DNA of 64,000 nucleotides from Aggregicoccus sp. 17bor-14 (lineage in GTDB: Bacteria > Myxococcota > Myxococcia > Myxococcales > Myxococcaceae). Below are positions 1 through 64,000 of the stretch, piece by piece. The stretch lies in contig NZ_VJZZ01000008.1 in the NCBI RefSeq assembly GCF_009659535.1, positions 126,001 to 190,000 on the forward strand, written 5' to 3'. How positions within the stretch are numbered: position 1 is the stretch's first letter; each line of letters begins with the position of its first letter. The notes under the pieces were generated by a model. That model did not search any database. It was not told the DNA's origin and worked only from the letters and a program-made list of their open reading frames with translations. Position numbers and translations under genes: made by a program.

Positions 1-46
1 TCGGCAGGGACGTCGGAGCAGAGAGGGTGTGAGTGCGGGAGCGCAT
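1..46 (-). CDS. 5' end of the next operon gene (partial)
   Basis: The stop codon of the giant TPR gene and an ATG share one base (TGATG at 44-48), and the frame stays open to the window edge, giving about 15 residues that begin MRSRTHTLSAP. Such an overlap is typical of translational coupling inside an operon. In the Nfs and Glt systems of Myxococcus the D gene is followed by E, so a lipoprotein or TPR E-type protein is a reasonable guess, but nothing in these residues identifies it. Confidence 0.45.
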   Translation of the reverse strand, partial: MRSRTHTLSAPTSLP

Positions 47-3000
47 CAGCGGGCCTCCTCGAGGAGCGCCGTGGGCGCGGGCTGCTGCGCGGCGGACGGC
101 GTGCTGCTGCCGTCCGTGGGCTTGGGCGGCACAGGCGCCGCGGCGGGCGCGGCCGCGGGCACGGGCTCGGCCTTGGCGGAGCCGGTGGCGGCCTCGTCCG
201 GCTGCTTCTCCACGCCGGCGGTGGCGAAGAACTCGCTGCCGCGGTACGGCACCTCGCGCACCCGGGCGTAGCGGCCCGGCTGGTACTTGTTCATCTGCTC
301 CTGCGCGGCGAGCGTCCACTCGTCGTAGAGGGCGAGCTCGTAGGCCTTGGACAGCCCCTTGTCGAGCGCCTCCTGGGCCTTCTCCTCGAGCGGCATCGAG
401 AGGTTCTCCAGCTCGGTGCGGTAGAGCTCGGTCTGCTCCTCGTCCAGGCCCTTGGGGTCCGGCGACTCGACGATGTTGCGGGCGAAGTCCGCGTACGCGA
501 GCCCGATACGGGTGAGCGAGGCGATGGCCCACTCACCGGCGCCGGTGTTGAGCACGTCGATGTAGGCCTTCTCCAGCCGCTGCATCTCGCGCTGCTTGGC
601 GAGCAGGTCGCGCTTGAGCGTGGCCACGCGGTTGAGCTTGATGTCCGTGAAGGTCTTCCACTCGGGCTCCACGGCGAGGAAGCGCGCGTGGGCGTAGGCG
701 TCCAGCACGCTCACGTCCTTGCGGGCGTCCGCGCTGAGGCGGGCCCAGCCGCGCACCAGCTCCCCCTGCACGCGCTCGGCGTCCGGCAGGTTGCGGCCCT
801 GGCGCAGGGCGAGCATCTGGCGGTACTTCGCCACGTACACCTTGCCCGGCGTGGTGCGCGGGTCGTGCGCGTAGGTCTCGGCGAAGCGCTCGAAGGCGCG
901 CGCCGCCTCGCCCCACTTCTTGTCCTTCTCGTGGACGAGCGCGATGTTGTAGGCGATCTCCGGCACGTCCTTGCGGTCCTTGAAGCGCGAGAGGTACGTG
1001 TTGTAGGCGCTGATCGCCTTGCCGGACTCGCCCACGCCCTCCCACCAGAGGCCGGCGTTGAAGACGGCGTCCGCCACCCACTTCTCGGCCTTGGCGAGCT
1101 CGCTCTTGCGCACCTGGGCCTGCTCGGCCTTCTTCTGCGCGAGCGCGTCGTCCGCGGCGGGCTTCGCGTCCTTGCCCTTCTGCTTGCTCTCCGCCTGCTC
1201 CTTCACCGCGGCGTCGTAGGCGGCGACGAAGGCCTCGTACATGGCGGCGGACTTCTTGAACTCGGCGGTCTTCTCGTAGAACTGCGCGAGCGTGTAGCGG
1301 GCCTGCAGCGCGTAGGGGCTCTTCGGGTGGTCGCGCAGCAGCTGCTCGCCGGCGGACACGCCGCGGTCCAGCTGGTTCGCCTCCTGGAAGATGACCATGG
1401 CGCTGGTGAGCGCGCGGTCGGCGTTCTCGCTCTTGGGGAACTCGGCGACGAACTTGAGGAACTCGTCCGCGGCCTTCGCCGGGTTCTTCTCCTTCAGGTA
1501 CACCACCTCGTGCACCCACTTGTACTGGCTGCCCTCCACCACCGAGGCCACGCGCTTGGCGAAGTCCGGGTTGTTGCGGGTCAGCTTCTTGTTCGCGAGG
1601 AACTTGCGGCTGAGCGCGTTGAGCTCGCCCCACTCCTGGCGGGTCTCGAGCACGTACATGGTGAGGTCGGCGGCGTCCTGGCTGCGCTTCTCCTCGGGGA
1701 ACTTCTCGATGATCTCCCCGAAGCGGCGCGCCGCGTCCACGAAGTGGTTGCGATCGTAGAGGATGACCGCGGCCTGGTAGCGCAGGTCGATCTCGTCCTT
1801 GTTGTTCGGGTAGAGGCGGTTGTACGTGTCGCAGGCGGCCACGAGCTTCTGCTCGAACTTGCTCAGGGGCTGCTCCTCCACCTGCTTCGCGTCGCGCTTG
1901 ACCAGGCGGCCCTGCTTCTCCATGTCCCCCTTGTCCTTGCGCTCGTTGACCTTCTCGCCGTCCTTGAGGTTGCTCTTGGCGAGCTCACCGCGCTCGATCT
2001 TCACGAGCTTGTCGTAGGCGAGCACGGCGGCGTAGGCGGCCTTCTCCCGGTAGCTCTCGTTGCTGGCCTCCTTCGCGCTCTCGCGGTCCGGGATCTTGAA
2101 GGCCACCACCTGGTCGTAGGCCTCGGCGGCGTGGTCCCACTCCTCGAGCGCCCAGAGGATCTCGGCGTAGAAGAAGCGCAGGTTGAAGGCGCTGTCCGCG
2201 ACGTACTCGGGGTTCTCGCTGCTGGCGAAGGCGTCCACGTACTGCTTGTAGATGTCGCGGGCGAGCCGGTAGGTCTCCACCTGGCGCGTCTTCTGCGCCT
2301 CCTGGTGGTACTCGGTCACCATGGTGCGCATCGCCTCTTCCGTCACGCTGAAGGCGTTGCGCAGCACGGGGGCCTGGCCCTCGTTGGCCTTCCACCACTC
2401 GCCGCCGGGGCGGTAGAGGTCGACCATCTTCTTCATCTCGGTGCGCACCTGGGCGCGCTGGCGCAGCCCCTCGTGCGCCTTGACGATGGCCTGCTGGAAC
2501 TCGGGCGCGTCCGGTCCCATGGGGGACTCCTGGATCAGCACCCGGTAGATCTTGATCGCGCTGTCGAAGTGGCCGCCCTCGTCCGCGAGCCCCCCGGCCG
2601 TCTTGGCGAGCAGCCGGTTGCGCTTCTTCTCCGGCGCCTTCTGGCGGAAGTAGCTGAGCGCCTCGTCCGGGCGGTTCATCTGCACGTAGAAGACCGTGAG
2701 ATCGTTGAGCGCCTCGGTGCGCAGGTTGGCGAGGTTGTGCTCGGGCGAGTCCGCGTAGTCCACGACCTCGTAGAGCTTCTTGAGGCCGGCCTCGAGCTCA
2801 CCCGAGTTGTAGTCGCACCACGCGAGCTTGTAGACCGCGTAGGCGTAGATCATCGGGGTCTTCGACTCGCGCGCCTTGAGGAAGTTCTCCCGCGCCTCGG
2901 TGAGCTTGTTCTTGTCGAAGTAGTAGTTGCCCAGCTGGATGTACGCGTGCGGCGTGAACTCCGACTGGGGGAACTCCTGGATCAGCGTCTGGTAGCGCTT

Positions 3001-3654
3001 CACCGACTCGTCGCGCCGGTTGAGCTCCTCCAGGTTGTAGCCCACGGCGAAGAGCACCTCGTCGCGGCGCTCGTAGTCCGGGAACTCGGTGAGCAGCTGC
3101 TCGTAGAGCTTCATCGTCTCGGCGCGGTAGCGCTCGCTGCCGCGGTGATCCGCCTGGGGCGCCTCGCCCTTGTCGCCGCGGGCGACGGCCGCGTCGTAGG
3201 CCTTCTCGGCCTCCTTCTGCTTCGCCATCTCCAGGCTGTAGAGGTACTTGGACTTCTCCAGGTACAGCTCGGAGAGGTGGTAGATCATCGCCGCGCGCGC
3301 GGGGCTGCCCGGCTCGAGCTTCGCCACCAGGCGCTTGAGCCCTTCGATGGCCTCGTCGCGCTTGCGGTCCGCGAGCGCGCCGCGCTTCGCGTCCTCGATG
3401 CGCGGGATCTCCCCGAACTTGGTGTTGCTCACCATGCGCGCGGGGCCCTGGCGCTCGGGCGCCTCGGGCACGGCTGGCGCCTTCGGCGCCTTCGCCTTCG
3501 CAGGCTTGCTCGCGGTCTCCTTGGCCGCGCTCTCCTTGGCCGCCGCCGCCGCGGGCTTCTTCGCCCGCCGCTGCTGCGCCTCCGCCTCCCCCACCCCCCC
3601 TGCCGCGAGCGCAACGCCCACTGCCAGGGCACCGAACCGAAGGACCGCCTTCAT
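46..3654 (-). CDS. Giant periplasmic TPR protein, NfsD/GltD-like
   Basis: The 1202-residue product opens with a signal peptide (basic start, hydrophobic core, AEAQ at about residues 24-27). A Lys/Ala/Pro-rich stretch to about residue 65 follows, then a very long series of tetratricopeptide repeats (many A..Y..F..F P.S..A or D.A..R.A motifs) and a Pro/Ala-rich C-terminus. The length is close to that of the GltD (AgmU) and NfsD proteins of Myxococcus xanthus (about 1200 residues, from memory), and the position downstream of two beta-barrels and a C-type TPR protein matches the nfsA-B-C-D order. In that model it is a periplasmic scaffold linking inner- and outer-membrane parts of the machinery. 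An AGGAG lies ahead of the ATG. A 207-base spacer separates it from the upstream gene, so co-transcription is likely but not proven. The TPR identity is firm; the Nfs/Glt assignment rests on context. Confidence 0.8.
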   Translation of the reverse strand: MKAVLRFGALAVGVALAAGGVGEAEAQQRRAKKPAAAAAKESAAKETASKPAKAKAPKAPAVPEAPERQGPARMVSNTKFGEIPRIEDAKRGALADRKRDEAIEGLKRLVAKLEPGSPARAAMIYHLSELYLEKSKYLYSLEMAKQKEAEKAYDAAVARGDKGEAPQADHRGSERYRAETMKLYEQLLTEFPDYERRDEVLFAVGYNLEELNRRDESVKRYQTLIQEFPQSEFTPHAYIQLGNYYFDKNKLTEARENFLKARESKTPMIYAYAVYKLAWCDYNSGELEAGLKKLYEVVDYADSPEHNLANLRTEALNDLTVFYVQMNRPDEALSYFRQKAPEKKRNRLLAKTAGGLADEGGHFDSAIKIYRVLIQESPMGPDAPEFQQAIVKAHEGLRQRAQVRTEMKKMVDLYRPGGEWWKANEGQAPVLRNAFSVTEEAMRTMVTEYHQEAQKTRQVETYRLARDIYKQYVDAFASSENPEYVADSAFNLRFFYAEILWALEEWDHAAEAYDQVVAFKIPDRESAKEASNESYREKAAYAAVLAYDKLVKIERGELAKSNLKDGEKVNERKDKGDMEKQGRLVKRDAKQVEEQPLSKFEQKLVAACDTYNRLYPNNKDEIDLRYQAAVILYDRNHFVDAARRFGEIIEKFPEEKRSQDAADLTMYVLETRQEWGELNALSRKFLANKKLTRNNPDFAKRVASVVEGSQYKWVHEVVYLKEKNPAKAADEFLKFVAEFPKSENADRALTSAMVIFQEANQLDRGVSAGEQLLRDHPKSPYALQARYTLAQFYEKTAEFKKSAAMYEAFVAAYDAAVKEQAESKQKGKDAKPAADDALAQKKAEQAQVRKSELAKAEKWVADAVFNAGLWWEGVGESGKAISAYNTYLSRFKDRKDVPEIAYNIALVHEKDKKWGEAARAFERFAETYAHDPRTTPGKVYVAKYRQMLALRQGRNLPDAERVQGELVRGWARLSADARKDVSVLDAYAHARFLAVEPEWKTFTDIKLNRVATLKRDLLAKQREMQRLEKAYIDVLNTGAGEWAIASLTRIGLAYADFARNIVESPDPKGLDEEQTELYRTELENLSMPLEEKAQEALDKGLSKAYELALYDEWTLAAQEQMNKYQPGRYARVREVPYRGSEFFATAGVEKQPDEAATGSAKAEPVPAAAPAAAPVPPKPTDGSSTPSAAQQPAPTALLEEAR

Positions 3655-3730
3655 GCGAGCTCCTGCTCTGAAATGACGCCAGAAGCTAAGAGCGCCCCCC
3701 CGGTCTGAGAAGTGCTACGGCCGACGCGAG

Positions 3731-3825
3731 GGGCAAGATTTTGCCCACCGTGCGCGGGGGACTTCCTGCACTGAACGCACGAACGCACCGCAGCCCCGGG
3801 ATGCCTGTCCGGGACGGCGGTGCGT
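3731..3825. repeat. Two inverted repeats in the C-D spacer of the Nfs/Glt-like operon
   Basis: One hairpin has 9-bp perfect arms (ACGCACCGC at 3783-3791 and its complement at 3817-3825) with an extra CCCGG/CCGGG pairing inside. A second, GGGCAA-GATT-TTGCCC, lies at 3731-3746. A tandem GAACGCAC also lies beside the first. No T-run follows on the minus strand. These could attenuate or stabilise the operon message between the two TPR genes, or mark an internal promoter/operator. Confidence 0.5.
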
Positions 3826-3861
3826 CGGGTACTGCACAGGGCTGCGAGGCCCCTGGAGCGC

Positions 3862-5418
3862 CTACTCCTGCGCGCGCGCGGGGCAGCCGCGCTTGAGCGT
3901 GTACTGGTAGTAGCCGATCTCGTCGATCCAGAACTCGCCCTGGAACTTCCAGTAGTTCCAGTCCGCGCCCGGGATCTTCGGGCGGTAGAGCGACTGGCGC
4001 GTGAGCAGCTTCTTCTGGTCCACGCCCTGGGCGAGCAGGTCCTTCTCGTCCAGCGCGGTCTGCACGCGGATGATCTCCGTCTGGTCGCCGAAGGTGCGCA
4101 GGTTGTCCGCGGCCTCCTTCAGGCGGCTCTTGGCGAGCGTGCCGCCCACCTGCTGCAGCGTGGTGCGGTTCGCATCCAGAGCGGCCACGGACTCGGGCGC
4201 CATGCGGCTGCCGCGCCAGGCGCCCACGTTGGAGAAGGCGCGCTTCTCGGCGTCGATCTGCCCCAGCGTGCGGATCACGCCCTGCACGCGCTCGTTGTTG
4301 CGGATCCACAGGTACACCGGCCGCGGCAGGCGCTTGGTGTCCGCGCCGGAGACGAGGTCGAACACGGCGGTGGGCTGGGTGTCGTCGCCGAGCAGCGGCT
4401 TGATCTGCGTGAGCATCGGCTCGTAGAGCTGCTCGAAGGCGGCGAGCGCGGTCTTCGACTCGTCGAAGAGGCAGCTGTAGTAGTAGACGGTGGCCTTGAG
4501 GATCCACGACTCGGGCTGGAAGGCGCCGGCGAACTGCGGGGCGTGCAGCGCCTGCAGGCTGCCCAGCGCGCCGCCGAAGTCCTCGTTCTGGAAGCGCGCG
4601 AAGCCGTTCTCGAAGAGCGCCTGGTCCCAGTAGGTGCTGTAGCGCGGCACCGCCTCGTAGGCGCGGCTGGCCTCGGCGTACTCGCCGCGGCCGTAGTGCA
4701 GGCGGCCCAGGCCCAGCAGCGCGAGCTCGCGCGTGCGCTGCCCGTCCTGCTGCTTCGGGTCCTTCACGTCCACCACGCTCTGGAACGCGGCGAGCGCGGC
4801 TTTGTCCAGCGCCTCCTTCTCACCGGGGCGGCCGGGGAAGCGCGGGTCCGCGAGCACCACGCCCAGCAGGTAGCGGCTCTTGGCGAACACGCGGCTGCCC
4901 TGGGGCACCGCCTCGAGCAGCGCGCGCGCCTGCTCGAACTGGCCGCGGCGCTGGTGGATGGAGGCCACCAGGTAGTTGATGCGCGCGAGCGTGTCCGGCT
5001 TGAGCTTCACCCAGCGGTCCTTCGCGTCCTCGGTGTAGGCCTGCGCGAGCACGTTGGGCACCAGGTTCTGCTCGTCCAGCAGCGCCTGCATCTGCACCAG
5101 CCCCTCCACCGCCTCCAGCTGGAAGGGGTGCGAGGGGCCCTGGTTCACGATGGAGGCGAAGCCGAGCAGCGCGCTCACCGGCAGGCGGTGGCGCGCGAAG
5201 CTCTGCGCGAGGTACAGCTGGGCCTTCTGCGCGGAGGCGACGTCCGCCGTCTGCGCGGCGACGTCGTAGAGCAGCGGGGCCGCAGCCTCGTCGTTGCCGG
5301 CGTCGTAGAGCGCCAGCGCGCGCTGCAGGGTGGCGGCTTCCTGCTGCGCGAGCGCCGGCGTGGGCGCGAGCGCTGCGAGGGCACAGAGCGAGAGGGTCAG
5401 GGCGAGCAGTCGGTTCAT
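3862..5418 (-). CDS. Periplasmic TPR protein, NfsC/GltC-like
   Basis: The 518-residue protein has a classic signal peptide ending ALAQ at residue 25, so it is predicted to be periplasmic. The body is alpha-helical TPR-like (for example around residues 140-175 and 225-290). An unusual aromatic C-terminal patch at about residues 480-510 carries WNYW, FWIDEIGYYQY and a single late Cys. The gene starts 10 bases after the stop of the upstream beta-barrel gene. In M. xanthus, GltC is a TPR protein that works with the outer-membrane barrels GltA and GltB, and NfsC is its spore-coat paralogue. The order barrel-barrel-TPR is the reason for the call; sequence-level homology could not be tested here. 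Confidence 0.75.
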   Translation of the reverse strand: MNRLLALTLSLCALAALAPTPALAQQEAATLQRALALYDAGNDEAAAPLLYDVAAQTADVASAQKAQLYLAQSFARHRLPVSALLGFASIVNQGPSHPFQLEAVEGLVQMQALLDEQNLVPNVLAQAYTEDAKDRWVKLKPDTLARINYLVASIHQRRGQFEQARALLEAVPQGSRVFAKSRYLLGVVLADPRFPGRPGEKEALDKAALAAFQSVVDVKDPKQQDGQRTRELALLGLGRLHYGRGEYAEASRAYEAVPRYSTYWDQALFENGFARFQNEDFGGALGSLQALHAPQFAGAFQPESWILKATVYYYSCLFDESKTALAAFEQLYEPMLTQIKPLLGDDTQPTAVFDLVSGADTKRLPRPVYLWIRNNERVQGVIRTLGQIDAEKRAFSNVGAWRGSRMAPESVAALDANRTTLQQVGGTLAKSRLKEAADNLRTFGDQTEIIRVQTALDEKDLLAQGVDQKKLLTRQSLYRPKIPGADWNYWKFQGEFWIDEIGYYQYTLKRGCPARAQE

Positions 5419-5428
5419 GGCGTGCCCC

Positions 5429-6628
5429 CTAGAAGAGGATGGAGAAGCCGGCGTAGAAGCTCACGACGTTGAGCACGTCGCTGGAGGGCTCGGCGATGAG
5501 GTCCTGGGCGAGCGGCAGATCCTCGCGCAGGTTCTTGTCGGTGCCGGACTGCGTCCCGTCGAACTCCTCGCGCTTGCAGCTGCCGCTCAGCTGCAGGCTG
5601 CCGAAGTCGGTGCCGTTGCGGTTCGCCTCGGACATCGTAGTGATGTCCGCGAGGTTGCAGCCGTTCACGCGGTCCACGCGCGCGGTGTAGACGAGGTCGC
5701 GCGCCTCGAGCCGCAGCGCGAAGCGCTTGCCCAGCTGCACGCGGAAGCCGCCGCCCACGGTGCCCAGGAAGCGCTGGCCCGTGTCCGCGTAGCGCGCCGG
5801 GTCGTGCACGGTGCCGCCGTCCACCTCGCGGTCCACCTCGGGGCGCAGCAGCACCTCGGTGGAGCCGATGCCCGCGCCGCCGCTGAGCACCAGGCTGAAC
5901 TGGCCCAGGATGCCGTCGTAGAATGCGAACTTGCCGTAGAAGGGCGTGACCTCCACGCCCGCGGTGGCGCCCCACTTGAGCAGCAGCGAGCTCGCCGCGA
6001 GCCCGGACGCCGCCGCCTTGTCGCGCAGCTCGTCCACGAAGGCCGTCTCGGCGGTGCGCCAGTGGTACTGCCCGGACAGCTGCAGCGCGAGGTTCTCCTG
6101 CAGGTGGTAGATGTACTGCGCCGCGCTGCCCGCGTGGGTGGTGTACTTGCCGTTCACCTGCACCACGGCGGGAAAGAGCGCGAGCTCGTGCTTGCCCGCG
6201 TCCGCGAAGCGCTTCTTCTGCACCACGTGCACGGCCACGTTGGGGTTGTAGAGCGGCGCGCCGCTCACCAGCCGCTGGGAGGCCGGGTCCTCGATGGCCT
6301 CGCCCTGCAGCGGGTCACCCGATGCGGCGTCCGAGGTCGGAGCATCGGAGGCCTGCGCCGCCGGGGCGTCCGGCTCGGCGGGTGGCGCGCCCTGGGTCGC
6401 GGCGTCCGGGTCATCGGACGGCGCGGCCTGCGCCGCGTCCGCGGGGGGCGTGGCGGGCTTCTTCGCGGGGGTCTGCTCGGGCACGGCGGTGCCGAGCGCG
6501 CGGGGCTCTTGGGCGGCCGGCGCGGCCGGGGCGAGCTGCGCCGCAGGGGCGGCAGAGGGCTCGGCCGCGCGGGCGACCTGGGCGTGCGCGGCGGCGGGAA
6601 GGAGCGCGAGGATCAGGAGCGATCGCAT
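5429..6628 (-). CDS. Outer-membrane beta-barrel protein with Ala/Pro linker, NfsB/GltB-like
   Basis: The start at 6628 gives a short signal peptide ending AAAHAQ, 8 bases after the upstream stop; longer in-frame extensions read as non-coding. Residues about 20-105 form a low-complexity Ala/Pro/Asp linker. The remaining ~290 residues show alternating polar and aromatic strands typical of a myxobacterial outer-membrane barrel, and the protein ends in a terminal Phe (SILF), the usual barrel-insertion signal. Two cysteines near residues 335 and 360 could form a disulfide in a loop. It sits between a second barrel and the C-type TPR protein, as expected for the Nfs or Glt outer-membrane module. 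Confidence 0.75.
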   Translation of the reverse strand: MRSLLILALLPAAAHAQVARAAEPSAAPAAQLAPAAPAAQEPRALGTAVPEQTPAKKPATPPADAAQAAPSDDPDAATQGAPPAEPDAPAAQASDAPTSDAASGDPLQGEAIEDPASQRLVSGAPLYNPNVAVHVVQKKRFADAGKHELALFPAVVQVNGKYTTHAGSAAQYIYHLQENLALQLSGQYHWRTAETAFVDELRDKAAASGLAASSLLLKWGATAGVEVTPFYGKFAFYDGILGQFSLVLSGGAGIGSTEVLLRPEVDREVDGGTVHDPARYADTGQRFLGTVGGGFRVQLGKRFALRLEARDLVYTARVDRVNGCNLADITTMSEANRNGTDFGSLQLSGSCKREEFDGTQSGTDKNLREDLPLAQDLIAEPSSDVLNVVSFYAGFSILF

Positions 6629-6636
6629 AGGCAGGG

Positions 6637-7461
6637 TCAGAAGAGGAAGGTGTAGCCGAGGTCGAACTGCACGATGTGCTGCAGCCCCGGGTGCGGCTCG
6701 AAGGTGCCGGTCTCCTGGCCCGCCTCGTAGAGGGCGCGCTCCAGGTTCACGCGGTAGCTGTCGCGGAACACCCAGTCGCGCAGCTCGAGCCGCACGCCGT
6801 GGTGCTGCCCGACGAAGAAGCGCAGGCCCCACGCGGCGCTCACCACCGGCGCGGTGCGCGAGTCCTTGGCCCAGTAGGTCTCGGTGGCGCTGGAGCGGTC
6901 CTCCGGCACCGTGCGGTTGTCACAGATGCCGCGCGCGCGGTCGACCACCTGGGTGCAGACCAGCAGCGACTCGCGGCTCAGGCGCGCCATGCCGCCGCCC
7001 AGCCACAGGTAGCTCTGGAAGTGCACGGGCAGCTCCTCGAGCAGCGAGAGCTTGCCGTACACCGGCGCCCAGCGCAGCCCGCCCACCACGTGCGCGCCCA
7101 TCTCCCAGAGGTCCGAGAGCTCGTCCACGGCCTGGGTGTTCTCGCTGCGCTGCGAGAGGTACTGCTCGGCCACCGAGTCCGCGAGCCCGGTGTGGCGGCT
7201 CGCCGCGTAGCCGGCGCGCCCCTCGATGGCGAGCGACTCGAGCAGGTTGTAGGCGAGCCCCGCGTCGAAGACGTAGTGCGCGGTGAGGCGCGTGGTCACG
7301 TTGGCGCCCGCGCTCACCGAGGCCTCGAGCCGGTTCTTCACCGAGAAGAGGCGGTTGCGGACGACGACGTTCTCGAGGACCGCGTCCTGCTGCGCCTCGG
7401 CGCGGCTGGCCGCGAGGCAGAGGGTGAGCGAGCTGAGGACGGCAAGGAGGCGTGCATTCAT
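6637..7461 (-). CDS. Outer-membrane beta-barrel protein, NfsA/GltA-like, first gene of the operon
   Basis: The 274-residue protein starts at the ATG at 7461, the first codon giving a signal peptide (ending SRAEAQ). It then shows amphipathic strands such as LEASVSAGANVTTRLTAHY, and it terminates in LGYTFLF, a C-terminal aromatic typical of outer-membrane barrels. Two cysteines (around VCTQVV and ICDN) are spaced for a loop disulfide. It resembles the myxobacterial outer-membrane barrel family that includes GltA, GltB, NfsA and NfsB. As the first gene of the leftward operon, its promoter should lie in 7462-7690. Confidence 0.75.
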   Translation of the reverse strand: MNARLLAVLSSLTLCLAASRAEAQQDAVLENVVVRNRLFSVKNRLEASVSAGANVTTRLTAHYVFDAGLAYNLLESLAIEGRAGYAASRHTGLADSVAEQYLSQRSENTQAVDELSDLWEMGAHVVGGLRWAPVYGKLSLLEELPVHFQSYLWLGGGMARLSRESLLVCTQVVDRARGICDNRTVPEDRSSATETYWAKDSRTAPVVSAAWGLRFFVGQHHGVRLELRDWVFRDSYRVNLERALYEAGQETGTFEPHPGLQHIVQFDLGYTFLF

Positions 7462-7791
7462 AGAGTCAGGCGCGGTGCGGCTCGCGAGCTGCGGGGGTGC
7501 GACCGGTCTGTGCGTGGAAGAGGCGGCGGCGCGCTGGTGCGCAGGCGACCCTCCGTGGCGCATCCATCTGGGCATCCCCTGCCCCGTGGGCAAGGTGAGA
7601 CCGTCCGTAGCACGCGGCCTTTGCGCGCCCCCGCCGCTTTTCGCGCCCACTCGCCAACGTTTGCAGCGGCGGACACTTCGCGCGCCCCGAGCCCGCAAAA
7701 GCGAACGCCCCGCCCGGATCCTCAGGGAGGAGCCGGAGCGGGGCGTGCACATCACCCGGGCGCGGGGAGCGCCCGGAGTAGAGGCTGCGGA
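7462..7791. other. Intergenic region between rplC and the Nfs/Glt-like operon
   Basis: These 330 bases hold the rplC terminator at the right-hand side and must hold the leftward promoter of the barrel/TPR operon. I could not find a convincing sigma-70 or sigma-54 promoter on the minus strand. Open frames here lack credible start sites and look like shadows. Confidence 0.5.
7705..7746 (-). terminator. Rho-independent-type terminator of rplC
   Basis: ACGCCCCGC at 7705-7713 pairs with GCGGGGCGT at 7738-7746, with further CCGG pairing inside after a one-base bulge. In the direction of rplC transcription the stem is followed by TTCGCTTTTGC, a short T-rich tract. Confidence 0.7.
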
Positions 7792-8463
7792 CTAGCCGCG
7801 GGCCGCGGCGTGCTGGGCGCGCAGGGCGACCTTCACGCTGGGGCGGATGTAGACGATGGCGTTGTTGTGGCCGGCGACCGCGCCCTTCACGAGCAGCAGG
7901 CCCTTCTCGGCGTCCACGTCCACCACGGTGAGGTTCTGGGTGGTGACCTGCTCCACGCCGTAGTGACCGGGCATCTTCTTGTTCGGGTACACGCGGCCGG
8001 GCGTCTTGCGCTGGCCGATGGCGCCCGGGTGACGCTGGTACTCGTGCGTACCGTGGGTCTTGGTCTGCGAGCCCTTGAAGTTCCAGCGCTTCATGACGCC
8101 CGCGAAGCCGCGGCCCTTGGTCACGCCGGTCACGTCCACGAGCTGGCCCTTGGCGAACATGTCCGCCTTGACCGCCTCACCGACGTTGAAGCCCGCGGCC
8201 TCCTCGGCGCTCACGCGGAACTCGCGCACGTGGCGGCGCGGAGCGGCGTTGGCCTTCTTGAAGGAGCCGATCTGAGCCTTGCTCAGGCTCTTCTCGCGGA
8301 TCTCCCCGTAGCCCAGCGTCACCGCCGAGTACGCGTCCTTCTCCGGGGTACGCTTGCCCACGACCTGGCAGGTGGTGACGTCGATCACGGTCACCGGAAC
8401 GAGGTTGCCCTCGTCGTTGAACACCTGGGTCATGCCGATCTTCTTGCCAATGAGACCCTTCAC
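7792..8463 (-). CDS. rplC: 50S ribosomal protein L3
   Basis: The 223-residue product is a full-length bacterial L3. It begins MKGLIGKKIGMTQVF and carries the diagnostic KGRGFAGVMKRW loop followed by the HGTHEYQR and KMPGHYG segments that reach the peptidyl-transferase centre; the Gln in the GAIGQR context is the residue methylated by PrmB in other bacteria. What is odd is the setting. L3 normally sits second in the S10 operon between rpsJ and rplD, but here it has unrelated neighbours, its own AT-rich promoter and its own terminator. It may be a relocated sole copy or a second paralogue; the window cannot decide. Confidence 0.97.
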   Translation of the reverse strand: MKGLIGKKIGMTQVFNDEGNLVPVTVIDVTTCQVVGKRTPEKDAYSAVTLGYGEIREKSLSKAQIGSFKKANAAPRRHVREFRVSAEEAAGFNVGEAVKADMFAKGQLVDVTGVTKGRGFAGVMKRWNFKGSQTKTHGTHEYQRHPGAIGQRKTPGRVYPNKKMPGHYGVEQVTTQNLTVVDVDAEKGLLLVKGAVAGHNNAIVYIRPSVKVALRAQHAAARG

Positions 8464-8499
8464 GTCGTCCTCACTGCGAGCGCCCGTGGCGCGAAAAAT

Positions 8500-8528
8500 T
8501 CAATAATTACAACAACTTGGCCCGTCAA
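8500..8528 (-). promoter_or_regulatory. Candidate sigma-70 promoter of rplC
   Basis: On the minus strand TTGACG (8523-8528) is followed after exactly 17 bases by TATTGA (8500-8505), in a patch much richer in A/T than the surroundings and about 37 bases upstream of the rplC ATG. The -35 matches consensus at 5 of 6 positions; the -10 is weaker. Confidence 0.5.
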
Positions 8529-8627
8529 ACGCCCCACGGGCGGCGGGAAGCGGCGCAATGTAGCAGCTGTACCCCCCACGTCAAGCGCCCTGAATGGAGG
8601 GCGCCCCGGGGCGTGCGTCCCTGGGGA

Positions 8628-9413
8628 TCAACCAGCGCGGTCGAGCCGGGGGTAGAGCGCGGCGAGCGCCGCGTCCGGGACACGCGAGGCATACACGTCC
8701 TCGCCCAGCAGGAACAGGGATTGATCGAGAAAATCCTCCGCCGCCTGCGTCTCCCCCTCCTTCGCCGCGATTGCCTGGTCGAGCTGCGCCATCCGGGCGT
8801 CGAACGCCTCCTTGCGCGCCTGCTCCTCGTCCTCCAGCTCGATGAGCCGCTTGTGGGCGAGGATGCCCTCCGCGCCGGGCTGGCCGGGCTTGGGTGTGAG
8901 CGCCTGGGCGAGCTCGTACTCCAGGTCCTCCAGCTCGCGCGCCTGGCGCATCTGGGCGAGCCGCTGCTTCTTGAGGTTGTCGCGGCTCACCGCGAGCTTC
9001 GCCTCGTCCTGGGTGGTGAGCTCCAGGTCCGCGTGGCGCGCCTCGAGCTTCGCGAGCCCCTCCTTCGCGTAGCGCAGCTCGGCGCGGCGCGTGGACAGGC
9101 GCTTGCGCAGCTCGCGCACCCTCCCGTCGATGGCGTCCACCGCGCGCTTCCAGCGCTTCACCGTGGCCTGCAGGCTGCTGCGCTCCTGGGCGGCCGCCTC
9201 CTGGAAGGCCTCGTGCGCGGCGTCTGCCTCGTTGAGGCGGGCCTCGAGCGCGGCGAGCTCCTCGCGCCGCGCCACCACGGCGGCCTCGGCGCGGTACACG
9301 CGGTCCATCGAGCTGGAGATGGGCGGCGGGCAGCCGGGGCGTCCCGCGAGCCGGTCGCGCGCGAGGTCTCCGAGCTGGAAGATGAGATCGTCGTAGCGCT
9401 CCGCCTTGGCCAT
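8628..9413 (-). CDS. Coiled-coil protein of unknown function
   Basis: The 261-residue product (start ATG at 9413) is almost entirely charged alpha-helix with heptad-like Leu/Ala spacing between about residues 45 and 235, so a long coiled coil is predicted. There is no signal peptide, membrane segment or terminal zinc ribbon, so it is not a typical DUF164 protein. The short N-terminal part (about residues 1-35) contains a C-P-P-P segment after a Gly-rich turn. It lies on the same strand as rplC and 34 bases from the next gene upstream. I do not recognise a family; a cytoplasmic structural or scaffolding role is only a guess. Confidence 0.7.
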   Translation of the reverse strand: MAKAERYDDLIFQLGDLARDRLAGRPGCPPPISSSMDRVYRAEAAVVARREELAALEARLNEADAAHEAFQEAAAQERSSLQATVKRWKRAVDAIDGRVRELRKRLSTRRAELRYAKEGLAKLEARHADLELTTQDEAKLAVSRDNLKKQRLAQMRQARELEDLEYELAQALTPKPGQPGAEGILAHKRLIELEDEEQARKEAFDARMAQLDQAIAAKEGETQAAEDFLDQSLFLLGEDVYASRVPDAALAALYPRLDRAG

Positions 9414-9447
9414 GGGGGCGGATTCAACCCCAGAGCGCGCCTGCCTG

Positions 9448-9933
9448 TCAGCCTCCCTCGGGAGCGGCCGCCACGGGCTCGGGCGCGGCCGCCGCGGCGC
9501 TGCCCCCGCGCGCGAGCGGCCCGGCCACCAGCGCGAACAGCTCGCGGGCGCGGTCCAGCTCCTCGGTGCGGTTGAGCTCGCACACCCAGGCGCTCGAGAG
9601 GTCCGCGTGCGTGCGCGCCATCTCGGCCACCGTCTCGTAGCGCAGCGCGGAGGTGCGCGCGAACGCGGCCTCGCGCCGCAGCTCGAGCACCAGCTCACCG
9701 CAGGGGTCCACGTCCAGCGGGGGCACCGGGAGCGGCCCACGCCCCAGCGCCGCCAGCCGGGCGAGCAGCCGCGAGGCGTGGGCGCGGCAGAAGGCCGCGA
9801 GCACCATCAGCCGGGCGCGGCTGCGCGGCTCCTCCACGCGCTCGGCGAGCGCCGTCATGCGCCGCGCCGACACCACCTCCGACTCCCATGCTGCCGCCAG
9901 CGCCGCCGCCAGGCGGGTATGCCTCGCACCCAT
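9448..9933 (-). CDS. Small helical, possibly ferritin-like protein
   Basis: I chose the ATG at 9933, which has GAAAGGGG ahead of it, over an upstream ATG at 9969 with no ribosome site; this gives 161 residues. The sequence is four predicted helices with Trp-Glu-Ser-Glu near residue 16, an Ala-His pair, and Tyr-Glu and His-Ala-Asp later. This spacing recalls ferritin-like four-helix bundles, but the usual ExxH pairs are incomplete. The C-terminus is Ala/Pro-rich. It is upstream of the coiled-coil gene and may be co-transcribed with it. Function unknown. Confidence 0.6.
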   Translation of the reverse strand: MGARHTRLAAALAAAWESEVVSARRMTALAERVEEPRSRARLMVLAAFCRAHASRLLARLAALGRGPLPVPPLDVDPCGELVLELRREAAFARTSALRYETVAEMARTHADLSSAWVCELNRTEELDRARELFALVAGPLARGGSAAAAAPEPVAAAPEGG

Positions 9934-10058
9934 CGGGCCTGCCCCTTTCCCCGTCCCCGTCCTGCCCATGTGCGCGCGCAGGAGCCCCGTCAGCCAAGCT
10001 ATGGACGCTGCGCGCGCCTTTCAACAGGGGTGTTGCGCGGCGCTGCTACTCGGCGCTG

Positions 10059-10616
10059 CTACTCCTCGATGAACTGCAGCTCCACGCGCGAGCGCCCGGC
10101 GACGCCCGAGTGGCGCGCACCGCAGCGCGGGCAGAACAGGGGCTCGTCCCAGTCCCACAGGGCCTTCACGTCCTCGCCGCAGCACAGCAGCGGCAGCACG
10201 CGCATGTCGTCGGGCTCGGCGGGCATCGGCCCGGGCAGCTCCGCGGGCGGCACGGCGATGAACGTCGGGCGCGGGTTCTGCGCGAGCGTGCGCGCCACGT
10301 GCGCGAGCTGCTCGTAGCGCACGTGATCTCCCCACGCTCGCGCGAGCGCCTCGAGGTGCGCCTGCTGCTCCTCGGTGAGCCACGCCTCCGCGCCGGCGCG
10401 GTGGCCGCAGTAGAGGCAGCTGCGCTCGGGCGCGCATGCGCCGTGCGCGTCCCCGCTCGCGCTGCGCTCCTCCACCTCGAACGGAGAGAGCGCGCACAGC
10501 GCGCGCTGCAGCACCCCCGCGTCGGACGGGCTGGGCCGCGTCTTGAAGTGGCGCCGGCAGCGCGGGCACTCGCGGCGCACGAAGCCCGAGGCGTCCGGCC
10601 TCAGCTCCAGCTTCAC
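10059..10616 (-). CDS. Multi-zinc-ribbon protein of unknown function
   Basis: The 185-residue protein has three CxxC knuckles: C17-C20 (ECPRC), C67-C70 (SCLYC) and a C-terminal FCPRCG near residue 163. An LLCCG lies at about residue 143. The knuckles suggest two or more bound zinc ions. No enzyme motif is visible. It overlaps the upstream membrane-protein gene by 4 bases (ATGA), so the two are translationally coupled. Possible roles are nucleic-acid or protein binding, but the family is not one I recognise. Confidence 0.7.
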   Translation of the reverse strand: MKLELRPDASGFVRRECPRCRRHFKTRPSPSDAGVLQRALCALSPFEVEERSASGDAHGACAPERSCLYCGHRAGAEAWLTEEQQAHLEALARAWGDHVRYEQLAHVARTLAQNPRPTFIAVPPAELPGPMPAEPDDMRVLPLLCCGEDVKALWDWDEPLFCPRCGARHSGVAGRSRVELQFIEE

Positions 10617-10804
10617 GGACGCGCGCGTCCGGAGGCCCCCGTCCCCGCCCCCGCGAGCGGACGGCGGCCCCGGCTCATCAGCGCGAGCACGAGGCTCGCC
10701 AGGGAGAAGAGGAGGAAGAGGTGCACCCAGTGGCCCTCGGTGGAGCCGGTGATGAGGCCGACGGCCCAGAGGACGAGGAGGATCACCGTGATGGTCCAGT
10801 ACAC
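10613..10804 (-). CDS. Small lmo0937-type (DUF5670) membrane protein
   Basis: The 63-residue protein has two closely spaced hydrophobic helices (about residues 3-20 and 27-44, starting MYWTITVILLVLWAVGL) and a short basic, Gly-rich tail. Length, the W-x-V-x-L-L-V-L-W opening and the His in the turn match the lmo0937/DUF5670 family of tiny inner-membrane proteins, whose role is unknown though they are often stress-associated. It overlaps the zinc-ribbon gene by 4 bases. Confidence 0.7.
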   Translation of the reverse strand: MYWTITVILLVLWAVGLITGSTEGHWVHLFLLFSLASLVLALMSRGRRPLAGAGTGASGRARP

Positions 10805-11106
10805 GCGCGCGCTTCCCTTCTGACCGGACCCGGGTCGCAGGAGGCTGCGGCCCTCTCGTCAGTCCGGCACGGGCGCAAAGCTAGGGAGCGGGCGCAAGGG
10901 CGCCAACTGCAGGTAAGGACACCAGCCCCCAGTGGACATTCGTTTGCCCTCCATCGGAAAAAGATTCCGCTCGCCCCACGCAGGGCACTTTCGCGGATCA
11001 GATGGGGAAAGGGTTTTCTCCGCTTGGCATGGCAGCTGCTTAGCGCTGCCGCCACATGGTGCACGGGGCGCTTCGCACGGGGCGGAGCGCGGGGAGGAAG
11101 ACGGCG
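10805..11106. other. Divergent intergenic region
   Basis: These 302 bases separate a leftward membrane-protein gene from the rightward transglycosylase and should hold both promoters. I see a repeated GGGCGCAA near 10870-10900 and a GGGAGGAA ribosome site just before 11107, but no clear promoter or small gene. Confidence 0.4.
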
Positions 11107-11847
11107 ATGCGGAACTGGGCGGCGGGGCTTGCTGTGGCGGCAGTACTGGGAACGACCTCGGTGGTGCTCGGCTACGAGGGGCAGACGCCGCAGCAGCACC
11201 AGATGGAGAGCACCGAGCTGCTGCAGCTGCGCGCCAAGCTCGCGGAGCGCGAGGCCCAGGTGCAGAGCCTGCAGCAGAAGGTGGCGCAGCTGGAGGAGGC
11301 GGACCACCTGGGCGAGGCGGAGCGGCTCGGGGTGCTCCAGGCGGTCGCGCAGTCCGGGCTGCCGGCGCGCCAGCAGAAGCGGCTCGCGGTGGCGATCGTG
11401 CGCGAGGCGAAGCGCAACGGCGTGGACCCCATGCTGGTGGTCGCGATCATCCGCTGCGAGAGCTCCTTCAACAACTACGCGGTCTCGGGCGTGGGCGCGA
11501 TGGGCCTGATGCAGGTCATGCCGGACACCGGCAGCTTCCTCGCGGACCGCGCGGGCTGGAAGCTGGGGCGCCCCACCAACCTCTTCGACTCGGAGCTCAA
11601 CGTGGAGCTGGGCACCGCCTACGTGGCCGAGCTCATCGCGCGCTTCGGCTCGGTGGAGAAGGCGCTCGTCGCCTACAACGCGGGCCCCGCGCTCGCCAAG
11701 CGCATCCTGGCCAAGCCGGACGCGCGCAAGCGCTTCCTGGCGGGTTACCCCAAGAAGGTGGTCGCCGAGTTCCGCAAGCTGAAGGCGAAGCAGGAGTCGG
11801 AGCTCACCCTTCGTGCCGAGAAGGCAACGGACGACTCCAACGGCTGA
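11107..11847 (+). CDS. Lytic transglycosylase (SLT/MltE-type), secreted or anchored
   Basis: I chose the ATG at 11107 because a GGGAGGAA ribosome site precedes it and it gives a signal anchor (residues 3-22); the product is 246 residues. Residues about 36-65 form a Gln/Glu-rich coiled coil. The C-terminal domain has the soluble lytic transglycosylase signature: the catalytic Glu118 in IIRCESSF, then GAMGLMQVMP and later VAYNAGP. It should cleave glycan strands of peptidoglycan to 1,6-anhydro products in the periplasm. The coiled coil may mediate multimer formation. It is an isolated gene. Confidence 0.9.
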   Translation: MRNWAAGLAVAAVLGTTSVVLGYEGQTPQQHQMESTELLQLRAKLAEREAQVQSLQQKVAQLEEADHLGEAERLGVLQAVAQSGLPARQQKRLAVAIVREAKRNGVDPMLVVAIIRCESSFNNYAVSGVGAMGLMQVMPDTGSFLADRAGWKLGRPTNLFDSELNVELGTAYVAELIARFGSVEKALVAYNAGPALAKRILAKPDARKRFLAGYPKKVVAEFRKLKAKQESELTLRAEKATDDSNG

Positions 11848-11941
11848 GCGCTAGCGGACATCCCGCACGCCCGCTTCAGGACACCGGAGCAAAAGTTTAC
11901 CCTCTGTGGCTGAACGGTTTCTCCCTCCATGCCCATGGTGC

Positions 11942-12009
11942 CTCCCGCAGTGGTTCGGCGGGAGCGGAACAAGTCTGCATGCCCCGGCTGTTTGGGGGGC
12001 CGCATGCAG
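11942..12009. repeat. Inverted repeats in the leader of the STAS gene
   Basis: CTGCATGC at 11975-11982 is perfectly repeated in inverse at 12002-12009, and a second hairpin (CTCCCGC/GCGGGAG, 11942-11964) precedes it. Both lie 40-110 bases upstream of the STAS start codon, so they could be a leader structure or operator. No T-run follows, so a terminator is less likely. Confidence 0.45.
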
Positions 12010-12048
12010 GCCCGGCGGACTCGGGACCTGGCGACAGAGGGAGACACC

Positions 12049-12390
12049 ATGGGGCTGCAGATTCACAGGGAGATCCAGGCAGGGCGCGTGATGCTGCGCC
12101 TGGAGGGCACGCTGGACGGGCGTACCGCGCAGCAGCTGCGCGAGTCGCTCGGCGGCGCCGAGGGCCGCGAGGTGGTGGTGGACTTCAGCCTCGTGCGCGA
12201 CTTCAAGGACACCGCCGTGGCGGTGCTCACCCGCGACCTGGAGGCGCGCCCCGTGCAGCTGCGCGGGCTCGCCGGGCACCAGGCCCGCATGTTCCGCTAC
12301 TTCGGCTTCAGCCCGGAGGGCACCCGCGCACCCGGTGCGACGCAGTCCGACACCGGCCTCTTCACGGCGGACGAGCTGCTGACCGGGTAG
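12049..12390 (+). CDS. STAS-domain protein
   Basis: The ATG at 12049, 6 bases after GAGGGAG, gives 113 residues. The fold matches STAS/anti-sigma-antagonist proteins: strands VMLRLEG and EVVVDFSLV, then DFKDTAVAVL, where the phosphorylatable Ser of SpoIIAA is replaced by Thr55. The C-terminal ~25 residues are a non-conserved tail. STAS proteins of this size usually bind anti-sigma kinases or act in partner-switching. No kinase or phosphatase lies beside it, so the partner is unknown. Confidence 0.75.
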   Translation: MGLQIHREIQAGRVMLRLEGTLDGRTAQQLRESLGGAEGREVVVDFSLVRDFKDTAVAVLTRDLEARPVQLRGLAGHQARMFRYFGFSPEGTRAPGATQSDTGLFTADELLTG

Positions 12391-12495
12391 TGGCCCGTTG
12401 GCAGCCAGGCGGGCGAGCGGGCGTGCGCGCCCCCGCCCCGCCAGCGCGCGCGGCATCCGCAGCTTCGGGGGTGCGCGCCGCGGGGAAAGGTTAGA

Positions 12496-13488
12496 GTGCG
12501 CGGCTGGATGAACCAGCCCGCTCGAGCCCTCTCCCCCACCCCTTCTCCCGCCCAGGCACGCGCGTCCATGGAGCGCCTCGCGGCGCTGCTCAGCGGCGTC
12601 GTGCAGGGCAAGGAGCGCGAGGCGCGCCTCACCGTCACCTGCCTCGTCGCGGACGGGCACCTGCTGCTCGAGGACGTGCCCGGCGTGGGCAAGACCACGC
12701 TCGCCGAGGCGCTCGCGCGCGGCTGTGCGCTGTCCTTCGCGCGCATCCAGTTCACCGCCGACCTGCTGCCCGCGGACGTGCTGGGCGCCCAGGTCTTCCA
12801 CGCGCCCACCGCCGCGTTCAACTTCCGCCCCGGCCCGCTCTTCCGCCAGCTGGTGCTCGCGGACGAGCTCAACCGCGCTCCGCCGCGCACCCAGTCCGCG
12901 CTGCTGGAGGCGATGGCGCAGGGCCAGGTGTCCCTGGATGGCACCACGCACCTGCTGCCGCGCCCGTTCACGGTGGTGGCCACGCAGAACCCGGTGGACC
13001 TCTCGGGCACCTTCCCGCTGCCGGACTCGCAGCTGGACCGCTTCCTCATGCGGCTGTCCCTGGGCCACCCCTCCGCCGAGGTGGAGGCGCGGCTGCTCAC
13101 CACCCGCGGCGCGGCGAGCCCGCTGCAGGGCCTGAGCGCGGTGGCCACGCCGGAGGAGCTGCTGGGCCTGCGCGAGCTCGCGGCGGGGCTGCACCTGGAC
13201 GGCGCGGTGGCGGACTACGTGGTGCGGCTCGCGCACGCCACGCGCAGCCACGGGGACATCGAGCGCGGCGCCTCCACCCGCGCGGTGCTCGCCCTGGGCC
13301 GGGCCGCGCGCGCGCAGGCGCTGTGGGACGCGCGCGACTTCGTCACCCCCGCGGACGTGCGCGAGGTGCTGGTGCCCTGCCTCGCCCACCGGCTGCTGCT
13401 GCGCAGCGCGGGGGCGGGCGCCGCGGCGCGGGACGAGGCGGCGCACCTGCTGGGCGAGCTGGTTCGCAAGGTGCCGGCGCCGCGGTGA
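12496..13488 (+). CDS. MoxR-family AAA+ ATPase
   Basis: The protein has Walker A VPGVGKTT (about residues 62-69), Walker B/MoxR motif LADELNRAPPRTQSAL and the sensor TQNPVD, followed by the lid helices. Length 330 is typical. A GTG at 12496 sits after GGAAAGG; an ATG at 12508 is an alternative start. MoxR ATPases act as chaperones that activate metal- or vWA-containing partners. The downstream DUF58 and transglutaminase genes, each overlapping by 4 bases, form the common MoxR-DUF58-TgpA operon, which suggests work on cell-envelope proteins or peptidoglycan. Confidence 0.93.
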   Translation: MRGWMNQPARALSPTPSPAQARASMERLAALLSGVVQGKEREARLTVTCLVADGHLLLEDVPGVGKTTLAEALARGCALSFARIQFTADLLPADVLGAQVFHAPTAAFNFRPGPLFRQLVLADELNRAPPRTQSALLEAMAQGQVSLDGTTHLLPRPFTVVATQNPVDLSGTFPLPDSQLDRFLMRLSLGHPSAEVEARLLTTRGAASPLQGLSAVATPEELLGLRELAAGLHLDGAVADYVVRLAHATRSHGDIERGASTRAVLALGRAARAQALWDARDFVTPADVREVLVPCLAHRLLLRSAGAGAAARDEAAHLLGELVRKVPAPR

Positions 13489-14489
13489 GCACCCGGGCGC
13501 CACATGCGCCGCCGGGGCTTGCGCAGCGCCTGCGCGCGCGGCTGCGGCCGCCGCGCACGCTGCAGGTCACCCGCATGGGGCGCACCTACCTGGTGCTCAC
13601 CGTGGGCATCGGGCTGGGGGCGCTCAACACCGGCAACAACCTGCTCTACCTGGTGCTGGGGCTGCTGCTCAGCCTGATGGTGGTCTCCGGCGTGCTCAGC
13701 GAGCGCTGCCTCCGCGACCTCGAGGTGCGCCGGCTGGGCAGCGAGGCCGCCTTCGCCGCCGAGCCCTTCGCCTTCCGCTGGGCGCTGAGGCGCAAGAAGG
13801 GCCACGCCTTCGCGCTGCGCATCTCCGAGGCCGCCGTCGAGGCCATGGCCGGGAGCGGGGACGTGCCTGCGGCGCCGCTCGCGGGCGCGGGGCAGCTGCC
13901 GCACCTGCGCGCGGGCGCCGAGCAGGTGGTGCGCGCGGACCTCGTGGCGCCGCGGCGCGGGCCGCTCGCGCTCTCGGGCGTGCGGGTGACCACCACCTAC
14001 CCGCTCGGCCTCTTCGCCAAGACGCGCACCTTCGAGCTGCCCGGCACGCTGCTCGTCTACCCGCGCCGCGGCTTCGCCTGCGCGCAGGCCCCGGCCGCGC
14101 TGCAGGGGCGCGTGGGCGACGTGGGCAACCCGCTGCGCACCGACGGCACCGGGGACGTGCTGGGCCTGCGCGAGCTCGGCGAGGGCGAGGACGTGCGGCG
14201 CGTGCACTGGCTCAAGAGCGCCGCCGCGGGACGGCTGCTCGCCGTGCAGCGCGAGCGCGAGGACCTGCGCGTGTTCCTCCTCGAGCTGGAGCCGGGGCTC
14301 GAGGGAGAGCCGCTCGAGCGCGCGTGCGAGCAGGTGGCGGCGCAGGCGCACCAGCTGCTCGGCGAGGGGCACGAGGTGGGCCTGCGGGCCGGAGCGCTGA
14401 GCCTGCGGCCGGCGGCGGGCCCGGGCCAGGAGCGGCGGCTGCTGCGCGCGCTCGCGTGGCTCGGCTTCGACGCGGAGCAGGCGGCATGA
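13485..14489 (+). CDS. DUF58 membrane protein
   Basis: The GTG at 13485 overlaps the MoxR stop (GTGA) and gives 334 residues. Two adjacent transmembrane segments at about residues 32-70 (YLVLTVGIGLGALNTGNN, then LLYLVLGLLLSLM) precede a long extramembrane part. The DUF58 signature is the region RELGEGEDVRRVHWLKSAAAGRL, here with V-H-W-L-K-S-A-A in the expected place. DUF58 proteins accompany MoxR ATPases and transglutaminase-like proteins; their biochemical role is not established. The MIDAS-type vWA sequence of some DUF58 proteins is not evident. Confidence 0.88.
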   Translation: MSTRAPHAPPGLAQRLRARLRPPRTLQVTRMGRTYLVLTVGIGLGALNTGNNLLYLVLGLLLSLMVVSGVLSERCLRDLEVRRLGSEAAFAAEPFAFRWALRRKKGHAFALRISEAAVEAMAGSGDVPAAPLAGAGQLPHLRAGAEQVVRADLVAPRRGPLALSGVRVTTTYPLGLFAKTRTFELPGTLLVYPRRGFACAQAPAALQGRVGDVGNPLRTDGTGDVLGLRELGEGEDVRRVHWLKSAAAGRLLAVQREREDLRVFLLELEPGLEGEPLERACEQVAAQAHQLLGEGHEVGLRAGALSLRPAAGPGQERRLLRALAWLGFDAEQAA

Positions 14490-16522
14490 GGCCCCCCACC
14501 CGGCTCAGACTGCGGCTGCGCGACCTGGGCTGCGGCGCGGGCTTCGGCGCCATGGCCGTGAGCGGCCAGCTCCCCGCGTGGACGCTCGGGGTGTTCGGGC
14601 TCTCGCTGCTGCTCGCGCTGCTCGGGCGCCGGGTGCTCGGGCAGCGCACGCTCGCGAGCGCGCTGCTGCTCCTGGGCAGCGCTGCGATGCTCTACGTCCA
14701 GGTGACGCGCGAGGGGCTGGATCCGGTGGTGGCCGCGAGCGCCTTCGCCGCGCTCGTCGCCGCGCAGCGGCTCCTGTCCACCCCCTCCCCGGCCACCGAC
14801 GGCCACGTGCACCTGGTGGGGCTGCTGATGATCGCGGGCGGCGCGGCGCTCTCGGGCGACCTGCCCTTCGCGCTCTGCCTCATCGCCTTCACCGTGCTCA
14901 GCTGCCTCTCCATGGGGCTGTCCGCCATCGAGGCGGTGGTGCCCGAGGAGGAGCGCGTCCCGGTGCGCGAGGCGCTGGGGCCGCTCTCGGTGGGCGTGCT
15001 CTTCGCGGTGCTGGGCGCCATCACCTTCTTCATCCTCTTCCCGCGCGTGAGCTGGAACATGGCCTCGCGCCGCGGCAGCGCGGGCCTCGGTGTGGCCACG
15101 GCGGGCTTCGCGGACAAGGTGCGGCTGGGGGGCTCGGGCACCATCAAGAGCAACCCGCGCGTCGTGCTGCGGGCGCAGCTCACCCCGGATCCCGGCGCGG
15201 ACACGCTCAATGCGCACTGGCTGGGGCGCACCTTCGACACCTTCGACGGGACGGAGTGGTCCAGCGTGGGCGAGCCGCTGCCGCCGCGCCAGGTGGTGAC
15301 GCTGCGGCGCGGTGGCGAGGGGCTGGTGCACCAGCGCCTCGAGCTGCTGCCGGCCTACGGCGCGCGCACGCTCATCGCGCTCGAGACGCCGGCGCGCCTG
15401 GGCAACGGCTACACGGTCTCGGGCGCGGACCGCCAGCGCCTGGGCCTGGTGCGCGTGGGCACGAGCGAGGTGCGCTTCGCAACGGACGGCTCCGGCTTCT
15501 TCTACGAGGCCTACAGCATGCCGGGCGAGGCCGCCCCCGTGCCGGACGCCATGTCCATCCCCGAGCGAGACCAGCTGCTCGCGCTGCCCATGGGGCTGGA
15601 CCCGCGGGTGGGAGCGCTCGCCGAGAAGGTGCTCGCGGGGGAGCAGGACCCGCTGCGCGCGGCGCACAAGCTCGAGGCCTTCCTGCAGCGCGAGTACCGC
15701 TACACGCTGGAGCTGGGCGGCGACGTGGAGGACCCGCTCGCCGACTTCCTCTTCGGCCGCAAGGAGGGCCACTGCGAGCACTTCGCCACCGCGCTCACCA
15801 TCATGCTGCGCACCCAGGGCATCGCGGCGCGCCTCGCCACGGGCTTCTACGGCGGCGAGCGCGTGCAGGACGGCTACATCGTGCGCGCAGGCGATGCGCA
15901 CGCGTGGACGCACGTGCTCGTCCCCGGCCAGGGCTTCGTCACGGTGGACCCCACCCCGCCCGACTACCGCGCCGCGCAGCCGCTCGCGGTGCTCGAGGCG
16001 CTCGTCACCCTGTACGAGCGGATGGAGAACCTGTGGCGGGCGGCCGTGGTGGACTACTCCTTCCGCGACCAGATGCAGCTGGCGAGCGCGCTGGTGCGCC
16101 CGCCGCGAGAGCGCGGCCCCGAGGGCGCGCGCGGCCAGGTGCCCTTGCCCCCTGCGCGCGCATGGGCTGCGGCGCTGGCGGTGGGGCTCGCCGTCTACGC
16201 GACCTGGCGCTTCGCCACGCGCGCACGCCAGCGCACCCGCCCCCTGGACGCCACGCGCTTCCTCGAGGCCGTGGAGCGGCGCCTCGCGCGCGCCGGCGTG
16301 CGGCCCCAGCCGCAGGAGCCGCTCGAGCGCCTCGGCGCGCGCCTGGAGGCCGAGGGACACCCCCTGGGCCCCGCGCTGCGCCCCGTGGCCCGGCGCTACC
16401 TGGAGGCCCGCTTCGGTGGGAGGCCTCTCCAGGAGGGTGAGGCCGCGCGGCTGCTCGCCACGCTCGCCCACCCGCCTCCTCGCAAGGGCCCGCCGCCCTC
16501 GCCCGGCCCGCGCGCCCCGTAG
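14486..16522 (+). CDS. TgpA-like transglutaminase membrane protein (DUF3488 + transglutaminase core)
   Basis: The ATG at 14486 overlaps the DUF58 stop (ATGA) and gives 678 residues. The first ~190 residues hold about six hydrophobic helices (DUF3488). A large periplasmic part then carries the transglutaminase core with Cys430 in [10 protein letters not shown], His472 in DAHAWTHV and Asp488 in TVDPTPP, the complete Cys-His-Asp triad. One more membrane helix lies near residues 555-575, and a cytoplasmic DUF4129-like tail ends the protein. Family members include Pseudomonas TgpA, important for viability. The natural substrate is unknown. Confidence 0.92.
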
Positions 16523-16908
16523 CGCGCCTCCCCGCCCAGGGCGCTCCCGGAGGGCAGCGCCCTTGCGCCCGCCCTCCCACCGGCCGCGCGTGGCGCGCCC
16601 CGCCGACGGCGCCGCGCCCGGGCGTTAGTCCTTGGGACGCCGAGGAGGAAGGGCAAGAGGCAGCCGAGCGACGTTTCGGAACTTCTTACAGCCTTCATCG
16701 GCAAGGGCAGGCGGCGCGGGGCTGTAATGCTTACTCCCCTCCGGGCCCTGCATGGCCGCGCGATTCGCCAAGTGCGCGCGGACACTGGCGAAATCCCGGA
16801 GGCGCGGTTGGCACCGGGGTTGCTCAAGGGAGCCGCTGTCAAGTTGTCAGAAGGGTTCCCCCTTCCCTCCACGGCCTCGGCGAGGCCCCCACCGTCGGAG
16901 CAGACCAC
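16523..16908. other. Intergenic region upstream of the rpoH-like gene
   Basis: A hairpin (GGGCGCT at 16539-16545 with AGCGCCC at 16556-16562) may end the MoxR operon, though no T-run follows. The rest should hold the promoter of the sigma-factor gene. A GGAACTT at 16678-16684 equals the -35 of sigma-E-type promoters and a TGTAAT at 16723-16728 resembles a -10, but neither has a matching partner at proper distance. No small gene is convincing. Confidence 0.4.
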
Positions 16909-17802
16909 ATGCAGGCAACCACTGAGCAGTCCTCGAACTCTGGCTCCCTGGCGATGTACCTCTCGGAGATCAACCAGTACGCCCTGCTCACGGTGGAGGA
17001 GGAGCAGCTGCTCGCGCGGCGCTTCATCAAGGGCGACCTGGCGGCCGGTCACCGGCTGGTGACGAGCAACCTGCGCTTCGTGGTGAAGGTGGCCTACGAG
17101 TACCGCTCCTACGGCATCAAGATGTCGGACCTCATCCAGGAGGGGAACATCGGCCTGATGAAGGCCGTGCAGAAGTTCGATCCGGACAAGGGCATCCGCC
17201 TCATCTCCTACGCGGTGTGGTGGATCCGCGCGTACATCCAGAACTACATCCTCAAGAGCTGGTCGCTGGTGAAGCTCGGCACCACCCAGGCCCAGCGCAA
17301 GCTCTTCTTCAGCCTCGCCCGCACGCGCCGCGAGCTGGAGAAGTTCGGCACCAACGACGCCCCGGGCGTGAACGTGGACGAGATCGCCAAGCGCCTGCAC
17401 GTGAAGCCGGGCGAGGTGCGCGAGATGGAGCAGCGCATGGGCGGGCGCGACCTGTCGCTCGACGCCCCCATGGGCGAGGACGGCGGCAACAGCCACGTGG
17501 ACTTCGTGCAGAGCGCGAGCGCGAGCCAGGACGACGAGTTCGCGGACAAGGAGGAGGCGGGCATCATCAACGCCCGCGTGCGCACCGCGCTGATGCGCCT
17601 GGACCCGCGCGAGCGCTTCATCATCGAGCAGCGCGTGATGAACGAGCGCCCCATGACCCTCAAGGAGCTGGGCGAGCACTTCGGCTTCAGCCGCGAGCGC
17701 GCCCGCCAGCTGGAGATCCGCGCGAAGGACAAGCTCAAGGCGGAGCTCGCGGCGCTGATGGCCGAGGTGGACCCCGAGAGCCTGATGGCGGCCCAGCAGT
17801 AG
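16909..17802 (+). CDS. rpoH: RpoH-type (sigma-32 family) alternative sigma factor
   Basis: The 297-residue protein has sigma region 1.2/2 (from [18 protein letters not shown], through [11 protein letters not shown], to the core-binding and -10 helices [26 protein letters not shown]) and region 4 HTH ([20 protein letters not shown]). The RpoH box QRKLFFSL at residues 129-136 marks the heat-shock subfamily. Myxobacteria carry several RpoH-like sigma factors (SigB, SigC in M. xanthus) with developmental roles, so this may serve heat shock, development or both. It is transcribed alone. Confidence 0.93.
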
Positions 17803-17975
17803 CCCCAAGGCCCATCGCAGCAGCAGTGCGCGCGGCGCCCCTGCCCTCTCCTTCCGGAGGGGCGGTCGGGCGCCGCGGTGCGTCTGACGTCCGACGTCCG
17901 GTGGCTGCGCGGCGCGTTGGGCCTGCGGGCAATCCCTTGCTATGACGCGGTCCTTCCTCGCTGAAGGAGCGCGAC

Positions 17976-20486
17976 TTGTCCCACGGCCACCCGCCGACCC
18001 CCGAAGACCGCGTGCCGGTAGCCCAGGCGCACGCCGTCCACTCGCCCTACATCCCCGCGACCCAGTCCCCCGTCGAGCTCACCCTGCGCGGCCTGGTGCT
18101 GGGCTCGGTGCTGGGCATCGTGTTCGCGGCGTCCTCGGTGTACCTGGCGGTGAAGGTGGGCCTCACGGTCTCCGCCTCCATCCCCATCGCGGTGCTCTCC
18201 ATCGCGATCTTCCGGGCCTGGGGCCGCTCGAGCATCCTCGAGAACACCATCGTGCAGACGGTGGGCTCGGCCGGCGAGTCGCTCGCGTTCGGCGTGGCGG
18301 CGGCGCTGCCGGCGCTGCTCTTGCTCGGCTACGACATCGACCTGATGCACGCCTTCCTCATCGCCTCCCTGGGCGGCGTGCTCGGCGTGCTGATGATGAT
18401 CCCGCTGCGCCCGGGCCTCATCGTGCAGGAGCACGGCAACCTCACCTACCCCGAGGGCACCGCGTGCGCGGACGTGCTCATCGTGGGCGAGCAGGGCGGC
18501 ACCAACGCGAAGACGGTGGTGCTCGGCTTCGCGGTGGGCGGGCTCTACAAGTTCGCGTACGCCGGCATGAAGCTCTGGAAGGAAGTGGTGGGCACGGCGC
18601 TCAGCTGGACCAAGACCGTGGCGGGCAAGGTGGTCCCCGCGGGGTTCCAGGGCGGCTCGATGTCGGTGGAGATCAGCCCCGAGCTGCTGGGCGTGGGCTA
18701 CATCATCGGGCCCAAGGTCGCGGGCATCACCTTCGCGGGAGGCGTGCTCAGCTACCTGGTGCTCATCCCGATGATCAAGTTCTTCGGCAGCGGGATGACC
18801 GAGCCCTTCCTGCGCCACGACGGGGCCCTCATCCGGGACATGTCCCCGGACGCCATCCGTGACGCGTACGTGCTGTACATCGGCGCGGGCGCGGTGGCGA
18901 CCGGCGGCCTCATCAGCCTGCTGCGCTCGCTGCCCACCATCGTCAGCGCCTTCAAGCGCGGCTTCGAGACCCTGATGGCCAGCCGCCGCCCGGCGGCGAG
19001 CATGCCCACGCTGCTGCGCACCGAGCAGGACCTGCCCATCACGGTGGTGCTCGTGGGCAGCGCGCTGCTGGTGCTCATCATCTGGCTCGCCCCGCCGCTG
19101 CACGTGAACTTCGTCTCCGCGGTGCTGATCGTGCTGTTCGGCTTCTTCTTCGTCACGGTGAGCGCGCGCATCACCGGGGAGATCGGCTCCTCGTCCAACC
19201 CCATCTCCGGCATGGTGGTGGCAACCCTGCTCATCACCTGCCTCGTGTACCTGATGCTCGGCTGGACCTCGCCGGCGGACCGCTTCATGGCGCTCACCAC
19301 GGCGGCCATCGTGGGCATCGCGGCCTCCAACGGCGGCACCACGGCGCAGGACCTCAAGACCGCGTTCCTCGTGGGCGGCACGCCGCGCCGGCAGCAGGTC
19401 GCGCTCTTCGTCGGCGTGCTCACCAGCGCGGCCGTCATCGGGCTCACGCTGGTCACGCTCAACAAGGGCGCCACCACCATCCTCCCCGAGCCCCACCCGA
19501 ACCAGCCGGTGAGCGAGCTGAGCGACGAGCAGGTGGTGCAGCACAGCTACGTCTGGGCGGTGGACGAGGGGACCCTGAAGGCGCGCGGCGCCGACCTCGC
19601 CCAGCTGCGCGCGGCGGCCTTCGGCGCGGGCCTGGAGCTGAGCAGCCGCGGTGCCACCGAGCTGCGCAGCTGGAAGTCCCTCACCGCGCAGGAGGTGGCG
19701 GCGACCACGCTGCACCTGCGCGGGGGCGCCTCCCTCAAGGTGAGCGAGCTGGGCTCCCTCGCGCCGGGCCCCACGCGCACCTACCACGTCGGCTACGTGC
19801 GCTCGGGCAGCGACTCGCCCGTGCCCACCGGCAAGTACCTCGTGGACGAGGCCCAGAGCATCCAGTACCTCGTGGACCCGGGCATCGGCGGCCGCGTCAC
19901 CGAGTACGAGGGCCACTCGCTCACCCGCTACAGCGCCCCCAAGGCGCAGCTGTTCGCGCTGATCATCGACGGCATCCTCACCCAGAAGCTGCCGTGGGAT
20001 CTGGTGCTGCTCGGCGTGTTCATCTCGCTGATGCTCGAGCTGAGCGGCGTGTCCTCCCTGCCCTTCGCGGTGGGCGTGTACCTGCCCATCTCCACCAGCT
20101 CGCCCATCTTCGTGGGCGGCCTCGTCCGCTACTTCGTGGACAAGGTGCGCGGCGGCTCGGCGGCCGAGTCCGAGTTCTCCCCCGGCACGCTGCTGTCCTC
20201 GGGCTACATCGCGGGTGGCGCCATCGCGGGCGTGCTCATCGCCTTCCTGGAGATTGCCACCGGCGGCGCCGGCACGCGGGCGATCAACATCCCCCAGCAG
20301 CTGGGCACCGAGGGCGCGCTGGGGCGGCTGCTCAACGCCATCGGCGAGAGCGAGGTTGCCCACGTCGTGTGGTCCAACCTCTTCGGCTTCGCCGTCTTCA
20401 TGCTGCTCGCGGCGCTGCTCTTGCGCGTGGGGCTCAAGGGCCAGAGCGGCGCGGTGGCGCCTCCGCCCGCCGCCGGCAAGCAGTAG
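17976..20486 (+). CDS. OPT-family oligopeptide transporter
   Basis: A TTG at 17976 follows AAGGAG by 7 bases; it gives 836 residues. The protein has about 14 hydrophobic helices with the OPT features: the first helix pair with KVGLTVSASIPIAVLS, the LTYPEGTACADVL region, and the SNNG-like NGGTTAQDLKTAFLVGG. It most likely imports small peptides or metal-peptide complexes with protons through the inner membrane. A soluble segment at about residues 510-640, containing no membrane helix, splits the helical bundle and is longer than I would expect. The gene ends at a strong terminator. Confidence 0.92.
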   Translation: MSHGHPPTPEDRVPVAQAHAVHSPYIPATQSPVELTLRGLVLGSVLGIVFAASSVYLAVKVGLTVSASIPIAVLSIAIFRAWGRSSILENTIVQTVGSAGESLAFGVAAALPALLLLGYDIDLMHAFLIASLGGVLGVLMMIPLRPGLIVQEHGNLTYPEGTACADVLIVGEQGGTNAKTVVLGFAVGGLYKFAYAGMKLWKEVVGTALSWTKTVAGKVVPAGFQGGSMSVEISPELLGVGYIIGPKVAGITFAGGVLSYLVLIPMIKFFGSGMTEPFLRHDGALIRDMSPDAIRDAYVLYIGAGAVATGGLISLLRSLPTIVSAFKRGFETLMASRRPAASMPTLLRTEQDLPITVVLVGSALLVLIIWLAPPLHVNFVSAVLIVLFGFFFVTVSARITGEIGSSSNPISGMVVATLLITCLVYLMLGWTSPADRFMALTTAAIVGIAASNGGTTAQDLKTAFLVGGTPRRQQVALFVGVLTSAAVIGLTLVTLNKGATTILPEPHPNQPVSELSDEQVVQHSYVWAVDEGTLKARGADLAQLRAAAFGAGLELSSRGATELRSWKSLTAQEVAATTLHLRGGASLKVSELGSLAPGPTRTYHVGYVRSGSDSPVPTGKYLVDEAQSIQYLVDPGIGGRVTEYEGHSLTRYSAPKAQLFALIIDGILTQKLPWDLVLLGVFISLMLELSGVSSLPFAVGVYLPISTSSPIFVGGLVRYFVDKVRGGSAAESEFSPGTLLSSGYIAGGAIAGVLIAFLEIATGGAGTRAINIPQQLGTEGALGRLLNAIGESEVAHVVWSNLFGFAVFMLLAALLLRVGLKGQSGAVAPPPAAGKQ

Positions 20487-20510
20487 CGACTTCTGTCTCT
20501 CGCAGCATCC

Positions 20511-20549
20511 GCGGCGCGCCTCCGGGAGGGGGCGCGCCGCTTCCTTTCC
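20511..20549 (+). terminator. Strong terminator after the OPT transporter
   Basis: GCGGCGCGCC at 20511-20520 and GGCGCGCCGC at 20531-20540 are perfect 10-bp arms around a 10-base loop. TTCCTTTCC follows on the plus strand. The hairpin lies 25 bases after the OPT stop codon and would also block read-through from the convergent rluD-like gene. Confidence 0.85.
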
Positions 20550-20613
20550 GGAGCGGGCCCCGCAACGGGCACAGGATGCCCGCACCCGCCCGAGCAACGC
20601 TCCCCGCCCAGCT

Positions 20614-21570
20614 TCAGCGCAGGGCGCGCAGCGAGGCGAGCGCCGCCTCGAGGTCCGCGGGCAGCGGCGCCTCGAAGTGCAGCGCCTTGCGGGTGCGCGG
20701 GTGCGCGAACGCGAGGCGCCACGCGTGCAGCGCCTGGCGGCCGAGCGCCGCCTGCACCTCACCCACCGGGCCCTTGCTGCGCTTGGTGCCGCCGTACAGC
20801 GCGTCTCCCAGGAGCGGGTGGCCCGCCTCGGAGAGGTGGACGCGGATCTGGTGCGTGCGCCCGGTGTGCAGCTCCACCTCGAGCAGCGCCGCGCCCGGAA
20901 AGCGCTCGCGCACGCGGAACCCGGTGAGCGCGGGCTTGCCCGCCTTCACCCGCCCGCTGAAGCGCTGGCGGTGGATGGGGTGGCGCCCGTAGAGGGTCTC
21001 GATGCGCCCCTCCGCGGGCGGCTCGCCGTGCACCAGCGCGAGGTAGGTCTTCTGCACCTCGCGCGTCTTGAAGGCCTTCTGCAGCGCCACCAGGGCCTGC
21101 TCGTGCTTGGCCACCACGAGGCAGCCGGAGGTGTCCTTGTCCAGCCGGTGCACGATGCCCGGCCGCAGCTCGCCGCCGACGCCCGCGAGGTCCTTCACCC
21201 GGTGCAGCAGGGCGTTGACCAGGGTGCCGCTCGCGTGGCCCGCCCCCGGGTGCACCACCATGCCGGCCGCCTTGTCCACGACCACCAGGTCACGGTCCTC
21301 GTGCAGCAGCGTGAGGGGCAGCTCTTCCGCGGCGGGCTTCGCAGCCACGGGCGCCGGCACGCTCACGCGCAGCAGCTCCCCGCCGCGCAGGCGCGCCGCG
21401 GGCTTCACCTGGCGGCCGTCCACTTGCACGTGGCCTGCCTCGATGAGCGCGGCGAGCCGCGAGCGGGTGAGCTCGGGCAGCGCGCGCGCGAGGTACTGGT
21501 CCACGCGCTCGCCGCGGGCCTCCGGGGGCGCGCGCAGCTCGCGCGGCTCGGGCGCCTGCGCAGCTACCAA
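20614..21570 (-). CDS. RluD-family 23S rRNA pseudouridine synthase
   Basis: The 318-residue protein has an N-terminal S4 RNA-binding domain (RVDQYLARALPELTRSRL to about residue 70). The RluA/RluD catalytic domain follows, with Asp144 in HRLDKDTSG, and then the RTHQIRVH and DALYGG motifs. RluD-type enzymes convert uridines of 23S rRNA helix 69 to pseudouridine, but RluC and RluA-type substrates cannot be excluded. The start codon is TTG at 21570, within the end of the upstream gene (7-base overlap), which suggests coupled translation. A Lys/Ser insert after DALYGG is unremarkable. Confidence 0.92.
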   Translation of the reverse strand: MVAAQAPEPRELRAPPEARGERVDQYLARALPELTRSRLAALIEAGHVQVDGRQVKPAARLRGGELLRVSVPAPVAAKPAAEELPLTLLHEDRDLVVVDKAAGMVVHPGAGHASGTLVNALLHRVKDLAGVGGELRPGIVHRLDKDTSGCLVVAKHEQALVALQKAFKTREVQKTYLALVHGEPPAEGRIETLYGRHPIHRQRFSGRVKAGKPALTGFRVRERFPGAALLEVELHTGRTHQIRVHLSEAGHPLLGDALYGGTKRSKGPVGEVQAALGRQALHAWRLAFAHPRTRKALHFEAPLPADLEAALASLRALR

Positions 21571-21827
21571 ATCTTCGACTTCACGTGCGCCTTCGAGCGC
21601 AGGACGATGTCGTTCACCGCGCGCTCGAAGAAGTTCATCTGGGTGAAGACCTCGGCGCTGACGCGGCTCTTGTAGAGCTCGCGGCCCTCGTCGAGCTCGT
21701 CCTTGAGCACCTCGAACAGGTTGTCCTGCTCGATGCCCTTGATGATCTTCTGCTCGTTGTAGAGCGAGATGTCCGAGGCGATCGCCCGGGCCAGCCGCAT
21801 CGCCTTGATCTTTTCCTCTTCCGTCAT
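21564..21827 (-). CDS. Small conserved helical protein of unknown function
   Basis: The 87-residue protein is rich in Glu, Lys and Arg with helices LARAIASDISLYNEQKI and RAVNDIVLRSKAHV. It has no Cys motif, signal peptide or membrane segment. It overlaps the pseudouridine-synthase gene by 7 bases and follows the J-domain/HTH gene after 55 bases. Similar short proteins beside rluD-like genes seem common in myxobacteria, from memory only. No function can be assigned. Confidence 0.75.
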   Translation of the reverse strand: MTEEEKIKAMRLARAIASDISLYNEQKIIKGIEQDNLFEVLKDELDEGRELYKSRVSAEVFTQMNFFERAVNDIVLRSKAHVKSKIW

Positions 21828-21882
21828 CGCTCGACCTTTCTAGGCAGCACCACGGAGTGAGTCAACATTCGGAAGGGCCGGC

Positions 21883-23049
21883 TCAGCGGCCCCGCGGACG
21901 GCTCGTGAGCGCGAGGTAGCTCTTGCTCACGCGCAAGGGGTCCAGCCCCAGCTCGCGCGCGAGGCTCATGAGGATGCCACGCAGGTACACGGGGCTGGGC
22001 AGCGCGTCGTAGCGATCCGCCTCCACGTTCTCCAGGTGACGGGTGCCGATCTTCGTGCGATCGGCGAGCACCCGCAGCGTGAAGCCGCGGCTCTCGCGCA
22101 CGCGGCGCAGCAGCTCGCCGTTGAACTCGGTGTCGGGCGGGAGCTCGGGGGCGCGCGGGCGCGGCTCGTCGAAACGGGGCTCGGCGGCGCGCGGCTCGGC
22201 GGCGCGAGCCTCGGCAGCCCGCGGCTCGCCCCGCGCCGCGCCGGAGCGCCCGGGCACCAGGGCGAGCGCCGACTCGGACGACGAGGGCGCACCGCCCTCC
22301 CCCGTCGCGGGAGCGGCGGGCGTGGGCTCCGAAGCCTCGGCGGGACGACCCGCGCTCCGCTCCGCCGCCACCGCGGGACGCACGGGCTCGTCGGCGGCCG
22401 CCGACGTCTGCGCGTGCTCCGCCGGGCGGGCGGGGACCGAGGCCTGCGGCTCGTCGGCAGCGCCGCGCACGGGCGCAGCGTCCTGCGGGCGCGCGTTGCG
22501 AGCGGCCGCGGCAGGCTCGACCGCCACCTCCGCGGGCGCAGGTGCCTCGATGCGCGCGGCAGGAGGGACAGGCTCGGGGGCCGGCGCAGCGCGCGGCGAC
22601 TCTGCCGGAGCGGGCGCCGCGGCGTCGCCCAGCAGGGGGAGCGGCGAGAGGCCGACGTAGGAGATGGAGAAGCCGGGCTGCGGCGAGGACAGCCGTGCGA
22701 AGAGGCGGCCCGCGGCGCCGCGGGCGAGCGGCTGCGCTGCGGCGGCCGCGCTGAGGTCACCCTGCGCTGCGGCGCGCAGCGACTCGGCGCGCGCGAGCTC
22801 GCGCGGGGGCAGCCCCAGCGACGTGTCGTACTCGCGCCGCAGGTCCGCGTCAGTGAGCATCTCCATGGCCTCGGTGATGCGGGCGCGCAGCGCCTGCAGC
22901 CGGCTCGGGTCCTCGAGCGCGTACACCGCCACCGAGTCCGGGGCGTACATCTCCAGCGCGCGCGCGTGCGCATCGCGGATCTCCGCGTCCGAGGCGGACG
23001 GCGGCAGGTCGAGGATCTCGTAGTACGTCTGCTGCTCGAAGGGTTTCAT
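21883..23049 (-). CDS. J-domain-like / RodZ-type HTH fusion protein
   Basis: The 388-residue product has a J-domain-like N-terminus (residues about 6-75: YYEILDLPPSASDAEIRDAH ... LRREYDTSLGL). The HPD triad that stimulates Hsp70 is replaced (MYAPDS). A long Ala/Pro/Glu-rich disordered middle (about 90-300) follows. The C-terminal domain (about 305-388) is a RodZ-type helix-turn-helix: GELLRRVRESRGFTLRVLADRTKIGTRHLE is the recognisable core, followed by LPSPVYLRGILMSLARELG. RodZ proteins bind MreB through this HTH. There is no transmembrane helix, so the protein is cytoplasmic. It is separated by 9 bases from the MinD-like gene upstream, suggesting that the two act together. Confidence 0.85.
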   Translation of the reverse strand: MKPFEQQTYYEILDLPPSASDAEIRDAHARALEMYAPDSVAVYALEDPSRLQALRARITEAMEMLTDADLRREYDTSLGLPPRELARAESLRAAAQGDLSAAAAAQPLARGAAGRLFARLSSPQPGFSISYVGLSPLPLLGDAAAPAPAESPRAAPAPEPVPPAARIEAPAPAEVAVEPAAAARNARPQDAAPVRGAADEPQASVPARPAEHAQTSAAADEPVRPAVAAERSAGRPAEASEPTPAAPATGEGGAPSSSESALALVPGRSGAARGEPRAAEARAAEPRAAEPRFDEPRPRAPELPPDTEFNGELLRRVRESRGFTLRVLADRTKIGTRHLENVEADRYDALPSPVYLRGILMSLARELGLDPLRVSKSYLALTSRPRGR

Positions 23050-23058
23050 GGGCGGGGC

Positions 23059-24078
23059 TCAGCGAGAGGGGGCATCCAGCGCCAGGAGGCGCTCGGCGAT
23101 GGAGCGCAGGCCCTGGGCGGCGTGGGAGTCGGGGTGCTCGAGGAGGACGGGGCGGCGCTTGCGCACGGCCCGCCAGGCCTCGTCGTCGTAGGGAATGGCG
23201 CCGAGCTCGTCCATCTCGAGGCCGAAGAACTTCTTCCAGGCGGAGACCACCGCCCGGCCCACGCCGCGATCGCCCGCGGTGCGCACCTGGTTCACCACGA
23301 GGCGCACGCGGAAGGAGTGCAGCTCCTTCTCGAGCCGTGCGCCGAGCTGCGGATCCTCGGCCTTCACCTCGGCGATGAAGTCGAAGGGGGTGCGCACCAC
23401 GCCCGCGCGGGTGGTGAGGGCGGTCTCCACCAGGTCCTCGATGCCGTACTGCGACTCCACGTGCTGCAGGCGCCGGAAGAAGGCCGCCTTCACGAAGCGG
23501 TACGCGTTCTCCACCGAGGTGGGCTCGGGCAGCAGCACCAGCAGGCCGTGGTCCGCGGCGACGAAGAAGTCCAGCGTGTTGAAGCTGGAGCCCGCGCCGA
23601 GGTCGAGGACGATGTAGTCCACCCCTTGCACCTGCTGGATGCCGCGCAGCAGCCGCTGCTTCTGGGCGTACTTGAGGTTCGCCGCGTCCAGCATGTCCTG
23701 GGCGCCGGCCACGAGGCGCAGGCCCGGCACGCCCGTCTCCACGGCCACGTCCTCCAGGCGCATGCGCGGGGCGTGCACGAAGTCGCCCAGGCCCACGCCG
23801 GGCTGCCCGACCCCGAGGCAGGTGTGCAGGTTCGCGCCGCCCAGGTCCGCGTCCACCAGCAGCACGCGGTGGCCGGCCTGCGCCAGGGCGATGCCCAGGT
23901 TCGAGGACACGAGCGACTTGCCGATGCCGCCCTTGCCCCCGCCGATGGCGAGGATGCGGCGCGGCCGGGCACGCGTGGCGAGGCCCGGGGGGGAGGTCTC
24001 ACCCGCGGAGCGCACGGGCTCGGGGGAGCGCGGCGTGGCGGCAGGCGGGAGGGCGGACGAGAGCGAGGCGGGCTTCAC
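23059..24078 (-). CDS. MinD/ParA-like P-loop ATPase
   Basis: The deviant Walker A GGGKGGIGKS at about residues 46-55, the VDADLGGANLHTCLG switch and DYIVLDLGAGSS identify a MinD/FleN/ParA-type ATPase. The protein is 339 residues from a GTG at 24078, although a TTG at 24093 is also possible. No C-terminal amphipathic membrane-binding helix of the MinD type is obvious, so it resembles the FleN/FlhG-like branch. Such ATPases position cell-surface machinery or chromosome regions. Its tight coupling to the J/HTH protein makes a role in polar or envelope organisation plausible. Confidence 0.9.
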   Translation of the reverse strand: MKPASLSSALPPAATPRSPEPVRSAGETSPPGLATRARPRRILAIGGGKGGIGKSLVSSNLGIALAQAGHRVLLVDADLGGANLHTCLGVGQPGVGLGDFVHAPRMRLEDVAVETGVPGLRLVAGAQDMLDAANLKYAQKQRLLRGIQQVQGVDYIVLDLGAGSSFNTLDFFVAADHGLLVLLPEPTSVENAYRFVKAAFFRRLQHVESQYGIEDLVETALTTRAGVVRTPFDFIAEVKAEDPQLGARLEKELHSFRVRLVVNQVRTAGDRGVGRAVVSAWKKFFGLEMDELGAIPYDDEAWRAVRKRRPVLLEHPDSHAAQGLRSIAERLLALDAPSR

Positions 24079-24362
24079 GGAGACCCGTATCAAAGCGGGT
24101 CCGCGCTGCCGCGTCGACTTCCCTCGCCTCCGCGAGGCTCGTCTGCCCCCTCGCTCGCGCCTCCAGTGTTCCGTAGGCGCCACGCCTACCTCTGACTCCC
24201 CTGCCCTACTGCACCCGGAAACACGGCTGCTGGAGCATTCCACCCGAGGCGTGCGCAGGTGCGCCCCGCACGCGGCGCGAAAAAAAAATGTGAGTGACCG
24301 GAGGTGCCCCGCAGGGGTCTGGCTTGCGCCGAAGCCTGCGCCCCCACTCAGGAGCCCTCCCC

Positions 24363-25946
24363 GTGCGAACCTCCCCCCTCCTGCTGCTCGCCGCCGTCTG
24401 CGCGCTGAGCCTCAGCGCCTGTAAGAACACCAACGACACGCCCCCACCTCCCACACAGACGGACGGCGGAAACAACCCGGACGCGGGCGATGCCGGGAGC
24501 GACGCCGGGAGCGACGCCGGAGGTGACGCGGGCCAGGTGGTGCTGGACGACGGAGGGACCGTGTCCGTGCCGGTGTGCAAGAGCACGGGCAGCGCCTGCA
24601 CCGCGAACGCCGACTGTTGCACCCGGTCCTGCGTGAACGGCGCGTGTCAGAACACGGCCAACGGCGGGCTCTGCAAGCCGCTGGGCGACAGCTGCGGCGC
24701 TGGCACGGATTGCTGCAGCACCAACTGCATCGGCTCGAAGTGCGTGGCGGCCGACCCCGCCTGCCGCACCACCAACGACGTGTGCCTCAAGAACGCAGAC
24801 TGCTGCTCTGGCCAGTGCACCCGCAACGACGGCACGGCGGGCGCGTGCATCGCGACCACGGGCGGCACGAGCTGCGGTGTGGGCGGCACCCCGTGCACCT
24901 CCGGCAACAACTGCTGCAGCAAGGTGTGCGCGGACACGGGCACGGGCGTGGAGGCCTGCCAGCGCGTCTCCGGCTGCCAGGTCGCGGGCGACTACTGCAA
25001 CGCGGACAGCGCCTGCTGCGGCGGCATCCCCAACGGCTCGGTCGACTGCGGCAACACCAACAACCGCTGCGACAACGGCCAGGCCTGCCGCGCGCCGGGC
25101 ACCATCTGCGGCAAGCCGCTCGATGCGAGCGGCAATCCCGTGCTGCTGCCGGACGGCGGCACCTTCACGGTGAACAACGAGACCAACTGCTGCAACGGCA
25201 TCAAGGTCGCCGGCGGCTACGATCGCACCTGCCGCCTCGACCAGGTCGGCGTGCCGCGCTGCTTCGGCTGCCCGCCGCAGTACGTCGACGCGCAGGGCAA
25301 CTGCAAGCCGCCCAATGGCACCTGCCCCAACGGCCTCGATGGCACGGCGAACTGCTGCCTGCCTGCCGGCAACGTCTGCGATTTCGCCGACCAGTGCTGC
25401 AACGGCGCCGCCTGCGTGCCGGACGCCACCACCGGCGTGCGCCACTGCGCGGCCGCCCTCACCTGCAAGGCTGTGGGTACGAGCTGCAACCCCGCGGTGA
25501 GCGGCGAGTGCTGCGCCGGCACGTCGTGCCTCGAAAACGGCGAGCTCTCCTACGCCTGCAAGGTCCCGAGCACGGGCGGCGGCAGCGGCTCCGATGCCGG
25601 CACCCCGGACGCGGGCAGCGTCTGCAAGGCGAACGGCACCACGTGCGGCAGCAGCACTGAGTGCTGCTCCAGCGTCTGCACCAATGGCACCTGCCAGCAG
25701 CCCCCGCAGTGCCAGCCGCAGGCCGCGGCCTGCACCACCTCGGGCGACTGCTGCACGGGCCTGAGCTGCAACATTCCGGCGGGCGCCACCAGCGGCACGT
25801 GCCAGCTGGGCGCGACCTGCTCGAGCGCCGGCCAGACGTGCTCGCCCACGCTCGGCTGCTGCTCGGGGCTCGCGTGCCTCGACTCCGCGGGTGCGAACTG
25901 CTCGGGCACCACGGGCGCCTGCGCCTGCCACTACACCATCCAGTAG
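24363..25946 (+). CDS. Cysteine-rich lipoprotein with repeated CxxxxCC modules
   Basis: A GTG at 24363, 7 bases after AGGAG, gives 527 residues with a lipobox (LSLSAC) at residues 17-22; the Cys would be lipidated. An Asp/Gly-rich linker (DAGSDAGSDAGGDAG) follows. From about residue 70 there are about ten disulfide modules of the form C-x(6-8)-C-x(5)-CC-x(3,4)-C-x(4,5)-C, resembling Dickkopf-type N-terminal cysteine-rich repeats found in myxobacterial surface proteins. There is no enzyme motif. It is probably a surface-exposed, disulfide-knotted structural or adhesion protein. It ends at a strong hairpin and stands alone. Confidence 0.85.
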   Translation: MRTSPLLLLAAVCALSLSACKNTNDTPPPPTQTDGGNNPDAGDAGSDAGSDAGGDAGQVVLDDGGTVSVPVCKSTGSACTANADCCTRSCVNGACQNTANGGLCKPLGDSCGAGTDCCSTNCIGSKCVAADPACRTTNDVCLKNADCCSGQCTRNDGTAGACIATTGGTSCGVGGTPCTSGNNCCSKVCADTGTGVEACQRVSGCQVAGDYCNADSACCGGIPNGSVDCGNTNNRCDNGQACRAPGTICGKPLDASGNPVLLPDGGTFTVNNETNCCNGIKVAGGYDRTCRLDQVGVPRCFGCPPQYVDAQGNCKPPNGTCPNGLDGTANCCLPAGNVCDFADQCCNGAACVPDATTGVRHCAAALTCKAVGTSCNPAVSGECCAGTSCLENGELSYACKVPSTGGGSGSDAGTPDAGSVCKANGTTCGSSTECCSSVCTNGTCQQPPQCQPQAAACTTSGDCCTGLSCNIPAGATSGTCQLGATCSSAGQTCSPTLGCCSGLACLDSAGANCSGTTGACACHYTIQ

Positions 25947-25957
25947 CGCAGGAGGAC

Positions 25958-25984
25958 GGGCCCGCGCGCAGTCGGCGCGGGCCC
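25958..25984. terminator. Bidirectional hairpin terminator between convergent genes
   Basis: GGGCCCGCGC (25958-25967) and GCGCGGGCCC (25975-25984) form perfect 10-bp arms around a 7-base loop, between the lipoprotein stop and the convergent HNH stop. There is no T-run on either side. Confidence 0.7.
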
Positions 25985-25992
25985 GGTCCCGA

Positions 25993-26585
25993 TTACTCGT
26001 CCAGCAGCTCGACGTTCCAGTAGGACGCGTCCGCGAGCGTGAGGAAGGGCAGCCACTCGCGGTAGGTGACGCGCTTGGCGGCGCCGCGGAACAGCGGGGT
26101 CCAGCGCGGGCGCACCGGCTTCTTGAGCAGGCGCATCCGGGCCTGCTCCGGCGTGCGCCCGCCCTTGCGCAGGTTGCAGGGCACGCAGGAGCAGACCACG
26201 TTCTCCCAGCTCGTCTTGCCGCCCTGCGAGCGCGGCAGCACGTGGTCCAGGTTCAGCTCGGCGCGCGGCAGCGTCTTGCCGCAGTACTGGCAGGTGTCGT
26301 GGTCGCGCGCGTAGATGTTGAGGCGGCTGAAGCGCACACGCCCCTTGGGCAGGTACTCGTAGGCGTAGAGCACCACCACGCGCGGCACGCGGATGCGGCG
26401 GTCCACCGTGGTGATCGCCTCGTGGTTCGCCGCGGAGAGCGCCGCCCAGTCCTCGAACTCGTAGAGCCGGTACTGCGAGTCGATCGCCTTGGCCACCCCG
26501 AGGTACAGCAGGCCGAAGGCCCGCTTCACCGAGGTGACGTGGACCGGCTGGTAGTACCTGTTTAAGACGAGCACCGACGAGTTGA

Positions 26586-26589
<4 letters not shown>
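25993..26589 (-). CDS. HNH endonuclease-fold protein
   Basis: The 198-residue protein ends in an HNH domain: Cys100-Cys103 (CQYC), Asp115-His116 in NLDHVLPRSQGG, Asn130 and a second CxxC around residues 135-138 (CVPCN), so one structural zinc is expected. The N-terminal ~95 residues (LNRYYQPVHVTSVKRAFGLL) form a conserved domain common in stand-alone bacterial HNH proteins. The family acts on DNA, but the substrate and role are unknown. It overlaps the selA stop by 4 bases (ATGA). Confidence 0.9.
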
Positions 26590-27977
<1,388 letters not shown>

Positions 27978-28027
27978 GCCCTTCAGTCTAGGGCGGGAGC
28001 CTGCGCGAGGCCAGCAGGCCCCCCGCG

Positions 28028-30418
28028 CTACAGTTTGGCGGAGGGCGGTGCGGCGAGCGGCGCGGTGCGGCCGTAGAGCAGCTGGTACGTGTTGTAGCTG
28101 CGCAGCACGCGCTTCACGTAGCCGCGCGTCTCGGCGATGGGGATCTCCTCCACCCACTCGTCCAGTGCGAGCTCGCGCTTGTCCGCGCGCCAGCGGTTCA
28201 CCGCGCCCGCGCCGGCGTTGTAGCTCGCGATGGCGTAGGGCTTGTTGCCCTCGAACTTCTTCACCAGCGAGCCCAGGTACCAGGCCCCGAGGCGGATGTT
28301 CAGCTCGGGCTCGAGCAGGCGCTCGGGCTTCACGCGCCCCAGCTTCAGCTCGCGCGCGACCGCCTGCGCCGTCGAGGGCATGAGCTGGGTGAGCCCCAGC
28401 GCGCCCGCCCACGAGAGCGCCTTGGGGTCCAGCGCGCTCTCCTCGCGCATCAGCGCCTGCAGCAGGTCCGCCTCCAGCTTCGCGGGGGCGGTGTGCTTCT
28501 CGATGAGCGGCCGGAAGGCATTCGGATACGCCACCTCCCAGACGGGCCGGGACTTGGGCGTGATGCGCCCGCTCAGGTCGCCGCGCAGCGCGAGCCGCGC
28601 CACCGCGTGCGCCGAGCGCTCGTCGCCCGCCAGCGCGAGCACGTGCACCAGCAGGCGCAGGGGCTCGGCGGGCTGGCCCGAGCGGTTCGCCGCGAGCAGC
28701 TCCGAGCTCACCGCCTCCGGGAAGCCCAGGCGCAGCAGCTCCACCCCCGCCTGGAAGTGCACGTCCTCTCCCAGGGTGCCCGCGTACAGGGGCCAGGGCT
28801 CCTGGCGCTCGTCGCTGAACACCAGCTGGCTGGAGATGCGCTCGAGGCGCTGCGGGTCCAGCGCGGAGAGCTGCGAGCGCGCCATGAGGCCGTAGTAGGT
28901 GGCGGGATGGTCGAGCGCGAGCCGCTCGAAGAGCGCGCCCGCCTCCTGCGGCTTCGTGGCCTGCAGCATGCGCGCGCGCCAGTAGCGGGCGCGCTCCACG
29001 TCGTAGGTCTCGTCCGCCTGGGCGAAGCGCTGCTCGATCTGGTCGAGCACCTTCAGCGCCTCGGGCGCCTTGTCCTGGCCGCGCAGGATCCAGAACTCCT
29101 TGAACAGCGCCTCACCGACGAAGTCCCCCTGCGGGTAGAGCCGCGAGAGCTCCTGCAGCCGCGCGCGCGCCTGCTCGGGGCGGTTCGTCTTGAGGTAGAG
29201 GTCCGCCGCGTAGAAGAGGCTGTCGTCCGCGAAGCTGTGGGTGGGGAACTCGCGCGCGAGCTGCTCGTAGGTCTTGGGCCCGTCCTGCAGGTCCACGATG
29301 GAGCGCGAGGAGCCGAGGACGTAGAGCGCGCGCGCCTTGAGGTCCGGGTCCTGGCAGGCGGCGACCACCGGGTCCAGCGCGGCGATGGCGCGCGTGTGCT
29401 GGCGCTCCTTGCGCAGCGCCTTGCCGTAGGCGAAGTGCGCGCGGCACGCGAGCGCGTCCGGCAGCTTGAGCGTGGGCAAGAGCGGCTCGAGCGCCGCCAT
29501 GCCCTGCTTGTTGCGGTGCGCCTCGATGAGCTGCTCGGCGCGCGTCACCTGCGCGTCCACCGGCGGCTTCTCCTTCTTGCCCAGGCGCTTCTCGGCCAGC
29601 TGCGCCATGGGGGTGAGCGGGTGCTGCGCCCACAGGCGCCAGAGGAAGCCGCGCTCGGCGGCCTTGTCCTTGCGCTCGGCGGCGATGTCCGCGCTCGCGA
29701 GCAGCGCCTCGGCGCCCACGTTGCGGCCCCAGCTGGGCGCATTGCGGCTCGCGAGCGGCTCGAGCGCGGCGAGCGCGCCGTCCGCGTCCTTCTTGCGCCG
29801 CAGCACGCGCGCCATGCCCAGGCGCGCGTCCGGGTACAGGCGGCTGCCCTCGGGCACCGCGGCGAAGCTGCGCGCCGCGTCGTCGAACCTGTTCAGCCCC
29901 TCGTAGGCGAGGCCCGCGTGGGTGAGGCAGCGGTCGCGCATCGCAGGGTAGTCCTGCGCGAGCGCGCTCATCTCCTGCGCGGCGCTCGCGTCGTCGCCGG
30001 CACGCAGCGCAGACAGGCCGCGCAGGTAGCGCACGGGGAGCGAGTCCCCCTGGCCCTTCAGCAGCGCGCTGGCCTTGGTGTAGAGGCCGCGGTCGAAGGC
30101 GTCCTTCGCCTCGCGAAGCGGCGAGGCGGCGAAGTACGGCGCCAGGTCGTCCGGCGTGTACTTGCGGCCGCGCGGGGCGATGGCGGGCGCCGAGGGCGCG
30201 GGCGTGGGGAAGGCGGGGTTCGCCACCTCGACGTAGCCCGAGGGCAGCAGCACCTTCTCCGCATCCGGAGGAGGGCTGAGCTGAGCCTCGGACGGGGCGT
30301 TGCCCGTCTGCGTCTGGGGAGCGGGTTCCGAGGAGCCGGGCTCTGGGGTCTCCGGCTCCTGGGCAAAGGCCAGGGACGCCAGGGCAGCGGCAGCGAGCAG
30401 GGGGGCGAGGGCTTTCAT
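28028..30418 (-). CDS. Slt70-like soluble lytic transglycosylase with TPR-like superhelix
   Basis: The ATG at 30418 gives a signal peptide (ending ASLAFAQ, residue 20) and 796 residues. After a Pro/Glu-rich linker, a long alpha-superhelical region with TPR-like pairs (about residues 100-610) resembles the U-domain of Slt70. The C-terminal catalytic domain holds Glu in LMREESALDPKAL, then GALGLTQLMPSTA and IASYNAGAGAVNRW. It should release 1,6-anhydro-muropeptides in the periplasm. This is a second transglycosylase in the window. It is probably the first gene of the slt-selA-HNH set. Confidence 0.92.
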   Translation of the reverse strand: MKALAPLLAAAALASLAFAQEPETPEPGSSEPAPQTQTGNAPSEAQLSPPPDAEKVLLPSGYVEVANPAFPTPAPSAPAIAPRGRKYTPDDLAPYFAASPLREAKDAFDRGLYTKASALLKGQGDSLPVRYLRGLSALRAGDDASAAQEMSALAQDYPAMRDRCLTHAGLAYEGLNRFDDAARSFAAVPEGSRLYPDARLGMARVLRRKKDADGALAALEPLASRNAPSWGRNVGAEALLASADIAAERKDKAAERGFLWRLWAQHPLTPMAQLAEKRLGKKEKPPVDAQVTRAEQLIEAHRNKQGMAALEPLLPTLKLPDALACRAHFAYGKALRKERQHTRAIAALDPVVAACQDPDLKARALYVLGSSRSIVDLQDGPKTYEQLAREFPTHSFADDSLFYAADLYLKTNRPEQARARLQELSRLYPQGDFVGEALFKEFWILRGQDKAPEALKVLDQIEQRFAQADETYDVERARYWRARMLQATKPQEAGALFERLALDHPATYYGLMARSQLSALDPQRLERISSQLVFSDERQEPWPLYAGTLGEDVHFQAGVELLRLGFPEAVSSELLAANRSGQPAEPLRLLVHVLALAGDERSAHAVARLALRGDLSGRITPKSRPVWEVAYPNAFRPLIEKHTAPAKLEADLLQALMREESALDPKALSWAGALGLTQLMPSTAQAVARELKLGRVKPERLLEPELNIRLGAWYLGSLVKKFEGNKPYAIASYNAGAGAVNRWRADKRELALDEWVEEIPIAETRGYVKRVLRSYNTYQLLYGRTAPLAAPPSAKL

Positions 30419-30522
30419 GTTCGGGGGCCTCGCGCAGCTAGTGCGCTCCGGCACGCGCGAGGACAACTGGCGAGGGGTAAAAAATTTCCAGAGGGTGACA
30501 GAGGTTACACTCGCCGGCGCTC

Positions 30523-32742
30523 ATGGACATTCGCACGCAAAGCGCTCTCCTGGCATCCATCATCGGCTTGGCCCTCGGCCTGTCGATGTTGCTGAGGGCG
30601 AGCCGGCCCCGGGTCCTCACCCTCTACTCGCTCTTGGCGCTGTGCGTGGGCGGCTACTACCTGGCCACCTTCTTCCGCCGGGTCTTCCCCGAGGGGGGCT
30701 ACCCCTGGGGCAGCCGCATCAGCGTCGGGGCGGCGCTCCTGCTGGGCTCGCTCATCCCGGCGGCCGCGGTGGCCTTCTTCCTCGAGTTCCTCGGCGTGCG
30801 CAAAGGCCCGGCGAGGCTCGGCCGCCGGCTCGGCCTGCTGTCGGGCCTGCTGGGGCTGGCCGTGGCGGTGACGCCGCTCGCCGACCGCACCTGGGCCCGG
30901 GTCGCGGTGGGCACCTGGGTCATCGGGGCGCTGCTCGCGAGCGCGTGGCTGCTGGTGCACCGCATGCGGGGGGCCGACAGCCGCATCGAGCGGGTGCGCC
31001 TGCGCTACCTCGCGCTGGGCGCGGCCGCCGCCATCCTCTTCGCCGGCCTGGACTTCCTGGCGAACTTCGACCTGGCCTTCCCCCAGCTCGGGCCGCTCTT
31101 CAGCACCCTCTACCTCTTCCTCCTCGCCCAGACGCTGCTGCGCCTGCGGCTGATGGACCTGCACGAGCTGGCGGGGAAGATCGCGAGCCAGACGGTGCTC
31201 GCCGTCATCCTCGCCGCCGTGTTCACCGTGCTGACCGTCTGGGTGGAGGGCAACACCCCGCTCTTCCTCTTCAACACGGTGGTGGCCGCCTTCGTGGTGC
31301 TCATCCTGCTCGAGCCCCTGCGCGAGAAGGTGGAGGAGCAGGTGGTGGCCCTCTTCTTCCGCGAGCGCTTCGAGCTGCTGCGGGTGCTGGGCGCGCTGCG
31401 CACCCGCATGGCCAGCGTCATCGACGTGGCGGAGCTCGCGCACCTGGTGCTCGAGGCCTTCAACGAGACGCGGCGCATGACGCACGCCTCCATCTACCTG
31501 CTGGCCGAGGACCGCCCGGGCTACCGCCTCTTCGACTTCCGGGGCCCGCAGCCGGTGGGCTTCCTGGACACGGCGGCCGCGCGCGGCCTGCTGTTCAACG
31601 CGGCGGGCGGGCAGAAGGCGGTGCTCCTGGAGAACCTGGAGCGGCGCATGGCGGAGCTGCGCGGCCACCATGGAGAAGGAAGGCGCGTGCGCGAGGAGCT
31701 CAAGCGCATCCACGACACGCGCGGGGCGCTCTCCCTGATGAAGGCCGGCATCACGGTGCCCCTGGTGAGCAACGAGCGGGTCATCGGGTTCCTCAACCTC
31801 TGGGACGAGCGCGTGCCCGAGGCCTACGCCTCGGACGAGATCTCCCTCGTCCTGGACATCGCCGAGCGCTTCAGCACGGCGCTCGAGAACTCGAAGCTGT
31901 ACGAGAAGATCCGCGAGCGCGATCGCCTCGCGGCCCTGGGCGAGATGGCGGCGGGCCTCGCGCACGAGATCCGCAACCCCCTGGGCGCCATCAAGGGCGC
32001 GGCGCAGTGCCTGGACCCGCGAAGGCTCCCGGGCGAGGACGGCGAGTTCCTGGACGTCATCGTGGAGGAGGTCAACCGCCTCAACGGCGTGGTGACCGCC
32101 TTCCTCGACTACGCGCGGCCGCTGAAGCAGAGCTTCGGCCCCACGGACGTCAACGAGGTGGTGACCCGCACGATGCGGCTCATCCAGAACGAGATCCCCA
32201 AGAGCATCCACTTCAACGTGGACCTGGACCTCGAGCTCAACCGCGTGGAGGGCGACGCCGAGCAGCTCAAGCAGGTGTTCATCAACCTGGTGCAGAACGC
32301 CGTGCAGGCGCTGGGCCCCGCGGGCGGGAGCATCACGGCGCGCACGGTGCGCTCGGACCGCTTCGGCGCGTTCCGCGCGAATGCCGAGTTCGTGGAGGTG
32401 CACGTCACCGACACGGGGCCCGGCATCCCGGCGGACCAGCAGCCACACATCTTCGTCCCCTTCTTCACCACGAAGGAGAAGGGCACGGGGCTGGGGCTCG
32501 CCATCTGCCAGCGCATCGTGAAGAACCACGGCGGCACCGTGAGCGTGCAGAGCCGCGTGGGCGAGGGCGCGACCTTCATCATCCGCCTGCCCGCGCTGCC
32601 CAGCGAGACGCAAGGCGCCCTGCCCGAGGGCACGCCCTTCCCGCCCACGCACCCCTCCGAGGCCGAGCACACCCCGGTGCCCAAGCCCGCGACGACCAGC
32701 CGCCGCCGCCGCGAGAAGCGCCGCCGCGCCGGGACGAGCTGA
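30523..32742 (+). CDS. Membrane sensor histidine kinase with GAF domain
   Basis: The 739-residue protein has about seven to eight N-terminal membrane helices (residues 5-270), a GAF-like domain (about 285-450), and a HisKA/HATPase kinase core. The phospho-accepting His481 lies in GLAHEIRNPLGAIKG; the N box is NLVQNAVQAL, G1 DTGPGIP and G2 GTGLGLAI. All kinase motifs are intact. The arrangement resembles 7TM-type or PrsK-like NtrB sensors that signal to NtrC-type regulators. The cognate regulator is not adjacent. The tail is basic. Confidence 0.92.
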   Translation: MDIRTQSALLASIIGLALGLSMLLRASRPRVLTLYSLLALCVGGYYLATFFRRVFPEGGYPWGSRISVGAALLLGSLIPAAAVAFFLEFLGVRKGPARLGRRLGLLSGLLGLAVAVTPLADRTWARVAVGTWVIGALLASAWLLVHRMRGADSRIERVRLRYLALGAAAAILFAGLDFLANFDLAFPQLGPLFSTLYLFLLAQTLLRLRLMDLHELAGKIASQTVLAVILAAVFTVLTVWVEGNTPLFLFNTVVAAFVVLILLEPLREKVEEQVVALFFRERFELLRVLGALRTRMASVIDVAELAHLVLEAFNETRRMTHASIYLLAEDRPGYRLFDFRGPQPVGFLDTAAARGLLFNAAGGQKAVLLENLERRMAELRGHHGEGRRVREELKRIHDTRGALSLMKAGITVPLVSNERVIGFLNLWDERVPEAYASDEISLVLDIAERFSTALENSKLYEKIRERDRLAALGEMAAGLAHEIRNPLGAIKGAAQCLDPRRLPGEDGEFLDVIVEEVNRLNGVVTAFLDYARPLKQSFGPTDVNEVVTRTMRLIQNEIPKSIHFNVDLDLELNRVEGDAEQLKQVFINLVQNAVQALGPAGGSITARTVRSDRFGAFRANAEFVEVHVTDTGPGIPADQQPHIFVPFFTTKEKGTGLGLAICQRIVKNHGGTVSVQSRVGEGATFIIRLPALPSETQGALPEGTPFPPTHPSEAEHTPVPKPATTSRRRREKRRRAGTS

Positions 32743-32786
32743 AGCGGGGCGGTCCCCTCTCCCGCTGGGAAAGGGTCGGCCCCGCT
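32743..32786. terminator. Convergent terminator hairpin
   Basis: AGCGGGGC (32743-32750) pairs with GCCCCGCT (32779-32786), with further inner CCCTxTCCC/GGGxAAGGG pairing. It lies between the histidine-kinase stop and the convergent ABC-F stop and even overlaps the latter's stop codon by two bases. Confidence 0.6.
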
Positions 32787-34755
32787 ACGCGAGCGACGCC
32801 GACACCTCGGCGAGCTTCTCCTGCGCCGCCTCCCACTGGGCGTAGAGCGCCTCCAGCGCCTCCTTGCCCTCGCGGTGCGCATCCATCAGCGGCTTCGCGC
32901 GCGCGAAGTCGTTGTAGAGCGCGGGGTCGGCGAGCTCCGCCTCCCGCGACTTCTGCTCGGCCTCGAGCGCGGCGATGCGCGCCTCCACGGCGGCGATCTC
33001 CTTCTTGAGCGGGCCCTCCACGGTGCTGCGGCGCTGGCGCGCCTCGGCCTCGAGCCGCTTGCGCTCCTTCTCGCTCACGGGGCCACTCGGGCCCTTCCCA
33101 CTCGAGCGCTCCGCCTCCCCTGCCCCCGCGACCTCCTCGGCGAGCCGCCGCTGCTCCTGGTGGTAGAGGTAGTCGTCGAGGTTGCCCGGGTGCGGCACCA
33201 CCTTGCCCCCGGCCACGTCCCAGACATGGCTCGCGAGCCCGTTCACGAAGCTGCGGGTGTGCGAGACGAAGAGCAGCGTGCCGGTGTAGCCCTGCAGCGC
33301 CTCGATCAGCATCTCGGACGAGTCCAGGTCCAGGTGGTTGGTGGGCTCGTCCATGAGCAGGAAGTTCGAGGGCTGCAAGAGCAGCTTCGCGAGCGCCACG
33401 CGCGCGCGCTCACCTCCGGAGAGCACGCCGATGGGCTTCTCCACGTCGTCGCCGGAGAAGAGGAAGGCGCCGAGCACGCCGCGCACGTGGCTCTCCGGCT
33501 TGTCGGCCGCGAGCGGGCGCACCTCCTCGAGGATGGTCTTGGTGCGGTCCAGCTTCTCCGCGTGGTGCTGCGCGTAGTAGCCGAGCACCACGTTGTGGCC
33601 GAGCGACACGTTCCCCGAGTCCGGCGCGAGCTCCCCGGCGAGCATCTTGAGCAGCGTGGTCTTGCCCGCGCCGTTCGCGCCGATGACCGCGATGCGCTGG
33701 CCGCGCTCCACCGTGGCGCTGAGCCCGTCGTAGATGACGTGGCTGCCGTAGCGCTTGTGCACGCCCTCGAGCTTCGCCACGTCGCGCCCCGAGCGCTCCA
33801 CCTCGGGGAAGCGGAACTTCATCGTCTGGCGCTCCTCGATGACCTGCACGTCCTCGAGCTTCTCGAGCATCTTGGCGCGGCTCTGCGCCTGGCGCGCCTT
33901 GGTGGCCTTGGCGCCGAAGCGGTCGATGAAGCCCTGCAGCTCCTCCTTCTTCGCCTGCACGCGCTCGGCCTGGGCCTGCAGCAGCTCCTTCTCCTGGGCG
34001 CGCATGCGCTTGTAGGCGTCGTAGTTGCCCGCGTAGCTGCGCAGCCCCTCGAGCTCGAGCGAGAGCACGCGGTTGATCTGCCGGTTGAGGAAGTCGCGGT
34101 CGTGGCTGATGAGCAGCAGCGCCTTGTTGGAGCGGCGCAGGAAGTCGTCGAACCAGGTGAGGGTGGGCACGTCCAGGTGGTTCGTGGGCTCGTCCATCAG
34201 CAGCAGGTCCGGGTCCTGCAGCAGCAGGCCTGCCAGCGCGGCGCGCATGCGCCAGCCGCCGGACAGCGCGCTCGTCGCCTTGGCGAGGTCCGCGTCGCGA
34301 AAGCCCAGCCCCTTGAGGATGCGCTCGGCGTGGTGGCGGCCGTGGCGCTCCTCGAAGTGGTCCAGCTCCTCGTGCAGGTCCGAGAGCGACTGCGCGAGCT
34401 CCAGCTGGTCGGCCTCGTCCGTCGCGGAGGCGAGCGCGGCCTCCGTCTCGCGCAGCCGGCCCTCGAGCTGGTCGCGGCCGGGCACGGTGCTCATCACCGC
34501 CTCCACCACGCTGCCGGCCGGCAGGCTCGCGATCTCCTGGGGGAGGTAGCCTGCGCGCGCCTTGCGGCTGTACTGGATGACGCCCGAGTCCGCCTGCTGC
34601 ACGCCGGCGAGGATCTTCATCAGCGAGCTCTTGCCGGTGCCGTTCGCCCCCACCAGGCCCACGCGGTCCTTGGGGCCGATGGCGAAGCCCGCGTGGTCGA
34701 AGAGGGTCTTCTTGCCGTAGGCGAGGCAGATGTCCTGGGCGATGACGATGCTCAT
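32785..34755 (-). CDS. ABC-F family ATPase (Uup-like)
   Basis: The ATG at 34755 gives 656 residues with two ABC domains. The first has Walker A GANGTGKS at 36-43, signature LSGGWRMR and Walker B LLMDEPTNHLD; the second has Walker A GANGAGKT, LSGGERARVALA and another DEPTNHLD. The interdomain linker (P-site tRNA interaction motif) is charged and helical. The C-terminal ~90 residues form a coiled coil like that of Uup. ABC-F proteins act on the ribosome (translational control or antibiotic resistance). There are no membrane segments, so it is not a transporter. Confidence 0.93.
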   Translation of the reverse strand: MSIVIAQDICLAYGKKTLFDHAGFAIGPKDRVGLVGANGTGKSSLMKILAGVQQADSGVIQYSRKARAGYLPQEIASLPAGSVVEAVMSTVPGRDQLEGRLRETEAALASATDEADQLELAQSLSDLHEELDHFEERHGRHHAERILKGLGFRDADLAKATSALSGGWRMRAALAGLLLQDPDLLLMDEPTNHLDVPTLTWFDDFLRRSNKALLLISHDRDFLNRQINRVLSLELEGLRSYAGNYDAYKRMRAQEKELLQAQAERVQAKKEELQGFIDRFGAKATKARQAQSRAKMLEKLEDVQVIEERQTMKFRFPEVERSGRDVAKLEGVHKRYGSHVIYDGLSATVERGQRIAVIGANGAGKTTLLKMLAGELAPDSGNVSLGHNVVLGYYAQHHAEKLDRTKTILEEVRPLAADKPESHVRGVLGAFLFSGDDVEKPIGVLSGGERARVALAKLLLQPSNFLLMDEPTNHLDLDSSEMLIEALQGYTGTLLFVSHTRSFVNGLASHVWDVAGGKVVPHPGNLDDYLYHQEQRRLAEEVAGAGEAERSSGKGPSGPVSEKERKRLEAEARQRRSTVEGPLKKEIAAVEARIAALEAEQKSREAELADPALYNDFARAKPLMDAHREGKEALEALYAQWEAAQEKLAEVSASLA

Positions 34756-34986
34756 GGCGATGCGTGCGTGTAGCAGCCCCGGGGGCAGCCGCAAACCCTC
34801 TGGCGGGGCCCGGGCGTCAGGGCAGGCAGGCGGGCGAGCGTCCCCTGCCCCCGTCTCCGCCGCCGGCCGCCGGTTGCGCGGGGGGCCGGCGGCGGCAACT
34901 TTGCCCGAGGGTGCTCCCGGCAGGACGGCCGGGCCCCCGGGGGTCCGATGCTCTCCAGTACCCAAGTGGGCTTTCGCGAGCGCACC

Positions 34987-36015
34987 ATGGCCGATCCGCA
35001 CGACGCGGCGGCCAGCCCGCTGCGGCCCGAGCGCGAGGCGGTGCTCAAGGCGCGCATCAAGGATCTGAAGCTGCACCTGGCCGGCACCGCGCTCGAGCGC
35101 GCCATCCAGCAGCTCTACGCGGAGCTCGAGGCCCGGGGGCTCTCCTTCCGCCCCGAGTGCTACCTCTCGGACCAGTGGGGCTGCCCCTCGGGGGTGCCGG
35201 TCATCGGTATCCCCTTCTACCTCGCGGACACGCGGCTGCACTCCATCGAGCAGGAGCTGGGCGGAGACCTCGAGACCGAGCGCGAGATCATGATGTACCT
35301 GCGCCACGAGGCCGGGCACGCCTTCAACTACGCGTACAAGCTCTTCGATACCCCGGAGTGGGTGAAGCTGTTCGGCGACTACGGCAAGCCCTACTCGGAC
35401 AACTACAAGCCGCAGCCCTTCAGCCGCCGCTACGTGGTGCACATCTCCGGCTGGTACGCCCAGAAGCACCCGGACGAGGACTTCGCCGAGACCTTCGCCG
35501 TGTGGCTCACCCCGGGGCTGGACTGGGAGAAGCGCTACGCGGGCTGGGGCGCGCTCAAGAAGCTGCACTACATGGACGCGGTGGCCAAGCGCCTGGGGCG
35601 CACCCCGCCCGTGGTGCAGCTCAACGAGCGCGACCTGGACGTGGACGAGATGGAGGAGACGGTGGAGGCGCACTACCGCGAGCGCGCCCGCGAGGAGCAC
35701 GTGGAGCTGCCCTTCCGCGAGCAGCTCGACCAGGACCTCTACGGCCTCTTCGAGCCGCCGGACGGCGCCCCCGCGAGCGCCGAGCCCTTCCTGCGCGCAG
35801 AGCGCCAGGCCCTCATCCAGGCCGTCAGCCAGTACTCGGGGCTCGCGAGGCCGCTGGTGAAGGCGCTGGTGGACCACCTCATCGCGCGCGCGACCGAGCT
35901 GCGCCTCACCCTGCACCTGGACAAGACGCGCGAGTACGTCCTCAAGCTCAGCTCGCTCGTCACCGCGCTCGCGATGAACCACGTGTACACGGACCGCTTC
36001 TTCGAGACGGACTAG
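34987..36015 (+). CDS. Putative zinc metallopeptidase (Peptidase_Mx-like)
   Basis: The 342-residue protein (start at ATG 34987; an ATG at 34948 is possible) has the zincin motif HEAGH at residues 107-111, preceded by MMYLRHEAGHAFNY and followed by SGWYAQKHPDEDFAETFAVWL. The downstream Glu/Asp is a candidate third zinc ligand. It matches the putative zinc-binding metallopeptidase family with a single HExxH. No signal peptide is seen, so it may act in the cytoplasm. It is divergent from the ABC-F gene with no obvious partner. Substrate unknown. Confidence 0.8.
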   Translation: MADPHDAAASPLRPEREAVLKARIKDLKLHLAGTALERAIQQLYAELEARGLSFRPECYLSDQWGCPSGVPVIGIPFYLADTRLHSIEQELGGDLETEREIMMYLRHEAGHAFNYAYKLFDTPEWVKLFGDYGKPYSDNYKPQPFSRRYVVHISGWYAQKHPDEDFAETFAVWLTPGLDWEKRYAGWGALKKLHYMDAVAKRLGRTPPVVQLNERDLDVDEMEETVEAHYRERAREEHVELPFREQLDQDLYGLFEPPDGAPASAEPFLRAERQALIQAVSQYSGLARPLVKALVDHLIARATELRLTLHLDKTREYVLKLSSLVTALAMNHVYTDRFFETD

Positions 36016-36024
36016 CGGCAGGCC

Positions 36025-36519
36025 TCAGCGAGCTTCGGCGCTCCGGGGCACCTCCGCGCGCGTCGCGATGGCCAGGCGGTTCCAGGCGTTGATCGCCGCG
36101 ATCATGAAGAGCAACTGCACCAGCTCGTCCGGAGGGAAGTGCGCGCTCGCCTCCTGCCAGACCGCGTCCGGCACGTGGCCCTGGGTGACGAACGTGACGG
36201 CCTCCGTCAGGCCGAGCGCTGCGCGCTCGCGCGCCGTGTAGAAGGGCGCCTCGCGCCACGCGGAGAGCAAGCAGAGGCGCTGCTCGCTCTCGCCCGCCTT
36301 GCGCGCTTCGCGCCAGTGCATGTCGACGCAGAAGGCGCAGCCGTTGAGCTGGGAGGCGCGCAGCTTCACGAGCTCGCGCAGCTGCGGATCGATTTGGATG
36401 CTCTCCCCGAGCTTCAGCATCGCGGCGAGCGCGCGGCCGCCGTGGGCTGCGAGGGGCAGCCGCTGGGCAGGGGTGACGGTGACTTCGGGGACGATGGGAG
36501 TGGCAGTGTTGGGGTTCAT
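36025..36519 (-). CDS. Carboxymuconolactone decarboxylase/AhpD-family protein, ECF41 target
   Basis: The 164-residue protein has the AhpD/CMD core: Cys61-Cys64 and His68 in NGCAFCVDMHWREA, an alkylhydroperoxidase-like redox pair. The C-terminal helices contain LFMIAAINAWNRLAI. CMD-family proteins reduce peroxides or act as decarboxylases. ECF41 sigma-factor genes are typically found beside exactly this kind of gene, and the upstream ECF41-type promoter (36528-36554) supports direct control by the neighbouring sigma gene. The start ATG at 36519 is the first codon after that promoter. Confidence 0.9.
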   Translation of the reverse strand: MNPNTATPIVPEVTVTPAQRLPLAAHGGRALAAMLKLGESIQIDPQLRELVKLRASQLNGCAFCVDMHWREARKAGESEQRLCLLSAWREAPFYTARERAALGLTEAVTFVTQGHVPDAVWQEASAHFPPDELVQLLFMIAAINAWNRLAIATRAEVPRSAEAR

Positions 36520-36527
36520 GCCCAGGT

Positions 36528-36554
36528 GACGGATGAGCCCGCCCGGGCGTGACA
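36528..36554 (-). promoter_or_regulatory. ECF41-type promoter of the CMD gene
   Basis: On the minus strand TGTCACG (36548-36554) is followed after exactly 16 bases by CGTC (36528-36531). This equals the consensus reported for ECF41 sigma factors (TGTCACA-N16-CGTC) except at the last -35 base. It lies in the 43-base gap between the sigma-gene stop and the CMD start, leaving a leader of only a few bases. Confidence 0.85.
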
Positions 36555-36562
36555 GCCCGGGC

Positions 36563-37417
36563 TCACGCGAGCGGCGCCAGGCGCAGCTTCTCCGGGTTGA
36601 GCACGGCGCGCAGCGCGAGGATCTTCGTTCCGTCCGTCTCGGTGGTGAGCACGAAGCTGGCTGCACCGTCCGTGCGCCCGACGATGGCCGGCCAGCCGTT
36701 GACCTCCTCCATCCCGTAGCGCAGGCCCGCGGACTCGGGGAAGCGCTGGCTGAGCAGCTGGAAGAGCCGCGCGATGGCCTCGGCGCCGTGCACCGGCTTG
36801 CTCGCGGCGCCCCGCACCCTGCCGCCGCCGTCCGTCCACAGCGTTGCGTCCTCGGCCAGCACCTGCTTCATCCCCGTCAGGTCACCCTGGAGCGCGGCCT
36901 GGAAGAAGGCGCCGAGGATGCGCTGGTGCTGCTCGCGCGAGGGGGCGAAGCGCGGCCGGCCCTCCTGCACCCGCTGGCGCGCCCGGTGCGCGAGCTGCCG
37001 GCACGCGGCCTCCTCCTTGCCGAGGAACGTGGCCACCTCCGCGTGGCTGTAGTCGAAGATCTCGTGCAGCAGGTACGCCGCCCGCTCGTCCGGCGTGAGG
37101 CTCTCCAGCAGGACGAGGAACGCGAGCGAGATGGACGCCGTGTCCGGGGGCTCGCCCGTGTGCACCGGCTCGGGCAGCCAGGGCCCGGGGTAGTCCGCCC
37201 GGCGCACCTGGGCCGCGCGCAGCTGGTCCACGCACAGCCGGCTCACGGTGGCCGTGAGCCAGGCGTCCGGGGACTCGATGCGCGAGGTGTCCGCCCCCGT
37301 CCAGCGCAGCCACGCCTCCTGCACCGCATCCTCGGCCTCCGCCATCGAGCCGAGCATCCGGTAGGCGAGCGAGAGCAGGCGCGGGCGGTTGCGCTGGAAG
37401 GTCTCGGCGGTGGACAT
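36563..37417 (-). CDS. ECF41-family extracytoplasmic-function sigma factor with SnoaL-like C-terminal domain
   Basis: The 284-residue protein has sigma region 2 (LLSLAYRMLGSMAEAEDAVQ, a typical -10 recognition helix) and region 4 (about 100-150). Three motifs mark the ECF41 group: WLPEP at residues 80-84, DGGGR at 196-200 and NPEKL at 274-278. In this group the extra C-terminal SnoaL/NTF2-like domain (about residues 160-284) replaces an anti-sigma factor and controls activity directly. It lies between two copies of its own predicted promoter, so it is likely autoregulated. Partner: the CMD gene downstream. The signal is unknown. Confidence 0.95.
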   Translation of the reverse strand: MSTAETFQRNRPRLLSLAYRMLGSMAEAEDAVQEAWLRWTGADTSRIESPDAWLTATVSRLCVDQLRAAQVRRADYPGPWLPEPVHTGEPPDTASISLAFLVLLESLTPDERAAYLLHEIFDYSHAEVATFLGKEEAACRQLAHRARQRVQEGRPRFAPSREQHQRILGAFFQAALQGDLTGMKQVLAEDATLWTDGGGRVRGAASKPVHGAEAIARLFQLLSQRFPESAGLRYGMEEVNGWPAIVGRTDGAASFVLTTETDGTKILALRAVLNPEKLRLAPLA

Positions 37418-37468
37418 GCGGGGCTCCTCCTCGGCCAGGCTTCGCGGTGCACCCCTGGCAGAAGCGAC

Positions 37469-37495
37469 GACGGATGAGGGCCGGACTTCGTGACA
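37469..37495 (-). promoter_or_regulatory. ECF41-type promoter of the sigma-factor gene itself
   Basis: On the minus strand TGTCACG (37489-37495) is followed after exactly 16 bases by CGTC (37469-37472), with CTCATC just before the CGTC as in the CMD promoter. It lies 51 bases upstream of the sigma-factor start, which predicts positive autoregulation. Confidence 0.85.
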
Positions 37496-37519
37496 GGTCC
37501 CCCGCCCCCTGCCCTGAAG

Positions 37520-38251
37520 CTAGGCGAAGCGCACGAGGCCGGGGAGCACCTCGCCGCTCTTCCCCTGTACGAAGTGGTGGAAGGCGTGGCCGTTGTCCGC
37601 CGGGTCCGCGTTCACGAGCCAGCACTGGGCGCCCGCCTCGCGCGCGACCTCCACCAGGCCGGCCGCCGGGTACACCGCGCCGGAGGTGCCGGCGGCGAGG
37701 AACACGAGCCGCGAGCCCGGCCCCGCCTCGATGAAGCGCTGGATGCGCGCGAGGTTGCGCTCGTCGAGCGCCTCGCCGAACCAGACGATGTGCGGGCGCA
37801 GGGAGCCACCGCACGCACCGCAGCGCGGCACCTCGCCGGCGGCATAGGCCGTGCGGTCCTCGAAGGGGGCGCGGCTGCAGCCCGCGCAGCGGCTCTTGAA
37901 GAGCTCGCCGTGCAGCTCCACCACGCGCTCGCTGCCGGCGAGCCGGTGCAGCCCATCCACGTTCTGGGTGGCGAGCAGGAAGCGGTCCCCGAGCCGGCGC
38001 TCCCACTCCACCAGCGCCCGGTGCCCGGGGTTGGGCTGCACGCCCGCGGCCGCCTGACGCCGCTGTGAGTAGAAGCGCCACACCAGCGCCGGGTCGCGGC
38101 GGAAGCCCTGCGGCGAGGCCACCTCCTGCACCGGGTGGCGCTCCCAGAGGCCGTCGATGCCGCGGAACGTGGGAATTCCGCTCTCAGCGGAGACGCCGGC
38201 CCCGGTGAGCACGAGGAGCCGGGTGGAGGGGTCGATTCGCAGTGTTTCCAA
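37520..38251 (-). CDS. cobB: NAD-dependent protein deacylase (Sir2/CobB type)
   Basis: The TTG at 38251 follows GGAGA by a few bases and gives 243 residues. Hallmarks are GAGVSAESGIPTFRG, TQNVDGLH, catalytic His114 and four zinc cysteines (C122, C125, C144, C147). Tyr61 and Arg64 (YSQR) form the YxxR motif of CobB/SIRT5-like enzymes that also remove succinyl and malonyl groups. It removes acyl groups from lysines using NAD. It is divergent from the fRMsr gene (spacing 103 bases) and could share a regulatory region with it. Confidence 0.95.
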   Translation of the reverse strand: METLRIDPSTRLLVLTGAGVSAESGIPTFRGIDGLWERHPVQEVASPQGFRRDPALVWRFYSQRRQAAAGVQPNPGHRALVEWERRLGDRFLLATQNVDGLHRLAGSERVVELHGELFKSRCAGCSRAPFEDRTAYAAGEVPRCGACGGSLRPHIVWFGEALDERNLARIQRFIEAGPGSRLVFLAAGTSGAVYPAAGLVEVAREAGAQCWLVNADPADNGHAFHHFVQGKSGEVLPGLVRFA

Positions 38252-38354
38252 CGGGTCTCCGTGTCCTGCCCTGAACTGGGGTACAGTCGGCGCTCCATTC
38301 CAGCACGGCGCGCATCTGTCCGAGTGCCCCCCCGCGCCGTCGAGGTTTCACACC

Positions 38355-38849
38355 ATGGCTGAAGTCACCCTGGATCTGCGAGGCAAGCCCAAGGCCGAGG
38401 CGTACGCCGAGCTGAAGCGTCACACCGAGGCCGTGCTCGAGGGCATCGACGACGACATCGCTGGGATGTCCACGATGAGCTGCCTCCTGCACCACGCCTT
38501 CGGCCACCTGTGGACGGGCTTCTACCGGGTGGTGACGCCGGGCAAGCTGCTGCGCGTGGGGCCCTACCAGGGCACGCTGGGCTGCCTGGAGATCACCTTC
38601 GGCAAGGGCGTGTGCGGCACCTCCGCCGCCGAGGGCAAGACGCTGGTGGTGGAGGACGTGCACGCCTTCCCCGGCCACATCACCTGCGACGGCCGCTCGG
38701 CCTCGGAGATCGTGGTCCCGGTGTTCGGCAAGAACCGCGAGCTCATCGCGGTGCTCGACATCGACAGCGAGCACAAGGCCGCGTTCGACCAGGAGGACCG
38801 CCGCCACCTCGAGGAGATGATGGGCTGGTTCTCGCGCGCGAAGCGCTAG
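38355..38849 (+). CDS. msrC: Free methionine-(R)-sulfoxide reductase (GAF type)
   Basis: The 164-residue protein is a single GAF domain with three cysteines (C77, C87, C111) whose spacing of 10 and 24 residues equals that in E. coli fRMsr. The conserved stretches GPYQGTLGCLEI, GVCGTSAAEGKTLVVEDVH and FPGHITCDGRS are present. It reduces free (not protein-bound) Met-R-sulfoxide, probably with thioredoxin. ATG 38355 was chosen over upstream in-frame codons because the family starts there. Its stop is 3 bases from the convergent cmk stop. Confidence 0.95.
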   Translation: MAEVTLDLRGKPKAEAYAELKRHTEAVLEGIDDDIAGMSTMSCLLHHAFGHLWTGFYRVVTPGKLLRVGPYQGTLGCLEITFGKGVCGTSAAEGKTLVVEDVHAFPGHITCDGRSASEIVVPVFGKNRELIAVLDIDSEHKAAFDQEDRRHLEEMMGWFSRAKR

Positions 38850-38852
38850 GGG

Positions 38853-39554
38853 CTAGGCGCTGCCCAGGCGCTTGCGGATCTCGGTCTCCAGGTGGGTGAC
38901 CACCTCGGAGAGCGGGAAGGCGCTGGAGTCGAGGCGGATGGCGTCGTCGGCCGCCTTGAGCGGCGCCACCTCGCGCTCGGAGTCGGCGCGGTCGCGCGCC
39001 TGCTGGTCCGCGAGCACCTCGGAGAGCGAGCTCTCCACGCCCTTCTGGAACAGCTCCTCGTAGCGGCGGCGCGCGCGCACCTCGGGGTTCGCCTCGAGGA
39101 AGAACTTCAGGTCCGCGTCCGGGAACACCACCGTGCCGATGTCGCGGCCCTCGAGGATGGCGCCGCGCTCGGACTCCAGCGCGAGCCGCCGCTGCAGCGC
39201 GAGCAGCCCCGCGCGCACCACCGGGCGGCTCGACACCTGCGAGGCCCCCATCGAGTTCTCGGGGGTGCGGATGGCCTGAGACACGTCCTCGCCGTCGAGG
39301 AAGACCCGGTTCTCCTCCCCCACCACCTTGAAGTGCACGTGCACGCGGCCCAGCAGCTTCTCCAGGCCCGCGTCGTCGTCGAAGGCCAACCCCTCGCGCC
39401 GCGCCTTGAGCGCCACGCAGCGGTAGATGGCGCCGGTGTCCACGAGCGAGAAGTTGAGCCGGCGCGCGAGCAGCTTGGAGACGCTGGACTTGCCGGCGCC
39501 CGCGGGCCCGTCGATGGCCACGATGAAGGGACGCTGAACGGGGCGGCCGCTCAC
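38853..39554 (-). CDS. cmk: Cytidylate kinase
   Basis: The GTG at 39554 overlaps the hisC stop (GTGA) and gives 233 residues, close to the usual ~225. The P-loop GPAGAGKSS (about residues 16-24), the CMP-binding LVDTGAIYR, the SQVSSRPVVR and the GRDIGTVVFPDA lid are all present. It phosphorylates CMP and dCMP with ATP. It is the third gene of the accA-hisC-cmk set. Confidence 0.96.
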   Translation of the reverse strand: MSGRPVQRPFIVAIDGPAGAGKSSVSKLLARRLNFSLVDTGAIYRCVALKARREGLAFDDDAGLEKLLGRVHVHFKVVGEENRVFLDGEDVSQAIRTPENSMGASQVSSRPVVRAGLLALQRRLALESERGAILEGRDIGTVVFPDADLKFFLEANPEVRARRRYEELFQKGVESSLSEVLADQQARDRADSEREVAPLKAADDAIRLDSSAFPLSEVVTHLETEIRKRLGSA

Positions 39555-40636
39555 GCGAGGATCTCCTTCAGCGCCGCCACGCAGCGCAGGTTCTCCTCGC
39601 GCGTGCCCACGCTGATGCGCAGGCACGTGGGGTAGCCGTTGCTCGGGCGCACGATGACGCCGCGGCGCAGCAGCTGCTCGTAGACCTCGCCCGCGGGGCG
39701 GTGCACGTCCGCGAGCACGAAGTTCGCGTGGCTCTGCGTGAGCGTGATGCCCAGCTTGGGAAGCTCCTGCTCGTAGTACGCGCGCCCCTGCAGGTTGTTC
39801 TCGCGGGTGCGGCGCACGTGCTCCGCGTCGTCCAGCGCCGCGACCCCGGCCGCCTGGGCGAGGTTCGTGAGGTTGAAGGGCATGCGGCCGCGCTGCACGT
39901 AGCCCGCGAGCTTCGCGTCCATCACGCCGTAGCCGAGGCGCACGCCGGCGAGCCCGTAGATCTTGCTGAAGGTGCGCAGCGCGATGACGTTCGGGTGCGT
40001 GCGGAAGTACTCGAGGCCGCTCGCGTACTCGCTCCAGTCCACGAACTCGAAGTAGGCCTCGTCGTAGACCACCAGCAGCTCTTGGGGCACCGCGGCGAGG
40101 AAGGCCTCGAACTCGCTGCGCGAGAAGGCCGTGCCCGTGGGGTTGTCCGGGTTCGCGAGGAACACCATGCGGGTGCGCGGGGTCACCGCGCGCGCCATCG
40201 CCGGCAGGTCGTAGCGGTGCCCCGCCTTCATCGGCACCTCGACGAAGGGCCGCCCGTGCGCCTGCGCGCTGATGCGGTAGGCCGGGAAGGAGCCCTGGGC
40301 GAGGAGGATCTCGTCCTCCGCCGTGGTGAAGGTGCGGATGAGCAGCTCGATGAGCTCGTTGGAGCCGCTTCCCAGCACCAGCTCCTCGGGCTTCACGCCC
40401 AGGTGCCCGCTGAGCTTGCGCACCAGCGTGAAGCTGGCCGCGTCCGGGTACAGGTGCACGCTCTTCGCGGCCTGCTGCATCGCCTCCACCGCGCGCGGGC
40501 TCGGGCCCAGCGGGTTCTCGTTGGAGGCGAGCTTGATGACGCCCTTGAGGCCGTACTCGCGCTCTGTCTCCTCGATGGGCTTGCCCGGGACGTACGCCTT
40601 GAGGGTCTCGATGTAGGGCTGGACGAGCGTTCGCAT
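39551..40636 (-). CDS. hisC: Histidinol-phosphate aminotransferase
   Basis: The 361-residue protein is a fold-type I PLP enzyme with LASNENPLGPSP at the N-terminus, NPDNPTGTAF, YDEAYFEF and the PLP-binding Lys in TFSKIYGLAGVRLGYG. It exchanges the amino group between histidinol phosphate and 2-oxoglutarate in histidine biosynthesis; related aminotransferases of other pathways are similar. It lies 16 bases after accA and overlaps cmk by 4 bases. The other his genes are absent from the window. Confidence 0.93.
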   Translation of the reverse strand: MRTLVQPYIETLKAYVPGKPIEETEREYGLKGVIKLASNENPLGPSPRAVEAMQQAAKSVHLYPDAASFTLVRKLSGHLGVKPEELVLGSGSNELIELLIRTFTTAEDEILLAQGSFPAYRISAQAHGRPFVEVPMKAGHRYDLPAMARAVTPRTRMVFLANPDNPTGTAFSRSEFEAFLAAVPQELLVVYDEAYFEFVDWSEYASGLEYFRTHPNVIALRTFSKIYGLAGVRLGYGVMDAKLAGYVQRGRMPFNLTNLAQAAGVAALDDAEHVRRTRENNLQGRAYYEQELPKLGITLTQSHANFVLADVHRPAGEVYEQLLRRGVIVRPSNGYPTCLRISVGTREENLRCVAALKEILA

Positions 40637-40652
40637 GGGAGGTCTCGGAGGC

Positions 40653-41621
40653 CTAGCGGCCGGTGAACACGCCCAGCTTGCGGAAGCGCTCGTAGCGGTC
40701 CTTGATGAGCTCGTCCGCGCTCATCCCCACCAGCTGGCCCAGGTGCTTGCGCAGCACCTTGCCCATCGCCTCGGCGGCCTTCGCGGGGTCGCGGTGCGCG
40801 CCGCCGGCGGGCTCGGGGATGACCTCGTCGATGACGTTCATCTCGAGCAGGTCCTTCGCCGTGAGCTTCAGCGCGTCCGCCGCCTTGTCGCTCTTGGTCG
40901 CGTCCCGGTAGAGGATGGAGGCGCAGCCCTCGGGGCTGATGACCGAGTAGATGCTGTTCTGCATCATCAGCACGCGGTTGCCCACGCCGATGGCCAGCGC
41001 GCCGCCCGAGCCGCCCTCGCCCACCACGGTGGAGATGACCGGCACCTTGAGCCGGCTCATCACCTCCAGGTTCACCGCGATCGCCTCCGCCTGGCCGCGC
41101 TCCTCGGCGCCCAGGCCGGGGTAGGCGCCCGGCGTGTCGATGAAGGTGAGGATGGGCTTCTCGAAGCGCTCGGCCAGCTCCATCAGCCGGCGCGCCTTGC
41201 GGTAGCCCTCCGGGCGCGGCATCCCGAAGTTGCGCGCCATGTTCTCCTTGGTGTTGCGCCCCTTCTGGTGGCCCATCACCAGCACCGGCTGCCCGTCCAG
41301 GCGCGCGAAGCCGCCCACGATGGAGGGGTCCTCTCCGAAGTGGCGGTCGCCCGCCAGCTCGCAGAAGTCGGTGAACAGGAGGTTCACGTAGTCCAGGAAG
41401 TACGGCCGCGCGTTGTGACGCGACAGCTGCGTGACCTGCCAGCGGGTGAGGTCGCTGAAGATCTTCGTCTGGAGGGTCTTCGCCTTCTTCTCGAGCTTGG
41501 AGATCTCCGAGCTGACGTCCACCGAGCCGCTCTCCGAGAGCGTCTTCAGTTCGTCGATCTTCTTCTCCAGCTCGATGAGCGGGCGCTCGAAGTCGAGCGC
41601 GTAGCCAGTGCCAGTCGCCAT
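40653..41621 (-). CDS. accA: Acetyl-CoA carboxylase carboxyltransferase subunit alpha
   Basis: The ATG at 41621 (an ATG at 41639 is possible) gives 322 residues, the usual AccA length. Family features are the N-terminal helix [53 protein letters not shown] and [10 protein letters not shown]. With AccD it transfers the carboxyl group from biotin to acetyl-CoA to make malonyl-CoA, the first step of fatty-acid synthesis. First gene of the accA-hisC-cmk set. Confidence 0.97.
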
Positions 41622-41709
41622 GGGCGCCGGAACTAGCACCCCCCTCCGGGCCTTTCAATGCACATGCTGTTACGCAGTGCGGCGCCGGAAGGGGCTGGGG
41701 GCGTGGCTG

Positions 41710-43677
41710 CTAGGCCGCCTTGATCTTCGCGGTGGCGCTCAGCGCGTACCACGCGGTGCGGAAGGCCTTGAGCTCGCGCAGGCCGGCCGGGTGGCGGCCC
41801 AGGGCGGGCGCCACCGTGACGGGCAGGCCGATCTTCTTCTCCACGGCCTTGGCCACGTTGAGCTCCACCTTGCGGCGGTTCTCGCACTTGGGGCAGGTGC
41901 TCTTGGGCAGCACGCGGTTCACCAGCACGCGCTCCACCTGCAGCTTGTGCTCCTTGAGGTACTCCACGAGCCGCTCGGTGCGCGCCGCCGCGAGCTCCTC
42001 GCCGCGGGTGACCACCACGAAGCGGCTCTCGCTCGGGCTGGCCAGCGCCGCCTCGAAGCGCTGCACGTGCTTGAGCATGGCGTTCACGTCGTCCGCGAGC
42101 TCGGCGAGCCCCTTGGTGCGGTACTTCGAGAGCAGCTCGGCGAGCGCCGTGAACCAGGCGCGCGCGGTGTGCGCGAGCTCCACCACGCGCACGCCCGTGG
42201 TGCTGGGGGACGGGTCCACCACGATGCGCTTGAAGCGCTCCTGCACCAGCGCGTCCGTGAGGCAGCTGAGCGCCGCGAGCTCGTCGATGCCCGGGGGCGC
42301 GCAGTCCAGCAGGTTGCGCAGGGCGGCGAGGTCCGCGGGGATGTCCTTCTCGCCCTTCGCAGGCACGCCGAAGCCCTTCTCGGCCTTCTCCTTGAGCCGC
42401 TTGCGCAGGGCGTTGAACCAGCCCGCCACGTCCAGCTCGCGCGCGTACAGGCCCTTGGTGCCCTTCACCTGGGTCTCGGTGTCGGTGAGCCGGCTCTGCA
42501 GCACGTCCGAGAGCGAGTGCGCGGGGTCCGTGGAGATGAGGAGCACGGGGCCCTCCTTCTCCGTCAGCGTCACCGCGGCGGCCGCAGCGCAGGAGCTCTT
42601 GCCCACCCCGCCCTGCCCCACGAAGAAGATGAGGCGCGTGGGCGGCAGCGGCGGCGCGGCGATGGGCGGCATGGACGGGGCGCGCACGAGCGCCGGGGGC
42701 CCCTCGGCGGCCGAGAACTCCAGCGCCTTGGTCTCCTTGCCCGCCTTCCACTCCTTCGCCAGCACCTTGAGGTCGTCCAGGCCGCGCGGCGCCTCCTCGC
42801 GCTTGGCGAGCAGCGCCACCGGCAGCGCCTTGTCCAGCAGGTGGTACTTGCGCACGTGGGGGGCCTGCAGGCCGCGGCGGCCCGCGCACGCGGGGCAGCC
42901 GGTGTGGTCCTCCACCTGGTTCACCACCACCTCGTTCACCGGGATGCCGCGCTCGCGCAGCTGCGCGTAGAGCATGCGCGTCTGGGCCTCGGCCACCGGC
43001 TCACCGAGCGTGACCAGGTGGAACGCCGAGCGGGTGCCGTCCTTGAGCAGCGCGAGCAGGCGCTCCACCCGGCTACCCACCTCGCCGAGGAAGCCGCCCG
43101 CGCCGGGGGCCTCCACGGGCTCGGCCTTCGCCGCCTTGCCCGCCTTGGCAGGCTTCTCCGGCACGCCCTTCACCAGGCCGAGGAACTTGCGCAGGCTCGT
43201 GGGCAGGTCGAAGAGGCGCAGCGTGTGCGCCGTGGGGGCCGCGTCCAGCACCACGCGGTCGAAGGTGCCCGCCTCGAGCAGCTCCACCACGTTGAGCAGG
43301 CCCACCAGCTCCTCGAGCCCGGGCACCGCCTGGCTGTAGAGCTTGCCCAGGTCCTCGTCGCTGAGCAGCTGGCCCTTCGTCGCCGCCTTCTGCAGCGCGG
43401 GCACGTACTGCGCGAGGAAGGGCTTCATCACGAGCGACGGGTCGAACTCGGCCGCGTACAGGCCGCCCTCGCCCTTGCCGGCGACGAGCTTCACGGGCTT
43501 GCCCGCGAGCTTCTTCTTCACCACGTCCGAGAGCGCGCCCGAGCCGTCCAGCGAGAGCAGCAGCACCTTCTGCTTCGGCGCGTCGTCCGCCAGGCGCATC
43601 GCGTAGGCAGCTGCCAGGGTGGTCTTTCCAGACCCGCCCTTGCCGCCGAAGAAGTGGAGAACGTGCGCGTCGCTCAT
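41710..43677 (-). CDS. Two-domain ArsA/GET3-like P-loop ATPase
   Basis: The 655-residue protein is a tandem of two related ArsA-type halves. Half one has the deviant Walker A GGKGGSGKTT at residues 11-20 and a CPAC near residue 268; half two has GQGGVGKSS near residue 350 and CPKC near residue 590. Each half therefore carries one CxxC in an equivalent place. Family members are ArsA arsenite pumps and GET3/bacterial Get3-like tail-anchored-protein chaperones. No ars genes lie nearby, so arsenic transport is unlikely. The function of such double bacterial proteins is not established. It is upstream of, but 88 bases away from, accA. Confidence 0.85.
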   Translation of the reverse strand: MSDAHVLHFFGGKGGSGKTTLAAAYAMRLADDAPKQKVLLLSLDGSGALSDVVKKKLAGKPVKLVAGKGEGGLYAAEFDPSLVMKPFLAQYVPALQKAATKGQLLSDEDLGKLYSQAVPGLEELVGLLNVVELLEAGTFDRVVLDAAPTAHTLRLFDLPTSLRKFLGLVKGVPEKPAKAGKAAKAEPVEAPGAGGFLGEVGSRVERLLALLKDGTRSAFHLVTLGEPVAEAQTRMLYAQLRERGIPVNEVVVNQVEDHTGCPACAGRRGLQAPHVRKYHLLDKALPVALLAKREEAPRGLDDLKVLAKEWKAGKETKALEFSAAEGPPALVRAPSMPPIAAPPLPPTRLIFFVGQGGVGKSSCAAAAAVTLTEKEGPVLLISTDPAHSLSDVLQSRLTDTETQVKGTKGLYARELDVAGWFNALRKRLKEKAEKGFGVPAKGEKDIPADLAALRNLLDCAPPGIDELAALSCLTDALVQERFKRIVVDPSPSTTGVRVVELAHTARAWFTALAELLSKYRTKGLAELADDVNAMLKHVQRFEAALASPSESRFVVVTRGEELAAARTERLVEYLKEHKLQVERVLVNRVLPKSTCPKCENRRKVELNVAKAVEKKIGLPVTVAPALGRHPAGLRELKAFRTAWYALSATAKIKAA

Positions 43678-44132
43678 TGCCCTGTGGCCTTCCTAACCCT
43701 CGCAGGCGGCGCCGGAGGCGCTGGCGGCTCAAGTGCCACAGCGCAGGCAGCCGGGATGCCAGGCGAGGAGACGGCCACCGGGCTCTCCGAGGGTGAAATA
43801 GGGCCCCAGAATCCCCCGCCGGGAGGCCAAAAGTCAAGCAGTGGCGCGGGTTTTCGCACCCCGGGCGGGGCGCGTGCGGGGCGCTCGCGGCGGGCGCCGG
43901 AGGGGCTCGCTGCAGGCGCCCGGAGAGGTGCCTAAAGGTGCGGAACCAGGGCAGAAGGGAGCACGGGCCGGACCCGCTCCCGGCCCGCGCAGGACCCCGG
44001 AAAACGCGGGGTCGCGGGCGCCCCGTCCGGCCGCCCTCCAGGCAGCACGGCGGACGCACGGCGCGGGCCCGGACGGCGGGCCCGCTCCGCGGGCTCAACC
44101 AGCGCTCCGCGCCGCTTCGCTCAGCGGGCGTC
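43678..44132. other. 455-base intergenic region
   Basis: It lies between the starts and stops of two leftward genes. I see a small hairpin GCCCGC-TCC-GCGGGC at 44080-44094 that might end the NtrC-type transcript, and the region just right of 43677 should hold the promoter of the ArsA-like gene. Open frames here have no recognisable product and odd composition, so I leave the region uncoded. Confidence 0.4.
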
Positions 44133-45572
<1,440 letters not shown>

Positions 45573-45668
45573 GGGACTACCTCCAGCATGCTGCGTGAGA
45601 GTACGAAGACAGGGGGCCGGGCCCGGCGCGCTCGCCGCGGGGTCCGACCGATGCGCGCGGCGCTCGAA

Positions 45669-46346
45669 TTACGCGCGCGAGAAGACGAGGCGGCAGGTGC
45701 CGCCCCGCAGCTGAAGCTCTACGCCGAGCCGCGCACACGCGCGCTCGAGCCCCGCCACCGCCCCGGGCGCCCGCTCCTGCGCGATGTCGGTGGCCTCCAC
45801 CACCTCCAGCACCACGCGCGCGCCCTCCCCCCTCGCCACCACCGCCACCTCGCTGCCGGCCTCGGCGCGCTCGAAGGCGCGCAGCACGGGCTGCAGCAGC
45901 AGGAAGCCCAGCTCCGACAGGTCCGCGAGCCGCACGTTCAGGCCCGCCTCGACTGCCGGCTGCACCTTGATGCGCCGCCGGCGCCCCTCGTGCCCCAGCA
46001 CCGCGAGCACCCGCTCCAGCGTCTCGGAGAGGCTCGCCTCGCCCGAGGGCCCCGCGCGGTGCACGAGGAACTCCGCGAACTGGCGCAGGATGCCGTCCAC
46101 GCGCGCCACCTGCTCGCGCATCGCGCGCAGGTTCTTCGCCTGCCCCGCGGGCACCTCGCCGTCCTCGCCCTTCAGCTTCTCGTTGAGGACCTCCAGGTTG
46201 ATTGCGAGCGCGTTGAGCGGGTTGCGCACGTCGTGCAGGAGGCTCTCCACGAGCGGCGGCACCGCCGCGTAGCGCGCCGCGTCGAGCACCTCGTCGCCGC
46301 CCGCCTGCGCGTCGGATACACTGGTCACAGCCGTCGAGATAACCAA
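45669..46346 (-). CDS. Degenerate histidine kinase: dimerisation domain with lost ATP-binding motifs
   Basis: The TTG at 46346 follows GAGGAG by 6 bases and gives 225 residues. The H box is intact: His38 in LLHDVRNPLNALAINLEVL. The C-terminal half aligns only loosely with a HATPase fold: the N-box Asn is absent (LGFLLLQPVLRAFERA) and no DxGxG or GxGLGL glycine motif is present. It therefore probably cannot autophosphorylate, but His38 could accept phosphate from another kinase or the protein could act as a phosphotransfer or scaffold partner of the NtrC-type regulator downstream. There is no membrane segment. Confidence 0.8.
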   Translation of the reverse strand: MVISTAVTSVSDAQAGGDEVLDAARYAAVPPLVESLLHDVRNPLNALAINLEVLNEKLKGEDGEVPAGQAKNLRAMREQVARVDGILRQFAEFLVHRAGPSGEASLSETLERVLAVLGHEGRRRRIKVQPAVEAGLNVRLADLSELGFLLLQPVLRAFERAEAGSEVAVVARGEGARVVLEVVEATDIAQERAPGAVAGLERACARLGVELQLRGGTCRLVFSRA

Positions 46347-46402
46347 CGGAAACTCCTCACGTTTGATGCTTGCCCGTCCCCTCCCCGCCCTGCTGCGGCG
46401 AG

Positions 46403-46431
46403 GATTTAGGAATGGGTACCCGGGGCGTCAA
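46403..46431 (-). promoter_or_regulatory. Candidate sigma-70 promoter of the two-component pair
   Basis: On the minus strand TTGACG (46426-46431) is followed after exactly 17 bases by TAAATC (46403-46408). It lies about 60 bases upstream of the TTG start of the kinase-like gene, leaving room for the ribosome site. A small palindrome TTGCC-N6-GGCAA lies upstream at 46449-46464. Confidence 0.45.
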
Positions 46432-46605
46432 CCCTCGGTCAGTAATTCTTGCCGCGAGTGGCAAATTCCCGTTGGGGAACAGGTACTTAGGGAGGGCCCG
46501 AAGTGTCCGGGGGCAGACGTTCGGCGCGCGCGCCGCAGCGGCTCCATCCGCTAGCGGACAGAGTGCGGGCCGGGGAGCCGATGGACGGGATCAGGAAGCG
46601 GGCGC

Positions 46606-47058
46606 CTAGGGCGCCGCGGGCGGGAGCGCGGCGTTGCCGAGCCCCACCAGCTCCAGCTGCAGGCGCGCGGCGTACTCGAAGATGCGCGGGTCCCGGTAGA
46701 ACTCGCCGTACACGATGCGCCGGCAGCCGCTGTTGGCGATGAGCTTGAAGCAGGGCCAGCAGGGGCTCGCCGTCGTGTAGATGGTGGCCCCGTCGATCGC
46801 CACCCCGTTCTTCGCGGCCTGGATGATCGCGTTCGCCTCCGCGTGCACCGTGGCCACGCAGTGCCCGTTCTCCATCAGGTGCCCCACCTCGCTGCAGTGG
46901 GGCAGCCCGCGGATGGAGCCGTTGTAGCCGGTGGAGAGGATGGTCTTGTCGCGCACGAGCAGTGCGCCCACGTGCTTGCGATCGCAGGTGGCGCGGCTCG
47001 CCACCTGCCGCGCGATGTCCATGAAGTACTGATCCCACGAGCTGCGCGTGTCGGCCAT
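46606..47058 (-). CDS. dCMP deaminase-family protein
   Basis: The ATG at 47058 gives 150 residues. The zinc deaminase motif has His72 and Glu74 (VHAEANAI) and Cys100-Cys103 (SPCWPCFK). GYNGSIRGLPHC and an extra Cys/His pair in the first half match dCMP deaminases (ComEB type). It converts dCMP to dUMP for thymidylate synthesis. Alternatives in the CDA superfamily, such as late-competence ComEB, differ mainly by context. Stand-alone leftward gene. Confidence 0.93.
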   Translation of the reverse strand: MADTRSSWDQYFMDIARQVASRATCDRKHVGALLVRDKTILSTGYNGSIRGLPHCSEVGHLMENGHCVATVHAEANAIIQAAKNGVAIDGATIYTTASPCWPCFKLIANSGCRRIVYGEFYRDPRIFEYAARLQLELVGLGNAALPPAAP

Positions 47059-47227
47059 AGGTACGCAGGCTCTAGGCCCGGCGGCCCCGCGTGTCAAAGA
47101 AGGGCCCCCGTGCCCGCTGTCGGCCCCTGAGCAGTTGAGCGGCCCCTGCCGCCACCTGCGGCTGGCCGCCCGCCCGCCCCGTACACATTTTTCCAGTCGA
47201 AGTTCGCGGGAAGGTGGGACGAGCGCG

Positions 47228-47614
47228 ATGCGGGGCTGGGGCCGGGGTTTCGCAGTGGGGCTGTGCGTGATGGCAGGGCAGGCGCTGGCGGCGGAGACCG
47301 CGGGGGCCGTCGCGTCCGACGCCACGTCCGACTTCACGTCGGAGGTGCGCGAGCTGAGCTCCGTGGAGGGGCAGATCTCGCGCGTGGACCTGGCACAGGG
47401 CACCGTGACGCTGCAGCGCGCCGAGGGCGAGCTGGTGATGCGCGTGGACGCCGGGACCACGATCTTCCTCGCCGGGCGCACCGGGGAGCTGAAGGAGCTG
47501 AGCGCGGGCCAGCGCGTGCGCGCCGCCTACGAGCAGGCGCCCGATGGGCGCGGCGCCGTGGCGCAGTGGATCGAGCTGGCGGTGGTGGACGGCGTGCGGG
47601 GCCGGGCGAACTAG
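47228..47614 (+). CDS. Secreted small beta-barrel (DUF5666-like) protein
   Basis: The ATG at 47228 gives 128 residues with a signal peptide ending ALAAE at about residue 22. The mature part has strands VEGQISRVDLAQGTVTLQ, LVMRVDAGTTIFL and ELSAGQRVRAAYEQ, a pattern of the OB-like DUF5666 periplasmic proteins. No cysteine or enzyme motif is seen. Its stop codon overlaps the end of the convergent serine-protease gene by 4 bases. Function unknown. Confidence 0.7.
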   Translation: MRGWGRGFAVGLCVMAGQALAAETAGAVASDATSDFTSEVRELSSVEGQISRVDLAQGTVTLQRAEGELVMRVDAGTTIFLAGRTGELKELSAGQRVRAAYEQAPDGRGAVAQWIELAVVDGVRGRAN

Positions 47615-48462
47615 CGCCGCGCGGTGGTGGCCGGCCGCGCCTGGAGCAGGCGCCCGTAGCCCTTCTCCTCCAGGAAGCGGCGCACCTTGCTCGCGGGCGC
47701 GGCGAAGGTCTCGCCGGGCATGGGCACGTCGAAGCTGTAGCTCTGCTCGGCCACGTCGAAGCCCACCTTCGCGGTGCGGTAGCCCTCCACGATCGCGAGC
47801 AGCCGCCCGGTCTCGAGGCTGAACACCCCGCCTCCCGACGCGCCGTAGCCGATGGGCGCATCCGTCTTGAGCATGCGCGGGCTCTTGAGGGCGCGGTCCC
47901 ACTCCACCTGGGACACCATGCCGCCGGACAGCGAGATGGACTTGCCGAAGGGGCTCGCGGCCACCACCACGTCGCCGCCCGGCTCCAGCTCGCTGTCGTC
48001 CGCGAGCTGCGCGGGCGGCAGCTCGAGGCCCCGCACCCGCAGCAGCGCGAGGTCCATGTCCGGAACGCTTCCCTGGGCGAGCGGCTCGGCCGGGTACTCG
48101 TGCACCTCACCCTGGCGCTCGAGCGTGACGAGCATGCGCGGCGCGGTGAGCCCCTCGGTGTCCAGCGCGTGCGCGTTGGTCAGCACGTAGCTCACGCTGC
48201 CGTGGGCGGTCAGCTCCGAGCCGATCACCACGCCGGAGGCGGTGCGCTTGGCCTCCCCGTCCTCTTCGACGACGAAGCGCACGTTGTGCGGGAGGATGCC
48301 GCGCACCAGCTCGCGGCGCGTGGGGCGCGCGGCCTCCTCGGCGAGCACCCGCTGCGCGCTCGGGGTGAGCAGCGAGGTCTGCGCGGCACGCTCCTTTGCC
48401 GAGGGACCGGCACACGCGGCGAGCGCGAGCAGGAGGGGCGAGCCCAGCAGGAAGCGGTTCAA
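47611..48462 (-). CDS. Trypsin-like serine protease lipoprotein
   Basis: The TTG at 48462 is preceded by GAGGTG and gives 283 residues with a lipobox LALAAC (Cys17). The catalytic triad is visible: His in VLTNAHAL, Asp in DMDLALLRV and Ser in GYGASGGGVF. The oxyanion-hole glycine is present. No PDZ domain follows, so it is a simple HtrA-like, surface- or periplasm-anchored protease. It lies downstream of prkA (139-base gap) on the same strand but is probably separately transcribed. Confidence 0.9.
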   Translation of the reverse strand: MNRFLLGSPLLLALAACAGPSAKERAAQTSLLTPSAQRVLAEEAARPTRRELVRGILPHNVRFVVEEDGEAKRTASGVVIGSELTAHGSVSYVLTNAHALDTEGLTAPRMLVTLERQGEVHEYPAEPLAQGSVPDMDLALLRVRGLELPPAQLADDSELEPGGDVVVAASPFGKSISLSGGMVSQVEWDRALKSPRMLKTDAPIGYGASGGGVFSLETGRLLAIVEGYRTAKVGFDVAEQSYSFDVPMPGETFAAPASKVRRFLEEKGYGRLLQARPATTARR

Positions 48463-48601
48463 ATCGGCACCTCAGGCGAAGCGGGGTGGAAGCGCTGCAG
48501 TGGGGGCAACGGCTGCGGCAGAGCGAGATCTTCCGCCCGCACCGCGGTGGGAGAAAAGCACCCCACCACCCCACCCCACGCCCGGATGCCTGCTCACACC
48601 G

Positions 48602-50854
48602 CTAGACGTAGCGGCGCTTCATCAGGAAGAGGATGGCGTCCTTCGCGCAGTGCTCGCAGTAGCCGTAGCGCGCGCTCATCGTCTCCAGCGTGCTCTGCAC
48701 CTGCGCCTGCTCGCGCGGGCTGAGCGAGGCGCGCTCCTCGGAGAGGTACTTGAGCACGTTCTCCTTCTGCTTGCGCAGCACCCGCTTGCGCTCCTCGTAG
48801 TAGTGGTCGCGCAGGCGGCGGAAGAGGTCCGGGAAGATGCGCGCGTAGTCGAGCTCCGCGTCCGGGTGATCCATGCGGTAGGCGCCCACGCCGCTGATGA
48901 GGCCGCGGCGGAAGTCGCCCGCGTCCTCGCCGCGCGGCATCACGATCGCCTCCAGCTCCGCCATGCGGTGCTCGTCCGGGCGCTCCATCTCGCCCGTCAC
49001 CCGGTTGCGCAGCTTCTCGCCCTTCACCCAGTGGCTCGCGTGCACCATGTAGCGCTCCACCAGCTCGCGGTACTGGCCCTCGGAGACCAGGCCCATCGAG
49101 TCGCGCACCTCCGCGTCCACCCGGTCCAGGTACTCGGCCTCCACCACCTTCACGAACTCCTCGTGGTCGTGGTAGCCGTCCACCACCTCCTGCTGCAGGA
49201 ACTCGTACACGCTCTTGTCCTTGCAGAGCGCCTCGAGCTCCTCGAACACCGCGAGCGCGTTGAGGCAGCGGTAGTCCGTGTTCTGCGCGGCGTTGAAGAG
49301 CGCCGTCTTGATCTCCCGCGCGCTCGCGCCGCTGCGCCCCTCGTAGTTGGGGTACGCGTCGCTCTCCTCGTAGAGCTCCTGGCGCAGGCGCCGCAGCTCC
49401 TTGAGCTGCGCCTGGCCCAGCCGGTCCGGCGCCCTGCCCTCTTCATACAGGCGCGCCTTCTCCACCGGCGCGAGGTGGTCCACCAGGCTCTTCACCTCCT
49501 GGGGATAGCGGTCCGGGATGGGCTTCTTGAGCCGGGTGAGCACCGCCCACATCGCGGCGACGGCGGTCGCGTGCGGCGCCACGTGCTTGCCCACGGTGGT
49601 GGGGGTGATCTGCGCATCGTAGATCTCCTGCTCCGTGCGGTAGCGGCGCAGGTAGGGCACGCGCACCAGCTCGATGCGGCCCTTGAAGGACGCGAAGTCC
49701 GGCAGCTCCTTGAAGGCGGCCAGGTGCTTCTCGTTCGCGCTGGCGATGAGCACCTCGTCCAGCTGCAGCACGAAGTGCTCGAGCGGCACCTGCCCCGTCT
49801 CGCTGAAGCCCAGTAGGTACTTGAAGGCCTCGAGCGGGCGCTTGAGCAGGTCCGAGTACTCGATGAGCCCGCGGTTCGCGTGCACCAGGGGGCCGTGCGG
49901 CTCGAAGAGGGCCACGTTGTGCAGGGGGGCCGGCACGCTGAGCTGCTGGCTGCGGTCCGCCGTGACCTGGAGGTACGCCGCGTCCACGCTCATCTGCGGC
50001 TCCACGGTCACCGTGGAGACCTGGTAGCGCCGGCTCACGTAGAAGCGCTCCACCTGCACGTGCCGCAGCACCTTGAGGTAGTCGCCCTTGTAGGTGGCCA
50101 GCAGCGCCGCGTAGACGCGCCGGCACTTGTGGCACAGCTCGCCGTGCAGCACGTAGTCCGAGAGGATGAAGTCCTCGGCGCCCGGGCCCTTGCCCTTCGC
50201 CTCGCCGAGCGCCTGCTCCAGCAGCTTGCGCCGCTCGGGCGCCGGCACCACGAAGAGCGGGTGGTCGCGCAGCTCGCAGGCGAGCCGCAGGTCGATGGCC
50301 TCGCCCTCCAGGTGCGCGAAGGAGCCGAGCTCGCCGCCGCTCTCGCCCGCGCCGCGCTCCCCGCCGAAGCCGATGGAGCCCTTGATCAGCTTGTCCGAGG
50401 GGAACACCCAGCGCAGCCGGTACAGCGCCCCCTCCGGCTGGCGCGAGTAGTGCTCCATGCCCGCCTTGAGCGCGTTGACGAGGCTGCTCTTCGCGCTGCC
50501 GTTGGGCCCGTGCAGGAGGATGAGCTTGTTGATGCGGCCGGCGCGCGTGAAGTTGCCCAGCAGCCGGTAGAGCGCGTTCTGCACCTCCTCCTGGCCTGCC
50601 ACGCGCCCGTCCCCCTCGCCGTGCGCCACGTCGAAGAGCTTGAAGCGGCGGATGTGCCCCGAGGGGTGCGCCACCTGCTCGGTGCCGAAGTGGTCCATCA
50701 CGTCGCGCAGGTACTGGGCCGCGTTGCGGGCCTGGCCCCGCGGGTCCGCGAGGAAGAGCGCGACGTACTCCTCGAAGGACAGGAGCGACCGGTTCCTCAC
50801 GAAGTCGTGGGACACCTCTGCGCCCACGCTCTGCAGAAAGCGCTTGGCCTCCAC
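48602..50854 (-). CDS. prkA: Serine protein kinase PrkA
   Basis: The GTG at 50854, behind GGGGAGAG, gives 750 residues; longer in-frame starts lack a ribosome site. The AAA+ core (residues about 60-400) has the P-loop GPNGSAKSS and LDEVLIASANEKH; the C-terminal PrkA kinase domain runs to residue 750. The late SARYGYCEHCAKDAILFLM carries a CxxC. PrkA homologues of Bacillus and enterobacteria (YeaG) regulate sporulation, stress and nitrogen starvation and usually sit with YhbH/YeaH and SpoVR genes. Neither is adjacent here. In myxobacteria a role in development would fit. Confidence 0.92.
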   Translation of the reverse strand: MEAKRFLQSVGAEVSHDFVRNRSLLSFEEYVALFLADPRGQARNAAQYLRDVMDHFGTEQVAHPSGHIRRFKLFDVAHGEGDGRVAGQEEVQNALYRLLGNFTRAGRINKLILLHGPNGSAKSSLVNALKAGMEHYSRQPEGALYRLRWVFPSDKLIKGSIGFGGERGAGESGGELGSFAHLEGEAIDLRLACELRDHPLFVVPAPERRKLLEQALGEAKGKGPGAEDFILSDYVLHGELCHKCRRVYAALLATYKGDYLKVLRHVQVERFYVSRRYQVSTVTVEPQMSVDAAYLQVTADRSQQLSVPAPLHNVALFEPHGPLVHANRGLIEYSDLLKRPLEAFKYLLGFSETGQVPLEHFVLQLDEVLIASANEKHLAAFKELPDFASFKGRIELVRVPYLRRYRTEQEIYDAQITPTTVGKHVAPHATAVAAMWAVLTRLKKPIPDRYPQEVKSLVDHLAPVEKARLYEEGRAPDRLGQAQLKELRRLRQELYEESDAYPNYEGRSGASAREIKTALFNAAQNTDYRCLNALAVFEELEALCKDKSVYEFLQQEVVDGYHDHEEFVKVVEAEYLDRVDAEVRDSMGLVSEGQYRELVERYMVHASHWVKGEKLRNRVTGEMERPDEHRMAELEAIVMPRGEDAGDFRRGLISGVGAYRMDHPDAELDYARIFPDLFRRLRDHYYEERKRVLRKQKENVLKYLSEERASLSPREQAQVQSTLETMSARYGYCEHCAKDAILFLMKRRYV

Positions 50855-50909
50855 GTGGCACTCTCCCCTGGCCTGCTCGGTTGGCGTGTTCCAGCAGGAT
50901 TCTAACCCC

Positions 50910-50921
50910 GGTGGGCCCACC
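50910..50921. repeat. 12-bp perfect palindrome between prkA and the Hsp70 gene
   Basis: GGTGGGCCCACC is a perfect palindrome in the 183-base divergent region between the prkA and Hsp70 starts. It might be an operator for one or both. In such GC-rich DNA a 12-base palindrome can occur by chance. Confidence 0.3.
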
Positions 50922-51037
50922 TTGCTTCCTCCCCACCGGAGACTCGCGCTCCATCCGCTACTGAACTAACCTCGCAGCCTCGCCACTCCTCGGGCCGGCC
51001 ACTCGGCCCCTGGAGCCCTGCCCGGAGCCGCCGCAGC

Positions 51038-52558
51038 ATGCACAAGGAGCCCATCATCGGGATCGACCTCGGCACGACGAACTCGTGCGCGGCGATCGTG
51101 GAGGACGGCGGGAACGTGAAGCTCATCCCCTACAAGGGGGGCGAGTACACCATCCCGTCCATCTTCGCGATCGACGACAAGGGGAACGAGCTCATCGGCT
51201 ACGAGGCCAAGCGCCAGTGGCAGCTGAACCCGAAGAACACCGTCTACGGCGCCAAGCGCCTCGTGGGCCGCACGTACAAGAGCGACGTGGTGGACACCAT
51301 GCGCAAGGTCGTGGCGTACAGCATGCGCCCCGGCAAGAAGAACGACGTGGTCTTGGACGTGGGCAAGCGCGAGTTCAACCTGCAGGAGATCAGCGCCAAG
51401 ATCCTGCACAAGATCCGCGACGTGGCCGCGAGCCACCTGAAGCAGCCCATCCGCCGCGCGGTCGTCACGGTGCCCGCCTACTTCAACGACCGGCAGCGCC
51501 AGGCGGTGAAGGACGCGGGCAAGCTCATCGACCTCGAGGTGGTGCGCATCATCAACGAGCCCACCGCCGCGGCGCTCGCCTACGGGGCGGGCAAGGGCCT
51601 GAAGCAGAAGGTGGTGGTCTACGACCTGGGCGGCGGCACCTTCGACGTCTCCATCATCGAGATGCGCGGCCAGGTGTTCGAGGTGAAGGCCACCGGCGGC
51701 GACATCTTCCTGGGCGGCATCGACTTCGACAACGCGATCATCCAGCACGTGCTCAAGGACTTCGCGGGCAAGACGGGCATCGACCTGTCCACGGACCCCG
51801 TGGCCATGCAGCGCATCAAGGACCTGGCCGAGCGCACCAAGATGGACCTCTCGGCGCGCGAGGAGGTACCCTTCCACATCCCCTTCATCACGATGACCAG
51901 CCAGGGCCAGCCGCTGAACATCGAGCTGAAGTTCACGCGCAAGATGCTCGAGCAGCTCACCAGCGCGCTCGTGGACAAGACGCTGCAGATCGTGGCGCGC
52001 GTGCTGGTGGACTCGGGGCTCAGCACCCAGGACGTGGACGAGGTGCTGCTCGTGGGCGGGCAGACGCGCATGCCCATCGTGCAGGACCGGCTCCAGAAGT
52101 TCTTCGGCAAGGCGCCCAGCAAGGGCGTGCACCCGGACGAGGCGGTGGCCATCGGCGCGGCGCTCTACGCGCACTCGCTGCAGGACGACACCAACCTCAA
52201 GATCCAGCTGCTGGACGTGATCCCCATGGCCATCGGCCTGGAGAAGGCGGGCGGCGCGTTCCACACGGTGTTCCCGCGCAACGCGCCCATCCCGAACGCG
52301 AAGCAGCTCCTGGCCACCACGAGCTTCGACCAGCAGACCGAGCTCGCCATGCGCATCTTCCAGGGCGACCACGACCAGGTCTCGCGCAACGAGCTGCTCG
52401 GCGAGTTCACCTTCTCCGGCATCCGCGCGGACCGCGCCGGCAGCGTGCAGGTGGAGATCACCTTCGACGTGAACATCGAAGGCATCCTCACCATGCGCGC
52501 GCGCGACCCGTCCACCGGGCGCGAGATGAAGACCACGGTGCGCGTGACGCAGAGCTGA
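51038..52558 (+). CDS. Lidless Hsp70 (DnaK-family) protein
   Basis: The 506-residue protein has an intact nucleotide-binding domain: GIDLGTTNS at 8-16, the phosphate loop [10 protein letters not shown], and LVGGQTRMP. The beta-sandwich substrate-binding part follows ([35 protein letters not shown]). The whole alpha-helical lid of DnaK (about 100 residues) is missing: the gene ends right after the sandwich. No frameshift is visible, since a terminator follows. Lidless Hsp70s bind substrates with fast release. Myxobacteria carry several DnaK paralogues with developmental or motility roles (SglK, StkA in M. xanthus), so this is probably specialised. Confidence 0.93.
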
Positions 52559-52577
52559 GGGGCGCCCCCAAAGCGAA

Positions 52578-52608
52578 GCCCCCGCTCCCTCGAAGGGGAG
52601 GCGGGGGC
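52578..52608. terminator. Bidirectional terminator between Hsp70 and clpX
   Basis: GCCCCCGCTCCCT (52578-52590) pairs with the complementary GGGGAGGCGGGGGC (52595-52608) through a CGAA loop, with one bulge. It sits between the convergent Hsp70 and clpX genes. Confidence 0.75.
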
Positions 52609-52639
52609 CGCGGGGAGAGCGCCGGCGCTCCGCAAGCCG

Positions 52640-53917
<1,278 letters not shown>

Positions 53918-54117
53918 TGCGACCTCCGAGTTCGCCCGGGCCCCGAATCAACGGAGCGTACATCACCCTGACCGCCCCACACCCGCCTGGCCGCCCACGT
54001 CTCGAACAGCCGTCCGCCAAAATATAGGACGCTGTCCGGGCCGCAGGAAGCCCACCTTCAGGATGGCGTTGCCGAGCACACACGCTGCCGGCTCCGCCCG
54101 GGTTCACTAACAGCCCG

Positions 54118-54747
54118 TCAGCTCGCGTTCACGCCACTCGCCAGCTCTTCCACGTCGTCTGCCAGGGCGGCAGCGCGCTCGGCGACCGGGGAGGGAACCT
54201 TCCCACAGCCCGCGAGCTCGCTCGCGAGCCGGCGCGCCGCCTGCGCGAGCCGGCGCAGCTGCAGGTCCTCGCTCGGCGGGGGCGGCGGGGGCTTGGGGAA
54301 GCGCTCGGAGAACTCGCGCTTGAGCTCGGTGGCGGGCTTCTCGGGGTTCCAGATGCTGTCGCGGATGGAGCGGTACTCGGAGGGCGAGAGCTGCCCGCGC
54401 GCCTCCGCGTCCGCCAGCACCTCCACCACCTCGAAGGCGGGGGCTCGCTGGGGGAAGTCCTCCTGCTGCAGCGCCTCGTCCCCCTCGTGCTTGGCGAGGA
54501 AGCTGAACGAGCGGGTGAGCTTGAGGGCGGTCTGCTTCTTGATGTGCAGCTCCTTGAGGCAGTAGGCCTCGAAGGAGGCGTAGCCCCACTCCTCGAACTT
54601 CCCCTCGTCGCGCACCTGGATGAGCAGCTTGCCCAGCTCGGCCCAGGTGCTCTTGAACCGCTTGGCGGCCACGACCACGGTGTGCCGGAAGGTGCCGGCG
54701 GGGATGGACTGCGCCTTCTTCTGGAGATCGGCCTCGGCGACGGACAT
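54118..54747 (-). CDS. Hypothetical helical protein with Pro-rich hinge
   Basis: The ATG at 54747 follows a G-run and gives 209 residues. The protein is mostly alpha-helical: WAELGKLLIQVRDEGKFEEW and WGYASFEAYCLKELHIKKQTA in the first half resemble an HTH-like module. A Pro-run (residues about 150-156) and a helical tail follow. It has no signal peptide and no family I recognise. The predicted helix pair and the phrase HIKKQTALKLTRSF suggest DNA or protein binding; this is a guess. Upstream gene: the GYF/TonB protein, 57 bases away. Confidence 0.6.
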   Translation of the reverse strand: MSVAEADLQKKAQSIPAGTFRHTVVVAAKRFKSTWAELGKLLIQVRDEGKFEEWGYASFEAYCLKELHIKKQTALKLTRSFSFLAKHEGDEALQQEDFPQRAPAFEVVEVLADAEARGQLSPSEYRSIRDSIWNPEKPATELKREFSERFPKPPPPPPSEDLQLRRLAQAARRLASELAGCGKVPSPVAERAAALADDVEELASGVNAS

Positions 54748-54803
54748 GCCCCCGGGTATCGCCCGGCCCTGCGGGCGGGGCAAAAAAAGCGCCCCGCCCT
54801 GCC

Positions 54804-55712
54804 CTAGCCCGGCCGCCCCGCGATGTTGAAGGACAGCGCCACGGAGGCGCCGTCGCCCTCGGTGCGCTGGAAGGGCCACTTCTGCAGCTCGCGCAGGAAG
54901 CACTCGTAGAGCGGGCCCTGCTTGAGGCTGGGGTTGTCCACCCAGAGGCGGGTGACGCGCCCGTCCGCACCCACGGTGAACTCGATGGGGACGCGGATGG
55001 CGATGCCGGGCTGGCGCTGCGCCTCCTCGCGCAGGCAGGGGTAGAGCGTGCGCTGGTGCGCCTTCACCACGCGGTTGATGCCCTCCTGGTCGATGACCGC
55101 GGTCTGCATGCCGTCCGCGTCCGAGCCCTCGGCCGTCATGGCGCGCGGGCCGGCGGCGGCCGGGCGGCGGTCGCCCGTGCGCGAGGCGCTCGCGCCCTTC
55201 GCGCTGCTGCCGCTGCCCGCGCGGCGCGCGTCCGGGTACTCCACCAGCTCCTCCTGGGGCCCGCGCGCGCGGGCGAGCGTGATGGTGGGCGGCTCCACGC
55301 TGATGTCCTCGAAGCCCGCCTCGGACGCGCCCTCGCCGAAGCTGCCGTGCACCGCGGCGTAGCGCGCCACGCGCCAGGCCACGCCCGCGAGCAGCAGCGT
55401 GACGAGCGCGCCGGCGCCCACGGCGATGCCGAGCTTGCGGTTGCGCTGGGCCCGCGCGGCGCGCTCGGCCGCATCCACGCGCGCCTTGGCCTCGGCCTTG
55501 GCCACGTGCACGCGGAACGCCTCCACGTCACCCAGGCGGCGGAAGCCGCGCTCGCCCAGCGGCGCCACCTCGGTCGCGCCGCTCACCTCGCCCGCGTAGA
55601 GCTTCTCCACCAGCTGGGCGTCCGTCACCGGGCCCAGCAGCAGCTCTCCCTGGCGGTAGAGCCAGCGGCCGGCGCCAGGCGCCACCTTCCTCGAGTCGTG
55701 TCCGGCCATCAT
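54804..55712 (-). CDS. GYF-domain / TM / AgmX-TonB-type protein
   Basis: The tandem ATGs at 55712 and 55709 give 302 or 301 residues. The N-terminal GYF-2 domain (about residues 17-68: RWLYRQGELLLGPVTDAQLV) is followed by one membrane helix (94-113), a Ser/Gly/Arg-rich linker and a C-terminal TonB/AgmX-type domain (about 225-302, containing the paired cysteines of YPCLREEA and YECFLREL). This architecture recalls the periplasmic half of the gliding protein GltJ/AgmX. It may transmit force or energy from the inner membrane to outer-membrane partners. It is divergent from truA. Confidence 0.8.
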   Translation of the reverse strand: MMAGHDSRKVAPGAGRWLYRQGELLLGPVTDAQLVEKLYAGEVSGATEVAPLGERGFRRLGDVEAFRVHVAKAEAKARVDAAERAARAQRNRKLGIAVGAGALVTLLLAGVAWRVARYAAVHGSFGEGASEAGFEDISVEPPTITLARARGPQEELVEYPDARRAGSGSSAKGASASRTGDRRPAAAGPRAMTAEGSDADGMQTAVIDQEGINRVVKAHQRTLYPCLREEAQRQPGIAIRVPIEFTVGADGRVTRLWVDNPSLKQGPLYECFLRELQKWPFQRTEGDGASVALSFNIAGRPG

Positions 55713-55792
55713 GGGGCGTGCGAGTATCGTCGCCGCCGCCTCACCTCCGCAATGTGGCCTGCTCCCCTTCCCCTGCCTTTTCTTCGCTCTCC

Positions 55793-56623
55793 GTGAAGCG
55801 CACACCTGCCGCCCTGTGGATCTGGTACCGCGGAGGCCCCTTCCGCGGCTTCCAGCGTCAGCCCGAGGGGCCCACCGTGCAGGAGGCGCTGGAGGCGGCG
55901 CTCGCGCGCGCCGGCGTCCCGAGCACGGTGATGCCCAGCGGGCGCACCGACCGCGGCGTGCACGCGCGCATGCAGGTGGTGAGCGTGCGCCTGCCGCCGG
56001 GGGACAGCGCGGAGGCGCTCGCGGCGCGGCTCGCGCCCGAGCTGCCCCAGGGGCTCGTGGGGCTGTGCGCCGCGCGCAGGCCCGCGCCCTCCTTCCATGC
56101 CCAGTGGAGCGCCTCGGGAAAGGAGTACCGCTACCGGGTGCAGCTCGAGGGCGCGGCCTCGCCCGCGTGGGCCGGCGCCTGCTGGAGCGCGCGCGAGGAG
56201 CCGCGGCTCGCGGGGCGCGAGCTCTCTGCGGAGAGGCTCGCGCGCAGGCTCGCGCAGGCGGTGGGCACGCGCGACTTCCTCGCCTTCCACGAGCGCTCGA
56301 GCCCGCAGAAGCCGCGCACGCTGGAGCGCGCCGAGCTCGTCGCGCTGGGTGGGGGGCTCTACGAAGCGCGGCTGCGCGGCGACAGCTTCGCGCGCTATCA
56401 GGTCCGCTACCTCGTGGGCTCCGCGCTGCTCGCGGCCGCGGGCGTGCTGGACGAAGCCGCGTGGGAGGGAGCCCTGATGCGCGCCGAGCCCGTCCCCGGG
56501 CTCAAGGCGCCGGGACACGGGCTCGTGCTCTGGGAGGTGCGCTATCCGGCGGAGCTGGATCCCTTCTCCGCCGCCGAGCGCGCCTGCCCTCCGGGACTGC
56601 CGGAGGGGCCGCCCTTCACCTGA
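55793..56623 (+). CDS. truA: tRNA pseudouridine synthase A
   Basis: A GTG at 55793 gives 276 residues, the usual TruA length; earlier in-frame codons extend into a low-quality leader. The catalytic Asp53 is in GRTDRGVHA, and FHAQWSASGKEYRYRV, ARDFLAFHE-like and RYQVRYLVG segments are present. It modifies uridines 38-40 of tRNA anticodon arms. The C-terminus ends after EVRYPAELDPFSAAERACP with a short Pro-rich tail. Confidence 0.95.
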   Translation: MKRTPAALWIWYRGGPFRGFQRQPEGPTVQEALEAALARAGVPSTVMPSGRTDRGVHARMQVVSVRLPPGDSAEALAARLAPELPQGLVGLCAARRPAPSFHAQWSASGKEYRYRVQLEGAASPAWAGACWSAREEPRLAGRELSAERLARRLAQAVGTRDFLAFHERSSPQKPRTLERAELVALGGGLYEARLRGDSFARYQVRYLVGSALLAAAGVLDEAAWEGALMRAEPVPGLKAPGHGLVLWEVRYPAELDPFSAAERACPPGLPEGPPFT

Positions 56624-56648
56624 GGGCGGCCCGGCGCATCAGCGCTCG

Positions 56649-56813
56649 TCAGTCGACGAGGCGGTCCTCGTACTTCTCCAGCAGGTCCGAGATCGCCTCG
56701 CGCAGGTACTCGCTCTGGCGGATGCGCGTGGAGCGGGAGAGATCCTTGAGCGTGTCGAGCTTCTCGCGCTGGAGCCGGAAGACCACAGAGGTGAGGCGGG
56801 GGGTGCTGTCCAT
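56649..56813 (-). CDS. Ribbon-helix-helix (CopG/Arc-type) DNA-binding protein
   Basis: The ATG at 56813 gives 54 residues, all of one ribbon-helix-helix domain: strand RLTSVVFRLQREKLDTL, then helices LSRSTRIRQSEYLREAI and ISDLLEKYEDRL. This is the fold of dimeric repressors such as CopG, Arc and many antitoxins. No toxin gene is next to it. Its leader carries an inverted repeat that could be its own operator. Confidence 0.85.
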   Translation of the reverse strand: MDSTPRLTSVVFRLQREKLDTLKDLSRSTRIRQSEYLREAISDLLEKYEDRLVD

Positions 56814-56814
56814 G

Positions 56815-56844
56815 TGTGTGCGACCTCCTACAGGTGCGCACACA
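56815..56844 (-). promoter_or_regulatory. Inverted repeat enclosing the ribosome site of the RHH gene
   Basis: TGTGTGCG (56815-56822) and CGCACACA (56837-56844) are perfect 8-bp arms around 14 bases. On the minus strand the loop contains AGGAGG, the ribosome site of the RHH gene. It could be an operator for the RHH protein or a hairpin that hides the ribosome site. Confidence 0.6.
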
Positions 56845-56903
56845 TTGCCACGGAACTGTCTCTCGGCAAGAAAATCACCTTCTGAACGGCACGTGCGCCG
56901 CGA

Positions 56904-57818
56904 TCAGCCGAGCACCGGCAGCGGCACGCGCTCGGGGGCGTTCCCGGAGGCTTCCGGGGAGCCCGCGGAGTGCACGGCGATGCCCGCGGCCTCGTTGAGG
57001 CGGCCCGAGCGGAAGGGCTCGAGGTCCAGCGCGACGAACTTGAAGCCCAGCGCCTTGAGCGCGCGGTCCACCTCGAGGCGCAGCGCGGGCGAGAGGAAGC
57101 GCTCGTGCTCCTCGGCGGCGAGCTCGATGCGCGCCACCTCCTGGTGGTAGCGCACGCGGAAGGTGCGGAAGCCCCGCTCGCGCAGCACGGACTCGGCGCC
57201 GGCGATCTGCAGGAGCCGGTCGCGCGTGACGGCGGTGCCGTAGGGGATGCGCGAGGCGAGGCAGGCCATCTGCGGCTTGTCCCAGGTGGGCAGCTGCAGG
57301 GCGTGGCTCCAGGCGCGGATCTCCGCCTTGGTGAGGCCCGCGGCCGCGAGCGGGCTCTGCACGCGGTGCTCCTGCGCGGCCTTGTGCCCGGGGCGGTGAT
57401 CCTTGAAGTCGTCCGCGTTGAAGCCGTCCAGCACCACGGCGAGCCCCAGCTCCTGGCGCTTCTTCTCGCAGAGCGCGTAGAGCTCGGTCTTGCAGAAGTA
57501 GCAGCGGTTGGTTGGATTCGCGGCGTACTGCGCGTTGTTCAGCTCGTCGTTGGCCACGAGCAGGTGGCGCGCCCCGATGCGCTCGGCGAGCGCGCGCGCC
57601 TCCTGGGCCTCCTCGGGCGCGAGGGACGAGGACACCGAGGTCAGCGCGAGGGCGCGCTCGCCCAGCTCCTCCACGGCGATCTTCAGCACGAAGGTGGAGT
57701 CCACGCCGCCCGAGAAGGCCACGAGCGCGGAGCCCTGGGCCCGCAGGGAGGCGCGCATCTGCTCGAGCTTGGGGCGCGAGGCCTCGCACAGGGACTGGAT
57801 CTGCTCGGCGTTCAGCAT
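56904..57818 (-). CDS. larE: LarE-type ATP-dependent sulfur transferase, three-cysteine form
   Basis: The ATG at 57818 gives 304 residues. The PP-loop SGGVDS (36-41) identifies an adenylating sulfur transferase, and LarE-specific residues follow. Three cysteines, C106 and C109 (NRCYFCK) and C186 (MACLASR), sit where [4Fe-4S]-type LarE proteins bind a cluster that delivers sulfur, in contrast to the single-cysteine sacrificial form. LarE makes the nickel-pincer cofactor of lactate racemase. larA, larB and larC are not in the window. It lies downstream of the APS-kinase-like gene after a terminator. Confidence 0.88.
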   Translation of the reverse strand: MLNAEQIQSLCEASRPKLEQMRASLRAQGSALVAFSGGVDSTFVLKIAVEELGERALALTSVSSSLAPEEAQEARALAERIGARHLLVANDELNNAQYAANPTNRCYFCKTELYALCEKKRQELGLAVVLDGFNADDFKDHRPGHKAAQEHRVQSPLAAAGLTKAEIRAWSHALQLPTWDKPQMACLASRIPYGTAVTRDRLLQIAGAESVLRERGFRTFRVRYHQEVARIELAAEEHERFLSPALRLEVDRALKALGFKFVALDLEPFRSGRLNEAAGIAVHSAGSPEASGNAPERVPLPVLG

Positions 57819-57838
57819 GGGGCGGGCTCCAAACGGCA

Positions 57839-57865
57839 ACGCCCCGGAGACGGCGTCCGGGGCGT
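57839..57865 (-). terminator. Hairpin between the APS-kinase-like gene and larE
   Basis: ACGCCCCGGA (57839-57848) and TCCGGGGCGT (57856-57865) are perfect 10-bp arms around a 7-base loop. On the minus strand GTTGCCGTTTGG follows, a short T-containing tract, so it is a good candidate terminator for the APS-kinase-like gene. Confidence 0.75.
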
Positions 57866-57916
57866 GCGGGACTGCAGGGACCTCTAACCCGGGGAGCGCC
57901 CGGGGGAGAGCCTTTT

Positions 57917-58645
57917 TTAGCGGGCCTTGCGCTTGGGCGCCGCCGGCGCCTTCTTGGCCGCAGGCTTGCCCACGCGCGCGGCGCGGGTGGCGGGGCGGGC
58001 CTTCACGCCCTTGTCCGCCTTGGGGGCCTTGGGCTCCTCGCGGCGCGCGTTCTTCTTCGCGGGCAGCGGGTTGGCCTTCATCTTCTTGCCGGTGATGACC
58101 TTCAGGTCCTCGGCCGTCACGTAGCCCAGGTCGAGCAGGGACTGGAAGATGCGCAGCGCCCCCTCCTCCACCGTCTCCTGGTCCGAGCGCATGGTGACCT
58201 CGGGAGAGGTGGGCGGCTCGTAGGGCTCGGTGATGCCGATGAAGTTGGGGATCTCACCGGAGAGGGCCTTCTTGTACTTGCCCGTGGTGTCGCGCTGGAT
58301 GAGCTTCTCGGTGGGGCAGTCCACGTAGACCTCCACGTAGCGCCCGATCGCCCGGCGGTTCTCCTCGCGGCTCTGCTTGTAGGGGCTCACCGCGGCCACC
58401 AGCGCCGCCACGTTGTTGCGCGTGAGCAGGCCCGCCACGTAGCCGAGCCGGCGGACGGACATGTTGCGCTCCTCCTTGGAGTCGCCCGCGCCCTTCCAGA
58501 GCTCGTCTGCCACCTCGCCCTCGTCGAGGATCTCCACGTTCCGGCCCACCTGCCGGAGCCTGGCCGCGATGTAGGCAGCCATGGTGCTCTTGCCGGAGGC
58601 GGACATGCCGGTAAGCCAAAGGGTAAATCCGTTTTGCTGGGCCAT
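57917..58645 (-). CDS. cysC: Adenylylsulfate kinase-like protein with basic C-terminal tail
   Basis: The ATG at 58645 gives 242 residues. APS-kinase features are Walker A GMSASGKST at 13-21, LDEGEV at 40-45 (canonical enzymes have LDGDNVR), the helix NMSVRRLGYVAGLLTRNNV, VSPYKQSREENRRAIG and YVDCPTEKLIQRDTTG. The family phosphorylates APS to PAPS in the cytoplasm. The substitution of LDGDN and a ~45-residue Lys/Ala/Pro tail (from about residue 195, rich in KPAAKK and PKRKAR-like segments) are unusual; the tail looks like a histone-H1 or nucleic-acid-binding extension. The sulfur operon lies upstream. Confidence 0.85.
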   Translation of the reverse strand: MAQQNGFTLWLTGMSASGKSTMAAYIAARLRQVGRNVEILDEGEVADELWKGAGDSKEERNMSVRRLGYVAGLLTRNNVAALVAAVSPYKQSREENRRAIGRYVEVYVDCPTEKLIQRDTTGKYKKALSGEIPNFIGITEPYEPPTSPEVTMRSDQETVEEGALRIFQSLLDLGYVTAEDLKVITGKKMKANPLPAKKNARREEPKAPKADKGVKARPATRAARVGKPAAKKAPAAPKRKAR

Positions 58646-58823
58646 AAGGGTCTGAACTCCCTGCGTCAAAGCGCCGAATCGAACGCCCGCGGAAAGGGCA
58701 CGGCTGATCCAGAAGCTGGCGCTTTCTACACGAAAACAGGGGCACTTGACAATTTGGGCCCGGCTTTCCCCGGAGTGAGGGGCGAGCGGCCAAGCTTCCG
58801 AAACGACTTGCTACAGGGATGTT

Positions 58824-59252
58824 TCACGGCGCCGCAGTGCGCCAGGCTTCCCTGAAATCCCCATCCTCGAAACGCCAGGCCCGCAGCTCCCCTGCCCGGC
58901 CCGCGTTCACCGCGACCACCAGCTGGAGGGTGCCTGGCAGCAGGGCCTGCCCGCCCGGGGCGGCCGCCGCCCGGTCCGCCGCCGACAGCGAGGCGGCCCC
59001 GTCCGGGTGGGAGTGGAACACGCACGCCACCCGCTCCCCCCGCGCGTCCGCGGCCCGGCACAGCGCGAGCCACTCTCCCGGCTCGAAGGCGAACCCGAGC
59101 CGCGGGTCTCCCGCCGCCGCGTTGCGCAGCGCCGTGGCGCGCAGGTCCTCCGACCCCTCGAGCACCACGCCGCAGCCCTCTTCGGGGTAGGCGCGCTCGA
59201 GCAGGCGGCAGATCTCTGCGAGCAGCGCAGGCGCGTACGGCACGCGGCTCAC
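58824..59252 (-). CDS. JAMM/MPN metallopeptidase (Mec/JAB-type)
   Basis: The GTG at 59252 overlaps the upstream stop (GTGA) and gives 142 residues. The JAMM zinc site is complete: Glu25 (PEEGCG), then His80, His82, Ser90 and Asp93 in HSHPDGAASLSAAD, matching H-x-H-x7-S-x2-D. Bacterial relatives (Mec in mycobacteria, QbsD) cleave C-terminal extensions or adducts from ThiS-like carriers. As the last gene of the five-gene operon it probably trims or recycles the carrier encoded at 59871-60143. Confidence 0.9.
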   Translation of the reverse strand: MSRVPYAPALLAEICRLLERAYPEEGCGVVLEGSEDLRATALRNAAAGDPRLGFAFEPGEWLALCRAADARGERVACVFHSHPDGAASLSAADRAAAAPGGQALLPGTLQLVVAVNAGRAGELRAWRFEDGDFREAWRTAAP

Positions 59253-59863
59253 GCGCAGCGCTCGCAGACGGGCAGTGCACCCGGGCGCAGCACGCCTGGC
59301 GCCTCGAGCAGCAGCAGCCCTGCGGCAGGCCCCTGCCCCAGCACGAGCCGCTCGAGCAGCAGTGCTCCGAGCGCGCCGAGCGCGACCCCGAGCGCTCCGC
59401 CCGGCGGCGCGGCGAGCGCCTCCGCCGCGCGCGCAAAGCAGCCCGCGCACGCCGTGGGGCCCCGGAAGAGCACCGCGCCCTGCCCTCCCCGGGCACCCAG
59501 CGCGACCCAGGGAGCGGGCCCCTCGAAGTGCGCCGGCAGCTCGGCGAGCTGCGCGCGAGGCGGCGCCGTGGGCACGGCATCGGGGTTGAAGTCCGGGAGC
59601 TCGCGCGCGAGCAGCTCCGCGGCGCTCTCGCCCACGGCGGAGGCCGGCGCGAGGAAGCCGGGCGCCCCGGGGCCGAGCGCGCGCGCCGAGGCCTCGAGCG
59701 GAGAGCCCGCCGCGGCGAGGTAGGCCGCCGCGGTGCAGCCGGCCGTCTCCGCCACGTCCACGCGCACCCCGCCGTCGAGCAGCGCCTCCTGGCCGCGCCC
59801 GCCCACCTCGCGCAGGAGGATCTGCCGCGAGTAGCGCTGGATCTGCTCCTCCCGCAGCGCCAT
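59249..59863 (-). CDS. Degenerate E1/MoeB-like protein without nucleotide-binding core
   Basis: The 204-residue protein opens like MoeB/HesA (EEQIQRYSRQILLREVGGRG, then QEALL) but the GxGGLG loop is replaced by VDVAETAGC. The strand with the catalytic Asp and the NLxRQ motif are missing, so ATP cannot be bound in the usual way. Retained are two CxxC pairs (C139-C142 and C200-C203) matching the E1 zinc site, and a late Gly/Ala/Leu-rich crossover helix (GVALGALGALLLERLVLG). It is 7 bases from the carrier gene and overlaps the JAMM gene. It is probably a scaffold or partner subunit for the complete E1 at 60375-61154. Confidence 0.85.
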   Translation of the reverse strand: MALREEQIQRYSRQILLREVGGRGQEALLDGGVRVDVAETAGCTAAAYLAAAGSPLEASARALGPGAPGFLAPASAVGESAAELLARELPDFNPDAVPTAPPRAQLAELPAHFEGPAPWVALGARGGQGAVLFRGPTACAGCFARAAEALAAPPGGALGVALGALGALLLERLVLGQGPAAGLLLLEAPGVLRPGALPVCERCA

Positions 59864-59870
59864 GCCGTGC

Positions 59871-60143
59871 CTACCCTCCCGCCATCGCGGGCACCAGCGT
59901 GACCCGGTCCGCGTCGGCGACCGGCGTGTCCAGCTCCTGCAGGAAGCGCGCGTCCTCGTCGTTCACGAAGACGTTCACGTAGCGGCGCACGCGGCCCTGC
60001 GCGTCCAGCAGCCGCGCGCCCAGCGCCGGGTGCTCGGCCGAGAGGGCGCTCAGCACGTCGCGCAGGGTCGCGCCCGGCACGCGCAGCTCCGCGCGCTCGC
60101 CCGCGAGGCTGCGCAGGGAGGTGGGGATCTTCACGGTCGCCAT
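59871..60143 (-). CDS. ThiS/MoaD-like sulfur-carrier protein
   Basis: The 90-residue protein has the beta-grasp pattern of ThiS/MoaD (MATVKIPTSLRSLAGERAEL start, NVFVNDEDARFL, DRVTLVPAMAGG end) and finishes in Gly-Gly, the tail that is adenylated and thiocarboxylated. No residues follow the GG, so no processing is needed for activation. Relatives include CysO and MoaD. It lies 1 base after tusA and 7 bases before the degenerate E1 gene. Confidence 0.92.
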   Translation of the reverse strand: MATVKIPTSLRSLAGERAELRVPGATLRDVLSALSAEHPALGARLLDAQGRVRRYVNVFVNDEDARFLQELDTPVADADRVTLVPAMAGG

Positions 60144-60144
60144 C

Positions 60145-60387
60145 TCACGCCCCTCCCTGCTTGCGGATGAGGAGGCGATGCGTTCCGGAGGGCAGGCGCT
60201 CCAGCCCGAGCACCTCGTGCCCCTCCTCGCGCGCGCTGCGCGGCACGTTGCGAAGGGGCTCGTCGCCGGTGAGCAGCACCTCGAGCAACTCCCCGGGCGC
60301 GAGCGTCTCGAGCCGCAGCTTCGTGCGCACGTAGGTCATTGGGCACACCTCGCGGGTGATGTCGAGCGTGGCCTTCACCTCTGGCAT
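60145..60387 (-). CDS. TusA-family sulfur-relay protein
   Basis: The 80-residue protein has the TusA sequence TREVCPMTYVRTKLRLETL with the active Cys15 before Pro16, and a GDEPLRNVPRSAREEGHEV second part. TusA proteins carry persulfide sulfur between enzymes. It overlaps the E1/ThiF gene start-to-end by 13 bases and sits 1 base from the carrier gene, so it probably supplies sulfur to the activated carrier. Confidence 0.92.
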   Translation of the reverse strand: MPEVKATLDITREVCPMTYVRTKLRLETLAPGELLEVLLTGDEPLRNVPRSAREEGHEVLGLERLPSGTHRLLIRKQGGA

Positions 60388-61154
60388 CTCAGCTCCTCCC
60401 ACGGCACGCCCGAGGCAGTGCCGGCACAGCCCGGGCAGCCGGCCACCCGCTCCACCCGAAGCGTGCGGCTGCGCAGCTGCGCTCCGTCTAGCACGTGCAG
60501 CGCTGCGGCCGGGCCCACCTCCGCGCCCGCGAGCGACTCGAGCGCGAGCTGCGCCTGCAGCGCCCCCACCCAGCCCGCCATCGCGCCGAGCACGCCGGCC
60601 TGCGCACAGGTGGGCACCGCCTCCGGATCCGGTGGCTCCTCGAAGAGGCAGCGAAGGCAGGGGCCCTCCGGCTCGATGCGCATCGCCTGCCCCTGCATGC
60701 GCAGCACGCCCGCGTACACAAGGGGCACGCGCGTGGCCTTGGCCAGGTCCGAGAGGAGGAACTTCGTGGCGGTGCCGTCCGTGGCGTCCAGCACCACGTC
60801 GTGCGCGGCGAAGAGCGCGGGCGCGTTGGAGGCATCCACGCGCGCCACCTGCCGCTCCACCTGCAGCGCGGGGAAGGCGCGCGCGAGCCCCTCCGCGGCG
60901 CTGTCCACCTTCCAGCGGCCCACGTCCGCGCCGCGGTGCCACAGCTGGCGGTGCAGGTTGGTCACGTCCACGCGGTCGGGGTCCACGAGCGTGAGGTGGC
61001 ACAGGCCGGCGCGCGCGAGCGCGAGGCTCGCGGGGCAGCCCAGCCCGCCCGCGCCGACCACCAGCACGCGCGCCTCTTCCAGCGCCCGCACGCGGCGCGC
61101 GCCGGCGGCAGGCCCCGGGGCGGGAGAGGCGGGAGAAGGGAGTGGACCGGACAT
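60375..61154 (-). CDS. E1-like ThiF/MoeB-family adenylyltransferase
   Basis: The ATG at 61154 gives 259 residues; longer in-frame starts read as non-coding. The full E1 set is present: GAGGLG at 34-39, Asp58 in LVDPD, NLHRQ at 66-70, Lys82, catalytic Asp126 in LDATDG, Cys183 in PTCAQAGVLG and the zinc pairs C167-C170 and C242-C245. It should adenylate the GG tail of the carrier. The usual N-terminal RYSRQ segment is missing here, while the degenerate neighbour at 59249-59863 has it. First gene of the operon. Confidence 0.92.
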   Translation of the reverse strand: MSGPLPSPASPAPGPAAGARRVRALEEARVLVVGAGGLGCPASLALARAGLCHLTLVDPDRVDVTNLHRQLWHRGADVGRWKVDSAAEGLARAFPALQVERQVARVDASNAPALFAAHDVVLDATDGTATKFLLSDLAKATRVPLVYAGVLRMQGQAMRIEPEGPCLRCLFEEPPDPEAVPTCAQAGVLGAMAGWVGALQAQLALESLAGAEVGPAAALHVLDGAQLRSRTLRVERVAGCPGCAGTASGVPWEELRCQR

Positions 61155-61266
61155 CGTGAGGCGACAGGGGCTGGTCCGGCGGCCGCAGCCGAATATCCTG
61201 CGCGCCGACGAGTCAGTGCTTCCGAGCCCCATGCCCGTCATGCACCCGCCCTACCCCTCAGGACAT

Positions 61267-61833
61267 ATGAAAAACCTGCGCCACGCGCTCGCCTTTTCCG
61301 CCTCCGTCCTCCTGCTCGCCGGTTGCCCGAAGAAGGGCGTGGAGTCCCCCGAGCGTCCCGACGCCGCTCCCACCGCGAGCACCGGCTCCTCCAGCGCCAG
61401 CCTCTCGGCGCCCGAGGACGCGGGTGCCCCGCAGGCCGTGGCCACCGAGGGGGCGGACGGCGGCACCGCGTTCGAGGGCAGCGCCACCGCGGCCGCCGGT
61501 GCCGCCACGGCCTCGACCGATGCGGGCAACAGCGCGATGACGGGCGGGCTGAAGCAGGCCGCGCAGAAGGCCACGCGCGACGCGGGGACGGCGGGCAGCG
61601 CGAGCACTGCGAGCGGCGCGACCGATGCCGGCAGCGGCAGCGCGAGCAGCGCGCGCGAGGCCTGCGTGGACCGCTGGCTCGCGAGCCACCAGCTCGATCG
61701 CTACGGCAACCCGCGCGGCACGGTGTACGCCGGCGGCTCGCCGCTCTTCGACGAGAGCACCGGTCAGAGCACCGACCGGCTCGAGTACGTTTTCGCGCGC
61801 AAGCCGGACGCGAAGAGCGCGTGTCCGCAGTAG
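61267..61833 (+). CDS. Small Asp/Ala/Ser-rich lipoprotein of unknown function
   Basis: The ATG at 61267 gives 188 residues with a lipobox (LLLLAGC, Cys20) followed by KK. A low-complexity Ala/Ser/Thr/Gly/Asp region runs to about residue 130 (repeats of GSAS, DAG, TAS). The conserved-looking end contains CVDRWLASHQLDRYGNPRG, YAGGSPLFDESTG and LEYVFARKP, a short domain I do not recognise. It is a surface or periplasmic lipoprotein upstream of the NarL-type sensor pair, but separated by hairpins. Confidence 0.8.
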   Translation: MKNLRHALAFSASVLLLAGCPKKGVESPERPDAAPTASTGSSSASLSAPEDAGAPQAVATEGADGGTAFEGSATAAAGAATASTDAGNSAMTGGLKQAAQKATRDAGTAGSASTASGATDAGSGSASSAREACVDRWLASHQLDRYGNPRGTVYAGGSPLFDESTGQSTDRLEYVFARKPDAKSACPQ

Positions 61834-61858
61834 CGCGGTAGATTTCCCGCAGGGCCGT

Positions 61859-61878
61859 GTGCCGCGCCGCAGCGGCAC
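61859..61878 (+). terminator. Possible terminator after the lipoprotein gene
   Basis: GTGCCGC (61859-61865) pairs with GCGGCAC (61872-61878) around a 6-base loop, 25 bases after the lipoprotein stop. GCGTTATTCACC follows, only weakly T-rich. Confidence 0.45.
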
Positions 61879-61910
61879 GCGTTATTCACCGGGAGGGGGC
61901 TGGTCAGCGG

Positions 61911-61927
61911 GTGCGGGGTCCCCGCAC
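61911..61927. repeat. 17-base palindrome at the sensor-kinase start
   Basis: GTGCGGGG-T-CCCCGCAC is a perfect inverted repeat with 8-bp arms and a one-base centre, 13 bases upstream of the kinase GTG. It could be an operator or structured leader that competes with the ribosome; its loop is too short for a normal hairpin terminator. Confidence 0.5.
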
Positions 61928-61939
61928 AATCGCGGTGCC

Positions 61940-63226
61940 GTGGACACGCCCTCCTTCACGCTCGCGTCGCAGCACCCGGATGGCCTTCGCGCGCGCGTGC
62001 GCGAGGTGCTCGAGCGGCGGCGGCTCACCGACCGCGTCTCCGCGCAGCAGGCGCAGGCCTCGTGGGAGCAGGACCGCTTCGTGGCGCGCGCGCAGGCGCT
62101 GTTCTACGCGCGGATGATGTTCCTCACGCTGGGCCTGCTGATCCTCGCGGTGCCCACGTGGTCGCTGTACTTCGGGCTCACCGGGCCCTACGCCTTCGCG
62201 GGCTACTTCGCGATGCTGCTCTACAGCGTCGCGAACTTCCTCGTCATCGATCTGCCGCGGGCCGGGCGCTGGGTCACCTACGTGACCCTGTGCTGGGACC
62301 TGCTGATCATGGTGTTCCTCATCGCCAAGCCGCAGGTGGGCGGCGGCCTGCAGAGCCCGCTGCTCGCCACGCAGCTGCTCTTCACCACGCTCTTCGCGAT
62401 CCTCTTCCCGCGCCCGCTCGCGATCCTCCCGCCGCTGCTCGCGCTGCCGGTGACCACGCGCCTGGACCTGTTGCTGGACCGCGCGGTGACGGCGATCGAG
62501 CTGCTCACCCTGCTGTGGTACTCGGCGCTCAACTTCATCATCGTCTACGTGGTCGTGTACCTGAACGAGCGCGAGGCCGCGGCGCACCGCGAGGTGGTGG
62601 AGCTGCAGGGCGACCTCAAGGAGCTCGCGGTGGTGGAGGAGCGCAACCGGCTCGCGCGCGAGATCCACGACGGGCTGGGCGCCTCGCTCTCCACGCTCAT
62701 CATCCAGTCCGAGTACATGTTGGGGCTCGCGCGCGAGGAGCCGCTGCGCCAGGAGATCCGCGAGCTGAAGAGCGGCGCGGAGGAGGCCATCGAGGAGCTG
62801 CGGCGCAACCTGCAGCTGATGCGCGAGGACTTCGAGCTCGCGCAGGGGCTCGAGGACTACGTGAAGACCTTCCGCGAGCGCACGCAGCTGGACGTGCGCT
62901 TCGAGCGCAGCGGCGCCACCGAGCGGCTCGCTCCGGACGTGCAGCTGGCCCTGTTCCGCGTGCTGCAGGAGTGCCTCACCAACGCGGCGAAGCACGCGGG
63001 AAGCGCCTCGGTGTGCGTGCGGGTGCAGCTCGCCTTCGGCGCGGGCCGGGTGGAGCTGCGCGTGGAGGACGACGGCCAGGGCTTCGAGCCGGGCCGCACG
63101 CCGCGCGGACATTACGGCCTGCTCAACATGCACGAGCGCGCGATGCAGATCGGCGGCGCGCTCGCGGTGGACTCGGCGCCCGGCGCCGGCACCCGCGTGC
63201 ACCTGACCCTGCCCTCACCTGCCTGA
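61940..63226 (+). CDS. NarL-type membrane sensor histidine kinase (HisKA_3)
   Basis: The GTG at 61940 gives 428 residues. About six hydrophobic helices (residues 55-210) form a membrane sensor. The HisKA_3 phosphorylation site is His243 in AREIHDGLGASL and the ATP-binding part has Asn348 in ECLTNAAKHAG, then EDDGQGFEP and GHYGLLNMHERA. This DesK/NarX-type core is intact. The response-regulator gene begins 16 bases after its stop, so the two form one operon. The signal is unknown. Confidence 0.92.
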   Translation: MDTPSFTLASQHPDGLRARVREVLERRRLTDRVSAQQAQASWEQDRFVARAQALFYARMMFLTLGLLILAVPTWSLYFGLTGPYAFAGYFAMLLYSVANFLVIDLPRAGRWVTYVTLCWDLLIMVFLIAKPQVGGGLQSPLLATQLLFTTLFAILFPRPLAILPPLLALPVTTRLDLLLDRAVTAIELLTLLWYSALNFIIVYVVVYLNEREAAAHREVVELQGDLKELAVVEERNRLAREIHDGLGASLSTLIIQSEYMLGLAREEPLRQEIRELKSGAEEAIEELRRNLQLMREDFELAQGLEDYVKTFRERTQLDVRFERSGATERLAPDVQLALFRVLQECLTNAAKHAGSASVCVRVQLAFGAGRVELRVEDDGQGFEPGRTPRGHYGLLNMHERAMQIGGALAVDSAPGAGTRVHLTLPSPA

Positions 63227-63242
63227 AAGACGGAGCGCCCCC

Positions 63243-63953
63243 TTGGACACTCTCGCCGAGCAGCAGCCCAGCGCCCCCATCCGCGTGTTCGTGGTGGAGG
63301 ACCAGACCCGCATCCTGAAGAACCAGCTGCGCCTGCTCGAGGCGAGCCCGGACCTCGAGATCGTGGGCACGGCGCTCTCGGGCGAGAGCGCGCTCGAGCA
63401 GGTGGAGCGCGCGCGGCCCGACGTGCTGCTGCTGGACCTGGGCCTGCCGCGCATGAGCGGCATCGACGTGACGCGCCACGTGAAGGCCCAGCACCCGCGC
63501 ATCGAGATCCTCATCTTCACCATCTTCGACGAGGAGGACCGCGTGCTCGAGGCCGTGAAGGCCGGGGCCTCCGGCTACCTGCTCAAGGGCACGCCCGCGG
63601 ACAAGATCGTCGAGGCGATCAAGGAGGTCAGCGCCGGGGGCACGGTCATCCAGCCGAACCTCGCGCGGCGCCTGCTGCGCCACTTCCGCATCGAGCCGGA
63701 CGCCGCCCCCCGCACCGCCGCGGAGCCGGCCGCGGGCCTGGACGAGGAGCCGCTCAAGCCGCTCAGCGACCGCGAGCGGGAGATCCTCCAGCTCATCGCG
63801 AAGGGCGTTTCGAACAGCGAGGCCGCGCGGTTGCTGAGCCTCTCCAAGGCCACCATCCGCACGCACCTGGAGCACATCTACCGCAAGCTCGAGGTGACCA
63901 ACCGCGTCGAGGCGGTGACCGAGGGCATCCGCAAGGGGCTCATCTCGGTCTAG
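63243..63953 (+). CDS. NarL/LuxR-family response regulator
   Basis: The TTG at 63243 with GGAGCG ahead gives 236 residues. The receiver has Glu19-Asp20, phospho-acceptor Asp65 and Lys115. A linker (residues about 145-170) precedes a LuxR-type helix-turn-helix (LSDREREILQLIAKG, SNSEAARLLSLSKATIRTHL). It should be phosphorylated by the kinase just upstream and control promoters not visible here. Confidence 0.95.
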   Translation: MDTLAEQQPSAPIRVFVVEDQTRILKNQLRLLEASPDLEIVGTALSGESALEQVERARPDVLLLDLGLPRMSGIDVTRHVKAQHPRIEILIFTIFDEEDRVLEAVKAGASGYLLKGTPADKIVEAIKEVSAGGTVIQPNLARRLLRHFRIEPDAAPRTAAEPAAGLDEEPLKPLSDREREILQLIAKGVSNSEAARLLSLSKATIRTHLEHIYRKLEVTNRVEAVTEGIRKGLISV

Positions 63954-63971
63954 GCGCCCGGCGGGCCCGCG

Positions 63972-64000
63972 TCAGTAGCGCAGGGTGACGGCCCAGTACG
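63972..64000 (-). CDS. C-terminal end of a probable outer-membrane protein (partial)
   Basis: Reading leftward from the window edge, the last codons encode YWAVTLRY and a stop. The terminal aromatic with alternating aromatics is the outer-membrane barrel insertion signature. Too little is present to say more. Confidence 0.4.

Follow-up and report, generated by a model that had tools for sequence, protein, structure and literature searches.

The window, i.e. the 64,000-nucleotide stretch of Aggregicoccus sp. 17bor-14 DNA that was analysed, contains a gene for an ECF41/SigJ-type sigma factor and, 43 nt downstream on the same strand, a gene for a carboxymuconolactone decarboxylase (CMD)/AhpD-like protein, each preceded by a predicted ECF41 promoter (Table 1). 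On its upstream side the sigma gene is neighboured by a Sir2-type deacylase gene, and no anti-sigma gene adjoins it. The Sir2-type gene ends 24 nt ahead of the sigma promoter, both lying on the minus strand (37520-37469), so that read-through from it could supply basal sigma factor.

Table 1. Genes and predicted regulatory features of the sigma-CMD locus (window coordinates).
Feature	Position	Strand	Basis or remark
Sir2-type deacylase gene	38251-37520	-	upstream neighbour of sigma gene
Predicted ECF41 promoter of sigma gene, TGTCACGAAGTCCGGCCCTCATCCGTC	37469..37495	-	TGTCACG-N16-CGTC; predicted +1 at 37460
Shine-Dalgarno of sigma gene, GAGGAGGAG	37424..37432	-	sequence
ECF41/SigJ-type sigma factor gene, 284 aa	36563..37417	-	Pfam, NCBIfam, SigJ 5xe7 match
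Predicted ECF41 promoter of CMD gene, TGTCACGCCCGGGCGGGCTCATCCGTC	36528..36554	-	TGTCACG-N16-CGTC; predicted +1 = 36519
Carboxymuconolactone decarboxylase/AhpD-like gene, 164 aa	36025..36519	-	Pfam CMD, NCBIfam ahpD_dom

The sigma protein is built from a sigma2 domain, a linker reading YPGPWLPEP (GPWLPEP at residue 78), a sigma4 domain and a C-terminal SnoaL-like extension with NPEKL at its end (residue 274). The Pfam profiles Sigma70_r2 and Sigma70_r4 score 57.7 and 50 bits, both above cut-off, and SnoaL_2 reaches 23.9 bits in the extension, below its cut-off of 27. The NCBIfam SigJ profile NF007214 scores 310.5 bits (cut-off 271), and Mycobacterium tuberculosis SigJ (PDB 5xe7) matches over the full length (residues 6-283, E 3e-46). 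Aligned to the latter, the extension runs from about residue 153 to 284, in accord with the extension of about 100 residues by which ECF41 proteins are recognised. A single-sequence AlphaFold model with a mean pLDDT of 54.8, mostly below 50 in the C-terminal half, was set aside. The motif pair described for ECF41 consists of (Y)VGPWLPEP in the sigma2-sigma4 linker and a distal NPDKL (PMC7730460), of which NPEKL is a D/E variant; WLPEP is also named as an ECF41 motif by Wecke 2012 (PMC3426412). The initial annotation had taken WLPEP, DGGGR and NPEKL as marks of the group. All three are present, DGGGR at residue 196, and the sequence supports membership of the sigma factor in ECF41; a search of the text of Wecke 2012 (PMC3426412) for DGGGR gave no match.

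The partner protein carries a CMD domain (74.6 bits, Pfam; ahpD_dom 62.6 bits, NCBIfam) with a complete E-x11-C-x2-C-x3-H motif at residue 49. The four residues of this motif have a role in AhpD.

As initially annotated, both promoter sites read TGTCACG-N16-CGTC exactly, with CTCATC directly before the CGTC, one site preceding the sigma gene and the other the CMD gene. They lie on the minus strand, at 37495-37469 and 36554-36528, respectively. The outer site ends 51 nt ahead of the sigma ATG (37417). The inner one is squeezed into the intergenic gap, beginning 8 nt past the sigma stop codon and ending 8 nt before the CMD ATG (36519). The stated near-identity to the published consensus holds as well: the ECF41 motif is given as TGTCACA-n16-CGTC, with target promoters assayed by lacZ fusions in two organisms (PMC3426412). 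Directly 3' of the sigma stop codon we found a perfect 8-bp inverted repeat, GCCCGGGC (36541..36562, minus strand), the 6-nt loop of which is the -35 core TGTCAC; an alternative, overlapping stem could pair 36534-36541 with 36558-36565, and the fold has a z-score of -1.9. None of the related loci inspected showed the repeat sequence near its promoters. A search of 35900-38400 for sigma-70 promoters and intrinsic terminators returned neither.

Within the window, the loose pattern TGTCACN{16,18}CGTC has two matches compared with 0.45 expected, and two or more were reached in 5 of 100 shuffles, so that the evidence of the window alone is only suggestive. The scan also covered the host genome (6.9 Mb, 38 contigs), as the initial annotation had suggested. 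The strict 27-nt pattern TGTCAC[AG]-N16-CGTC occurs there six times, four of these at two ECF41 loci. The remaining two lie opposite long ORFs and not before genes; hence we propose no further target, and a wider regulon is not adopted. The loose pattern gives 16 matches against 9 for a reversed-pattern control; ten of the 16 have other spacing, of which one, in L145, was inspected. A second CMD paralogue in the genome (contig C7, 44% identity) has no site within its 4.5-kb stretch.

Searches for the sigma factor in the family and in the phylum outside it scored, for each genome, no more than the 25 or 12 best candidates. Among these best-scoring candidates, at least 97 matches at E 1e-40 or better were obtained from at least 68 of 96 family genomes. 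The 94 loci fetched for the 95 matches outside the host genome form, together with the window and its paralogue, a set of 96 loci. Two loci (L120 and L165) each hold two sigma genes, one of which was used. From the phylum outside the family 20 loci were fetched, a further match (G112:C1163) being left out. Motif statistics were compiled for the 78 of the 96 family loci with a WLPEP or WLAEP linker, leaving out the 18 with neither. Here, 45 copies of the strict motif lie in zones upstream of sigma or partner genes and none elsewhere in 1.03 million strand-bases; with N15-17 spacing there are 70 occurrences in zones and six outside, and five control motifs give none in zones and 0-2 elsewhere. 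A zone site is present in 59 of the 78 loci, and 19 have none in their zones. The G at motif position 7 seen in the window recurs in 19 of the 45 strict sites. The hexamer CTCATC was rejected as a conserved element: besides the window sites a distant one (L064) has it, but the paralogous locus and most of the family do not. The base before CGTC is T in 38 of the 45 strict sites, and most family sites read TCGTC.

The second ECF41 locus of the host genome is a sister unit (G000:C3:152680-154576; L016:2681-4577). Its sigma gene (C3:153666-154514) encodes the best other match in the genome, 66% identical to the window sigma factor overall, 64% in sigma2 and 75% in sigma4. A separate site lies 35 nt ahead of the start of this gene, and convergent to it runs an NAD-dependent epimerase/NmrA-like gene that likewise has a site; these two sites share their core motif with the two of the window. 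A third sigma gene (G000:C7:323366-324142; L017), a long open frame, encodes a protein 41% identical over residues 12-254 and possibly belongs to another extended ECF group. In a tree of 88 sigma proteins, taken from 88 of 116 loci, the window and C3 proteins are sisters (support 100/99). Because their sigma4 and sigma2 domains are 75% and 64% identical, cross-recognition between the two is likely. The sister sigma factor, its epimerase-like target and the window pair probably form a cross-talking set of four promoters. The same figures, together with the identical core motif, could also mean that the sister sigma factor is the main protein at the window sites, or shares them equally with the window sigma factor, which would then not be the main activator. 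We consider this unlikely, as each sigma gene adjoins its own pair of sites, in the manner of cognate ECF41 pairs elsewhere (PMC3426412).

The two sisters belong to a clade of 16 proteins (support 99/96), in which seven further members have an FAD-type oxidoreductase gene upstream and seven a membrane protein gene downstream; partners were assigned by tblastn, and the name oxidoreductase reflects a GxGxxG-like start of the protein. The membrane protein (L056, L057, L058, L059, L060, L068 and L061) has no significant match in Pfam and resembles cytochrome b558 succinate dehydrogenase subunits in part (E 4e-9, 36 bits, cut-off 96), and we refer to it as cytochrome-b-like. Four putative enzyme families, i.e. 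CMD, epimerase-like, FAD oxidoreductase and cytochrome-b-like, thus appear to fill the target slot of one sigma clade behind the same promoter. The Pfam-defined partner classes given by Wecke 2012 (PMC3426412) are CMD, oxidoreductase and epimerase, and the cytochrome-b-like target of the seven relatives falls outside them. At two loci (L098 and L100) a single sigma gene is preceded by two CMD-like genes in tandem, each of which has an ECF41 site to itself. In a Polyangium fumosum stretch a motif site falls inside a long reading frame.

This variety of partners bears on the function of the unit. The initial annotation had predicted a small autoregulated peroxide/redox switch. Its prediction of autoregulation and CMD control is retained here; the peroxide part is not, as deletion of ecf41 or the CMD gene in Bacillus licheniformis and Rhodobacter sphaeroides made no significant difference with four oxidants (PMC3426412). 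A dedicated peroxide-defence switch would be in line with the AhpD-type E-CxxC-H residues of the CMD protein, with the CxxC found in all ECF41-linked CMDs and with the slight H2O2 sensitivity of an M. tuberculosis sigJ mutant, as cited in Wecke 2012 (PMC3426412). Set against the deletion results, and against sister units that would drive epimerase-like, FAD oxidoreductase or cytochrome-b-like genes, such a dedicated role seems improbable. The varying partner genes rather argue for a wider redox or metabolic theme; no inducer of an ECF41 system was known in Wecke 2012 (PMC3426412).

The spacing of the inner site suggests that the CMD message starts in an unusual way. The start-site sequence published for Sinorhizobium meliloti RpoE9 extends to the 9th base after CGTC; we took this last printed base as +1, following another entry, in which the start is given in lower case as the last letter. 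In the S. meliloti pSymB record the CMD ATG lies 32 nt after CGTC, which leaves a leader of about 23-24 nt. The same 9-base offset follows from the RACE leaders of 22/23 nt in Wecke 2012 as compared with 31/32 in Table 5 of that paper (PMC3426412). The offset stems from alphaproteobacteria and a Firmicute and may differ in the host; applied to the inner site, which continues acctgggcATG after its CGTC, it places +1 on 36519, i.e. on the A of the CMD ATG. As the two coincide, the CMD mRNA should be leaderless. This ATG is the first ATG, GTG or TTG downstream of the inner promoter; no SD-like tetramer was found before it, and the next in-frame start, M34, lies within the region that aligns to solved relatives. 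By the same rule the sigma message would start at 37460 and carry a leader of about 43 nt with its Shine-Dalgarno sequence.

The short spacing is not confined to the window. Among loci whose start was recognised by our script, the ATG lies 8-9 nt after CGTC in ten target genes, three of them for CMD proteins (window, L130, L148) and seven for cytochrome-b-like proteins. In the tree these ten come from three distinct regions; L130, however, forms a long branch, and its CMD frame breaks after 70 codons. In addition, the distance from CGTC to the start is 9-12 nt for three sigma genes. An SD-like tetramer precedes one of the 13 starts at 12 nt or less from CGTC compared with 66 of 69 with longer leaders, a difference that is partly geometric, since at the short distances part of the stretch searched is CGTC itself. 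Six cytochrome-b loci have their promoter close against the sigma gene, either within its 3' end, abutting it or no more than 8 nt downstream, and at three of these the target ATG overlaps the sigma stop codon. Across the 96 genomes as a whole there is no excess of motifs followed by N8-9 and ATG (17 matches compared with 18 for an N12-13 control); at ECF41 loci, however, lie ten of those 17 compared with three of the 18. Among 14 sampled plasmid loci of other phyla (of 406 plasmid records with a match), none has a site 8-9 nt from an ATG; when the motif is relaxed to [CT]GT[CT], eight have a site close to a gene, and the annotated or ATG starts then lie 21-66 nt from it. A link between ECF41 and leaderless mRNA was not found in the literature searched, nor in the passages covered from the S. 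meliloti start-site map (PMC3616915), a paper in which both terms occur.

The CMD gene might instead be expressed mainly by read-through from the sigma promoter as part of a two-gene operon, the inner site being weak or vestigial. The common strand, the gap of 43 nt and the failure to find an intrinsic terminator between the genes are compatible with such an operon, as is the report that a promoter before the COE gene occurs in only 24 of 53 >ECF> >COE> loci (PMC3426412). The inner site, however, is a perfect strict match, the same inner placement recurs in the six cytochrome-b loci of like layout, the CMD start has no Shine-Dalgarno sequence and a GC-rich hairpin follows the sigma stop codon, which together make read-through as the main route quite unlikely. 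An origin of the sites by chance, as matches to a short motif in GC-rich DNA, for which the 5 of 100 window shuffles could be cited, is refuted by positional conservation across family and genome, above all by the count of 45 sites in zones to none elsewhere: the window sites are not due to chance.

Promoter activity at the two sites, autoregulation and control of the CMD gene are predictions that the comparisons support. We consider it probable, with good confidence, that the locus encodes an ECF41 one-component switch which regulates its own gene and drives the CMD gene via a leaderless start, alongside a sister unit. In published work ECF41 sigma factors have no obvious anti-sigma factor and are inhibited by their extension, partial truncation of which raised target activity about 20-fold and about 120-fold in two organisms (PMC3426412); the window sigma factor is composed likewise. 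In the proposed mechanism, the SnoaL-like C-terminal domain would restrain the sigma factor by way of NPEKL acting on the WLPEP linker, until a signal, probably a small molecule or ligand of the SnoaL-like domain, reshapes this domain and releases the sigma factor. The released protein would guide RNA polymerase to TGTCAC[AG]-N16-CGTC sites. The site before the sigma gene would provide positive feedback, and the site in the sigma-CMD gap would start transcription on the A of the ATG, yielding a leaderless CMD mRNA to be translated without a Shine-Dalgarno sequence. The sister sigma factor (66%), with its epimerase-like target and the same promoters, would extend the switch to the cross-talking four-promoter set.

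Beyond the window, we put forward, with our confidence evenly divided, that ECF41 sigma factors of the myxobacterial lineage deliver their targets on leaderless mRNA. The promoter, often lying within the sigma gene's 3' end or abutting it, would be fixed such that the transcript starts with the AUG; the slot behind it could then be refilled with unrelated redox genes (CMD, cytochrome-b-like) that need no ribosome-binding site, and the output would be tied to conditions that favour leaderless messages. If the leaderless start is true, one sigma group would be tied to a mode of translation in a conserved manner. Although ECF41 sigma factors are widespread, no inducing condition was known in Wecke 2012 (PMC3426412). 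The window and its relatives offer a clean promoter set, with four sites in one genome and two sister sigma factors, and the presence of four target enzyme families behind a common promoter within a single sigma clade narrows the possible signal.

The closest known systems are the ECF41 units of B. licheniformis (ecf41Bli, ydfG), R. sphaeroides (RSP_0606, ecf41Rsp) and S. meliloti (SMb20029, rpoE9), with which the window unit shares a sigma factor with a regulatory extension and no anti-sigma factor, a CMD partner with CxxC and a TGTCACA-N16-CGTC-type promoter before the CMD gene. In those units a 22-24 nt leader that includes a ribosome-binding site precedes the CMD coding sequence, whereas here the CMD start coincides with the predicted +1. 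Moreover, the CMD gene comes first in the S. meliloti operon, whereas here the sigma gene comes first and has its own promoter. The likeness to M. tuberculosis SigJ (5xe7) is that of a full-length match in sequence comparison (E 3e-46). In gene order and in a motif before both genes the unit agrees with the >ECF> >COE> class in Table 4 of Wecke 2012, in which about 20% of 53 loci have both promoters; the text of that paper, as far as searched, holds no discussion of the start-codon spacing of this class (PMC3426412). In S. meliloti, 171 leaderless mRNAs have been reported (PMC3616915), which begin at AUG as predicted here; in our case the spacing is a feature of the target promoter of a sigma factor. 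Both the motif and the gene arrangement are hence already published (PMC3426412), and the window unit is a member of this known ECF41 kind, to which the predicted leaderless layout would be the new element.

Follow-up and report, generated by a model that had tools for sequence, protein, structure and literature searches.

A catalytic E1 and a degenerate E1-like partner with complementary residues are probable subunits of one activating enzyme in a myxobacterial sulfur-carrier operon

The 64,000-nucleotide window analyzed here belongs to contig C8; the genome measures 6.9 Mb, is 99.95% complete and has Myxococcus, Corallococcus, Archangium, Pyxidicoccus, Hyalangium and Citreicoccus as its related named genera. 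On the minus strand, five genes that overlap or abut one another run from position 61154 to position 58824 in the order E1, TusA, carrier, psE1 and JAMM. The first encodes a catalytic E1 of the MoeB/ThiF type, 259 residues long and without a rhodanese domain (60375–61154; Pfam ThiF, 6e-61). Its stop codon is overlapped by the gene for a TusA sulfur-transfer protein with an intact CP motif, REVCPMTY (60145–60387; Pfam TusA, 6e-20), which is followed by a ThiS/SAMP1-like sulfur carrier of 90 residues ending in MAGG (59871–60143; Pfam ThiS, 2e-16; NCBIfam SAMP1, 62.0 bits for a cut-off of 60). The fourth gene (59249–59863) encodes a degenerate E1 partner of 204 residues, hereafter psE1, that keeps the sequence R10-Y-S-R13-Q and four zinc cysteines and is devoid of the ATP-site residues. 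The fifth starts with GTG, overlaps the psE1 stop codon and encodes a JAMM/Mec-like metallopeptidase with an intact HSHPDG...SAAD signature (58824–59252; Prok-JAB, 4e-18).

The initial annotation had placed these five genes, in this order and with these family assignments, on the minus strand, and all of them are open reading frames as described. The extent that it gave to the operon, 58824–61154, is too short, as the conserved block runs on into two further minus-strand genes. An APS-kinase-like protein (CysC; 57917–58645) lies 178 bp beyond the JAMM gene, which it follows in nearly all relatives, and a LarE-type ATP-dependent sulfur transferase (56904–57839; TIGR00268, 308 bits for a cut-off of 150) comes after CysC throughout the order. 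APS kinases carry DGDN and DRxENIRR at the stretches where the CysC-like protein reads DEGEVADELW and ERNMSVRR, and its substrate may not be APS. Elsewhere, the same genome holds a full-length MoeB-type E1, a third ThiF-family protein, two further ThiS-family proteins and other cysteine synthases.

We used E. coli MoeB residues 4–247, taken from the PDB matches, as a ruler for the active-site residues of both E1-like proteins. In this alignment and in MoeB numbering, the window E1 keeps the GAGGLG loop, D62, N70, R73, Q74, K86, D130 and both CxxC pairs, and thus has the ATP-site residues of a MoeB/ThiF-type E1; its own K82 and D126 are intact, and its residues 66–70, NLHRQ (codons 60945–60959, minus strand), correspond to MoeB N70–Q74. 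It does not have the same-chain RYxRQ segment with its trans-acting arginine: in a structure comparison its likeness to MoeB starts at about MoeB residue 17, past the MoeB RYNRQ. In psE1 the NLHRQ stretch is lost. Valine, glutamate, threonine and glycine stand at G38, G40, G41 and G43, serine at D62 and alanine at N70 and K86, and gaps fall at R73 and D130; psE1 does not have the ATP-site residues of a MoeB/ThiF-type E1. Retained are R11, Y12, R14 and Q15 in MoeB numbering, together with the four zinc cysteines. The RYSRQ segment spans psE1 residues 10–14 (codons 59822–59836, minus strand), and by alignment R13 corresponds to MoeB Arg14, the proposed trans arginine finger. Against Pfam ThiF, psE1 scores 17.9 bits, below the cut-off of 28.1, and its matches to MoeB models are limited to residues 2–53.

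This division of residues recurs among 135 E1 and 139 psE1 sequences from all fetched loci, drawn from about 100 genomes each, with some named records duplicating assemblies. None of the 133 testable paired E1s has RYxRQ at the expected distance from the Rossmann loop; the motif stands at the expected position in 22 single-gene E1s. Conversely, every one of the 135 psE1s whose N-terminus is intact keeps the arginine at MoeB R14, and D62, N70, R73, K86 and D130 are mostly lost. Two psE1s have R11 replaced, by glutamine (L140) or alanine (L147), with R14 unchanged in both. Five columns alone (L3, R10, R13, Q25 and G53) do not vary among 30 psE1s with 27–59% identity to that of the window; the zinc cysteines are absent from seven psE1s. 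The psE1s of family f3 are longer and less degenerate, yet already lack N70, R73 and D130. As every paired locus that we examined in the order shows it, we consider the pattern far beyond chance. The loss of nucleotide loop, NLxRQ and catalytic aspartate beside preserved zinc cysteines, and the complementarity of the two proteins in their N-terminal segment, had both been read from the window by the initial annotation; the MoeB alignment bears out the former, and the latter extends across the paired loci. That the E1 motif is hidden by a wrongly called start was rejected by reading the upstream frame in the loci, and the three motif-like strings RHRRA, RHGRA and RHKRA lie off the motif position.

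AlphaFold models, which are of monomers only, place both proteins in the E1 fold. The psE1 model (m671d508d2b1d; pLDDT 96.3) has the Rossmann adenylation-domain fold of MoeB/ThiF-type E1s and matches best, among solved structures, ThiF and MoeB (Z 18, 195–197 residues, r.m.s.d. 2.9), followed by SAE1 (Z 16.7) and NAE1 (Z 15.8). The E1 model (mf4554ef3342a; pLDDT 89.8) matches ThiF/MoeB with a Z of 31.8, then UBA3 (29.3) and SAE2 (28.9). Within the entries of heterodimeric E1s, the best chain is thus the dead one, SAE1 or NAE1, for psE1 and the live one, SAE2 or UBA3, for E1. We take this chain preference as supporting evidence only, as the best chain alone is listed for each entry and shared losses could bias the choice. 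The psE1 sequence profile agrees with it, reaching 1e-6 for SAE1 and 2e-4 for NAE1 and only 0.03–0.24 for SAE2/UBA3.

The ATP site of Uba4 combines Gly45, Arg77, Lys90 and Asp134 of one subunit with Arg18 from the second (PMC7527816). The first four numbers exceed those of MoeB Gly41, Arg73, Lys86 and Asp130 by four throughout, which identifies Uba4 Arg18 with MoeB Arg14. In the pseudosymmetric eukaryotic E1s UBA1 and Uba6, the corresponding residues, Arg57 (PMC12355090) and Arg46 (PMC9391358), respectively, have been placed at the γ-phosphate. The complementarity of E1 and psE1 has a mechanistic reason that goes beyond the initial annotation: the segment missing from E1 carries MoeB Arg14, which is reported to act in trans on the ATP of the partner subunit (PMC7527816, PMC12355090, PMC9391358). 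In a homodimer of a paired E1, devoid of the RYxRQ segment, Arg14 would be missing from both sides; psE1, as judged from its alignment, has the Arg14 position and little else of an active site.

Both genes occur together in about 100 genomes of the order, which answers the call of the initial annotation for a survey of their pairing. The gene order E1–TusA–[carrier]–psE1–[cysteine synthase]–JAMM–CysC–LarE is kept through the order with losses, and the apparent singletons of E1 or psE1 are all explained by contig ends or a labeling artefact. Eight relatives (G044, G046, G047, G072, G073, G074, G077 and G079) have lost E1, TusA and psE1 in a single block and retain the carrier, JAMM, CysC and LarE. 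An intact full-length MoeB is encoded elsewhere in all seven of the block-loss genomes tested, a situation that we compare with that of Mycobacterium, where MoeZR sulfurates CysO (PMC3227635). The initial annotation had proposed that relatives devoid of psE1 and otherwise keeping the operon would speak against a two-subunit enzyme; we looked for such genomes, and wherever psE1 is gone, E1 and TusA are gone as well. Within genus g7, the loss of the unit is caught part-way: G080, G081 and G082 have an intact E1/psE1 locus, and in G076 and G078 the RYSRQ end of psE1 is missing, TusA has disappeared and N70, R73 and D130 are lost from the neighboring E1. Elsewhere psE1 is under purifying selection, with dN/dS values that are near those of its neighbors (Corallococcus: psE1 0.12, E1 0.13; Myxococcus: psE1 0.22, E1 0.14).

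In our view, E1 and psE1 probably assemble into an obligate heterodimer, which would activate the ubiquitin-like sulfur carrier of the operon as a two-subunit enzyme and receive its arginine finger from psE1. The E1 half would bind ATP and the carrier tail and adenylate the C-terminal Gly-Gly of the carrier. The psE1 half would bind no ATP and would provide a dimer surface, with R13 contacting the ATP phosphates in trans in place of the arginine absent from E1. TusA would then give sulfur to yield the carrier thiocarboxylate. Such a two-subunit enzyme was already proposed in the initial annotation, and the joint loss of psE1 with E1 and TusA and the residue complementarity both lend it support. 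Several observations count against the heterodimer. In family f2, psE1 is down to about 100–125 residues in most genomes, and to 88 in G128, indicating that some psE1s no longer offer the complete dimer face of an E1. Another point is the absence of the zinc cysteines from seven psE1s. At a Planctomycetota locus (L227), finger-like sequences are found both in E1 (RYVRN) and in psE1 (RFSRH). Finally, the carrier gene is absent from many E1–psE1 operons, without a close homologue elsewhere in the genome (L094, L096–L100, L108 and others; G131, G136, G134, G130, G126, G125, G087), although these genomes still hold other ThiS-family proteins. TusA as the activated carrier of such operons was rejected, as its C-terminus is not a conserved Gly-Gly.

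The strongly shortened psE1s would also fit a scaffold or adaptor that docks the carrier, TusA or JAMM, with E1 acting as a homodimer in which another residue replaces Arg14. Docking is consistent with the overlap of the psE1 and JAMM genes and with three genomes of genus g36 in which carrier and psE1 share one open frame (...PAIAGG-APELD..RIARWAR..), fusions that we also count in favor of the heterodimer. We nevertheless regard a scaffold as unlikely, as it leaves unexplained that conservation in psE1 is highest in the finger segment, which is absent from every paired E1 in the order. A dead paralogue able to dimerize could instead act as a brake, competing with E1 homodimerization and tuning an activity for which it is not required. 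We found no direct support for this regulatory role, and we hold it to be quite improbable: the E1 homodimer that it supposes would have Arg14 on neither side, and the two proteins are lost and decay together, which suggests a positive function common to both. That psE1 is a decaying duplicate, kept in the operon by chance, is scarcely credible. The lost ATP-site residues and the short forms of family f2 agree with decay, but persistence in about 100 genomes, dN/dS values of 0.12–0.22, an invariant arginine and a model with a pLDDT of 96.3 do not. An anti-phage role was also rejected: no PADLOC model is matched by psE1, the carrier or TusA, and the matches of E1 to E1–E2 models are confined to the adenylation domain that they share.

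The fate of the activated carrier can be approached from the gene neighborhoods. In the part of their study devoted to operon class 4e, Iyer et al. (2006) argued that SirA is the sulfur donor that replaces the rhodanese domain (PMC1779556), and by analogy TusA is the likely donor here. In several lineages, a CysM-type synthase lies between psE1 and JAMM (L088, L090, L117, L126, L147, L180 and L225); the operon synthase matches TIGR01138 (1e-96 and 3e-101). Its presence suggests a carrier-bound cysteine released by JAMM. Where the synthase is in the operon, the thiocarboxylate would most likely be converted to carrier-cysteine, which JAMM would then release, following the CysO/CysM/Mec logic. 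The operon of the window is without a cysteine synthase. Of the whole pathway, the end product is what we are least sure of, and the case for cysteine is about evenly balanced. Since LarE adjoins the operon and a LarC-family protein is encoded elsewhere in eight of the eight genomes tested, the carrier may possibly serve nickel-pincer cofactor synthesis instead; LarE is syntenic with the operon in nearly every genome of the order, even those without E1, TusA and psE1. At two loci without an E1 pair (L110 and L111, in G139 and G138), carrier and JAMM are fused in one open frame.

Compared with E. coli MoeB and ThiF, the proteins of the operon share the fold, the ATP-site residues (in E1), the RYxRQ segment (in psE1), the zinc cysteines and a carrier with a C-terminal Gly-Gly. 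In the homodimers of MoeB and of ThiF, each chain carries the full set of elements (PMC12687455), whereas here they are split over two genes. The split parallels that of the human SUMO and NEDD8 activating enzymes, SAE1–SAE2 and NAE1–UBA3, in which the dead half keeps the N-terminal arginine segment and the catalytic half is without it. The analogy with eukaryotic heterodimeric E1s drawn in the initial annotation is thus supported, both by this segment and by the model matches of psE1 to SAE1/NAE1 and of E1 to SAE2/UBA3. In contrast to these enzymes, there is no catalytic-cysteine domain, UFD or E2 here, the chains are of 204 and 259 residues, the latter filled by the adenylation domain, and the context is a sulfur-metabolism operon. 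A common origin with SAE1–SAE2 and NAE1–UBA3 is possible.

The nearest precedent for a bacterial E1 with one dead half is BilD of the BilABCD antiviral system, which has one inactive and one active adenylation domain (PMC11354881). As described in that review, on which our comparison is based, BilD is a single fused chain with a cysteine domain that conjugates BilA, whereas the present system has two genes, TusA, no cysteine domain and a sulfur-carrier context. With the mycobacterial CysO–CysM–Mec pathway and MoeZ, it has in common the carrier with its C-terminal Gly-Gly, the JAMM peptidase and, in several lineages, the CysM-type synthase; it differs in that E1, psE1 and TusA would replace MoeZR (PMC3227635) and in that the window operon has no synthase. 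What Iyer et al. (2006) set out for class 4e likewise combines ThiS/MoaD, JAB, a rhodanese-less E1, SirA/TusA and adenylylsulfate kinase, and class 4c includes cysteine synthase; a second, dead E1 is not mentioned in the portions of their study that treat these two classes (PMC1779556). In the open-access literature searched, we found no bacterial two-gene E1.

Loci L180 and L187 extend the pairing of a motif-less E1 with a degenerate, motif-bearing partner to two more families within the phylum. The same kind of pair is found outside the phylum in records labeled Nitrospinota (L225), Candidatus Binatus (L231) and Bacillota (L235), where each case is based on one or two records; L233, labeled uncultured proteobacterium, is near-identical in sequence to L231. 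Most psE1s fall on one side of a branch of the tree (97/94) at which long branches meet, so that one ancient split and several splits look alike. We give about an equal chance of being right or wrong to the broader proposal that two-subunit E1s are a phylum-spanning bacterial class in sulfur-carrier metabolism (Myxococcota, Nitrospinota, Binatota, Bacillota and perhaps Planctomycetota), with the same split as SAE1–SAE2 and NAE1–UBA3 and with the dead half cut in some lineages to an arginine-finger donor of about 90–125 residues. Among the other records, three Anaeromyxobacter-like loci (L184, L185 and L186, in G024, G015 and G030) hold second E1/psE1-type pairs whose E1-like member also lacks several catalytic residues, making two dead halves, and L195, titled Comamonas sp. 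KCTC 72670, has the typical Myxococcus operon form and is probably a mislabeled or contaminated record.

Recent reviews describe bacterial sulfur-carrier E1s as symmetric homodimers and the design of one live and one dead half as eukaryotic (PMC12687455, PMC12355090), with the fused BilD as the bacterial exception (PMC11354881). If true, a split E1 in plain sulfur metabolism would offer a tractable record of how an enzyme passes from homodimer to obligate heterodimer. Elsewhere this step predates the last eukaryotic ancestor and is hidden from view. Single E1s, pairs, reduced partners and joint decay all occur in living relatives of the system, and a protein family that lies below the Pfam cut-off, that of psE1, would gain a role.
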